From assembly GCA_022827405.1 (NCBI GenBank), contig JAJDTA010000195.1, positions 1-38,495 on the forward strand: DNA of 38,495 nt. The letters run 5' to 3'. Shown here one piece after another: positions 1-38,495 of the stretch. How positions within the stretch are numbered: the stretch's first letter is position 1; every line of letters begins with the position of its first letter. Source of the DNA: Acidimicrobiia bacterium. GTDB taxonomy: Bacteria; Actinomycetota; Acidimicrobiia; Acidimicrobiales; Bin134. Under the pieces are notes generated by a model. The model worked only from the letters and a program-made list of their open reading frames with translations. It made no database searches and was not told where the DNA came from. Position numbers and translations under genes: made by a program.

Positions 1-890
1 TCGCCCCAGCCGGTGCCGCCGTCGAAGTCCCAGGCGGTGGTGCTCACCCAGGTGAGCATCTTGGGGTAGGGGTTGAAGATGATGCGGCTCACCGGGGTGC
101 CCGTGGCCCGCAGCTCCCGGCCCAGCTCGTCGACCGCCTCGATCTCGAAGGCGGTGGCGTAGCCGTGCTGGGGGTCTCGCTCCATCCGGCGCTCGCCGCT
201 CACTATGTCGGCCCGCACGCCGTCGCGCAGGTAGTAGCCGGCGTTGATGGGGTCGCTGTCGGGCTTGGGCAGCGAGTAGCACAGAAAGGCGCTCTGCGAA
301 GACGTGGTGGCGAAGGCGTAGCCGATGCGGAAGCCCTGGAGGTCGGAACGGGGCCCCCACGAGCGGTCGCGCATGGCGCAGCAGTCCACGTTTATGTCCT
401 CGCCGTGGAGGCGGATGCGTCCGGTGACCCGGCCGGGCTGGTCGATGTGGCTGGCGATGGTGAACGGGGGCTCGCCCCGGGTGAACACGTGGGGAGGGGT
501 GAGGGCGTCGAAGCGGAGCTCGGCCTCGAACATGTCGCCGTAGGGGTAGCGATAGCCCAACTCGTAGCTGGTGAGGGGCTCGATCACCTTCACCCGCATC
601 CCGGTGGGCAGGGTGGCATCACGAAGGTCGAGGCCCTCGGGCAGCGGGATGCTGTGGTTGTAGTCGAAGAAGGGCACTTCCCACGGCAGATAGGCGGTGT
701 CGTCCCACACCAGCGTGCCACCCCCGGCGATGCCCAGGTTGGGGCGGATCCAGGTGTAGAGGTAGCCCATCAGGTTGCGCTCAGGCACGCAGAAGGCGTA
801 CCAGCACGTCTCGGTCTCCCACGGGTGGTTCGAGGGGGGGTGGAAGTTGTCGTCGTCGGGCCCGATCAGGGCGTCTTCAGCTGCTCCCAC
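1..890 (-). CDS. DUF7064/DUF7065-like hypothetical protein (3' end outside window)
   Basis: Reading the minus strand from GTG at 890 gives an open frame of 296 codons that runs off the window. The start lies 3 nt after the stop of the upstream hydrolase, with GGAG about 8 nt before it, so the two genes are probably one operon. The N-terminus is rich in aromatic residues (HPWETETCWYAFCVPE), and a later stretch has CCAMRDRSWGPR, a pattern I associate with the uncharacterised DUF7064/DUF7065 proteins common in actinobacteria that degrade lipids, steroids or aromatics. The fold is probably lipocalin/beta-rich (AttH/CrtC-like), with no known reaction. No signal peptide is visible. The family name is from memory and the function is unknown. 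Confidence 0.75.
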   Translation of the reverse strand, partial: MGAAEDALIGPDDDNFHPPSNHPWETETCWYAFCVPERNLMGYLYTWIRPNLGIAGGGTLVWDDTAYLPWEVPFFDYNHSIPLPEGLDLRDATLPTGMRVKVIEPLTSYELGYRYPYGDMFEAELRFDALTPPHVFTRGEPPFTIASHIDQPGRVTGRIRLHGEDINVDCCAMRDRSWGPRSDLQGFRIGYAFATTSSQSAFLCYSLPKPDSDPINAGYYLRDGVRADIVSGERRMERDPQHGYATAFEIEAVDELGRELRATGTPVSRIIFNPYPKMLTWVSTTAWDFDGGTGWG

Positions 891-893
891 GAA

Positions 894-1589
894 TTAGCTC
901 CCTTGTCTGTCGGCATGCTCGGCGAACCGGGCCGGAATCCACTCGGCGAGCGTAGTGGCGATCTCATCGGCCACCGAGGCCAGCCCGTGGTCGGCCTCGG
1001 GGTACACCACGAGCTCGCCGCCGCCGGCCAATGCCCGCACCGCCTCGCTGGCCTGCACAGGAAGGATCTGATCCTGCCCGCCGTGCATCAACAGCAGGGG
1101 AGTGCCCCCCAGCGCGGGGGCGTTCTCGCACCCCGCCGACTGGGTGGCGAGTCCAACCACCCCCGCCGTGTGGTCCCCCAGGGCGACGCCGGCCTGCACC
1201 GCCACCGCACCCCCAAAGGAGTGCCCCATGAAGATGAACCGCCGCCCCTGCTCCCGGGCGGCCAAATCAGCCGCCGCAGCCGCATCCAGCAGGCACCGCT
1301 CGATGATCCCCGGCCGCCGGTAGTGCACCCGCATCACCGCGATGCCGTCTGTGGCCAGGTTCTCGCCCAGCCGCAGATACAGCGCCCTAGCCGGTCCCAG
1401 CAACCCCCCAATGGCCCCGCCCAGGGTCACCACCACATCGGTTGCCTCCCGAGGCCCGTGCCACAGCAGCGTCAAGAGCCCGTCCGGGCAGTACACCTCC
1501 AGGTGGCGGAACCCCGCGCTCGCCTCCGCCTCCACGATCCCCATCACATCCAGCAACTCCAAAGGAGACCGAACGCCGCCATCACTCAT
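894..1589 (-). CDS. alpha/beta hydrolase, dienelactone-hydrolase-like
   Basis: A 231-residue alpha/beta hydrolase from ATG 1589. An ATG 7 codons upstream, at 1610, is also open but has no ribosome site; AGGGTG lies 6 nt before 1589. The nucleophile elbow GHSFGG places Ser at residue 124, the acid is probably Asp173 in HGGQDQILP, and the histidine is His201 in EADHGL. The triad therefore looks complete. The substrate cannot be read from the sequence; size and motif order fit small esterase or dienelactone-hydrolase-type enzymes. It is translationally coupled to the DUF7064-like gene downstream (3 nt gap). Its 5' end lies about 60 bp from the tRNA-Cys on the other strand, so the tRNA island starts just beyond its promoter. 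Confidence 0.85.
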   Translation of the reverse strand: MSDGGVRSPLELLDVMGIVEAEASAGFRHLEVYCPDGLLTLLWHGPREATDVVVTLGGAIGGLLGPARALYLRLGENLATDGIAVMRVHYRRPGIIERCLLDAAAAADLAAREQGRRFIFMGHSFGGAVAVQAGVALGDHTAGVVGLATQSAGCENAPALGGTPLLLMHGGQDQILPVQASEAVRALAGGGELVVYPEADHGLASVADEIATTLAEWIPARFAEHADRQGS

Positions 1590-1633
1590 GGCCGACACCC
1601 TAAACGCCATGTGGAATGCTCAGCCCGATCCCG

Positions 1634-1639
1634 TACACT
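1634..1639 (+). promoter_or_regulatory. possible -10 box of first tRNA-Cys
   Basis: TACACT lies 31 nt before the mature tRNA 5' end and outside the 97-bp repeat. No good -35 is seen 17 nt upstream. The second tRNA copy has only a weaker TAGACC at a similar distance, so the left copy looks the better expressed of the two. Visual match only. Confidence 0.3.
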
Positions 1640-1649
1640 GTCAGCGCTG

Positions 1650-1746
1650 GCCGCTCCGGCGGCCACACCTGCGTCGGTGCCCGAGCGGACTAAGGGAGTG
1701 GCCTGCAAAGCCATGATTCACGGGTTCAAATCCCGTCCGGCGCTCT
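1650..1746 (+). repeat. 97-bp perfect direct repeat, left copy (contains tRNA-Cys)
   Basis: Bases 1650-1746 are identical to 4774-4870. The repeat covers 21 bp upstream of the tRNA, the whole 74-nt tRNA and 2 bp after it. Sequences diverge at once on both sides. It bounds a 3.0-kb segment carrying a K+ channel and two toxin-antitoxin-like modules. Confidence 0.95.
1671..1744 (+). tRNA. tRNA-Cys (GCA), first copy
   Basis: A cloverleaf folds. The acceptor GCGTCGG pairs with CCGGCGC (one T-G wobble). The D arm has CCC/GGG. The anticodon stem GTGGC/GCCAT closes loop CTGCAAA with anticodon GCA. The T stem ACGGG/CCCGT holds TTCAAAT. The discriminator is T, as expected for tRNA-Cys. The 3' CCA is not encoded. 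An identical copy is at 4795-4868. Confidence 0.93.
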
Positions 1747-1764
1747 TATGAGGTTCAGAGTCAA

Positions 1765-2556
1765 CTAGGACGATTCAGTACTCCTGTGGATCGGGTTATC
1801 CCCAGATATCGATTCCTCAATCTGCGCCGTGAGCCGTTCAACTACTGTGGCCAGTTCGCTCACCTGTCGTGCTAAATCGTCTTTCTCAGCTTCTTCTTTG
1901 CTTCTGGTGAACCATGCAGCCAGATTCGCGGTGACGACTCCGAAGACCGTGATACCCGCCAGCATCACAACGACTGCTATCGCTTTCCCGCTGCCAGTCT
2001 CAGGTGAGATGTCTCCGTAGCCAACAGTGGTCATGGTGACTATCGCCCACCAGAGTGTGTCGCCCAGCGAGTCGATGCTGCCACCGCTGCCGTCCTCGAA
2101 GAACCAGACCCCAACTGAGGCTGTTGCAATCAGCACCATCGCGGCTACCAGTACCCAGCGGCCTGACGTTCCGGCCCACAACCGCTTCGCGGTGTGCCAG
2201 CCCCGCTCTGCGAACGCCAGCAGCCTGAGAGTCTTCAGAACCTTCAACACCCGCACGGACCGCAATGCTCGCAAAGGCATCAGCAATGGGATCAGCGTCA
2301 AAGCGACAATAGCGAAGTCGTACCACTTGCTGACCGCGTACCTTCTGCGGCCAGGCCCGTGAATGATCAGTCTCACTCCAAGCTCGACGGCGAACACCCC
2401 TGAAATCGCCCAATTCAATAAGACGAAAAGCGACGGGTAAAACGACTCGAACACCAGAAGCGGGATGCTCCCCAACGCCAATACCAACATCGGCCAATCC
2501 GCAGCCGACTCCCACCTAGTCAAAACACCGGCTTTGTGACGCTGAGGGGAGGTCAT
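1765..2556 (-). CDS. voltage-gated-type potassium channel protein
   Basis: A 263-residue six-helix channel subunit. Hydrophobic helices lie near residues 20-40, 43-65, 78-96 and 135-153, and the last helix is at 191-217. S4 (about 97-118) carries spaced Arg/Lys residues (R99, R102, K105, K108, R111), as in voltage sensors. The pore loop has the TVGYG filter at 177-181, the K+ selectivity signature. The C-terminal tail (220-250) is a heptad-like coiled coil suited to tetramer assembly, without an RCK domain. It belongs to the bacterial Kv/ion_trans family. It lies alone inside the tRNA-Cys-bounded segment, facing the left repeat. Start ATG 2556 is the first methionine; no strong ribosome site is seen. 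Confidence 0.92.
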   Translation of the reverse strand: MTSPQRHKAGVLTRWESAADWPMLVLALGSIPLLVFESFYPSLFVLLNWAISGVFAVELGVRLIIHGPGRRRYAVSKWYDFAIVALTLIPLLMPLRALRSVRVLKVLKTLRLLAFAERGWHTAKRLWAGTSGRWVLVAAMVLIATASVGVWFFEDGSGGSIDSLGDTLWWAIVTMTTVGYGDISPETGSGKAIAVVVMLAGITVFGVVTANLAAWFTRSKEEAEKDDLARQVSELATVVERLTAQIEESISGDNPIHRSTESS

Positions 2557-2646
2557 CTCGGCGGCAGTCTACGGCAACACGTTCTCACGCCAGCCCTTCT
2601 ACCCTCGTGAACCTCCCCGGGTTTTGTGCAGCCTGTCGAGGCCACT

Positions 2647-2656
2647 GCGTGCACGC
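2647..2656. promoter_or_regulatory. 10-bp perfect palindrome upstream of TA promoter
   Basis: GCGTGCACGC is a perfect palindrome 16 bp upstream of the -35 box of the toxin-antitoxin promoter. DUF1778-type antitoxins of the ribbon-helix-helix class usually repress their own operon through palindromes, so it is a candidate operator. It is short and could occur by chance in GC-rich DNA. Confidence 0.3.
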
Positions 2657-2671
2657 TTTCGTGATAATTCA

Positions 2672-2700
2672 TTGCACTTCAATCTGGATGGCGGTAGGGT
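2672..2700 (+). promoter_or_regulatory. promoter of DUF1778-GNAT operon
   Basis: TTGCAC (2672-2677), a 17-bp spacer and TAGGGT (2695-2700) match an actinobacterial housekeeping promoter. Transcription would begin near 2707, about 33 nt before the antitoxin ATG, with the GGAGGTGGGAG ribosome site between. Confidence 0.6.
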
Positions 2701-2739
2701 GGCTGCACCTTGAACCAGACAAGATCGGAGGTGGGAGCG

Positions 2740-2979
2740 ATGGGCGCTGAAAAGCAGTGGGAACAGGATGAGCAGGCTGACCAGGAGTCCTCGAATCTCA
2801 CCGGTGTTGCAGCGGTCTCCGCGGAGGACGCGTCTGGGCAGGTGTTCGCTGATCGCACTGAATTTGTGCTCAGCCCTGAAGATTGGGAGGCCTGGGAAGC
2901 CCTCCATGACCGGCCCGCCCGAGACATTCCCGAACTGCGGGAGCTGATGGCCAAGCCATCTCCCTTCTTTGTCGACTGA
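2740..2979 (+). CDS. DUF1778 (TacA-like) antitoxin
   Basis: A 79-residue protein, acidic at its N-terminus, whose C-terminus (about residues 45-79: RTEFVLSPEDWEAWEALHD, then PELRELMAKPSPF) matches the toxin-neutralising tail of DUF1778/TacA antitoxins. The usual N-terminal ribbon-helix-helix is not obvious here, so DNA binding may be reduced or divergent. ATG 2740 is chosen over an in-frame TTG at 2710 because GGAGGTGGGAG lies directly upstream. The last codons overlap the toxin gene by 11 nt, typical of co-translated TA pairs. The antitoxin would block the neighbouring acetyltransferase by wrapping around it. Confidence 0.75.
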   Translation: MGAEKQWEQDEQADQESSNLTGVAAVSAEDASGQVFADRTEFVLSPEDWEAWEALHDRPARDIPELRELMAKPSPFFVD

Positions 2980-3493
2980 CCCGCGTTATCAGCAGCCGGC
3001 ACCGCTCACAGCAGAGCATCGGATTGACGTCTTCGAATGCCGTTCATCCGAGCAGACTGCGTGGCTCCGTCAGCACGCTCGTCAGTCCGCTGCCGCGAAC
3101 ATGGCGAGGGTCTTCGTCGTCAACCAGCACAGCCAGGACGAGGTGGTCGCGTACTACGCCTGCTGCATGGCGTCGGTCAAGGCAGTTGAGCTGCCCAATC
3201 GGTGGAGGCGTGGTGTGGGCCGGTATTCCCAGCCGGTCGCGCTACTGGCCAGGCTCGGTGTGGACCTTCGCTACGAGAGGCGGGGAATTGGCAGCAGACT
3301 GGTGCAGGATGTGATTGCTCGTGCCGCGACATTGGGTGCTGAAATCGGATGTCGAGGGCTGTTGATCCATGCTGAAAGCACCGAAGCCCGAGATTTCTAC
3401 CTCCGGCAAATGCCAGAGTTTGAACCATCGCCTACTGACGATCTCCACCTTGTCCTCCTGATGAAGGACATCCACAAGACTCTGCCTGGGTGA
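2969..3493 (+). CDS. GNAT-family toxin (TacT-like acetyltransferase)
   Basis: A 174-residue GNAT fold. The acetyl-CoA loop is RRGIGS at 104-109 within DLRYERRGIGSRL, and a conserved tyrosine lies at 144 in TEARDFYLR. Both are hallmarks of TacT/AtaT toxins, which acetylate the amino group of aminoacyl-tRNA and stop translation. It starts at TTG 2969, overlapping the antitoxin by 11 nt; no ATG suits the family start. The weak TTG start should keep toxin below antitoxin. Its 3' end overlaps the convergent ASCH gene by 62 nt. Which tRNA is modified cannot be read from sequence. It lies between two tRNA-Cys copies. Confidence 0.85.
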   Translation: MSTDPRYQQPAPLTAEHRIDVFECRSSEQTAWLRQHARQSAAANMARVFVVNQHSQDEVVAYYACCMASVKAVELPNRWRRGVGRYSQPVALLARLGVDLRYERRGIGSRLVQDVIARAATLGAEIGCRGLLIHAESTEARDFYLRQMPEFEPSPTDDLHLVLLMKDIHKTLPG

Positions 3494-3983
3494 ACTTTGG
3501 GTTGGGGGTTTGAGTTCCCGCCCCCGGAGGCCAAGCGGCCATACGTAGAAGTCGATCGCCGGTCTGGGCGTCGACGTAGGCGAAGCTCTGGGGAGGTCGG
3601 AAGCCTATTGGTTCCGCCCTGAGGTCTTGGAGAGGCACTCTCCTAGTCAGAGGTTGCTGCTGAGCCAGCGTTAGCGCTGTGCCCACTTCCACGCCGTCGA
3701 AGTAGCTCTTGAACTCGGGGTGGGGCAGACCGGCTCTTGAGCCGAACTCGCGCCACAAATCTGCGAGGTTGGCCGAGGTGACGCTCGTGATGATGCATGT
3801 GCCAAGCAGTGCCCGCACCGGTGTGCTCGCGTACAACAAGGTCCGCATCGGAACTTCGATCTTGGGCGTCGTGCGGCGAAGCTCAACCGTCTTTGTGCCG
3901 GCAAGGATGGCTTCAGCGAATCTCGGTTTGAGGGAGAGGACAATCATCCGGTCTTGATCGAGTTCAGCTACTTCGTCAGTCAT
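3432..3983 (-). CDS. ASCH-domain (PUA-like) protein, candidate toxin
   Basis: A 183-residue protein. Residues 13-140 form an ASCH domain: IVLSLKPRFAEAIL, then AGTKTVELRR at 28-37, the classic GxKxxExR signature. ASCH is a PUA-like RNA-binding fold; characterised members include ribonucleases and the N4-acetylcytidine amidohydrolase YqfB. The C-terminal 35 residues are low-complexity and lie opposite the end of the GNAT gene (62-nt tail-to-tail overlap), so they may be dispensable. It lies 77 nt after the HTH gene on the same strand, so the two are probably one operon. A role as the toxin of a TA pair is inferred from that arrangement. ATG 3983 is chosen; ATG 3947 is an alternative. Confidence 0.8.
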   Translation of the reverse strand: MTDEVAELDQDRMIVLSLKPRFAEAILAGTKTVELRRTTPKIEVPMRTLLYASTPVRALLGTCIITSVTSANLADLWREFGSRAGLPHPEFKSYFDGVEVGTALTLAQQQPLTRRVPLQDLRAEPIGFRPPQSFAYVDAQTGDRLLRMAAWPPGAGTQTPNPKFTQAESCGCPSSGGQGGDRQ

Positions 3984-4060
3984 CTCGCCTCAGCCCCCTC
4001 CCCGAAGAATGACTGGACACAGGCTTCGTCGATCTGTCGGGTCGTAGAGGGGCCAGTCGG

Positions 4061-4690
4061 TCACTGGGCTAGACGTTCCGCCGCTCGTTGGGCAGCTCGA
4101 CGGAGTTGTTCTGTGTCCTTGCCGTCAGCGAGCCACTTAGCGGGGGATAGGCCGTTAAGGTCTTCGTGCTGGGCTGTGGAGGCCCATGAGGCGATCAGGA
4201 ACGGGTCGGCTCCTTCGCCTAGGGCATCTCGGAACGCTCCGATGATGTCGCGGACTTCGGGTCGGATCGATTCGTTTTCGATGTCGAGCTGCCACGTCGG
4301 AAACCAAGTGGTGTTGTGTCCGGGTAGGCCTAGTAGAGATCCCGAGGACTGTCGCTTCGACAGGGCCTGGCGGGAGACGCCCAAGACTCTCGAGGCTTCT
4401 GAGGTGTCGATTCGGTCGCCGACCAACTTTGACCACCTGGCGCTGGCAACAACCTCCTCGGCTGCCTTGGCACCGAGCTCGCTGGCTTCATCTGCGCTGA
4501 TCTCTTCGACGACGTGTCGAGCGTCCGTTAGACGCTCGTGGAACGCGTCAACGAGCATGAGGACGCGCTCATTCAAGAGCCGCTCGCTGGACTGAATCTG
4601 ATCTTGATTCTGCTCCCCTTCAATGTCGGACGCGCGTAGCGTTTTCAGGTCCGATGGAAAGTCGAAACCAGACTTCGGTGAGTCAGCCAT
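4061..4690 (-). CDS. HTH regulator with MbcA/Xre-like C-terminal domain, candidate antitoxin
   Basis: A 209-residue protein. Residues 1-90 are helical and acidic. Residues 95-120 form a MerR/excisionase-like helix-turn-helix (DTSEASRVLGVSRQALSKRQ). Residues 145-209 resemble the toxin-binding domain of Xre/MbcA/ParS antitoxins (FRDALGEGADPFLIASW, then LSPAKWLADGKD and a final helix). That domain normally partners an RES toxin; here the next gene encodes an ASCH protein. A leaderless promoter with four TTGACG repeats sits immediately upstream, as expected for self-repression. DNA binding is well supported; the antitoxin role is inferred. Confidence 0.75.
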   Translation of the reverse strand: MADSPKSGFDFPSDLKTLRASDIEGEQNQDQIQSSERLLNERVLMLVDAFHERLTDARHVVEEISADEASELGAKAAEEVVASARWSKLVGDRIDTSEASRVLGVSRQALSKRQSSGSLLGLPGHNTTWFPTWQLDIENESIRPEVRDIIGAFRDALGEGADPFLIASWASTAQHEDLNGLSPAKWLADGKDTEQLRRAAQRAAERLAQ

Positions 4691-4696
4691 ACACTC

Positions 4697-4733
4697 ATCC
4701 TAATCGTCAACCCGTCAACCGTCAACCCGTCAA
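4697..4733 (-). promoter_or_regulatory. leaderless promoter with four TTGACG operator repeats
   Basis: On the minus strand TTGACG (4725-4720), exactly 17 bp and TAGGAT (4702-4697) form a near-ideal promoter. The ATG of the HTH gene lies 6 nt after the -10, so the mRNA would be leaderless. TTGACG occurs four times, at 4705, 4713, 4720 and 4728 (plus-strand start of CGTCAA), with 8-7-8 bp spacing, covering the -35 and the spacer. Repressor binding to this array would block RNA polymerase. Confidence 0.7.
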
Positions 4734-4773
4734 CTTCTGTCGGCCTTCCAGACCCTTTGCCGTCACGTAGACC

Positions 4774-4870
4774 GCCGCTCCGGCGGCCACACCTGCGTCG
4801 GTGCCCGAGCGGACTAAGGGAGTGGCCTGCAAAGCCATGATTCACGGGTTCAAATCCCGTCCGGCGCTCT
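4774..4870 (+). repeat. 97-bp perfect direct repeat, second copy (contains tRNA-Cys)
   Basis: Identical base for base to 1650-1746, with diverging flanks on both sides. It marks the right border of the 3.0-kb segment and the left border of the next segment, which ends at the tRNA remnant at 8453. Confidence 0.95.
4795..4868 (+). tRNA. tRNA-Cys (GCA), second copy
   Basis: Identical to the tRNA at 1671-1744 in all 74 positions, so the same cloverleaf, GCA anticodon and T discriminator apply. It is intact and potentially functional. The upstream DNA differs beyond 21 bp, and only a weak -10 (TAGACC at 4768-4773) is visible, so its expression is uncertain. Confidence 0.93.
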
Positions 4871-4909
4871 GAAAGCAATTCGCCTATTTCCCGCTGTTGG
4901 ACGCGACGG

Positions 4910-5314
4910 TTATGAGTCTCGGCTCGGTGATGTTCCCCATGCGAGGAGTGCGTTGATCAGTTCGGGGTCGCTTATTTCGAGTACAGCCCTCTTGAACTTG
5001 TGATTGTTCAAGTCCAGCACGAGCAGGGGCAGTTCGGGTCCGCTGTGAGCCGTGGCCCAGAACTGGGGGCCGATTACGGCCCGGCCGAGGTGGGGCCCGA
5101 CTCGGCGCTTGCCCGGATAGCGCTCACCGGAGTGGGATCCGATTCCGAGTAGGCGGTGGTCGATGCGGGACTCAAGTTCATGGCGCTGGACGAAAGCTGC
5201 CTCGGCGATATTGGCTCGGTCGATCTCAACGATGCGGCGAAAATTGCACATGCGGTCCCATCCAGAGAGCACAATCCGAAGAGTGCTATCGATCCGCTCA
5301 ATTCGAAAGCCCAC
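4910..5314 (-). CDS. hypothetical protein, possible PH-like domain
   Basis: A 134-residue protein starting at GTG 5314. The pattern is beta-rich: LRIVLSGWDR at the N-terminus, then PGKRRVGPHLGRAVIGPQFWAT, then LLVLDLNNHKFKRAVLEISDPELINALL. It resembles a group of small actinobacterial proteins of roughly 120-140 residues with a PH-like/bPH layout (a beta strand pair, a PG turn, an F/W strand, and a final DPE-containing helix). I recognise the pattern but no function is known. The start is weakly supported because no clear ribosome site precedes it. It stands alone, reading toward the second tRNA-Cys. Confidence 0.55.
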   Translation of the reverse strand: MGFRIERIDSTLRIVLSGWDRMCNFRRIVEIDRANIAEAAFVQRHELESRIDHRLLGIGSHSGERYPGKRRVGPHLGRAVIGPQFWATAHSGPELPLLVLDLNNHKFKRAVLEISDPELINALLAWGTSPSRDS

Positions 5315-5469
5315 GGCGCGATGATATTGCTGGGAGGCTCTGTTATGGCCTCCCGCCCCCTGGCGACTCGCCCAGGGAGTGCTGTGGCCCCGAACATGCC
5401 GCAGAAGGACAGGTAGAACGATTCAAAGCACACCAGATCCGGCGCAAGAACCGGTGAGGTGCGCCCTTG

Positions 5470-6213
5470 CTAGTCGAAATACTCGTCTTCTTGGAACGGC
5501 GTCCACTGGGTGAACACGGGCATGGGGGAGGGGAGGGTTCCGCTTGGGTCGTGAAGCATGATGGCGATGTCGGTTCTGTCGAACAGGCCGCGGATTGAGA
5601 CCGAGAATCCGGCTGGGTCAACGCAGTCGTCGCATGTTTCGGGCTGGATCTGGGTAGAGTGCGGATTGATTGGCGTGAGGGTTATATCTGAGCCGTTGCC
5701 GGCGACTTGAGCCTCGAACTCTTGGGCGAAGATCTCCCATTCGCTTAGGGCGTGGTTGTTTTCGGAGTATTGCGCCCAGACGCTGATGCCGTTGAAGAAG
5801 TCGATCACGACCGCCTTTCTCGGGGAGGAGTCGCGTCCCGGCTCGAACTGTCGGAATGAGCGGTCCTGTAGTTGCTCCATCACACTCTGGGCCAAGTGTG
5901 GGTCCAGCTGTCCGGCGGGGGTTGACTGTGGTGGCTCCTGGTCCGGCTGTGCGGTGGGGGTGGGTTCTCGAGTTGCAACGGTGGTGGAGGTGGGGGTGGG
6001 TAGCTCAGGCTGTTGGGTTGCGGCGGGGGTGGGGTTAGATGTCACGAGGTCGGGTTGGGAGTCATCGCCACAGGCAGCTAGCGCCGCCACAATGAGCAAA
6101 ATCAGGCCAGTAGCCCCCGAAAGCTGCCACAGGGCTCTGTGGCCGGGACGAGCTGGCGCCGGGTGCTTTCGGCCCTCACGCTCAGCGGTCGCACAAGGAA
6201 ATGCGGCGCTCAC
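5470..6213 (-). CDS. hypothetical lipoprotein
   Basis: A 247-residue protein from GTG 6213. A long basic N-region (1-30) is followed by a hydrophobic stretch and the lipobox LAAC with Cys48, giving a membrane-anchored lipoprotein. Residues 52-105 are a Pro/Thr/Gln-rich linker. The C-terminal domain (about 108-247) has a CDDC pair near residue 194 that could form a disulfide. No family was recognised. The long N-terminus before the signal may mean a later start, but there is no internal Met. It lies within the segment between tRNA-Cys copy 2 and the tRNA remnant. Confidence 0.6.
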   Translation of the reverse strand: MSAAFPCATAEREGRKHPAPARPGHRALWQLSGATGLILLIVAALAACGDDSQPDLVTSNPTPAATQQPELPTPTSTTVATREPTPTAQPDQEPPQSTPAGQLDPHLAQSVMEQLQDRSFRQFEPGRDSSPRKAVVIDFFNGISVWAQYSENNHALSEWEIFAQEFEAQVAGNGSDITLTPINPHSTQIQPETCDDCVDPAGFSVSIRGLFDRTDIAIMLHDPSGTLPSPMPVFTQWTPFQEDEYFD

Positions 6214-6379
6214 CCGTGCAACCGTATCGCCCGGAGCCGTGTTTTCGGCCGCGCCTGAAACGCCACTGCTCTGTCGGTTGAGCCCCCGAAGTCGATCGCC
6301 GGTCTTGGTGCCATGCGGCGCAGTTCAAACGCGGCGGCGCGGACCGCCTCAGGTTTCCTTGCTCTTGTACTGTTCGGCC

Positions 6380-7012
6380 ATGGAGAGGGCGGCTTTGTTC
6401 GACGCGGTTGGGGAACAGCGCCGTCGGTTGATCGGCGTTCTTGAGGGGTTGAGCGACGAGCAGTGGAACGTGCGGTCGTTGTGTGAGGAATGGCGGGTGC
6501 GCGATGTGGTTGGGCACCTCGTCAGCATCTTGGAAATACCGGCCGGCCGGTACTTGTGGCGGTCGATTCGGGCCAGGAGCTTCGACGCCTACGCGGCTGT
6601 TGTGGCTCGAGACTACGGCTCACAAGACCCCGGCCAGATCCTCGCCATGTACCGCGAATTGGCCAGCAAGCAGATTGCCCCGCCGATTATCGGCCCCATC
6701 GCGCCGTTGACCGATGTCCTGGTCCACACCCGCGACATCGGGCGGCCGCTCGGCCTCCCAGCAACGCTGCATCCTGAGGGGCTGCACGCCGCACTCGACT
6801 TCTGCTTGGGCGGCCGCGCCTTCGGCTTCGTGCCGAAGAAGCGCATCGAGAACCTTCGATTCGAGGCAACTGACATGGACTGGTCGGCCGGTGACGGGGA
6901 GTTGGTGTCGGGACCGGCGGAGGCGATCTTGTTGGCGGTCACCAACCGGCCTATCGCACTACCCGAATTAAGCGGAGACGGCGTTGAGATGTTGGCCAAC
7001 CGCAGCTGCTAG
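6380..7012 (+). CDS. maleylpyruvate isomerase-family (DinB-like, mycothiol-dependent) protein
   Basis: 210 residues from ATG 6380, the first Met of the conserved part; the frame is open further upstream but that DNA is antisense to the lipoprotein gene. The N-terminal four-helix DinB-like core reads ALFDAVGEQRRRLIGVLEGL, then CEEWRVRDVVGHL, where the W-xV-D-V-V-x-H pattern carries the metal-binding His. A second His is in DVLVHTRDIGRPLG, the usual third-helix metal motif. Family members use mycothiol as thiol cofactor or are of unknown activity. The substrate is unknown. No partner genes are adjacent. Confidence 0.85.
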   Translation: MERAALFDAVGEQRRRLIGVLEGLSDEQWNVRSLCEEWRVRDVVGHLVSILEIPAGRYLWRSIRARSFDAYAAVVARDYGSQDPGQILAMYRELASKQIAPPIIGPIAPLTDVLVHTRDIGRPLGLPATLHPEGLHAALDFCLGGRAFGFVPKKRIENLRFEATDMDWSAGDGELVSGPAEAILLAVTNRPIALPELSGDGVEMLANRSC

Positions 7013-7313
7013 GACGGGTTCTCGAAAAGGACTACGCGCTAGTCGCGAGCGGCGGGGTCACGGTGGCAATGCGAGGTGAGTTCTATGTGGCCGAACCACT
7101 CTGCCCTGAAGCTGGCTGCGGCGGGGTCGTGCTCGGCGACCTCCCCGGCGGCTTGTTTCTGCAACTGCACGACGGCTGGTGTGGCTTCGGCGACAAAACG
7201 GGCGCGTGGAGCGCTGGCGTTTTACGATCCCGACATCGGCTCTGGTAGGTCGATGAACTGTCGGCCGGTCTTTTTGCCGACCGAGTACGCCTATTTGAAT
7301 GGAGGTGACGTGC
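7013..7313 (+). other. intergenic stretch with possible decayed coding sequence
   Basis: No confident gene. One frame (from about 7015, GTG at 7063, stop at 7248) gives a protein-like stretch including FYVAEPLCPEAGCGG, VLGDLPGGLF and DGWCGFGDKTG. A neighbouring frame then gives ALAFYDPDIGSG and CRPVFLPTEYAYL up to about 7324. The switch between frames around 7200 would fit a frameshifted remnant of a small gene, but I know no family for it. Confidence 0.25.
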
Positions 7314-7562
7314 ATGGATCCTGAAACAGCTATCGCGACGGTGGGAGTCTCCCTACTTCTCGTTGCGTTCGCCCTCAACCTCAAGGGGACTCTCGCCGCG
7401 AATTCGGCGATCTATCAGGGAATGAATGCGATCGGGGCTGCGCTGGCCTGCCTCGCCTCGGCGATGATCGGCTTCGTGCCTTTTGTGATCCTAGAAGGAG
7501 CGTGGCTGGCCGTGGCCTTGTCCGCGCTTGCGGGCTGGCGAAAGGCGGGTGTGTCCTCGTGA
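7314..7562 (+). CDS. CBU_0592-family small membrane protein
   Basis: 82 residues with three hydrophobic stretches (about 4-23, 36-55 and 58-77) and the pattern SAIYQGMNAIGAAL in the middle, matching the CBU_0592 domain (short membrane proteins with a conserved N-x-x-G in the second helix). ATG 7314 is set by the strong GGAGGTGA at 7301-7308. The function is unknown. It stands alone between the isomerase-family gene and the convergent secreted repeat protein. Confidence 0.75.
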   Translation: MDPETAIATVGVSLLLVAFALNLKGTLAANSAIYQGMNAIGAALACLASAMIGFVPFVILEGAWLAVALSALAGWRKAGVSS

Positions 7563-7647
7563 GCCTGAGCGCCCGGGTGGTCGATCTGTCACTTGGCGAG
7601 CAAGCGCTCCGCATTTTCTGATGACACCTGGGCTGCTATTGACCTCA

Positions 7648-8337
7648 TTACACGCAGCCCATTCCGTCTCCGTCTCGGTCTAGCCGGTACGGGTCTACGC
7701 CCGGTACTAGGACGGTGACGGGTCTCTGGTCCGATGTGAGGTCCCCGCAGTTGATTGCATCTCCGGCCAGGTTCGGCAGGCAAGGGCTGTAGGCCGGGTG
7801 GCAGTCAGAGTCGTCAGTCGCGTCGATTGGCGTTGTCGGGGCGGCGCCGCTGGCGCGCAGAGTGGTAAGGGCGGTGTCGTCGAGCACCAAATAGCAGCCG
7901 ATGGCGTCGTGGTAACCCCAGCTGAGGCGGGCGAGCACGGTTTGGCGGTCGGCGCTTTTGGCCACGTCGACGGGCCTCTGGCCGAATTGGTGGTGCTCGA
8001 AGCATCGCTTTGACGCCTCGGTTTCTCCGTCGGGCAGGCTTTGGGGGGTGGGGGCGGTCCGCAAGACGGCCAGTGCGGTGTCGTCGAGGGTGAGGTAGCA
8101 GCCGATGGCGTCGTGCCAGTTCCAGCTCGTCTGCGCTAGCACGGTCGGGCCGTCGGCGGTTTTGGCCACGTCCACGGGCTGAGCGCCAAATTTATGGTGC
8201 TCAAAGCACCGTTGCGCCACACTCTGCTGGGTATCACTTTGGGCTGCTGCCGGACCCGCCGCCACCGCCACTACCCCCGACAACAGGCCACAAACAGCCA
8301 GCACCGAGGCCACCTTGTACAAAAACCAGAATTTCAC
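7648..8337 (-). CDS. secreted protein with two CFEHH/HDAIGCYL repeats and a C-terminal excalibur-like domain
   Basis: 229 residues from GTG 8337, which gives a compact signal peptide (KFWFLYKVASVLAVCGLL, cleavage near AAAQ at 30-33); a TTG at 8376 would add 13 residues. Two tandem repeats of about 50 residues (43-93 and 111-161) share RCFEHHxFGxxPVDVAK, TVLAxxSW and HDAIGCYLxLDDTAL. Each has one Cys near the start and one near the end, suggesting a disulfide. The last 50 residues have four Cys (179, 186, 197, 228), HPAYSPCLP and DPYRLDRDGDGMGC, an excalibur-type calcium-binding end. Exported, function unknown. Confidence 0.8.
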   Translation of the reverse strand: MKFWFLYKVASVLAVCGLLSGVVAVAAGPAAAQSDTQQSVAQRCFEHHKFGAQPVDVAKTADGPTVLAQTSWNWHDAIGCYLTLDDTALAVLRTAPTPQSLPDGETEASKRCFEHHQFGQRPVDVAKSADRQTVLARLSWGYHDAIGCYLVLDDTALTTLRASGAAPTTPIDATDDSDCHPAYSPCLPNLAGDAINCGDLTSDQRPVTVLVPGVDPYRLDRDGDGMGCV

Positions 8338-8663
8338 AGCCCGGCACCCTACCCTTCGCGTGGCTGGTGGCTGCAAGGACTTCGTGTCTACTCACCGGTT
8401 GTGGACGACTCTGTCCGTGTAGCGCGCCAGCCTCTATTGGGTTCGGCATCTCTCACGGGTTCAAATCCCATCCGGCGCTGTTACCTCCAAAGTGCCCCAG
8501 AGACTGTGCAATTCCCGGGGAGATTCAAGGCTGCGACTATGCGCTGAACCTCTCCGAAAACTGGGCAGGGTGTGCTACTATTGCCCGACCGACCCCCTTG
8601 TCGGCGCTGTTCTGTCAAGATTGCTGTTGTTGCGGGCTTGTCCACGACTGGGAGGAGAGTTCG
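8338..8663 (+). other. intergenic region holding a tRNA-Cys 3' remnant
   Basis: No gene is seen. It carries the tRNA fragment at 8453-8479 and leads into the antiporter operon. TACTAT at 8576-8581 could be a -10 box but no -35 is clear. A small hairpin (CCGAC/GTCGG) near 8587-8602 lies in the leader; I do not see a known riboswitch. Confidence 0.5.
8453..8479 (+). repeat. tRNA-Cys 3'-end remnant, candidate attachment site
   Basis: 26 of 27 bases match the 3' part of the two tRNA-Cys genes (T arm, acceptor strand and discriminator), with one change after the 17th base. No matching 5' half, D arm or anticodon arm lies upstream at tRNA distance. This is what site-specific integration into a tRNA 3' end leaves behind, so it may be the right end of the island. 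Confidence 0.7.
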
Positions 8664-9152
8664 GTGGGGAAGGCGACTGAGACTGATTTGCCTGGCGTGG
8701 GGGTGCGCTTCGAACTGGAAACGAACGCGGGCCGCTGCGTCGGCGTGGTGGTTCATCAGTCCGGGCGGCGCGATCTGGTGGTATATGACGAGCGGGATGT
8801 CGACCGGGCGTGCGAGAGCGTCGTGTTGACCGAGGACGAGGGGCATACCCTCGGCGAGCTGCTGGGCGGCAACCCGGTGCTGGAGCATCTCGACGACGCA
8901 GTACATCGCCTGGAGGACCTCGTGATCTCGTGGATCACGATCGACCCGAAGTCATCTCTGGCCGGGCTCACCCTGGCCGAGGCCGAGCTGAGGGCGAAAA
9001 CCGGTGCAGGTGTTGTAGCGCTCGTCACCGATTCGGGGTCCATCCCCATCCCGGGTGGAGCCGACCGTCTCGAACCCGGCGGCACGGCAGTGGTAGTCGG
9101 CGTTCCGGCCGCGGTGAATGCCGCCACCAAGCTGCTGAACGAATCGGGCTAG
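8664..9152 (+). CDS. khtT: TrkA-C-type regulatory subunit of K+/H+ antiporter (KhtT-like)
   Basis: 162 residues from GTG 8664, placed by GGGAGGAGAG just upstream. The N-terminal half (about 10-75) is an N-domain typical of KhtT/AmhM regulators (LPGVGVRFELETNAGR). The C-terminal half (about 85-160) is a TrkA-C/RCK-C domain with LAGLTLAEAELRAKTGAGVV and LEPGGTAVVVG. In Bacillus, KhtT gates the KhtU antiporter; RCK-C domains often bind c-di-AMP. The antiporter gene starts 3 nt after its stop, so the two are co-translated. The symbol rests on the pair arrangement and domain match. Confidence 0.85.
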   Translation: MGKATETDLPGVGVRFELETNAGRCVGVVVHQSGRRDLVVYDERDVDRACESVVLTEDEGHTLGELLGGNPVLEHLDDAVHRLEDLVISWITIDPKSSLAGLTLAEAELRAKTGAGVVALVTDSGSIPIPGGADRLEPGGTAVVVGVPAAVNAATKLLNESG

Positions 9153-9155
9153 CCC

Positions 9156-10370
9156 ATGCACACGGGCGGCGATCTGTTTGTGATCGAGCTCGGGGCGGTG
9201 GTGCTGGTCTTGGCCATCGTCGCCCGCCTGGCCCGAAGGATCGGCCTGCCCGCGCTTCCGCTGTACCTGCTGGTGGGATTTGCCCTCGGCGAGGGCGGTC
9301 TCGTCGAGTTGCCCGCGTCGGAGGAGTTCATCGAGGTGGGCGCCGAGATCGGCGTCATCTTGATGCTGCTGATGCTGGGACTCGAGTTCTCCGCCCACGA
9401 GCTGATCGACAACGTGCGACGGTCAACGCTGGCCGGGATCGTCGACATCGCCCTGAACTTCCCGCCCGGGTTCATAGCCGGACTGATTCTCGGTTTCGAT
9501 CCGATCGTCGCCGTTTTGCTCGGCGGCGTGACCTACATCTCGTCGTCGGGCATCGTGGCGAAGCTCGTCGCCGACCTCGACCGCATCGGCAACCACGAGA
9601 CGTCGGTGATTTTGAGCGTGCTCGTCATCGAAGACCTCGCCATGGTGATCTACTTGCCCATCGTGTCGGGCGTGCTCTTCGGCGGCTCTCTGCTCAGCAC
9701 CACAATCACCGTCATCGTCTCATTGCTGGTGGTCATTGCGGTGCTCGCGGCCGCCTACTTTTTCGGCGACCGGCTGAGCGCCATGGCATTGAGCCAATCC
9801 AGCGAGGCGCTTTTGTTGACCCTGCTCGGCGGAACGCTGCTATTCGCCGGCATCGCCGGGCGCCTCAACCTGTCAACGGCGGTGGGCGCCTTCGTGGTGG
9901 GCGTCGCACTGTCGGGCGACATCGTCTCGCATGCCCGCGGGCTGCTGTTGCCGCTCCGCAACCTCTTCGCCGCGGTCTTCTTCGTGTTCTTCGGCCTGCA
10001 AGTCGACCTAAACCTCGTCCCCGATGTCGCCGTGGCCGCGGCCGTCATCGCCGCCGTCACCATCGCCACCAAGTTCGCCACCGGCTGGATCGCAGCGGGT
10101 CGAGCCAGTATCGGCAAACCCGGCCGGGTTCGCACCGGGGCCGCCCTCATCGCCCACGGAGAGTTCTCCATCGTCATCGCCGAGCTCGGCATCACCCGCG
10201 AGAGCGACCTCGGCGCGCTCGCAGCCACCTACGTCATCATCCTCACCCTCGTCGGCGCCGTGTTCTACCAGTTCTCCGACTCCTTGACCCTCCGCGTCCC
10301 AACCAGGCACCACCGTTCCCGGTGGCAGCGCACATCTCGCCTAGTGCAGGGAGTCCGCAGGCGCCGCTGA
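9156..10370 (+). CDS. khtU: CPA2-family cation:proton antiporter (KhtU/KefB-like)
   Basis: 404 residues, about 12 hydrophobic helices with few hydrophilic loops, as in the Na+/H+ exchanger domain of CPA2 antiporters. Conserved stretches include LVGFALGEGG, LMLLMLGLEFS, SSSGIVAKL and GEFSIVIAELG. It would expel K+ (or Na+/NH4+) in exchange for H+ under control of the KhtT-like protein encoded 3 nt upstream. It ends after the membrane domain with a short basic tail and no fused TrkA-N domain, matching the split KhtTU layout. Start ATG 9156. Confidence 0.9.
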   Translation: MHTGGDLFVIELGAVVLVLAIVARLARRIGLPALPLYLLVGFALGEGGLVELPASEEFIEVGAEIGVILMLLMLGLEFSAHELIDNVRRSTLAGIVDIALNFPPGFIAGLILGFDPIVAVLLGGVTYISSSGIVAKLVADLDRIGNHETSVILSVLVIEDLAMVIYLPIVSGVLFGGSLLSTTITVIVSLLVVIAVLAAAYFFGDRLSAMALSQSSEALLLTLLGGTLLFAGIAGRLNLSTAVGAFVVGVALSGDIVSHARGLLLPLRNLFAAVFFVFFGLQVDLNLVPDVAVAAAVIAAVTIATKFATGWIAAGRASIGKPGRVRTGAALIAHGEFSIVIAELGITRESDLGALAATYVIILTLVGAVFYQFSDSLTLRVPTRHHRSRWQRTSRLVQGVRRRR

Positions 10371-10456
10371 AGGCCAGCTCGCCAGTCGTACCGCCTAGTC
10401 GGGGGAAAGCGACTGACGAACTACCCTCTTGAGGGCTTCAAACTCCGGGGGTCGGG

Positions 10457-11287
10457 TTGTCGCCAAGAGTTGTCTGCTGGAACATCGCGAAACGTCATGA
10501 GCCGTGGCGCGAACTGGTGACGATGGACGCAGACGTTGCCCTGCTGCAAGAGGCAGGTCTGATGCCTGAGGAAGTCGCTGACAAGGTGGAGATCGACAGC
10601 GTCAATCGTCCTGACCATCTATGCGACCGATGGCCGATGGTGGTGAAGCTGCCAGATCGGGTTGAGGTCGAGTGGTTCAAGCCAGTCAGTCCGATGATGA
10701 GACCCGAGGCAGACGAGATTCCGGTCAGCGACGTGAGCACAATTGCTGCTGCCCGGGTCAACCCCCAGGGTGTGGAGCCGTTCATCGTCGTTTCCATGTA
10801 CGCGCGCTGGGTAATGCCGCACTCGTCAACCGACACGAAGTGGGGCGTCGGGCATTCTGACGGATCAGCGCACAGGATTCTCTCGGACTTGTCGGCGTTC
10901 ATTGGCAGCACCGACCCGAGCACGCACCGCATTCTGGCCGCGGGTGATCTGAACATGTTCTATGGCGCTACCGAAGACAACCGGCTGGCGCTGGCAGCTC
11001 GGGACGGCACCGTGTTCGACAGAATGGCCGCACTCGGTCTGGAGTTCCTGGGTCCCCAGTATCCCGATGGAAGGCAGGCAAGCCCCACACCCCATGGCCT
11101 GGAGCCGAACACCAAGAACGTCCCCACCTATCACACAGCCCGCAAGTCCCCGGAGACTGCTGAGAACCAACTCGACTACGTGTTCGCGTCGCGCTGCTTC
11201 CACGAGGAAGTCACCGTGCAGGCCATGAACTCTCCCGAAGAATGGGGCAGCAGCGACCACTGCCGGTTCTGGATCGAAGTGGGTTAG
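10457..11287 (+). CDS. endonuclease/exonuclease/phosphatase-family protein
   Basis: 276 residues from TTG 10457 (no nearby ATG fits; a G-rich stretch precedes it). All expected metal and catalytic motifs are present: CWNI near the N-terminus (Asn), LLQEAG (Glu metal ligand), AAGDLNMFYG (Asp and Asn), ENQLDYVFA (Asp), and SSDHC near the C-terminus (Asp-His pair). The fold is shared by DNase I, AP endonucleases and inositol phosphatases, so the substrate is not fixed by sequence. There is no signal peptide. It is monocistronic, with 86 nt separating it from the antiporter. Confidence 0.85.
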   Translation: MSPRVVCWNIAKRHEPWRELVTMDADVALLQEAGLMPEEVADKVEIDSVNRPDHLCDRWPMVVKLPDRVEVEWFKPVSPMMRPEADEIPVSDVSTIAAARVNPQGVEPFIVVSMYARWVMPHSSTDTKWGVGHSDGSAHRILSDLSAFIGSTDPSTHRILAAGDLNMFYGATEDNRLALAARDGTVFDRMAALGLEFLGPQYPDGRQASPTPHGLEPNTKNVPTYHTARKSPETAENQLDYVFASRCFHEEVTVQAMNSPEEWGSSDHCRFWIEVG

Positions 11288-11550
11288 ACGTAATTTCGTC
11301 AACTAGATGTAGACATACCGTTGCTAGCCCATCGGCTGAAGGTACCGGTTTCGAAGCGACGCGGGGTTGGGCGCGGAGGACAATGAAGTGATCCTTTCAG
11401 GTCAAGTCGCCCATACGGACAATGCCCGAAGATAGGTAGGTTCGTGAACCGAGTTCACGACTTCCATCACCAGCAAAATCCAAGAAACCGGACGCGGGAG
11501 ATTCTCGTCGTGGGGCTCGGGCTGGGAAATGCATCCCGAACACAGCGCTT
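11288..11550 (+). other. intergenic region with an inverted repeat
   Basis: No open frame with protein-like sequence is seen. The only clear structure is the 8-3-8 inverted repeat at 11442-11460. Confidence 0.5.
11442..11460. promoter_or_regulatory. 8-bp inverted repeat (candidate operator)
   Basis: TCGTGAAC, 3 bp, GTTCACGA: perfect arms. No T-run follows, so it is not a normal terminator. It lies about 90 bp upstream of the acyl-CoA dehydrogenase fragment, where a regulator of that lost gene could have bound. Confidence 0.4.
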
Positions 11551-11766
11551 ATGACCTGGTTATTCACGGACGAGCAAGAGGCGTTTCGCGACATGGTGCG
11601 CGACTTCGCCGATCGTGAGATCGCCCCTCACGCTGCTCGGCGGGACCGAGACCGTGTTTTCCCCTCTGAGACGGTCACGGCGATGGGCGATCTGGGCTTG
11701 TTCGGACTGGTGTTTCCCGAGAAGTACGGAGGGGCGGGGGCCGACTTCATCATCGTCTCGAGGTTT
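11551..11766 (+). pseudogene. acyl-CoA dehydrogenase, N-terminal fragment
   Basis: The first 65-70 residues are a clear acyl-CoA dehydrogenase N-terminus: FTDEQEAFRDMVRDFADREIAPHA, then MGDLGLFGLVFPEKYGGAGADF. Family resemblance then stops abruptly near 11754. The frame runs on without homology to 11886. A normal enzyme has about 380 residues, so the FAD-binding and catalytic Glu regions are missing. No continuing homology is seen in any frame before the DUF917 gene, which suggests a deletion or insertion breakpoint near 11755. Confidence 0.8.
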
Positions 11767-11806
11767 AGGCATCAGGGCAAACTGCTTACTTCCCTCATTT
11801 GTTTGC

Positions 11807-11820
11807 AGCTAGGTGCCCAT
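11807..11820 (+). repeat. 14-bp direct repeat, copy 1
   Basis: AGCTAGGTGCCCAT, repeated exactly at 11881-11894. The two copies flank the candidate promoter of the DUF917 operon and lie just downstream of the acyl-CoA dehydrogenase breakpoint. Confidence 0.8.
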
Positions 11821-11842
11821 CGATCTTGGCGACCGAGCTTCG

Positions 11843-11848
11843 TATACT
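11843..11848 (+). promoter_or_regulatory. -10 box of the DUF917-HyuA operon
   Basis: TATACT is a strong -10 match about 46 nt upstream of the TTG start at 11894; no good -35 lies 17-18 bp upstream, so an activator (for example the PucR protein of the same operon) may be needed. It favours the start at 11894 over an in-frame GTG at 11813. Confidence 0.45.
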
Positions 11849-11880
11849 CTCCCGCGCCCGAATCCTCTTCTGGTCCAAGA

Positions 11881-11894
11881 AGCTAGGTGCCCAT
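11881..11894 (+). repeat. 14-bp direct repeat, copy 2 (covers ribosome site)
   Basis: Exact copy of 11807-11820. It includes AGGTG, the likely ribosome-binding site of the DUF917 gene, and the first base of its TTG start codon. Confidence 0.8.
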
Positions 11895-12970
11895 TGAGAG
11901 AACTCACGATCGACGACATTGATGACCTGGCGATGGGAGCTACGCTGTTGGGCACCGGCGGCGGCGGTGACCCCTATGTAGGAAAGCTCCTGGTCAAGCA
12001 GGCCATCGAGGATTACGGGCCGGCCCAGGTGGTGACCGTTGACGAGCTACCAGACGACGGTCTCATCATGACTACCGCCATCATCGGGGCACCCACGGTG
12101 ATTTTGGAAAAGATCCCGGCTGGCACTGAGTTCCGGTCAGGCATCGGGGCTCTTGCCGCCTATCTGGGCTCAGACCCGGTGGCCTTGATGCCGATCGAAG
12201 TGGGTGGGGTGAACACGTTGGTCCCGATTGCCACCGCGGTGGAGATGGGGATCCCGATCGTTGATGCGGACGGAATGCGTCGAGCGTTCCCGCAGATCGA
12301 GATGACGGTTTTCACGCTCCATGGGTTGAAGGCCGCGCCCATGTCGATCGCCGACGAAAAAGGCAACATGTGCGTGTTCGAGGCCAACACCAACCAGATT
12401 GCCGAGTCTTTGGCTCGCGCCGCGGTGGTACAGCTCGGGTTGGCCAATGCCATCAGCTGCTATCCCATGACGGTGGCCGATGTCCGCCGAGGCGGCATTC
12501 ACGGCTCGATGACCTATTGCACCGAGGTGGGAAGGCGCTTGTCCCAAGTGCAGCGAGGCGCGCCGGGGGCCTGGGATGAGCTGCTGTCCTACACCGAGGC
12601 TGCTTTGGTGTTCAGCGGGAAGGTGATTGACATCGACCGGCGCACCACCGAAGGTTTCGCCCGGGGCACGGTGGTGCTCGAGCATCTCGACGACTCGGCT
12701 CGCACGCTGCGGGTGGAGATCCAGAACGAGAACCTGATCGCATTCGAAGACGGTGAGGCGGTGGTGACCGTGCCTGATCTGCTGTGCCTGCTCGACCACG
12801 AGTCGGCCGATCCGATCACCACCGAGGGGTTGGCTTTCGGCCAGCGATTAGACGTTCTGGCCATGCCCTGCGCTCCAGAGTGGCACCGCGACGGCATGTT
12901 CGACCTGGTGGGTCCCCGGGCCTTTGGTTACGACATCGACTATGTGGACGGATGGAAAGGTCGGCGATGA
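11894..12970 (+). CDS. DUF917 family protein (S-methyl thiohydantoin desulfurase-like)
   Basis: 358 residues from TTG 11894, which gives the usual family start RELTIDDIDDLAMGATLLGTGGGGDP; the GTGGGGDP loop is diagnostic. Further family stretches are VDADGMRRAFPQIEMT and the C-terminal beta domain. DUF917 proteins are generally encoded beside HyuA-type hydantoinase/oxoprolinase subunits; Pfam now names the domain after S-methyl thiohydantoin desulfurase. A hydrolytic role on a five-membered cyclic amide is therefore likely but unproven. It shares ATGA with the HyuA gene (4-nt overlap), implying translational coupling. First gene of a nine-gene operon. Confidence 0.88.
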   Translation: MRELTIDDIDDLAMGATLLGTGGGGDPYVGKLLVKQAIEDYGPAQVVTVDELPDDGLIMTTAIIGAPTVILEKIPAGTEFRSGIGALAAYLGSDPVALMPIEVGGVNTLVPIATAVEMGIPIVDADGMRRAFPQIEMTVFTLHGLKAAPMSIADEKGNMCVFEANTNQIAESLARAAVVQLGLANAISCYPMTVADVRRGGIHGSMTYCTEVGRRLSQVQRGAPGAWDELLSYTEAALVFSGKVIDIDRRTTEGFARGTVVLEHLDDSARTLRVEIQNENLIAFEDGEAVVTVPDLLCLLDHESADPITTEGLAFGQRLDVLAMPCAPEWHRDGMFDLVGPRAFGYDIDYVDGWKGRR

Positions 12971-14535
12971 AGAACCTGCGGATCGGCGTGGACGTGGGCG
13001 GCACCAACACCGACGCGGTGGTGGTCGGACCGGGCGGCACGGTCATCGCGGAGGCCAAAGCCGCCACTACTCCTGACCCGATTGACGGTATCAAGGCTGC
13101 CGTGGACACCGTCATGGACCAGGTGGACACTCCTGAGGCCTTGGGCAAGGCGATGCTGGGCACAACCCATCCGGCCAACGCCATCATCCGCCGACGAGAT
13201 CTCGACAAAGTGGGGGTACTGCGGCTGGCGGCGCCGTCTTCATTGGGGGTGCGTCCTAGCGCGGCTTGGCCTGAAGATCTGCGCCGGATCGTGATTGGCC
13301 CCAGCAAGATCGTCGAGGGTGGTTTCGAGTACGACGGTTCGCCCATTGCCCCTCTTGATGAGGACGCAGTACGGCGCTTCGGGGGTCAGTGCGCAGGAAG
13401 CGTGGCCGCGATAGCGGTGTCGTGCGCGTTCAGCCCCGCCGCCACAGAACACGAACTGCGAGTCGCCGAGTTGCTGGCCGAAGAGTGCGGAACTGGCATG
13501 GCGGTCTCGCTCAGCCACACAGTGGGATCGCTGGGCCTGTTGGAGCGCGAGAACGCAACGATCCTCAATGCTTCGCTTTTGACCGTGGCCAAACGGGTAG
13601 TCGACGGGTTTCGCAATACCATGGCGGAGGCCGGTCTCGATGTTGACAGCTATCTGACGCAAAACGACGGCACCCTGATGACGGTCGATGAGGCTGACCG
13701 GTACCCAGTTCTCACAGTGGGCTCGGGCCCCACCAATTCCATGCGGGGCGCGTGCGCGTTGGCCGGGCTCGCCGACGCACTGGTTATCGACGTCGGCGGC
13801 ACCTCCACCGATGTGGGGATCCTGGTCGACGGGTTTCCCCGCGTCTCAACTGCCGCAGTCGAGGTCGGCGGCGTCCGCACCAACTTCAGGATGCCTGACC
13901 TGATCTCGATGGGGCTCGGTGGCGGAACAGTCGTCCACAACCCGGCGCGGGGCGGGAACGGGGAGATCAAGGTGGGCCCGGACTCGGTGGGGTATGACGT
14001 CATCACCGATGCCATCTGCATGGGCGGCGACACCCTGACCCTTTCGGACATCTCGCTGGCAGCGGGGCGTATGGAGGGGTTCGGGGACCGGTCGCTGACC
14101 GAGGGCGTCGACGAGGCTACTGTCGCTGCCGCCATCGACTGGGTAGACAGCCGGATCGCGGTGTTGTGCGAGAGGATGAAGGCCTCGAGCACGCCCCTTC
14201 CGCTGATGGCCGTGGGCGGCGGCGCCCATTTGGTGCCAGAGCAGATTGCCGGTGTGAGCGAGGTGCTCTGGCCCCCTCACCACTCGGTGGCCAACGCTTT
14301 TGGGGCGGCCATCGCCGAAGCAGCGGGCTCTGTCGACAAGGTGTACAGCTACGACGCGTCGAGCCGGGAGGCATGTCTGGAGAGCGCCCGCGAAGAGGCC
14401 AAGGACGCAGCCGTTCGGGCCGGTGCCGAGGAAGCGGGAGTGCGGATCACCAGCGTGGCCGAGATCCCGATGACCTATGTGCCCGGAGGCGGTTGCCGGG
14501 TCATGGTCAAAGCGGTCGGCCCGCTGGCTGAGTAG
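12967..14535 (+). CDS. hydantoinase/oxoprolinase family protein (HyuA-like)
   Basis: 522 residues. The N-terminus LRIGVDVGGTNTDAVVV is the hydantoinase A/oxoprolinase ATP-binding signature, repeated in the second domain as VIDVGGTSTDVGIL. A central GSGPTNSMRGA stretch and the C-terminal VGGGAHLVP complete the ASKHA-like phosphate-binding set. These enzymes hydrolyse N-substituted hydantoins, 5-oxoproline or related lactams with ATP. No HyuB gene is adjacent; DUF917 takes that place, as in many actinobacterial and proteobacterial clusters. Starts on the ATGA overlap with DUF917. The exact substrate is unknown. Confidence 0.9.
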   Translation: MKNLRIGVDVGGTNTDAVVVGPGGTVIAEAKAATTPDPIDGIKAAVDTVMDQVDTPEALGKAMLGTTHPANAIIRRRDLDKVGVLRLAAPSSLGVRPSAAWPEDLRRIVIGPSKIVEGGFEYDGSPIAPLDEDAVRRFGGQCAGSVAAIAVSCAFSPAATEHELRVAELLAEECGTGMAVSLSHTVGSLGLLERENATILNASLLTVAKRVVDGFRNTMAEAGLDVDSYLTQNDGTLMTVDEADRYPVLTVGSGPTNSMRGACALAGLADALVIDVGGTSTDVGILVDGFPRVSTAAVEVGGVRTNFRMPDLISMGLGGGTVVHNPARGGNGEIKVGPDSVGYDVITDAICMGGDTLTLSDISLAAGRMEGFGDRSLTEGVDEATVAAAIDWVDSRIAVLCERMKASSTPLPLMAVGGGAHLVPEQIAGVSEVLWPPHHSVANAFGAAIAEAAGSVDKVYSYDASSREACLESAREEAKDAAVRAGAEEAGVRITSVAEIPMTYVPGGGCRVMVKAVGPLAE

Positions 14536-14594
14536 ATGCTCTATTGGACTCGGGCGGCATTGAGAGCGGCAGGCGGGTAGAGGTAGCCGGGCAG

Positions 14595-15608
14595 ATGCGG
14601 GTGGCCGACGCCCACAACGATCTTTTGTGCGCGGTGCTGTACCAGCGAGAGCGGGGCATGGATGATCCCTTCGGCGATTTCTGGCTTCCCCGGCTGCGCG
14701 CCGGCGGCGTCGCCCTTCAGTTCCTGCCAGTGTTCACCGAAGACCAGCACCTAGGCGAAGGCGCTTTGCGGCGAGCCCTGCTCATGCTCGAAGAAGCCCG
14801 GCACATCGCCTCGGTCCACTCCGCTGATGTGGCGGTAGTTGAGACGTCGCGGCAGCTGGCCGACGCGTTGGCGGCCAAGAAGATCGCGTTGGTCCTAGCC
14901 GTGGAGGGCTCAGAGCCCATTGGCCACAGCCTCGGCGTTTTGGAGACTCTGTGGCGCTTGGGGGTGAGGTGCATGTCATTGACCTGGAACCGCCGCACGA
15001 TGATGGCCGACGGCGTGGGAGAAACAGCCACCGGCGGGGGCTTGACTGCACTGGGAGTCGACGCTGTCGCGGAGATGGAACGGCTTGGGATGATTGTCGA
15101 TGTCAGCCATCTGTCCGACCCGGGAGTCGACCACGTCTGCCGGATCGCCTCCCGCCCGTTCGTGGCGACCCACTCTTCGTGCCATGCCCTGCACCCCCAC
15201 CCGCGCAACCTCACCGACTCCCATCTGCGCGCCATCGCAGAATCAGGCGGGGTGGTTGGGATCAATTCCTTCGGTGCGTTTTTAGCCGCAGAACAGCCCA
15301 GCCTCGGCGACTTCGTGACGCACATCGAGCACGCGGTTGGAGTCGCCGGAGCCGGGTCGGTAGGGCTGGGCTGCGACTTCATGGAGGATCTGTTGCGCAT
15401 CATCGACCCGATCCTGGGAGGCGGCCTAGTGGATACGGAGAACCTGCCGCTTATCGACAACATGCGCGACCCGTCAGACCTCAAGGCGTTCACTGAGCTC
15501 TTGGAAGCAAGGCTCGGTGCCGAGACGGCCTGTCTGGTGGCGGGGGAGAACTGGATCGACTTCCTGGCGCGGGCTCTGCCAGCCGGGGCTGTCGAATCAG
15601 TGAGATGA
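14595..15608 (+). CDS. membrane dipeptidase (peptidase M19) family protein
   Basis: 337 residues from ATG 14595; TTG 14544 would add 17 residues without family similarity. Motifs of zinc-dependent renal-type dipeptidases are present: DAHNDLL (first metal site), LAVEGSEP (bridging Glu), THSSCHALHPHPRN (His ligands) and LGCDFME (Asp). There is no signal peptide, so it is cytoplasmic. M19 enzymes cleave dipeptides, often with a D-residue at the C-terminal side, and some relatives act on N-acyl D-amino acids, which suits a pathway handling racemic amides. Its stop overlaps the PucR start (ATGA). Confidence 0.88.
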   Translation: MRVADAHNDLLCAVLYQRERGMDDPFGDFWLPRLRAGGVALQFLPVFTEDQHLGEGALRRALLMLEEARHIASVHSADVAVVETSRQLADALAAKKIALVLAVEGSEPIGHSLGVLETLWRLGVRCMSLTWNRRTMMADGVGETATGGGLTALGVDAVAEMERLGMIVDVSHLSDPGVDHVCRIASRPFVATHSSCHALHPHPRNLTDSHLRAIAESGGVVGINSFGAFLAAEQPSLGDFVTHIEHAVGVAGAGSVGLGCDFMEDLLRIIDPILGGGLVDTENLPLIDNMRDPSDLKAFTELLEARLGAETACLVAGENWIDFLARALPAGAVESVR

Positions 15609-17212
15609 TCGAGGCGGTGTCCGCCCCATCCAAATCCCTGACCATGAAGCAACTGCTCGCGTCCGGTGTGCTCGGTGAAACCAAGGTGGTGGCCGGTGGC
15701 CAAGGCGTCAACCGGGCAGTGTCCGACGTCTCGGTCACCGACCGGTGCGATGAGACGATCCCGGTGTCGGCAGACCAGCTGGTCATTTTGGACGGCAGCG
15801 CGCTCCGACCCAATTCCTACGCCCTTGACATCGTGTTGAGAGCAGTACGCGACGGCGGGGGAGCGGGTCTCGTTGTCGTCAACGCCCCCTCCCCGGCAGG
15901 TCTGGCCACCCGGCGCCTCGCCGAGCGGTTCGAAACCGTGCTGGTTGAATCGCAGACTCCTGATCTATTGGCGATGGCCGCCGCAGCCCGAGAGCTGCTG
16001 CTACAGCCCGCACTGCATCAGGCGGCAATGATGAAAGAACTGCTTCGGGGCATGGCCCGGGCGTCCACTGTGGATGACACTTTGGCGCTCGTTGGCCGGG
16101 TCTTGGGCCGGCCTTGCTCGCTGGTCGAAGCCAGCGGGGCAGCAGTGTCGGGCCCAGAACACGCGGTGAACCCCGACGTGTTGGGTGAGCACTCGGTGAT
16201 CCACCCTCAAGCGGGCGCCGGAGGCGAGCCCGGAATGGTGTGCCCGGTGATCGTCGTGCCCGGAGAGCCGGCTCGCTTCTGGCTGGTGTGCATTCTTTCT
16301 GACGGCGACGAGGCCGTATCAGGATCCGGACTCGACCTGCTGGGCGTGGCTTCCTGGGCGGTGGGCGCCCATCTGGTACGTGATCGCCTGGCGGGCGAGC
16401 GCGACGCCAGGCACCGGCTGGCCCTTCTAAACGAAGTGGTCGGCGGCGGGGAACTCCCGGACGAAACGATCCTGGCGCAGATGGCCACGTTCGGCTGGTC
16501 GGCCGCCGGCTGGGTCAGCGCCTTCCATGTGCAGCTATCTGGGCACGTGGACGCCGCCTGGGTATTGGTCAACACCGACGCTTTCTCCGAACTGCTGCAC
16601 TCGGCCGGCCTGGAAGGGCCGCTGATCGAAAGGACAGACGGCTGGTCGGGCTGGGTCTGCCTGCCTGAGGAGCCCGATGTGACGAGCTATCCGAAGATGG
16701 CGCGCCAATTGCGAGCCGCGCTCGACGAGCTCATCGCCAGCCCTGAGACCATCGCTGCGCACGCGGGAGTGGGGCGCCCGGCACAGGGGCTTCCGGGCCT
16801 TCGCTCAAGCCTCGCAGAATCCCGGCAAGCCGCGGCCCTCGCCGGCGCAGGCGCCGCGTCCCGCGGCGCGGTGGTCCGCCATATCGACGAGCTCGGAATC
16901 CAGCGGATAATGCTGGGCTGGTACGGATCAGCCGACTTCAGTCGCGTAGCCGCCGCCTTCTTGGAGCCTCTCCGCGCCATCGACGCCGACGGCACGCTCT
17001 TGCGCACATTGGAGGTGTATTTGGACTGCCAGTCGTCAGCCACCAACGCGGCCGCGCTGCTGGGTGTCCACCGCAACACGGTTATGAACAGAATCGACCG
17101 GGTTGCCAGCACACTGGAGGTAAACCTCTTCGACCCCGAACAGCGCCTCGCCCTCCAACTCGTTGTCCGCATGCACAAACTCGACAGCAATGACCACAGT
17201 CGAGCACTTTGA
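15605..17212 (+). CDS. PucR-family transcriptional regulator
   Basis: 535 residues. The N-terminal PucR domain (about 10-130) begins SLTMKQLLASGVLGETKVVAGG and contains ISVTD-like VSVTDRC. A middle GAF/GGDEF-like region follows. The C-terminal HTH_30 domain (about 460-520) reads LLRTLEVYLDCQSSATNAAALLGVHRNTV... RIDRV, the typical PucR end. PucR regulators sense purine, allantoin or amino-acid-derived inducers. Its place inside the operon, overlapping the genes on both sides, implies it regulates this pathway, probably as an activator at the promoter near 11843. Confidence 0.9.
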   Translation: MIEAVSAPSKSLTMKQLLASGVLGETKVVAGGQGVNRAVSDVSVTDRCDETIPVSADQLVILDGSALRPNSYALDIVLRAVRDGGGAGLVVVNAPSPAGLATRRLAERFETVLVESQTPDLLAMAAAARELLLQPALHQAAMMKELLRGMARASTVDDTLALVGRVLGRPCSLVEASGAAVSGPEHAVNPDVLGEHSVIHPQAGAGGEPGMVCPVIVVPGEPARFWLVCILSDGDEAVSGSGLDLLGVASWAVGAHLVRDRLAGERDARHRLALLNEVVGGGELPDETILAQMATFGWSAAGWVSAFHVQLSGHVDAAWVLVNTDAFSELLHSAGLEGPLIERTDGWSGWVCLPEEPDVTSYPKMARQLRAALDELIASPETIAAHAGVGRPAQGLPGLRSSLAESRQAAALAGAGAASRGAVVRHIDELGIQRIMLGWYGSADFSRVAAAFLEPLRAIDADGTLLRTLEVYLDCQSSATNAAALLGVHRNTVMNRIDRVASTLEVNLFDPEQRLALQLVVRMHKLDSNDHSRAL

Positions 17213-18329
17213 GATTGCTGTTGTCGGTGGAGGCATCGCCGGAGCGTCGGCGGCTTGGGCTCTGGCCGAAGAGGGACATGAAGTCGCGGTGGTCGAGCGT
17301 GAGGACTCGCTGGCTGCACACAGCACCGGACGCTCGGCCGCTCAGTTCCTGTCGTCCTACAGCGGGCCGGTCAACCGGGAGCTGAGCGCCGAATCCCAGC
17401 CATTTCTTGAAGGCAATGCAAATGGCTGGGCCGATCACCAGCTCATGTCTCCCCGGGCGGTGCTATGGGTCTCTCCCGATGCCGGGCGAGAGCAGCTCGA
17501 CGCCATCGCCGCAGCCAACCAGTCGATCGGCGTCGCCTTCGATATGCTCGACGGCGAAGGCGCCCGGGACCTCTGCCCGGTCCTGGACCCGTCGTGGGTT
17601 CATGGGGGCGTCGTCGAACATGGCGGGTACGACATAGACGTGGCCGAGCTGCACCAGGCGTACGTGCGCGCCGCCCGCAGTGCGGGCGCAACGGTGATGC
17701 GCCACCGCGGTGTGCGGCGCATGGCCCGCCATGGCACCGGCTGGCAGCTGGACACCGACGGCCCCGCCATCCGAGCCGACATTGTGGTGAATGCCGCCGG
17801 GGCATGGGCCGACGAGATAGCGGAGATGGCTGGAGCAGCCCCGCTGGGCCTAATCCCTTACCGGCGCACAATCTTCACGTTCACGAGCCAGCACCCCAGC
17901 GAGCACTGGCCGCTGGTGATTGGCGCCGATGAGAGTTTCTATTTCAAGCCCGAGGGAGCGGGCCAGTTCCTTGGCTCCCCAGCCGACGAACACCCCGACG
18001 AGCCCTGTGACGCGAAACCCCGAGAGCTCGATGTCGCCGCCGGCATCGAGGCGGTCAACCGGGCGACCCTGCTCGACGTCCGCTCTATACGCTCCGCTTG
18101 GGCCGGCCTGCGCACATTCTCGCCGGACCGCAACCCGGTCGTTGGTTTCGACCGGGACATCGAAGGCTTCTTCTGGTGTGCAGGTCAAGGAGGCACGGGC
18201 ATCCAGACATCCCCGGCGGTGGCCCGGCTGACCGCCTCGCTAATCAGGGCCAGCTCATCTGACCCTTCCGAGCACGCCGCTCTCGCCTCCCTGGCCCCCA
18301 AGCTCAGCCCTGAACGGTTCCGTGCATGA
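17190..18329 (+). CDS. FAD-dependent oxidoreductase, D-amino acid oxidase/glycine oxidase (DAO) family
   Basis: 379 residues from ATG 17190, overlapping PucR by 23 nt. The N-terminal Rossmann motif is FEIAVVGGGIAGASAAWALAEEG. Then come AHSTGRSAAQF, the DAO substrate-side region DIVVNAAGAWADEIAEMAG, and the C-terminal FAD contact WAGLRTFSPDRNPVVG followed by FFWCAGQGGTGIQTSP. Such enzymes oxidise D- or N-methyl amino acids to 2-oxo acids. In this operon it would be the oxidative step after ring opening and dipeptide cleavage. Cytoplasmic; the length is normal. Confidence 0.88.
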   Translation: MTTVEHFEIAVVGGGIAGASAAWALAEEGHEVAVVEREDSLAAHSTGRSAAQFLSSYSGPVNRELSAESQPFLEGNANGWADHQLMSPRAVLWVSPDAGREQLDAIAAANQSIGVAFDMLDGEGARDLCPVLDPSWVHGGVVEHGGYDIDVAELHQAYVRAARSAGATVMRHRGVRRMARHGTGWQLDTDGPAIRADIVVNAAGAWADEIAEMAGAAPLGLIPYRRTIFTFTSQHPSEHWPLVIGADESFYFKPEGAGQFLGSPADEHPDEPCDAKPRELDVAAGIEAVNRATLLDVRSIRSAWAGLRTFSPDRNPVVGFDRDIEGFFWCAGQGGTGIQTSPAVARLTASLIRASSSDPSEHAALASLAPKLSPERFRA

Positions 18330-18368
18330 ACTGCACTGTCTAGCGGCAATATCTCAGCGATTTGCCCA

Positions 18369-18398
18369 TTGAGCGGCGTTGAGGCGGCTCTTTACGGT
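18369..18398 (+). promoter_or_regulatory. possible internal promoter before the ABC transporter genes
   Basis: TTGAGC (18369-18374), an 18-bp spacer and TACGGT (18393-18398), in the only sizeable gap (109 nt) of the operon. It would start transcription about 35 nt before the ATG of the binding protein, allowing separate control of transport. Weak match. Confidence 0.35.
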
Positions 18399-18438
18399 GC
18401 TTTCTTGAGCTACTACGCCCAGATTGAGGGGGGACCCG

Positions 18439-19572
18439 ATGCAGGCGCTAACCGCAAAATGCGCAACCCGACTTCTTGGTGCGCTGATCGCACTGACGCT
18501 AATCACCGCTGCGTGCGGCAACGACGACGACTCCGACACGGCACCCGCGCCAACAGAGGCCGTGTCACAGGCCACGGCCGCGCCCGAGCCCACCGCGGCG
18601 CCACAGGCCACCGATGCCCCCGAACCCGCACCCGAGGCGACGCCTGAGCCCACCGCCGCGCCCGACCCGTGGAAGATCGCCTACCTGTCAGCCAGCTCGG
18701 CGAACACGTTCTTGTTGGCATCGGTGGGTGAGATGCAGCGGCTCGCTGATGAGAACAACATCGAATTGGTGGAGTTCGACGCCCAGTTCAACGCCGATCT
18801 TCAGACCACCCAGCTCCAAGACGCGGTAACCAGCGGCCAATACGACGGCATCATCCTGGTTGCGTTGAACGGCCCAGGCCTAGTTCCCGACGTTGAAGCC
18901 GCGCTGGACGCCGGACTCAAGGTAGTGCTGTTCAACCAGATCGTCGGCGACGACCTATCTACTAACGAGCCCCAGGTCGACGGCGTGGCGGCCTCGGTCA
19001 TGGCCCCTCCGGTGGTCACGGGGGAGCGGGCCGGGCAACTCACCATCGACGCATGCGCTGATCTGGACCCCTGCCGCGTAGTGTATCTGTATGGCATCAA
19101 GGGCTTCCCTCTCGACGTGGCGCTGCGCCAGGGGTTCGACAACGCCACCGCTGGCCAAGCCAATATCACCGTCGTCGCCGAGGGCGAAGGCCAGTACCTC
19201 GGACCTGAGGGAGGCATCAACGCCATCCAGGACATCCTCCAAGCCGAGCCCGAATTCGACGTTGTCGTCGGATCCGACCAGTCGCTCCAAGGCGTCGAGC
19301 TCGTATTGACCGACGAGGGCAAGCTCGACGGCGTCGCGCTCATCGGCCTTGGCGGGTCGTCGCCGGCCATTGAGGGCGTAAGGGACGGCCGCTGGTTCGC
19401 CACCGTGTTCTACGCACCAGCCAGCGAGGGTCGCCTAGCGATGGAAGCCATGATCGCCGCTCTCGAAGACGACACCTACACCGGGGGTGTTGATCCCAAT
19501 GCCGATTTCGTCGACGATGGGATGGTGACTGCGGCCAACGTGGACCAGTTCACCGCCGAATGGGATGGCTGA
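18439..19572 (+). CDS. sugar/ribose-type ABC transporter substrate-binding lipoprotein
   Basis: 377 residues from ATG 18439, set by GAGGGGGG just upstream. The signal LLGALIALTLITAAC is a lipobox with Cys near residue 26. An Ala/Pro/Glu/Thr-rich linker follows (about 30-75), then a type I periplasmic-binding fold: KIAYLSASSANTFLL, QYDGIILVALNGPGL, VVVGSDQSLQGVEL. It belongs to the ribose/CUT2 group (Peripla_BP_4). Given the neighbours, the ligand is more likely a cyclic amide or amino-acid derivative than a sugar. The ATPase gene overlaps its stop by 8 nt. Confidence 0.88.
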   Translation: MQALTAKCATRLLGALIALTLITAACGNDDDSDTAPAPTEAVSQATAAPEPTAAPQATDAPEPAPEATPEPTAAPDPWKIAYLSASSANTFLLASVGEMQRLADENNIELVEFDAQFNADLQTTQLQDAVTSGQYDGIILVALNGPGLVPDVEAALDAGLKVVLFNQIVGDDLSTNEPQVDGVAASVMAPPVVTGERAGQLTIDACADLDPCRVVYLYGIKGFPLDVALRQGFDNATAGQANITVVAEGEGQYLGPEGGINAIQDILQAEPEFDVVVGSDQSLQGVELVLTDEGKLDGVALIGLGGSSPAIEGVRDGRWFATVFYAPASEGRLAMEAMIAALEDDTYTGGVDPNADFVDDGMVTAANVDQFTAEWDG

Positions 19573-21169
19573 CAGCGCAATCCATGTCGAGCTAAGGGGA
19601 ATCTCTAAGCGGTTCGGGACCACCCAGGCGGTCGACGAGGCCAGCCTGGCCGTCGAACGGGGCTCCATCCACGGCCTCGTTGGAGAGAACGGCGCGGGGA
19701 AGTCCACCATCGGCAAGATCATCTCCGGTGTCTACTCCGCCGACAGCGGCTCGCTGCTTGTGAACGGGCTGCCTGAGTCATTCCGCACTCCACGACAAGC
19801 GTTTGGTGCGGGCATCACGACAATCGCCCAAGAGCTGTCGCTTCTCAAAGACCGCAGCGTGGCCGACAACGTGTTCTGCGGCGTGGAGGCCACTCGATTC
19901 GGGATCATGTCGCGTCGTGAGACCAAGCGCCGATTTGCCGAACTGACCGCGGGCACCGGGATCCGCCTCGATCCTGCGCCGAAAGCGGGGAGCCTCTCGG
20001 TGGCAGAGCAGCAGATGGTTGAGATACTGCGGGCAGCCGCCAGGGGGGCCGAGTTCGTCATCATGGACGAGCCCTCAGCCCGCCTGTCAGGCACCGAGAG
20101 AGACCAGCTCCACCGGCTCCTGAGGGAGATGCAGGGACGAGGGACAACGGTCTTGTTGATCTCCCATTTCCTCCAAGAAGTGCTCGACCTCTCAGACACC
20201 GTCACTGTGATGCGCGACGGCCGTATCGTGCGGACCGCCGACGCCTGCGACGAGACGACCGACTCGCTCATTGAGGCGATGATCGGCCGCCAGCTATCCG
20301 GCAACTACCCGCCCAAGGCGATGCGCACTCGGTCGGGCCAGCCCCAACAGGCCGAGCCTCCGGCGCTTCGCGTCAGGGGATTGCGTCGCCCGGGGCTGGG
20401 AGCACGGTACGTACTTGACCTCGACGTGTTCAGCGGCGAAATCGTAGGCCTCGCCGGCCTCGTCGGAGCGGGCAGGACAGAGTTCGTGCGAGCGGTCTAT
20501 GGGGCAGACCCGATGGCCGAAGGCGAAATCCAGATCTCCGGGAAGCCCCTCACCAAACCCTCCGGACGACCTCTTCACCGAGTGCTGGGCGGGAACCGTC
20601 TCAGGCCGACGCGTGCAATTCGGTTCGGCCTGGGCCTGATCCCAGAGTCGCGCCGGGACCAGGGCCTGCTTCCCGATAGAAGCCTGCGGGAAAACGTCAG
20701 CCTTCCCCACCTGAAGCACACCACCAAGGCTGGCATCGTCTTCAGGCGCGCCGAGCGCAACCTCGTCGTTGCTGCGGTGGATGGAGCGGAGGTGCGAGGC
20801 GGAGGTTTGGAGACCCCGGTCCACCTGTTCTCAGGCGGCAACCAGCAAAAGAGCCTCTTTGCCCGCTGGATGGTCACCGGACTCAAAGTCCTGATTGCAG
20901 ACGAGCCGACCCGAGGTGTGGACGTGGGGTCTAAGCGGTCGATCTACGACTTGATCGCCTCGGCGGCCGGTCGCGGGCTGGCCGTTTTGATCGTGTCGTC
21001 CGAGCTGGAGGAGCTGATCGGTCTCTGCCACCGCATCGTCGTAATGAGAGATGGCCAATTCGTCGCCGAGTTCACCCATCCCGACCTCGACGAGGCCGAC
21101 ATATTGCGTCAGGCCTTCGGTGGCGAACCCACTCCGTGCCCCGACGGCCTGAAAACGAGCCCACAGTGA
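19565..21169 (+). CDS. ABC transporter ATP-binding protein, double domain (RbsA-like)
   Basis: 534 residues with two ABC domains. Domain 1: Walker A GENGAGKST near residue 39, signature LSVAEQQ, Walker B VIMDEPSARLS (an unusual S-A-R for the normal T-A-x). Domain 2: a degenerate P-loop GLVGAGRTEF, as always in RbsA-type proteins, signature FSGGNQQK and Walker B LIADEPTRGVDVG. Domain 1 is thus the hydrolysing site. It energises the adjacent permease. Overlaps the binding-protein gene by 8 nt and the permease by 4 nt (GTGA). Confidence 0.92.
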   Translation: MADSAIHVELRGISKRFGTTQAVDEASLAVERGSIHGLVGENGAGKSTIGKIISGVYSADSGSLLVNGLPESFRTPRQAFGAGITTIAQELSLLKDRSVADNVFCGVEATRFGIMSRRETKRRFAELTAGTGIRLDPAPKAGSLSVAEQQMVEILRAAARGAEFVIMDEPSARLSGTERDQLHRLLREMQGRGTTVLLISHFLQEVLDLSDTVTVMRDGRIVRTADACDETTDSLIEAMIGRQLSGNYPPKAMRTRSGQPQQAEPPALRVRGLRRPGLGARYVLDLDVFSGEIVGLAGLVGAGRTEFVRAVYGADPMAEGEIQISGKPLTKPSGRPLHRVLGGNRLRPTRAIRFGLGLIPESRRDQGLLPDRSLRENVSLPHLKHTTKAGIVFRRAERNLVVAAVDGAEVRGGGLETPVHLFSGGNQQKSLFARWMVTGLKVLIADEPTRGVDVGSKRSIYDLIASAAGRGLAVLIVSSELEELIGLCHRIVVMRDGQFVAEFTHPDLDEADILRQAFGGEPTPCPDGLKTSPQ

Positions 21170-22107
21170 ACGCCACACCCTTTGCTGCCCTGGCCCGATA
21201 CGGGATCGTCTGGGTGACACTGGCTCTGTTCTTGGTGCTGGCTATCACCACCGATGGGTTCTTGACCGGTCCCAATCTTCGCAACGTGCTCGACCAGCAA
21301 GCCACCCTGCTGATCGCCGCATCGGTGGCCACCCTCACCATGATCGCCGGCGGGTTCGACGTGTCGATCTCCGCGGTGGCGGTGGCCGCTCCACTCGTCG
21401 CTCTGCGGATCGAGAACGCCACCGGCTCGGTGATCCTGGCGCTGCTGGCGGGATGTGCATTCGGCCTCCTCGTCGGAGCGGTGAACGGATCGGTCGTTTC
21501 GTTTGCCAAGATCAACTCCTTCATCACCACGCTGGCGACGTCGTTCATCGTCTTCGGGATCGGCTTTCTCGTTAGCGACCGGAGCATCATGCGCCCAGAG
21601 AGCGAGGAATACCGCGACATCGCCCGAACCCGGGTTGCTGAGCTGACAACCGCGACATGGATCTCGCTGGGGGTGGTGGCCATCGCCTGGATCACGCTGT
21701 CGGCCACCTGGTTCGGCCGACACGTCTACGCCACCGGAGGCAACATCGAGGCAGCCAAGCTTGCCGGCATCCGCACCGGCCGCATCATCGTGCTGGTGTT
21801 CGCACTGTCGGGGCTGGCCGCCGGACTCGCTGGCGTCGTCGCTTCGTCGAGGTCCATCAGCGCCACCCCGTCTGACGATTTCAGCTTCGTATTCGGCGTC
21901 ATCGCCGCGATCGTCGTCGGAGGCACCTCCATCGCTGGCGGCAACGGCGCAGTGTGGAGGACGCTGCTGGGGGCACTCTTCATCGCCTTCATGGTCAACG
22001 GCTTCAATCTCCACCAAATCGACCCCATCTGGCAGCGCATCATCCAAGGAGTCGTGATCCTTGTCGCCGTGGCCGCCGACGCCTGGTCCCGAAACCGCCG
22101 AACATGA
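21166..22107 (+). CDS. ABC transporter permease (RbsC-like)
   Basis: 313 residues from GTG 21166, which shares GTGA with the ATPase stop; an earlier in-frame start at 21136 lies inside the ATPase gene and adds no family sequence. About eight to ten hydrophobic helices. The family loop GRHVYATGGNIEAAKLAGI (EAA-like coupling region, with the common YAxGGNxxAAxLAGI pattern) is clear, and the C-terminus has GGTSIAGGNGAVWRTLLGA. BPD_transp_2 family. Imports the ligand captured by the upstream lipoprotein. The racemase gene overlaps the stop by 4 nt. Confidence 0.9.
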   Translation: MNATPFAALARYGIVWVTLALFLVLAITTDGFLTGPNLRNVLDQQATLLIAASVATLTMIAGGFDVSISAVAVAAPLVALRIENATGSVILALLAGCAFGLLVGAVNGSVVSFAKINSFITTLATSFIVFGIGFLVSDRSIMRPESEEYRDIARTRVAELTTATWISLGVVAIAWITLSATWFGRHVYATGGNIEAAKLAGIRTGRIIVLVFALSGLAAGLAGVVASSRSISATPSDDFSFVFGVIAAIVVGGTSIAGGNGAVWRTLLGALFIAFMVNGFNLHQIDPIWQRIIQGVVILVAVAADAWSRNRRT

Positions 22108-22838
22108 CCGACAAAGAAAGGCAACCCGTGAAAATCCACATCGTCGTCCCCATAACATCAGACCAGTTCAACGAACAGATCGAACTGGAGGCTCGGAGTT
22201 TCCTCGGAACCGAAGTCGAACTGGAGGTATCCCACCTGCAGGCCGGACCGGCATCGATCGAGTCGTTCTACGACGAAGTCCTAGCCGGACCCCAGATCGT
22301 TGCTGAAGTGGCCAAAGCCGCCGGCAACGGCGCAGACGCCGTCTTCATCACATGCTTTGGCGATCCCGCCGTGCCAGCAGCACGAGAGATCGTCGACATT
22401 CCCGTTGTCGGCGGATTCGAACCTGCGATAGCCACGGCACTCACCCTCGGCGAACGATTCTCAGTGGTTACGGTGCTGGAAAACGTGACTCCCATGATCT
22501 CCGGACTCATCGCCCGGATGGGTGTCGCCAGCCGCCTGGCCACCATCGAGGTCATCGACACCCCGGTGCTCGAGTTGCACGACGGCGACTCGCTACTCAA
22601 GAGCCTGTTTGAGGCGTCATGCCGGGCCATCGAAACCGGCGGTGCCGACGTGCTGGTGCTGGGCTGTACCGGCATGCTCGGAGTCGCGGCAACCCTCCAG
22701 GAAAAGCTTGAGGCTGAGCTCGTGCGAGTACCAGTGGTTGATCCCACCGGCGCTTCTTTGGGCCTGCTGACGACACTTCAGTCGATGGCCCTCAAACCCA
22801 GCCGCAAGACCTACATGCCCCCACCGCCCAAGACTTGA
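22104..22838 (+). CDS. Asp/Glu/hydantoin racemase-family protein
   Basis: 244 residues from ATG 22104 (ATGA overlap with the permease). GTG 22128, preceded by AAAGAAAGG, is a good alternative and would give the usual start KIHIVVPI. Two catalytic cysteines are in FITCFGDPA and VLGCTGM, one per lobe, as in hydantoin racemase HyuE and Asp/Glu racemases, which work without cofactor by two-base proton exchange. It ends the nine-gene operon. Together with HyuA and DUF917 it suggests that both enantiomers of a hydantoin-like compound are used. Confidence 0.88.
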   Translation: MTDKERQPVKIHIVVPITSDQFNEQIELEARSFLGTEVELEVSHLQAGPASIESFYDEVLAGPQIVAEVAKAAGNGADAVFITCFGDPAVPAAREIVDIPVVGGFEPAIATALTLGERFSVVTVLENVTPMISGLIARMGVASRLATIEVIDTPVLELHDGDSLLKSLFEASCRAIETGGADVLVLGCTGMLGVAATLQEKLEAELVRVPVVDPTGASLGLLTTLQSMALKPSRKTYMPPPPKT

Positions 22839-22855
22839 CTAGAATGCCGCTAGTC
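22837..22855. terminator. short inverted repeat between convergent genes
   Basis: GACTAG, 7 bp, CTAGTC spans the stop codons of the racemase and the convergent FAD protein. It could form a weak two-way hairpin, but there is no T-run and the stem has only 6 bp. Confidence 0.3.
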
Positions 22856-24217
22856 GGCGCGAGTAGCCAGCGAGTCTGCGGCTTGGGTGGCGGCGTGGTG
22901 GCCGCTGGAGAGGGCGCCGTTTACTGAGGGGATGGCCATGTAATCGCCGGCCAAGTAGAGGTTGTCTATGCGTCCGGCAAGCTGGCCCGGAATGTTGGCC
23001 ATCTGGGCGAGCATTCCTGGCTTGCCCATGCACAGGGCCTCTTCCCAGCGGTACACGCGGAAGAACAGACCCTCGTCGTCGGCGGGTAGGGCGGACCCGG
23101 GAGGGGCGTTGCGGCGGGCGGCGCCCAGCATTTGGCGCTTTACCTCTTCGTCGTCTTGCGGGATGAGTTCTTTAGCCCGGTCGAGGCCGATGAGCAGGTC
23201 GAGGATGCTGTGGCCGGGAGGGGCACAGGCGGGCAGGAAGGTGGTCCGGTCCATCAGAAGCGGGGTGTCGTCGTCTTCGGGGTAGAGCGCGCCGTGCCAC
23301 CCCGCAGGGAGCGGGCGGCGGTCGAGGCCTATCACCACTCGGCAGCCGGTTGAGTAGTCAACGGTGCTGAGCGCGCGGCGGGTCTCTTCAGGCAGTTCGG
23401 GGATGAGCCCAGAGACTTGCGTGCCGGGCACGGCGCAGATCACCGCGTCGGCCTCGATGGTCTCGCCGTCAACCACCACGCCGGTCGCCGCGCCGTCGGC
23501 CACGGTGATCCTCCTCACGGGGGTGGACACCCGGATCGCATCGGAGCAGGCGTCGGCCAGAGCGGTATTGAACGAGCCGATGCCGCGCTCGGGCATATAC
23601 ACCTTGCCGCCGCTGAGCATCGTTTCTCCTATGTAGGCCCGCATCAGCGCTTGGCCTGCGGGCGCGGCATCGCCCAACACCATTTTCAGGGGGCCGCTGA
23701 GCGAGATCTTCAGCTTCTCGGGCACTTTGTGCCGCCTGAGGTAGTCGCCGAAGGTCTCGTCGTCGTCGATCTCGGCGAGACGGCTGTCGCTGGCGAAACT
23801 CAGGTATTCTTCCTGGCGATACAACTGCCGCATCACCTTGGAACCGGCCCGCATGCCCGAGGGGGAGAGGAAGCCCATGGCCAAGGCGGCAGGCAGCTGC
23901 CGAACGAAATTCAGGAGCGATTGGTCGGGCGTCGTGGTGACCCACTTCCCATTGCGGTGGTGGCCGAAGATCATTGTCGACTCCACGAGCGGCAGGCCCA
24001 GCTCCTCGCAGATGCGGAAGGCCGTGTCGTAGGTGGTGGTGAAGACGAATGCCCCCATGTCCAGGGAGAACCCGTCCACCCTCTCGCCTTTGCCGCGCCC
24101 GCCCGCACGCTCGGAAGCCTCGAGCAGGAGGGGAGTGAAGCCCCGCTTCTTCAGCGTGTAGGCCGCGCTCAGCCCCGCGAACCCCCCGCCAACAATTACG
24201 ACCCGCCTCGTGCTCAT
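22850..24217 (-). CDS. FAD-dependent amine oxidase/phytoene desaturase-like protein
   Basis: 455 residues. The N-terminus RRVVIVGGGFAGLSAAYTLKKRG and LLLEASERAGGRGKGER are the dinucleotide-binding and GG-doublet motifs of the amine oxidase/protoporphyrinogen oxidase/phytoene desaturase superfamily. The C-terminus NLYLAGDYMAIPSVNGALSSGHHAA is the matching FAD-ribityl motif. The substrate cannot be named; similar genes are often called NAD(P)/FAD-dependent oxidoreductase or protoporphyrinogen oxidase. It faces the racemase gene tail to tail with 11 nt between and is not part of that operon. Start ATG 24217. Confidence 0.87.
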   Translation of the reverse strand: MSTRRVVIVGGGFAGLSAAYTLKKRGFTPLLLEASERAGGRGKGERVDGFSLDMGAFVFTTTYDTAFRICEELGLPLVESTMIFGHHRNGKWVTTTPDQSLLNFVRQLPAALAMGFLSPSGMRAGSKVMRQLYRQEEYLSFASDSRLAEIDDDETFGDYLRRHKVPEKLKISLSGPLKMVLGDAAPAGQALMRAYIGETMLSGGKVYMPERGIGSFNTALADACSDAIRVSTPVRRITVADGAATGVVVDGETIEADAVICAVPGTQVSGLIPELPEETRRALSTVDYSTGCRVVIGLDRRPLPAGWHGALYPEDDDTPLLMDRTTFLPACAPPGHSILDLLIGLDRAKELIPQDDEEVKRQMLGAARRNAPPGSALPADDEGLFFRVYRWEEALCMGKPGMLAQMANIPGQLAGRIDNLYLAGDYMAIPSVNGALSSGHHAATQAADSLATRAD

Positions 24218-24267
24218 CTGAGCGGCTCCCCGTACTCGCTACTGATGCTGCTAGCCTGGCACATTCC

Positions 24268-24341
24268 GGGCCGTTAGCTCAGTTGGCTAGAGCACCTGCA
24301 TGACGCGCAGGGGGTCAGGGGTTCGAGTCCCTTACGGCCCA
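24268..24341 (+). tRNA. tRNA-Val (GAC)
   Basis: The cloverleaf folds perfectly. The acceptor GGGCCGT pairs with ACGGCCC. The D arm is GCTC/GAGC with AGTTGGCTA in the loop. The anticodon stem CCTGC/GCAGG closes loop ATGACGC with anticodon GAC. The T arm has GGTTCGAGT. The discriminator is A, followed by CC but not a full CCA. The EamA start codon lies 4 nt downstream. Confidence 0.96.
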
Positions 24342-24345
24342 CCGA

Positions 24346-25233
24346 ATGGATGTCGTCCAGTCCAGTGATCGACGGCGGCTGGGCTGGTTGCTCGCCGGGG
24401 TGGGGATGCTGTCGGTGTCCACCGACTCGCTGTGGATCCGGCTCTCGGAGGCCGACGCCGTCGATGTCTCCTTCTGGGTGGCGTGCTGCTCGGTGCCCCT
24501 CTACACCGCCTTGAGCCATCGGGTGGACGGCTGCTGGCCGCTGGAGGCGTTCCGCCGCCACCCCTGGCAGCAGCTGGTCATTGGGGCGCTCACCGGGGGC
24601 AGCCAGCTCTGCTTCGTCATCGCCGTGACCCAAACCCGGGTGGCCAACGTGGTGGCCATCGTGGCCGCGGTGCCCTTGATGGCTGCGGTGTGCGCCTGGA
24701 TATGGCTGAGGGAGCGCATCAGCCGAACAACGGCCATCGCCATCACCATCACCATGGCGGGCATCGGGGCGATTGTGTCCAGCTCGGTGGGGGAGCCCAC
24801 CCTCACCGGCGATCTCTTGGGCGTCTTGGCCATCTTGGGCTTTGCGGTGAGCTTGACCATGTGGCGCCGGTACCCCGACATGAGCCGGCTGGTGGGCCTG
24901 TCCATCGGCGGGGTGATGACCGTGGTGGCCCTGGTGTACTGGGCGTCGCCACTGTCACTCGACTTGCGGGCCTACCTGTCGATCGCCGCCATGGGTCTGG
25001 CGTTCAACCCCTTCGGCCGCCTGGCCCTGTCCAACGCCCCCCGCTTCGCCCCCGTGGCCGACGTGGCCCTGTTCGCCCCAATAGAGACGGTGGCTGGCAC
25101 GATATGGGCCGCCGCGTTCTTCAACGAACTGCCCCGCCCTGTTGCCGCCGTCGGCGCGGTCATCGTCCTCATCGGCGTCTTCTACGGCACCATCGCCACC
25201 ACCCGCCCCCAATCCAGTTCAACCATTGACTAG
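24346..25233 (+). CDS. EamA/DMT-family transporter
   Basis: 295 residues with ten hydrophobic helices in two EamA halves. The first helix (LGWLLAGVGMLSVS) begins at about residue 11, so the start must be the ATG at 24346; a start at 24406 would cut it. Typical sequences are QLCFVIAVTQTRVANVVAIVAAVPLMAAV and PIETVAGTIWAAAFFNELP near the end of each half. DMT family members export metabolites or amino acids; the cargo is unknown. The ATG lies 4 nt after the tRNA-Val 3' end with no ribosome site other than the tRNA itself, so translation probably uses a transcript cut at the tRNA end. Confidence 0.88.
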   Translation: MDVVQSSDRRRLGWLLAGVGMLSVSTDSLWIRLSEADAVDVSFWVACCSVPLYTALSHRVDGCWPLEAFRRHPWQQLVIGALTGGSQLCFVIAVTQTRVANVVAIVAAVPLMAAVCAWIWLRERISRTTAIAITITMAGIGAIVSSSVGEPTLTGDLLGVLAILGFAVSLTMWRRYPDMSRLVGLSIGGVMTVVALVYWASPLSLDLRAYLSIAAMGLAFNPFGRLALSNAPRFAPVADVALFAPIETVAGTIWAAAFFNELPRPVAAVGAVIVLIGVFYGTIATTRPQSSSTID

Positions 25234-25234
25234 A

Positions 25235-25256
25235 TATGACCTATTAAATGGTCATA
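25235..25256. promoter_or_regulatory. 7-bp inverted repeat, candidate operator of Phd-VapC operon
   Basis: TATGACC, 8 bp (TATTAAAT), GGTCATA: perfect arms in an AT-rich patch 28 bp before the antitoxin ATG. Phd/YefM antitoxins bind palindromes overlapping their promoter, so this is the likely self-regulation site. Confidence 0.6.
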
Positions 25257-25283
25257 ATAATCTCAGACTGTTATCCTTGAACC

Positions 25284-25598
25284 ATGTCGCCGGAGACGCC
25301 CTATCGCACCATCTCTGCTGGAGAGTTCAAGGCAAAGTGCCTAAAGCTCATGGATGAGGTGAATGACACTGGTGAGCAAATCGTCATTACCAAGCATGGC
25401 CGCCCGGTGTCTCGTTTGGTGCCAGCGGGGTACGAGCCTCGGGGAATCCGCGGCCGGTACAAGGGGATGATGCCCGCGATTGACGATCCATCTGAAAGTG
25501 CATACACCGAAGAGGAATGGGACGAGATCATGGCCGAATGGGGGGACAACCAGCCGTGGTGGTTAAATCCTGCTCCTCCTGATGAGCCCCACTCGTGA
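25284..25598 (+). CDS. Phd/YefM-family antitoxin
   Basis: 104 residues. The N-terminal Phd domain is clear: YRTISAGEFKAKCLKLMDEVNDTG, then EQIVITKHGRPVSRLVP, the standard DNA-binding and dimer part. The C-terminal tail (about 65-104) is acidic and Trp-rich (EEEWDEIMAEWGDNQPWW) and would bind the toxin. It pairs with the PIN-domain toxin that starts on a GTGA overlap. The palindrome at 25235-25256 is the probable operator. Confidence 0.92.
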   Translation: MSPETPYRTISAGEFKAKCLKLMDEVNDTGEQIVITKHGRPVSRLVPAGYEPRGIRGRYKGMMPAIDDPSESAYTEEEWDEIMAEWGDNQPWWLNPAPPDEPHS

Positions 25599-26017
25599 TC
25601 CTGCTGGATACGCACGTCCTCGTTTGGTGTGCCACTGGGGATACAAGAAAGATGAGCAGCGATCGCATGGATGAGGTAGATGCCGCGATGCTGAATGGTG
25701 AAGCGGCGGTTTCCTCAGTCACGTTTTGGGAATTGGAGCACATCCGGCGCAAGCCCAGGAACAACATGGTCCGGATGCCACCCACTTCCAGCCTGCGATT
25801 GCGGCTTCTCTCCGATGGCATACGGGAGGTTTCCCCAACTGGAGACATCATGGTCAAGGCGGTTCAGCTAGGAGACGACGGGTTTCACAAGGATCCAATG
25901 GATCGGATCATTGTGGCAACTGCTCTCAGGGGTGGCTTCCGTCTAGCAACGGCTGATGCCCAAATTTTGGCTTGGGCAAGTCAAGCAAACCGATTGGATT
26001 TGTTCGACCTGCACTGA
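25595..26017 (+). CDS. vapC: PIN-domain toxin (VapC-type)
   Basis: 140 residues from GTG 25595, sharing GTGA with the antitoxin stop. The acidic PIN residues are in place: Asp5 in LLDTHVLVW, Glu46 in FWELEHI, Asp103 in DPMDRIIVATA, and Asp121 in LATADAQIL. VapC toxins are Mg2+-dependent ribonucleases that usually cut tRNA or rRNA. This subgroup (LLDTHVLxW) is commonly paired with Phd-like antitoxins. Length is normal, so the module looks functional. It sits as a two-gene cassette between the EamA and choline-sulfatase genes. Confidence 0.92.
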   Translation: MILLDTHVLVWCATGDTRKMSSDRMDEVDAAMLNGEAAVSSVTFWELEHIRRKPRNNMVRMPPTSSLRLRLLSDGIREVSPTGDIMVKAVQLGDDGFHKDPMDRIIVATALRGGFRLATADAQILAWASQANRLDLFDLH

Positions 26018-26066
26018 CCCAGAAGAAGGGCTCTCGGAGCGACTCTCGCCAGTACGCTCGCGGGCT

Positions 26067-27584
26067 ATGGCCAAGCCGAACATCTTGGTGGTGATGGCTG
26101 ATCAGCTGGCACCGCATTTCACGGGGGCTTATGGGCATCCGCTGGTGCGGACGCCGGCGATGGACGCCTTGGCCGAGCGGGGAGCTCGATTCGACGCCGC
26201 CTACTGCAATTTTCCGCTGTGTGCACCGTCGCGGTTCTCGATGATGTCGGGGCAGCTGCCATCGGCCATCGGGGCGTGGGACAACGCGGCGGAGTTTCCG
26301 GCGTCGATCCCCACGCTGGCCCACTACCTCAACTTGGCCGGATACCGCACGGTGCTGGCTGGGAAGATGCACTTCATCGGGCCCGACCAGCACCACGGGT
26401 TCGCCGAGCGGCTCAACACCGAGATCTACCCCGCTGACTTCGCCTGGACCCCCGATTGGGACAACGCCGGTGAGCGGATCGACAAGTGGTACCACAACAT
26501 GGACAGCCTGTCGGAGGCCGGGCAGGCCCTGGCCACCTACCAGCTCGACTACGACGAGGAGGTGGGGTTTGCGGCCATCCGCAAGCTCTACGACTTGGCC
26601 CGCGACAGCGATGACCGGCCGTTCTTCCTCACGGTGTCGTTCATCCACCCCCACGATCCCTATGTGGCCCGTCCTGAGTGGTGGGACCTCTACGAGCACG
26701 ACGCCATCGACCTGCCCGAACCAGTGGACCTCGAATCGCTCGATCCCCACAGCCTGCGCATCCGCCGGGGCATCGAGGCCGACACCGTGGGCTACACCGA
26801 CGAGCAGTGCCGCAACGCCCGCCACGGCTACTACGCCAACACCAGCTACGTCGACGCGTGGCTGGGGCGGATGGTCCGAGCGCTGGAGGAGACCGGCGAG
26901 CTCGACAACACGGTGGTGATCGCCACCAGCGACCACGGCGACATGCTGGGGGAGCGGGGGCTGTGGTTCAAGATGAGCTTCTTCGAGCGTTCGCTGCGGG
27001 TGCCGTTCATCATGGCCGGTCCCGGGGTGGCCAACACCACGGTTCCCAATGCCTGCTCTTTGCTCGATCTGGCGCCCACCCTGCTGGACATCGCCGCCGA
27101 TGGAGGCAACCGGGTTGAGCCGGCAGTCCCGCTGGCCGGTAGGAGCTTGTGGGATGCGGCCAGCGGGGGGAGCGATCCCGTTGAGGAGGTGCTCGCCGAG
27201 TACACCGCGGAGATGACCTCTCACCCCATGTTCATGATCCGCCGGGGCCGCTACAAGTACATCCACTGCGACACCGACCCCGCCCTGCTCTACGACGTGG
27301 ATGCCGACCCGCAAGAGCAGAACAACCTGGCCGACGATCCCGACCATGCGGACCTGGCCGCAGAATTCGCTGCCGAGGTGAGCCAGCGCTGGGACAGCGA
27401 TGCCATCCGGGAGCAGGTGTTGGCCTCCCAGCAGGCCCGGCGGCTGGTGCATGCCGCCATGGGCGACGACAGCCGCATCTCATGGGACTACTCGCCGGCC
27501 CAAGACGCGGCCAACCAATACGTGCGCGACCACATGGACTGGGCCGAGGCCGGCACCCGCAGCCGCTTTCCCGAATTGGGCTGA
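26067..27584 (+). CDS. betC: choline-sulfatase
   Basis: 505 residues from ATG 26067. The active-site motif is CAPSR (Cys52, converted to formylglycine in active sulfatases) within CNFPLCAPSRFSMMSG, a hallmark of choline-sulfatase. Other close matches are GAWDNAAEFPASIPTLAHYL, GKMHFIGPDQ and YPADFAWTPDWDN. The C-terminus NQYVRDHMDW is also family-like. The enzyme hydrolyses choline-O-sulfate to choline and sulfate for carbon, sulfur or betaine supply. No betaine or choline oxidation genes are adjacent. Metal ligands ADQ at the N-terminus and TSDHGDMLGE are present. Cytoplasmic, no signal peptide. Confidence 0.92.
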   Translation: MAKPNILVVMADQLAPHFTGAYGHPLVRTPAMDALAERGARFDAAYCNFPLCAPSRFSMMSGQLPSAIGAWDNAAEFPASIPTLAHYLNLAGYRTVLAGKMHFIGPDQHHGFAERLNTEIYPADFAWTPDWDNAGERIDKWYHNMDSLSEAGQALATYQLDYDEEVGFAAIRKLYDLARDSDDRPFFLTVSFIHPHDPYVARPEWWDLYEHDAIDLPEPVDLESLDPHSLRIRRGIEADTVGYTDEQCRNARHGYYANTSYVDAWLGRMVRALEETGELDNTVVIATSDHGDMLGERGLWFKMSFFERSLRVPFIMAGPGVANTTVPNACSLLDLAPTLLDIAADGGNRVEPAVPLAGRSLWDAASGGSDPVEEVLAEYTAEMTSHPMFMIRRGRYKYIHCDTDPALLYDVDADPQEQNNLADDPDHADLAAEFAAEVSQRWDSDAIREQVLASQQARRLVHAAMGDDSRISWDYSPAQDAANQYVRDHMDWAEAGTRSRFPELG

Positions 27585-27603
27585 GCGGCCGGCTCTCCAG
27601 CTA

Positions 27604-29280
27604 CTAGGGCTTCAGGCGCAGGGCCAGCAGGTGGGGGATTCCAGGCTCCTCCACAAGGCCGATGGGGTAGATGATCATGTCGTTGGCCACCGCGGGCCAG
27701 CCGTTGGTGGCGCCTTTGGCCTGGTGGCGCCACACGATCTCGCCGGTGGCCCGATCTAGGGCCAACAGCTCCCCGAAGAACGTGGACGTGAACAGCAAGT
27801 CGTTAACCACCGTCATGCCGCCGAACGCGTCTGCGGCGGGAACGTCAGGGAACTGAGAGATGATCTCGACGTCCCACACGATGTCGCCCGTTGCGATGTC
27901 GATGGCCACTACGTTGCTGGGGCGGGTGAACAGTTGGGTGCCCTCGCCGCCGCTGGTTACCTGGTCTGACTCGTAGAAGCTGGGGGCGTTGACCACCACG
28001 GCGTAGAACACGCCGTCGGCTGTCGCCACCGGAGTCACCATGCCGCCCTGGGCGCCGGGCATCACCTCGACCGGCTTGTCGAAGCTCTCCAGGTGGTCGT
28101 TCTGGTGCTGGCCCACCGAGGTACGCCAGAGCACCTCGCCGGTGGCCGGATCGTGGCCGAATGCCACCCCGCCCTTGCCCGCAGTCACGAGCACGTCACG
28201 GTCCATGCCGTGGTCTTCGGCATGGGCCAGCGTCACCAGCACATGGTCGCGGTCGAAGATGTCGTGGGGGAAGGCCTGGAACCCCCAGCGCAGCTCGCCG
28301 GTGGCTGCGTCAAGGGCCACCGTGCCGCTGGTCCACCGGTTGTCGCCCGGGCGGCTTGATCCCGCCGGCCAGCCGGGGGCGCCGGGGAAGGGGTAGGGGT
28401 TGCCCACCCCGAAGTACAGCGTGCCGGTCTCGGTGTCCAGCGCGGGGGGATACCACGCTCCGCCGCCGCTGTTGATGCTGGGGTTTCCCCACAGGTCTTC
28501 GTCCTCCACGGTGGCGAACGACCACACGATCTCACCGGTGGCCTGGTCCAAGGCGTGGATCGTGCCCCGGGCCCCGGCGGGGAAGCCGCTGGTGGCCGCG
28601 TACACCAACCCGTTGTAGGCGAACGGCTGCACGTTGATTTCGCTGAGGTCGCCCCCGGTGATGTCGGTGGCCCAGACCTCCTCGCCGGTGCTGGCGTCGT
28701 AGGCCGCGATGAGCTGGCCCCGCTGACGCCAGCCGATCTTGGTGGCGAACACCTTGCCCCAGCCCACAACGACCCCCGAGGGGCCGTACATGCCGCCCCG
28801 GCGCCCCGCCGTCCAGAGAACCTTGCCGGACTTGCGGTCGATGGCCTGTACCCCGCCGTCGAGGCCGGCCACATACACCCGGTCGCCCAAGATGAGCGGC
28901 GTGGTGGCCAGGTTGCCCCAAGTGCTGCCGCCGGGAACATCGGCAGTCCAGGCCACCTCTAGTCTGTGTACGTTGGACGAGTCGATCGGGCTGTCGAACG
29001 TGGCCCGGGTGGCGGCGTTGTCCCGATTGGGCAAGGGCCAGTCGGCGGCATGCTCGATCACTTCAGGAGGGCTGCCGTCCGGTGAATCCTCAGGAGTTGC
29101 CTCAGGCGCGGATGTCGGTTCAGCTTCGGCGGTCGCTTGGGCCTGTGGTTGCTCTGCCCTCGGAGTCGAATCAGCCGTCGGTGCCGCTGGCTCGGCCGAC
29201 TTCTCAGAAGATGAGCAGGCTGATAAGGCCATCAAGACGGCTAGGGCAATGGCAGTCAATCGTCGGCCAACGGCACCCAT
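27604..29280 (-). CDS. PQQ-binding-like beta-propeller lipoprotein
   Basis: 558 residues from ATG 29280. The frame stays open further upstream, but that part is antisense to the CMD gene. Signal and lipobox LMALSAC place Cys near residue 22, then a Pro/Ala/Glu-rich linker to about 75. The rest is an eight-bladed propeller with repeated blade endings such as AIDRKSGKVLWTA, AYDASTGEEVWATD, ALDQATGEIVWSF and ALDRATGEIVWRH, as in quinoprotein alcohol dehydrogenases. Whether it binds PQQ is unclear: I did not find the vicinal Cys pair of methanol dehydrogenase. Likely an extracytoplasmic dehydrogenase or a scaffold. Confidence 0.87.
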   Translation of the reverse strand: MGAVGRRLTAIALAVLMALSACSSSEKSAEPAAPTADSTPRAEQPQAQATAEAEPTSAPEATPEDSPDGSPPEVIEHAADWPLPNRDNAATRATFDSPIDSSNVHRLEVAWTADVPGGSTWGNLATTPLILGDRVYVAGLDGGVQAIDRKSGKVLWTAGRRGGMYGPSGVVVGWGKVFATKIGWRQRGQLIAAYDASTGEEVWATDITGGDLSEINVQPFAYNGLVYAATSGFPAGARGTIHALDQATGEIVWSFATVEDEDLWGNPSINSGGGAWYPPALDTETGTLYFGVGNPYPFPGAPGWPAGSSRPGDNRWTSGTVALDAATGELRWGFQAFPHDIFDRDHVLVTLAHAEDHGMDRDVLVTAGKGGVAFGHDPATGEVLWRTSVGQHQNDHLESFDKPVEVMPGAQGGMVTPVATADGVFYAVVVNAPSFYESDQVTSGGEGTQLFTRPSNVVAIDIATGDIVWDVEIISQFPDVPAADAFGGMTVVNDLLFTSTFFGELLALDRATGEIVWRHQAKGATNGWPAVANDMIIYPIGLVEEPGIPHLLALRLKP

Positions 29281-29349
29281 TCCATCGACTGTAGGGGCAA
29301 GAGGAACACGGGGCGGTACTGTGTGGACGACCCCAGCCAAGGAGGAGGC

Positions 29350-29910
29350 ATGGCACGAATTCGGATTCCCGACGGCCCCGAAGAGGAACTGCACCGGTTG
29401 TGGATGATGACGCCGGCGCTGTCCGGACCGGCATCGGCGTTTAGCGGCGCGGTGTACAACGAGAGCAAGCTCCCCGTGCGGCTGAGGGAGCTGCTGCGGA
29501 TGAGGATCGCCCAGATCAACGAGTGCGTGGTTTGACTGGACACTCGCATTGCGTCGTTGGCGCAATATGAACTGAGCGAGGACGACTACCTCAACGTCGG
29601 AAATCGCAACGAATACGACGGCTTCAGCGAAGCCGAGCGGGACGCCCTTGAGTACGCGGAGAAATTCGCGGTCGACCACCTGTCCATCGACCAGGAGTTC
29701 ATGGACCGCATGGTCGGGCACTTCGGCGAAGAGCTGGTGGTGGAGATGACCCTGGCCATCGGCTGCTGGATCGCCTTCGGCCGGCTCAACCAGGTGATGG
29801 ACGTGGTCGTGTCCTGCCCGCTGCGCATGAAGGGCCCCGACGAGGCCCGCGAGGTGCTAGAGGCATCCGACGGCGACCTCTTAGCCATGCGCTCCGCCCG
29901 ATTCGCCTAG
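29350..29910 (+). CDS. carboxymuconolactone decarboxylase/AhpD-like protein with in-frame TGA at the CxxC site (candidate selenoprotein)
   Basis: One reading frame of 187 codons with a single TGA at codon 62 (29533-29535). Start ATG 29350 follows AGGAGGAGGC. Before TGA: LPVRLRELLRMRIAQINECVV; after it: LDTRIASLAQYELSEDDYL. Family members have CxxC here (INxCxxCLxTR), so TGA replaces the second redox cysteine, giving Cys59-x-x-U62. The 125 codons after TGA stay open and family-like to a normal end, so the frame is under selection. A hairpin starts 12 nt after TGA. Selenocysteine is the best reading; a Cys-to-stop mutation is the alternative. CMD proteins act in peroxide defence (AhpD) or aromatic catabolism. 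Divergent from the propeller lipoprotein. Confidence 0.75.
29544..29570 (+). promoter_or_regulatory. candidate bacterial SECIS hairpin
   Basis: ATTGCG (29548-29553) pairs with CGCAAT (29561-29566), closing loop TCGTTGG. The stem extends downward by three pairs (29544-29546 with 29568-29570) past one C-A mismatch, and a C-G pair (29555/29559) can tighten the loop to GTT. The apical G is 20 nt after the TGA, and G-U lies in the loop, as SelB-binding hairpins require. Folded by eye. Confidence 0.55.
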
Positions 29911-29929
29911 CGATCAGTCCAGTCGACGC

Positions 29930-31399
29930 TTAGCGGAACCGGATCTTTTGAACATCGAGGGCGTCAAGACCCTCTTTACCGTCCTGCCTGAGCCAATCGT
30001 CCTGTCCCAACCACATCGGGCGTAGTACCTGTTCGATATCGGGAGTTAGTCGGCTTCCGGCTAGACACCTGACCAATGCCGGGGGCAATTCTCCCAGTGC
30101 TCGAAGTGCCCATAGGCGAGCGTTGTCGCCAAATTGCGTGGCTTCTAGAAGCGAGTCGACGCAGCCGTGGCGTTGAAGGAGTTGGGCGGCAGCAGAAGCC
30201 CGGTTCACTCCTTCTTCGGCCATCCAGCCGACGAGCTTCCGCTGCAGATCACTTGAGAGTTCATCTACGGAGGAAATTGCGTGCAGAGCGACGATGGGTT
30301 CCGGATCGACGAAGTGGTCGATCAGCAATTCTGGGTTCCGCGCCGCCCCTTGTCCCAGTCCCCAAGCTGCTGCCGCCCTCAGTTCATTTGGAAGGTCTGT
30401 TTTCGCCGCAATCCGATCAAGAGCCTCGGCTGCGGCTTCAGACGGGAGTTCTGACATTGCCAGGACTGCCTCCATCTGCTGATCGGCCTCGGATTGGGGG
30501 TTTGAAATCTGGTCCGTGATTCTCCTGACCCAAGGATCAGGTTCAAGCCGTGCTAGAGCGATCTGGGCCTCAAGTCGGACTCTCCAATCTTCGCTGGAGT
30601 CGCTGCTCATACTCGACAGGGTGCTGAACAGTTCGCGAAGCTCCATTGATCCTGCTGCTTTGACCGCTGCATACCGCTCGACGACCTCGCTGGAGTATAG
30701 GGCCGCGGCCAAGTCCCATGAGTCTCCCGAGCACATTGGGTTGGAAGTCTGTTCGGCGACTCCAGCGAGAACTTGTTCGCCGCCCCTTATGAAATCTCCC
30801 GGTTCCGAGTAGATAAATCTCGGACCACCCCAATCTCGCCATTGCCAGTATCGCTGAACTTTCTCGTCCACGCCTGAGAACACGATCCGGCCTTCATCGT
30901 CGACACCGAGATACTGCCCTCTTTTGGTCGGAACCCAACAGGGCCATGTGAGGGTGATTTCGGACCCTTCCGATGCTGCTTTCGGCGCTGATCTCCTAGC
31001 CTGCGCGATGCTGGCTCGGAGTGCCTCAGTCGAAAAGAAGATGGGAGCGCCGCAATGCGGCGGATCCTGGTTGATGTCGGTGTGGAGGAAGGCGAACAGG
31101 TCATCCTGACGCATCCCACCCGCGTCCCACTCTCGGCCGGGAGTGTCCGAATGCGACAGCATGATTTTGAGCTTCGACTTTGCCCTCGACTCCACTCTCA
31201 AGCCACACCGCACACACAAAAGGTCAGGCAGCCGCAGCCGCTTGACCTTTGTCTGCCAAACCTTGTTGGCCATGGCATAGCGCTCGAGCTCAATCGGCTG
31301 GTGATTGAGCTGATTTTGAAGGTGATCGGCCACCGCGGCAGTTCCAATTGCTCCCACCGACACGAAGCGTGCGAAGTCGGCGTCCTCTTTGAAGCCCAC
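29930..31399 (-). CDS. HEAT-repeat protein with possible PD-(D/E)XK-like N-terminal domain
   Basis: 489 residues from GTG 31399, preceded by GGCAGGG; ATG 31444 is open too but would overlap the divergent methyltransferase leader. The N-terminal domain (about 1-170) has FARFVSVGAIGTAAVADHL, then IELERYAMANKVWQTKVKRL, then LPDLLCVRCG and RVESRAKSKL. The order Glu39, Asp59, Glu70, Lys74 resembles a PD-(D/E)XK nuclease core with a stretched E-x3-K. Residues about 250-470 are helical HEAT-like repeats (EAQIALARLEPDPWVRRI, AAAAWGLGQGAARNPELL). It is divergent from a DNA methyltransferase, which suggests restriction. Nuclease activity is inferred. Confidence 0.65.
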   Translation of the reverse strand: MGFKEDADFARFVSVGAIGTAAVADHLQNQLNHQPIELERYAMANKVWQTKVKRLRLPDLLCVRCGLRVESRAKSKLKIMLSHSDTPGREWDAGGMRQDDLFAFLHTDINQDPPHCGAPIFFSTEALRASIAQARRSAPKAASEGSEITLTWPCWVPTKRGQYLGVDDEGRIVFSGVDEKVQRYWQWRDWGGPRFIYSEPGDFIRGGEQVLAGVAEQTSNPMCSGDSWDLAAALYSSEVVERYAAVKAAGSMELRELFSTLSSMSSDSSEDWRVRLEAQIALARLEPDPWVRRITDQISNPQSEADQQMEAVLAMSELPSEAAAEALDRIAAKTDLPNELRAAAAWGLGQGAARNPELLIDHFVDPEPIVALHAISSVDELSSDLQRKLVGWMAEEGVNRASAAAQLLQRHGCVDSLLEATQFGDNARLWALRALGELPPALVRCLAGSRLTPDIEQVLRPMWLGQDDWLRQDGKEGLDALDVQKIRFR

Positions 31400-31462
31400 T
31401 AGGCCCTGCCTGCACTCATGACTGCCGGGAGTGTACCGGCGCATTACCCGTTACTGTCACCC

Positions 31463-33223
31463 ATGGTGGGTAAGGTCGGGGCTGTGAGCAAAACCGGGCT
31501 TCCCGCCCTGCCGTCGATGGTTGCAGTCAAGCGCAGTGACCCGGTGTACATGGCCCACGCATACTTGACCAAAGTGCCGGTAGCGGGGATTGTGCCGTTC
31601 ATCGAGGCGTTCACCAGTGAGGGTGAAGTCGTGCTCGACCCCTTCGCAGGTTCGGGGATGACCGGAGTGGCCGCTCTCATGACTGGTCGTCGAGCACGGC
31701 TGTTCGACGTTTCTGTGCTGGGGCGACACATCGGGACCAACTATGTGAACCAGGTGTCGGAAGAACACTTGCGCAAGAGGGCCGATGAGGTCGTCGAACA
31801 TGCGAGCAATCGTGTTGGCCGGGTTTATGCCGTGAAGTGCGGGCTCTGCGGGGACAACGCAGAGATCGCCAAGACGGTTTGGTCGGCGGTCATGGAGTGC
31901 CCAGCCTGCGGGCAAGACTTCAACTTCTACTACTGCTTGGAAGCAGCCGACTGGAGGAAGACCCAGATGGCTTGCCCTGGCTGCGGTGCGCCAGTTTCGA
32001 GTAGGTGCCAGCGGCTCCATGAGAGACCAGTAGTGGATTCGATTGCCTGTGATTGCTCTCGGACCCAGATCGAGCAGGCCCATCGACCCGCGATTCAGGA
32101 AGCCGACTCGTCCGGTCTGATGTGGCCTGATGTGGACATCGAGGAGTCTCGCCAGATGTACGTTGCCTCTGCGCTTGGTCGACACGGACTGACATCTGTG
32201 GCCTCGTTCTATTCTCAACGCAATCTCTGTGCTCTTGCTGCACTACGCGCCGGGATCGACGAGGTTGATGAAGTAGACCTGCGTGACAAGCTGCGGTTTG
32301 CCTTCACGGCCATATTGACCAGGGCGAGCAAGCGGTACCAGTGGTCGCGTCAGCGCCCGCTCAATGCAGCAAACGCCAATTACTACGTTGCCCCGGTGTT
32401 CTACGAGTGGAACGTCTTCGACCTCTTCAGCAGGAAGGTCGAAGCTGCAATCCGCTCCGACCGGTGGATCGCCGCAGAACGTCGGACTCGCCTCAATTGG
32501 GTCCCTGAAGATGATCCTGGCATCAGCTACCAGCGCGCGAGCGCCGATGACTTGCCACTCGAAGATCATTCGGTCGACTACGTATTTACCGACCCACCCT
32601 TCGGGGCCAACATCTTCTACTCGGATATGAACCTCTTTCAAGAGGCCTGGTTATCTGAATTCACCGACCCGGACAAAGAGGCAGTAATCGACCGAGTAGA
32701 CACTGGCGCCGTCCGGACTGCTGAGCGATACGAGCAGATCATGACTGATGCCCTGCGAGAGTGCCTTCGTGTAGTGAAGCCGGGAGGGTTCATCACCCTG
32801 CTTTTCGGCAACAGCTCTGGAAAGGTGTGGCAGCTACTTCAGCGGTCCATTGCAGCCGCTGGCCTGGAGGTAGTCCCGGAACTCATCGCCATGCTGGACA
32901 AGGGCCAACGTTCAGTGAAGGGGCTTGCATCCGGATTCGAGAACACAGCCACACTCGATCTCATGCTCACCATGCGCGTCGCTGAAGGTGCGGCTGGCGA
33001 GCTGGTCGATCCTCCTGAGACCGCCGTAGAAGAGATCGTTCGACAGCATCTCGCTGAATGCTCCGACCCCAGTCCCAGCCTGCTCTATCTAGAGCTGCTT
33101 CGCCATGGCTTCCGCAATTCCTGGAATCTCAGCCAACTCGACCTCAGCCACGTGACCAAGATCATTGTGAAAAGCGATCGAAAGGTGGACCGTCGCAGCG
33201 CTCGAGTGTTGCAAGAGGTGTAG
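31463..33223 (+). CDS. DNA methyltransferase with zinc-ribbon insert
   Basis: 586 residues from ATG 31463; ATG 31418 and GTG 31484 are other possible starts. The SAM-binding motif VVLDPFAGSGMTG (Asp59) comes first and the catalytic VFTDPPFGANIFYSDMN (Asp377) much later, the permuted order of one group of amino-methyltransferases. About 320 residues separate them and hold CxxC pairs at 126/129, 146/149 and 171/174 plus further Cys near 185-200, likely zinc ribbons. The C-terminal CLRVVKPGGFITLLFGNSS and QRSVKGLASGFENTATLDLML fit DPPF-type DNA methylases. The base target (N6-A or N4-C) is unknown. Divergent from the HEAT protein, 63 nt apart. Confidence 0.82.
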   Translation: MVGKVGAVSKTGLPALPSMVAVKRSDPVYMAHAYLTKVPVAGIVPFIEAFTSEGEVVLDPFAGSGMTGVAALMTGRRARLFDVSVLGRHIGTNYVNQVSEEHLRKRADEVVEHASNRVGRVYAVKCGLCGDNAEIAKTVWSAVMECPACGQDFNFYYCLEAADWRKTQMACPGCGAPVSSRCQRLHERPVVDSIACDCSRTQIEQAHRPAIQEADSSGLMWPDVDIEESRQMYVASALGRHGLTSVASFYSQRNLCALAALRAGIDEVDEVDLRDKLRFAFTAILTRASKRYQWSRQRPLNAANANYYVAPVFYEWNVFDLFSRKVEAAIRSDRWIAAERRTRLNWVPEDDPGISYQRASADDLPLEDHSVDYVFTDPPFGANIFYSDMNLFQEAWLSEFTDPDKEAVIDRVDTGAVRTAERYEQIMTDALRECLRVVKPGGFITLLFGNSSGKVWQLLQRSIAAAGLEVVPELIAMLDKGQRSVKGLASGFENTATLDLMLTMRVAEGAAGELVDPPETAVEEIVRQHLAECSDPSPSLLYLELLRHGFRNSWNLSQLDLSHVTKIIVKSDRKVDRRSARVLQEV

Positions 33224-33257
33224 GGGTCTTCGGTAGGGGCTCTTGACCGGCGGCCTC

Positions 33258-34427
33258 TCAGCGGAACAGGCGGCCGAAGGCCCGCAGGTCGTCGGTGAAC
33301 AGCTCGGGCTGCTCGAAGGGGGCGAAGTGGCCGCCTTTGGGCTGCACCGCCCAGTGGACGATGTTGTAGCGGCGCTCGGCCCATGCCCGCGGGGTTTGCA
33401 GCAGCTCGCGGGGGTAGACGGCGTGGCCGGTGGGCACGGTGATCTGGCCCGTCCAGGAATCCACTGCCGAGGTGCCAGCCCGGGCTGACTCCAGATACAG
33501 CCGCCCGGATGACGCCGCGGTGGCGGTTATCCAGTACAGCATCACGTTGTCCAGTAGCTGGTCTTTGGTGAACACGCTCTCCAGATCGCCGTCGTCCAGG
33601 TCGCACCAGTGCTGGTACTTCTCAATGAACCAGGCGGCCAGACCGGCGGGGGAGTCGTTGTGGGCCACCGCCAGGGTCTGGGGTTTGGTGCTCAGCATGG
33701 CCATGTAGCCGGTGCCTCCGGTGATCACCTCCAGCGAGCGGGCCATGGCCGCCTGTTCGGCCTCGGTCACCCCCTCCATCATCTTCTCGGGGTCGGCGGC
33801 CTCTTCAGCGGTGGGCTGGGCGAAGAGCATGTTGAAGTGGGCGGCGATGAGCCGGTCGCCGTAAGCCTCGGCCATGCGCCGGGTGACCAGCGCCCCCCAG
33901 TCGCCTCCTTGCACGATGTAGCGCTCATACCCCAGTTGCTCCATGACCCCGGCGATGGCCTCCGCGCAGCGGTGCATGTCCACACCGGGGTTGGCGGTAG
34001 GACCGGAGAAGCCGTAGCCGGGTAGCGACGGGACCACAATATGGAAGGCGTCGGCCGGATCGCCACCGTGGGCGGCCGGGTCGGACAGCGGTCCCATCAT
34101 CTCCCGGAACTCCACCACCGAGCCCATGTACCCGTGGATCATCACCATGGGCAGCGCGGCGGGCTCCGGCGAGCGCACATGGTAGAAGTGCACCCGCTCG
34201 CCGGCCGCAGCCGCGGTGAACTGGGGAAAGGCGTTGAGATAGGCCTCTCGGGCCCGCCAGTCGTAGCCGTCGGCCCAGTACTCGCAGAGCTCCCGCATGT
34301 AGGCCACGTCGGCGCCGTCGTCCCACCCCGGCCGCACGGTGTCGGGCCACCGGGTCATGGCCAGACGCCGGTGCAGGTCGTCTAGGTCGGTTTGGGGGAC
34401 GTCGATCTCAAACGGCTCGATGCTCAT
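33258..34427 (-). CDS. epoxide hydrolase (EHN-domain alpha/beta hydrolase)
   Basis: 389 residues. The N-terminal EHN domain begins IEPFEIDVPQTDLDDLHRRLAMTRWPD, the standard lead of microsomal-type epoxide hydrolases. The oxyanion loop is HGYMGSVVEF. The nucleophile is Asp in YIVQGGDWGALV, so it opens epoxides through an ester intermediate rather than hydrolysing esters. The final histidine is in KGGHFAPFEQPE. The length is normal for the family. There is no signal peptide. The substrate is unknown. It follows the ABC permease gene on the same strand with a 34-nt gap, but its role is unrelated, so operon membership is doubtful. Confidence 0.92.
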   Translation of the reverse strand: MSIEPFEIDVPQTDLDDLHRRLAMTRWPDTVRPGWDDGADVAYMRELCEYWADGYDWRAREAYLNAFPQFTAAAAGERVHFYHVRSPEPAALPMVMIHGYMGSVVEFREMMGPLSDPAAHGGDPADAFHIVVPSLPGYGFSGPTANPGVDMHRCAEAIAGVMEQLGYERYIVQGGDWGALVTRRMAEAYGDRLIAAHFNMLFAQPTAEEAADPEKMMEGVTEAEQAAMARSLEVITGGTGYMAMLSTKPQTLAVAHNDSPAGLAAWFIEKYQHWCDLDDGDLESVFTKDQLLDNVMLYWITATAASSGRLYLESARAGTSAVDSWTGQITVPTGHAVYPRELLQTPRAWAERRYNIVHWAVQPKGGHFAPFEQPELFTDDLRAFGRLFR

Positions 34428-34461
34428 TCCCGCAGCGTGTCACAGACTCGCGTCGGCACCG

Positions 34462-36060
34462 CTAGTCGAAATGATCGGCCCGGCGGACTACGAAGATCCA
34501 GGTGAGCACGGCCGACAGCACCACGAGCACGCCCGACCAGATGCCGGCCTCGGCCACGAAGGCCTCTTCGATGCTGTTGAACGCCTTGGTGGTAAGGGTG
34601 GGGAAGTCGAACGGGGCGATGAGCAGGGTGATGGGCAGCTCCTTCATCACCGACAGCATCACCAAACCGCCCCCGGCCAACAGCCCCGGGGCCATGAGCG
34701 GCAGCTCCAGCGACCGGAAGCGGCGCACCCATCGGGCTCCCAGGGTGCGGGCCGCGTCGGTCAGCCGCGACGACACCGCAGCCACCGCCACTTGGGAGGT
34801 GCGCATCGTCTGGCCGCCGAAGCGCACCATGTAGGCGAACACCAGCAACACCAGGGTGTTGCGGAGGTGGCTGCCGACGTCGGTCTTCAGGGTCCAGAAC
34901 AGCAGCGCCAGCCCGATGAGGATTCCGGGAAGAGCGAATGCCGACACGATCACCGCGTTGGCCACCGTGCCGATCCGGGATCGGTGGCGCACCACGAGGT
35001 AGGCGGCGGGAAGCACCAGAGCCACCGAGACCACCGCGGCCAGAAGGCTGCCATAGGCGGTATTCCAGGTCGGCGACCAAACGTCATCCCATCCCACGAG
35101 AAGGTCTCGTCCGCCGGATGCCTCCAGCCTGATGCCATCGATAGTCCAGTCGGCCAGCGATGCCATCGGCCCCAAAAGAGCCAGCGCCACCGCTCCGGCT
35201 AGGAACGCCACCGCAATCGGTTTGGCGCGGCCCATCCGATAGATAACCGGACTCCGCGATCGCACCGGTGCGGCGTGCTCATATCGCCTTGTTGCGCCCC
35301 GCTCAACCAGCACCACCACCGCAGCCAGCACCAGCAGGATCACGCTGAGGGCCATCGACACGGTTTGATTGTTGAGCCGGGTGGTGTAGATGGCCCGGCT
35401 CAGCGTGTCGTAGCGCATGAGTTGCACCGCGCCGAAGTCGCTGATGGCGTAGAGGAACACCAGCAGGGTGCCGGCGCTGATGGCTGTCGCCGTTTGGGGC
35501 AGCACCACTCTGCGGATGACGGTCAGCGGGCTGTCGCCCAGCAAACGAGCGGTCTCCTCGGCCGACCCGGGCAGGCGCCGCAGCCGGGCGGCCACGGGCA
35601 GGTACACATAGGGATAGGTGAACAGCGTGAGCGCCAGCCACGCGCCGAATAGGCCCCGTATCTCCACGTCCCACACCAGCCCCAGGTTGTCCAGCCAATC
35701 CGACAGAAGACCTCCGGGGTTGAGGGTGCGGATCAACGCCGCGGCGCCGATGAACGTGGGGAACACCAGCGGAAGGGGCAACAGCGCCTGCCACATGCGC
35801 TTGAGCGGGACGTCGCACCGGGTGGTCAGCCAGGCCAGAGCGGTGCCGAACACCGCGGTGGAGGCCGAGACCAGCACGGCCAGTCGCAGTGTGCGCAGCA
35901 GAGGTCCCTGAGTGCGCTGGGAGAACAGCACGCCCAACGGATCGCTGTGGAAGGTGAAGTTGCGCCACACCAAGTAGCCGGCGGGAAAGGCGAATCCCAC
36001 GGTTACCACGATGGCGACGACCTTCAGCAGTGCCGGGGAATGGATTGTCGGCGACCGCAC
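34462..36060 (-). CDS. Fe3+-type ABC transporter permease (two fused permease domains)
   Basis: 532 residues from GTG 36060 with about twelve membrane helices in two binding-protein-dependent permease halves. Each half has its EAA loop: AARLRRLPGSAEETARLLGDSPLTVIRRVVLP in the first half and DAARTLGARWVRRFRSLELPLMAPG in the second. This fused layout is typical of FbpB/AfuB iron(III) and ThiP thiamine permeases; the start PTFIGAAALIRTLNPGG fits the iron group. It lies 99 nt after the remains of its ATPase gene. No substrate-binding protein gene is in the window. Confidence 0.88.
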   Translation of the reverse strand: MRSPTIHSPALLKVVAIVVTVGFAFPAGYLVWRNFTFHSDPLGVLFSQRTQGPLLRTLRLAVLVSASTAVFGTALAWLTTRCDVPLKRMWQALLPLPLVFPTFIGAAALIRTLNPGGLLSDWLDNLGLVWDVEIRGLFGAWLALTLFTYPYVYLPVAARLRRLPGSAEETARLLGDSPLTVIRRVVLPQTATAISAGTLLVFLYAISDFGAVQLMRYDTLSRAIYTTRLNNQTVSMALSVILLVLAAVVVLVERGATRRYEHAAPVRSRSPVIYRMGRAKPIAVAFLAGAVALALLGPMASLADWTIDGIRLEASGGRDLLVGWDDVWSPTWNTAYGSLLAAVVSVALVLPAAYLVVRHRSRIGTVANAVIVSAFALPGILIGLALLFWTLKTDVGSHLRNTLVLLVFAYMVRFGGQTMRTSQVAVAAVSSRLTDAARTLGARWVRRFRSLELPLMAPGLLAGGGLVMLSVMKELPITLLIAPFDFPTLTTKAFNSIEEAFVAEAGIWSGVLVVLSAVLTWIFVVRRADHFD

Positions 36061-36093
36061 AAAGAGCGACTCTATCCACAGGAGCCCAGAAGG

Positions 36094-36109
36094 GTAAAGC
36101 TTGCTTTAC
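36094..36109. promoter_or_regulatory. 7-bp inverted repeat upstream of ABC permease
   Basis: GTAAAGC, TT, GCTTTAC: a perfect 7-2-7 repeat 34 bp before the permease start, between it and the ATPase remains. It resembles an operator; it does not match the DtxR/IdeR or Zur consensus that I know. Confidence 0.4.
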
Positions 36110-36159
36110 ACCCATTGCGAAGCGGGCTGGAGTTTATTGTCGTGGATTGATGGTCGGGA

Positions 36160-36399
36160 TCAGCCGCGGTCGAAAGCCACCGCAGGCGAACCGATGTAGG
36201 AGGGGGCGACCCGGTCGCCGGGGGAGAAGCTCTGCGTGCCGCTGACTCGCACGCGGAGACGGACTCCGTTGGGGTTGGCCACGGTAACCACGGCATCAGC
36301 ACCCTGGAACTCGAAGTTCTCCACGGTGTGGGTGGCACCCTCGCCCTCGGCCGCGCGCAAGTCCACGTCCTCGGGCCTCACCGCCACCTCAACCGGGCC
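36160..36399 (-). pseudogene. TOBE-domain tail of the ABC ATPase, separated by in-frame TAG
   Basis: It continues in exactly the same frame after the TAG at 36402-36400: VAVRPEDVDLRAAEGEG, then VENFEFQGADAVVTVANPNGVRLRVRV and SPGDRVAPSYIGSPAVAFDRG. This is the regulatory TOBE domain that ends FbpC/PotA-type ATPases. With the upstream part it would make 348 residues, the usual family length. A GTG at 36387 could in theory restart translation but has no clear ribosome site. Confidence 0.8.
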
Positions 36400-37206
36400 C
36401 TAACGAGGTTCGAGGAGGGGAACAGGCCCGAAATCGGTCTCGGCTGTGGAGCCCGCAGCCTCCGCGGGGTACATCGACACCGCGCCCACGAACGCCGCCA
36501 CCCAGGGTGTGGCCGGGTGGTGGTAGACCTCAGAGGGCGATCCGGTCTGCACAATGCGGCCCGCGTCCATCACCGCCACCCGATCGCCCAGCACCAACGC
36601 CTCTTCTCGGTCGTGGGTCACGAACACCGCGGTCATGTCGGCATCGCGCAGCAGCTCGCGCACCTCGGAGCGAACCTCGCGCCGCAGAGCGGCGTCCAGA
36701 TTGGAGAAGGGCTCGTCCAGCAAGAGCACTTTGGGCTTGGGGGCGATGGCCCGGGCCAGCGCCACCCGCTGCTGCTGGCCGCCCGAGAGGGTGTCGGGGG
36801 TGCGTTCCTGCATTCCCGGCAAGTTCACCAACTCCAGCGTTTTGGCCACCTCTGCGATTCGCTGACGTCGGGGGACCCCGTAGCCCACGTTTCCGGCCAC
36901 ATCTAGGTGGGGGAACAGCGCCCAGTCTTGGAACACCATGCCCACCTGGCGGTCCTCAGGCCGGATCCAGGAGCGGTGGCCGTCCACCGGGTTCCCGTCC
37001 AACACGATCTTGCCCTGATCGGCTTGCTCCAGGCCGGCGATGAGCCGCAGCAGCGTGGTCTTTCCGCATCCGCTCGGCCCCAGCAGCGAGAGCATCTCCC
37101 CGGGATGCAGAGTCAGATTGAAGTCGACCAGCACCTTGGTGGCACCGAACGACTTGTGTACGCCCTCGACGGACAGCAGCGGAGCAGCGGAATCGGCGAC
37201 TGACAC
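36400..37206 (-). CDS. Fe3+/polyamine-type ABC transporter ATP-binding protein, ended early by TAG
   Basis: 268 residues. The nucleotide-binding domain is complete: Walker A GPSGCGKTT near residue 43, Q-loop VFQDWALFPH, signature LSGGQQQRVALARA, Walker B VLLLDEPFSNLD and the switch His in FVTHDREEA. The frame then meets TAG at 36402-36400, in the linker before the TOBE domain. The ATPase core could still work with the permease encoded next, but family-type regulation through TOBE would be lost. A CAG-to-TAG change or a sequencing error would explain it. Start ATG 37206. Confidence 0.85.
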   Translation of the reverse strand: MSVADSAAPLLSVEGVHKSFGATKVLVDFNLTLHPGEMLSLLGPSGCGKTTLLRLIAGLEQADQGKIVLDGNPVDGHRSWIRPEDRQVGMVFQDWALFPHLDVAGNVGYGVPRRQRIAEVAKTLELVNLPGMQERTPDTLSGGQQQRVALARAIAPKPKVLLLDEPFSNLDAALRREVRSEVRELLRDADMTAVFVTHDREEALVLGDRVAVMDAGRIVQTGSPSEVYHHPATPWVAAFVGAVSMYPAEAAGSTAETDFGPVPLLEPR

Positions 37207-37295
37207 TTGGCCGACAGGCTAACCGGCGATATCAGAGGCCGGTCACATGTGCTGGCCTGCTCGACCTCATTGCCTCTGGGTTACAGTCCCGGATT

Positions 37296-38075
37296 GTGAT
37301 GGTTGCCACCGGCCACGGACCGATCGAGGTGCATGTTTGCGGGCAGGGGCCGCTGGTGGTGATGCTGCCGTCGTTGGGCCGGGGGGCGGCCGATTTCGAC
37401 CGCCTGGCCGCCGACGTGGCTGCTGCGGGCTACCGGGTGGCGTGCCCTGAGCCTCGGGGCCTCGGGGCCAGCGCGGCGGCCGAACGTGAGGAGACTCTGG
37501 CCACTCTGGCTGCCGATGTGGCCGCGGTGATCAGCGAACTCGACGGCGGCCCCGCGGTGGTTGTCGGGCACGCCTACGGCAACCGGATCGCCCGTATGAC
37601 CGCCACTGATCACCCCGAATTGGTGGAGTGCCTGGTGCTGTTGGCCTGCGGCGGGTTCATTCCCGTCACCGACGAAATGGCCGTGGCTTTGCGAACGATC
37701 TTCGACCCCCGCAACCCGCCTGAAGCCCGTCTCGATGCGGTGGGCCGGGCGTTCTTCGCGCCGGGAAACGACGCCAGCGTGTGGGCCGACGGCTGGTTCG
37801 CAAAGCTGGCCCGAGCCCAAGAGCAGGCCACTGTGTCCACCCCGGTGGGCGACTGGTGGGCCGGAGGCACCGCCCCCATTCTGGCGGTACAGCCCGCCGA
37901 CGACCGCCTGGCCGTGCCCGCCAACGCCGACGCGCTGGCAGAGGCCGTCGGCGACCGGGTGGAGGTGGTGGTTATCCCCGACGCCGGCCACGCCCTGCTG
38001 CCCGAACAGCCAGAAGCCGTGGCCCAGACGGTGATCGGCTGGCTCAACCGCCGCCGAACCGAAGTCGGCGTCTGA
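37296..38075 (+). CDS. alpha/beta hydrolase-fold protein lacking the serine nucleophile
   Basis: 259 residues from GTG 37296 (the next codon is ATG 37299). Fold markers are present: MLPSLGRGAADFDRLA, CPEPRGLGAS, and IPDAGHALLPEQPEAVA with the C-terminal His. The nucleophile elbow reads VVVGHAYGNRIAR, so Ala replaces the normal Ser/Asp/Cys. I know a sizeable group of actinobacterial and proteobacterial relatives with GHAxGN, so this is a subfamily trait rather than a mutation; their activity is unclear. TACAGT at 37282-37287 could be the -10 of a near-leaderless transcript. Divergent from the ABC ATPase gene. Confidence 0.85.
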   Translation: MMVATGHGPIEVHVCGQGPLVVMLPSLGRGAADFDRLAADVAAAGYRVACPEPRGLGASAAAEREETLATLAADVAAVISELDGGPAVVVGHAYGNRIARMTATDHPELVECLVLLACGGFIPVTDEMAVALRTIFDPRNPPEARLDAVGRAFFAPGNDASVWADGWFAKLARAQEQATVSTPVGDWWAGGTAPILAVQPADDRLAVPANADALAEAVGDRVEVVVIPDAGHALLPEQPEAVAQTVIGWLNRRRTEVGV

Positions 38076-38101
38076 TTGGATTCAGGCGCCCGGGCAGCGG
38101 G

Positions 38102-38495
38102 CTAGTTGCGGGGGACCTCGTTCCAAGGGATGGCTTTGTCCACCCGGGGCTCGCCGGGTAGGCCGAGGATTTGCTCGCCCAGGATGTTGCGCATGATTTC
38201 GGTGGTGCCGCCCTCGATGGAGTTGGCCCGGGCCCGCAAGAAAGCGTGGCCGATGCCGTGCTCGGCGCCAGTCTCCGACACCACGTCGGGCCGGCGGAAG
38301 GTGTAGTCGAAGTCCACCGAGCCGGCTGGCCCCTGGAGGTTCACGCACTCCTCGAAGATCGACTTGTTCAGCTCGGCGTGGATGGCCTTGGCCACCGAGC
38401 CCTCCGGTCCGGGATTGCCGGCCCGGCGATTCTGCGAGGCCCGCATGTTGGTGAGCCGCAGCGTCTCGGCCTGGCTCCACAGCTTCATCACCCGG
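38102..38495 (-). CDS. acyl-CoA dehydrogenase, C-terminal part (5' end outside window)
   Basis: 131 codons from the window edge to TAG at 38104-38102. The helical C-terminal domain of the family is clear: LRLTNMRASQNRRAGNPGPEGSVAKAI, then ANSIEGGTTEIMRNILGEQILGLP, the FAD/CoA contact region near the end of all acyl-CoA dehydrogenases. It is convergent with the alpha/beta hydrolase gene. The substrate class cannot be read; the CVNLQGPAG stretch is common among actinobacterial FadE-like enzymes of steroid and fatty acid breakdown. Confidence 0.92.
   Translation of the reverse strand, partial: RVMKLWSQAETLRLTNMRASQNRRAGNPGPEGSVAKAIHAELNKSIFEECVNLQGPAGSVDFDYTFRRPDVVSETGAEHGIGHAFLRARANSIEGGTTEIMRNILGEQILGLPGEPRVDKAIPWNEVPRN

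Follow-up and report, generated by a model that had tools for sequence, protein, structure and literature searches.

A CMD/AhpD-family gene with a predicted selenocysteine at its CxxU redox site in an Acidimicrobiia genome

Introduction

A gene whose reading frame carries a TGA exactly where the second cysteine of a redox motif is expected raises a simple question: does that codon end the protein, is it read as selenocysteine (Sec), or is it read as something else? Such a gene lies on contig JAJDTA010000195.1 of an Acidimicrobiia bacterium (assembly GCA_022827405.1), of which the whole stretch from position 1 to 38,495, here called the window, was analysed. A sequence-only reading of the window had proposed that the gene encodes a CxxU selenoprotein of the CMD/AhpD family, a proposal that our comparisons of the site, the SECIS element and the selenium machinery support. 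That reading had also stated that AhpD-like selenoproteins were already described, and the literature from 2005 on agrees (PMC1088965, PMC2398784). CxxU selenoproteins of the AhpD-like and CMD-like types have been known since 2005. They came to light in data from the Sargasso Sea and from Global Ocean Sampling, and recent reviews list them in tables (PMC1088965, PMC2398784, PMC9312934, PMC13188914). Our literature search found no paper on Acidimicrobiia selenoproteins or on their selenoproteome, and nothing relevant on the NCBIfam family NF053654, to which the window protein is compared below.

Results

From its ATG at 29350 to the TAG at 29908-29910 the gene forms a frame of 187 codons, and its sole interruption is the TGA at 29533-29535 (codon 62), exactly as had been reported; the 125 codons earlier given for the part 3' of the TGA come to 124 sense codons when counted. 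The features of the locus, with the evidence for each, are as follows.

29350..29910, plus strand: predicted CMD/AhpD-family selenoprotein gene, 186 aa, CVVU redox site (single-TGA frame; PF02627; orthologues)
29533..29535, plus strand: UGA codon 62, predicted to be read as Sec, second position of CxxU (TGA, TGC or TGT in 91/91 loci)
29524..29526, plus strand: Cys59, first CxxU residue (invariant in 91 loci)
29488..29490, plus strand: Glu47, at the position of the catalytic Glu of AhpD (invariant in 91 loci; CMD structure alignment)
29545..29547, plus strand: Arg66, which is His in solved CMD/AhpD-like proteins (Arg in 91/91 loci; CMD structure alignment)
29339..29346, plus strand: Shine-Dalgarno-like AAGGAGGA 5' of the ATG (sequence; conserved in relatives)
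29548..29566, plus strand: putative SECIS upper stem-loop, AUUGCGUC-GUU-GGCGCAAU, loop G at 29556 (folding, conservation, covariation)

Joined across the TGA, the product matches the PF02627 (CMD) profile at 38.9 bits against a curated cut-off of 23, which places it in the CMD/AhpD family; the match covers residues 30-104 and spans the TGA. Of the 198 TGAs in the window that are flanked by no fewer than 30 open codons in either direction, codon 62 ranked first by codon-usage score on both flanks, and none of the others had a comparable two-sided coding signal. The only table-11 ORF of at least 90 aa in the same frame is 29557-29910. Since this downstream piece alone appears in the ORF list, automatic annotation would truncate the gene. 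An AlphaFold model built from nine close sequences was poor (pLDDT 45) and was discarded.

In most relatives the selenoprotein gene adjoins a convergent epoxide hydrolase gene, a neighbour that does not settle the function of the selenoprotein. In the window an insert of about 3.3 kb (29911-33256) lies between the two genes and carries one gene for a HEAT-repeat protein and one for a DNA methyltransferase, the latter matching the PADLOC type II MTase and PglX-like models. Three relatives (loci L022, L024 and L028) match the insert over the part that their loci cover, and most others lack it; it may be a variable island of the defence type.

Scanning the genome collection, we obtained 12 full-length orthologues in Acidimicrobiia-type MAGs, with 76-99% amino acid identity, and three further loci that are partial. 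All 12 full-length orthologues keep the TGA at codon 62; one is in Candidatus Poriferisocius and two are on single-contig chromosomes (OX638344, OX638350). Sequencing error, one of the objections that the sequence-only reading had itself raised, was rejected as the source of the TGA, because the codon recurs in these 12 other MAG loci, two of them on single-contig chromosomes. Of 296 genomes of the class that were searched with a sensitive method, 63 gave matches. Across 91 homologous loci, among which are the window's own and those of a genome that seems to have been sampled twice (L032/L061), position 62 is TGA in 31 and TGC or TGT in 60, and nothing else. The in-frame UGA therefore stands at the Cys position of the homologues, as the sequence-only reading had held, and relatives with neither Cys nor Sec at this position, which that reading had named as evidence against itself, are not found among the 91. 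Glu47, Asn57, Cys59 and Arg66 are invariant in these loci.

Outside the class, the strong matches from 396 genomes sampled phylum-wide showed no in-frame stop. Two Streptomycetaceae relatives were read directly, namely those of Embleya sp. NBC_00888 (INGCIFCLDWRTE) and Streptomyces (WP_266619777.1). Both are about 38-42% identical to the window protein and share its pattern as Cys-x-x-Cys-x-x-x-Arg, but they have Cys at the window's Sec position and no in-frame TGA. On a quick maximum-likelihood tree in which the Sec column was masked, about 10 changes between Sec and Cys are needed, and well-supported branches force at least two of them. Synonymous variation in codons 59-74 is reduced among 13 close sequences at a borderline level (p = 0.055), and synonymous-site conservation was accordingly set aside as a stand-alone test.

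A hairpin with a 6-bp stem had been noticed 12 nt past the TGA. We find it starting at the 13th nucleotide past the UGA, conserved in position and structure, with the stem AUUGCG...CGCAAU, inner U-G and C-G pairs and the loop GUU. Published bSECIS criteria are a loop of 3-9 nt with G in the first two loop positions, a distance of 16-37 nt from the UGA, a stem of 4-16 bp and an MFE <= -7.5 (PMC13188914); the window element lies within these ranges, with the loop GUU, 20 nt from UGA to loop, an 8-bp stem and a hairpin energy of -8.0 kcal/mol. Folded alone, the hairpin is unremarkable (z = -1.55), and single-sequence folding, unconvincing as proof of a SECIS, was replaced by comparison across genomes.

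In all 23 distinct Sec loci the loop G is the 21st nucleotide past the UGA and is followed by G or U. At this fixed distance 22 of the 23 form a G[GU] loop on a 6-bp stem, against 0 of 60 Cys loci, which were scored under the same rule as a control. Relaxing the stem to at least 5 bp gives 22/23 and 1/60 (Fisher 7.5e-18, a p-value that is descriptive since the rule for register and loop was set after the Sec loci had been viewed and the loci are related). If the same amino acids are encoded by random synonymous codons, the feature arises with a mean probability of 0.0065. For 15 Sec sequences that share one register, the covariation score reaches 0.538 and stays at or below 0.12 once the partners are slid by 1-3 columns; five of the eight stem pairs change on both sides, as compensatory changes do, and 95% of cells pair. 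Three Sec loci (L064, L065 and L102) differ from the rest in the pairing register of the stem, the two registers lying one nucleotide apart, and the distance of the loop G-U from the UGA is the same in both.

SelA, SelB and SelD are all encoded in the window's genome (profile matches of 405, 274 and 352 bits, respectively), with selA and selB side by side on contig C226 and also on C163. These two selA-selB copies are 87% identical over 5.2 kb, so the bin, whose contamination is 5.3%, probably holds sequence of two populations, and the machinery genes could in principle stem from the second. Of the selA, selB, selD and tRNA-Sec (selC) genes that the sequence-only reading had listed as a check, the first three are present, and tRNA-Sec was not recovered in the bin, either with the Rfam model or with a DNA query from the selC region of a relative. 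Ten of 11 close relatives have a tRNA-Sec above the Rfam cut-off; the anticodon is TCA in the six that were read with ARAGORN, and in one relative (L045) the gene lies beside an apparent sigma-factor gene. In the window's genome the homologous selC neighbourhood stops 140 bases short of the C226 end. The sequence past that point (G000:C226:17586-17725), the place of selC in relatives, no longer matches theirs except for a short 3' tRNA-like piece, ATTCGATTCCCGTCCA, which may mark an assembly break or an integration site; we take it as an assembly break, not as proof of absence. Among the 63 genomes with matches, selA or tRNA-Sec was found in 15/15 with a Sec form and in 28/48 with Cys forms only (p = 0.0014).

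Two other genes of this genome carry an in-frame TGA. In selD (G000:C40:5922-6866, L018) it stands at the catalytic position (SHGAGUAGKL), so the selenophosphate synthetase is itself a predicted selenoprotein. A second CMD-family gene (G000:C23:32413-32589, L151) has it at the CxxU site (VNDCNIUKNLRF), with the hairpin GCUUCGC-AGGU-GCGAAGC just 3' of the TGA, and is a candidate selenoprotein of the same kind.

Discussion

The in-frame TGA almost certainly encodes Sec, placed in the active site of a redox enzyme of the AhpD/CMD family. We are highly confident in a reading, drawn from sequence comparison, in which the gene product is a CMD/AhpD-like protein of 186 aa that works by thiol/selenol redox chemistry at a Cys59-Val-Val-Sec62 site, UGA 62 being translated as Sec by way of the SECIS and SelB. 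Comparison across genomes shows the recoding site, the conservation of the SECIS, the exchange of Sec and Cys and the presence of the machinery genes, and we infer that Sec is inserted in the living cell.

We propose the following model. UGA 62 would be decoded by Sec-tRNA(Sec) carried by SelB, which would be recruited by the stem-loop 13-31 nt 3' of the UGA with G-U in its apical loop. SelD would provide the selenophosphate and SelA the Sec-tRNA, and translation would proceed past UGA 62 to the TAG at 29908. In the resulting protein the Sec selenol would most likely attack a peroxide or another oxidant, Cys59 would resolve Sec62 as a selenenylsulfide, and Glu47 and Arg66 would occupy the places of the AhpD Glu and His.

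The catalytic residues of AhpD sensu stricto are E-x11-C-x2-C-x3-H. In the window protein Glu47 lies 12 residues N-terminal of Cys59, so that it has both the Glu and the CxxC/U pair, but Arg stands in for the His in 91/91 loci, for which reason we file the protein only as CMD/AhpD-like. Profile comparison relates the family to PA0269 (E = 2.8e-19), to an AhpD (3e-7), and also to Atu0492 and the Bmp8 debrominase. In alignments with four solved proteins of the same family, PA0269 (2o4d), Atu0492 (2gmy), the Bmp8 debrominase (6ohi) and AhpD (6k40), Glu47 and the CxxU pair fall on their Glu and CxxC, whereas all four have CxxC in place of CxxU and His in place of Arg66. The simplest reading is that the protein would act as a thiol/selenol peroxidase or a disulfide-type reductase, a chemistry that we infer from the family. 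The Glu-Cys-Sec-Arg site might instead mark out a subfamily of CMD selenoenzymes whose chemistry differs from that of the AhpD peroxidases, for example a Bmp8-like reductive dehalogenation in which Arg66 binds an anionic substrate; we regard this as improbable.

Could the codon be read without selenium, as Cys by a UGA-reading tRNA or as Trp? Cys is the alternative residue at position 62, and some bacteria have unusual variants of tRNA-Sec or of a tRNA-Cys that reads UGA. Given that selA, selB and selD are present in the genome, that relatives have an ordinary tRNA-Sec, that the SECIS occurs in TGA forms only, and that Trp is never seen at the site in the 91 loci, we consider such decoding very unlikely. 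We give still less credence to a pseudogene in which the TGA is a fresh nonsense mutation that leaves only a 61-aa fragment. Although the frame does contain a stop codon and the fragment 3' of it is the one piece that passes as an ordinary ORF, the same TGA is found in the 12 other MAG loci down to 76% identity, residues flanking the site on either side do not vary in the wider family, homologues have Sec or Cys codons only at the site, and the SECIS tracks TGA, not Cys. Just as unlikely is the idea of two proteins, a 61-aa N-terminal peptide and an independent C-terminal product from the TTG at 29557, as the TTG-started 117-aa ORF, though present, begins within the SECIS hairpin and splits the CMD domain beside the active site, and a conserved Shine-Dalgarno-like sequence stands before the ATG at 29350.

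Read as a selenoprotein, the window protein has several known counterparts. Compared by description, AhpD-like 1 (COG2128) and AhpD-like 2 (pfam02627) of marine metagenomes share with it the CMD/AhpD domain, Sec at the second position of CxxU and a bacterial SECIS just 3', and are likewise from marine bacteria (PMC1088965, PMC2398784); the window gene differs in belonging to Acidimicrobiia genomes and in having Arg four residues past the Sec. The CMD-like PF02627 protein MBW1767730.1, also compared by description, has the Pfam family and CxxU in common with it (PMC9312934, PMC13188914). The best NCBIfam match of the window protein is NF053654, YciW-related (seleno)protein, which aligns across the Sec site at 47.8 bits; this is far under the cut-off of 310 bits for membership, and the two are probably related but separate subfamilies. 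As judged from these sequence matches, the window gene extends the known CxxU AhpD/CMD selenoprotein class with what is probably a subfamily of its own, scoring below the NCBIfam (seleno)protein cut-offs.

The locus offers a clean example of a single catalytic position that has switched between Sec and Cys, probably on several occasions, and at which only the Sec forms have the SECIS. It places Sec decoding and three UGA-bearing genes, the two CMD-family genes and selD, in marine and sponge-associated Acidimicrobiia. Standard annotation would split the selenoprotein gene in two, and its orthologues would be truncated likewise.
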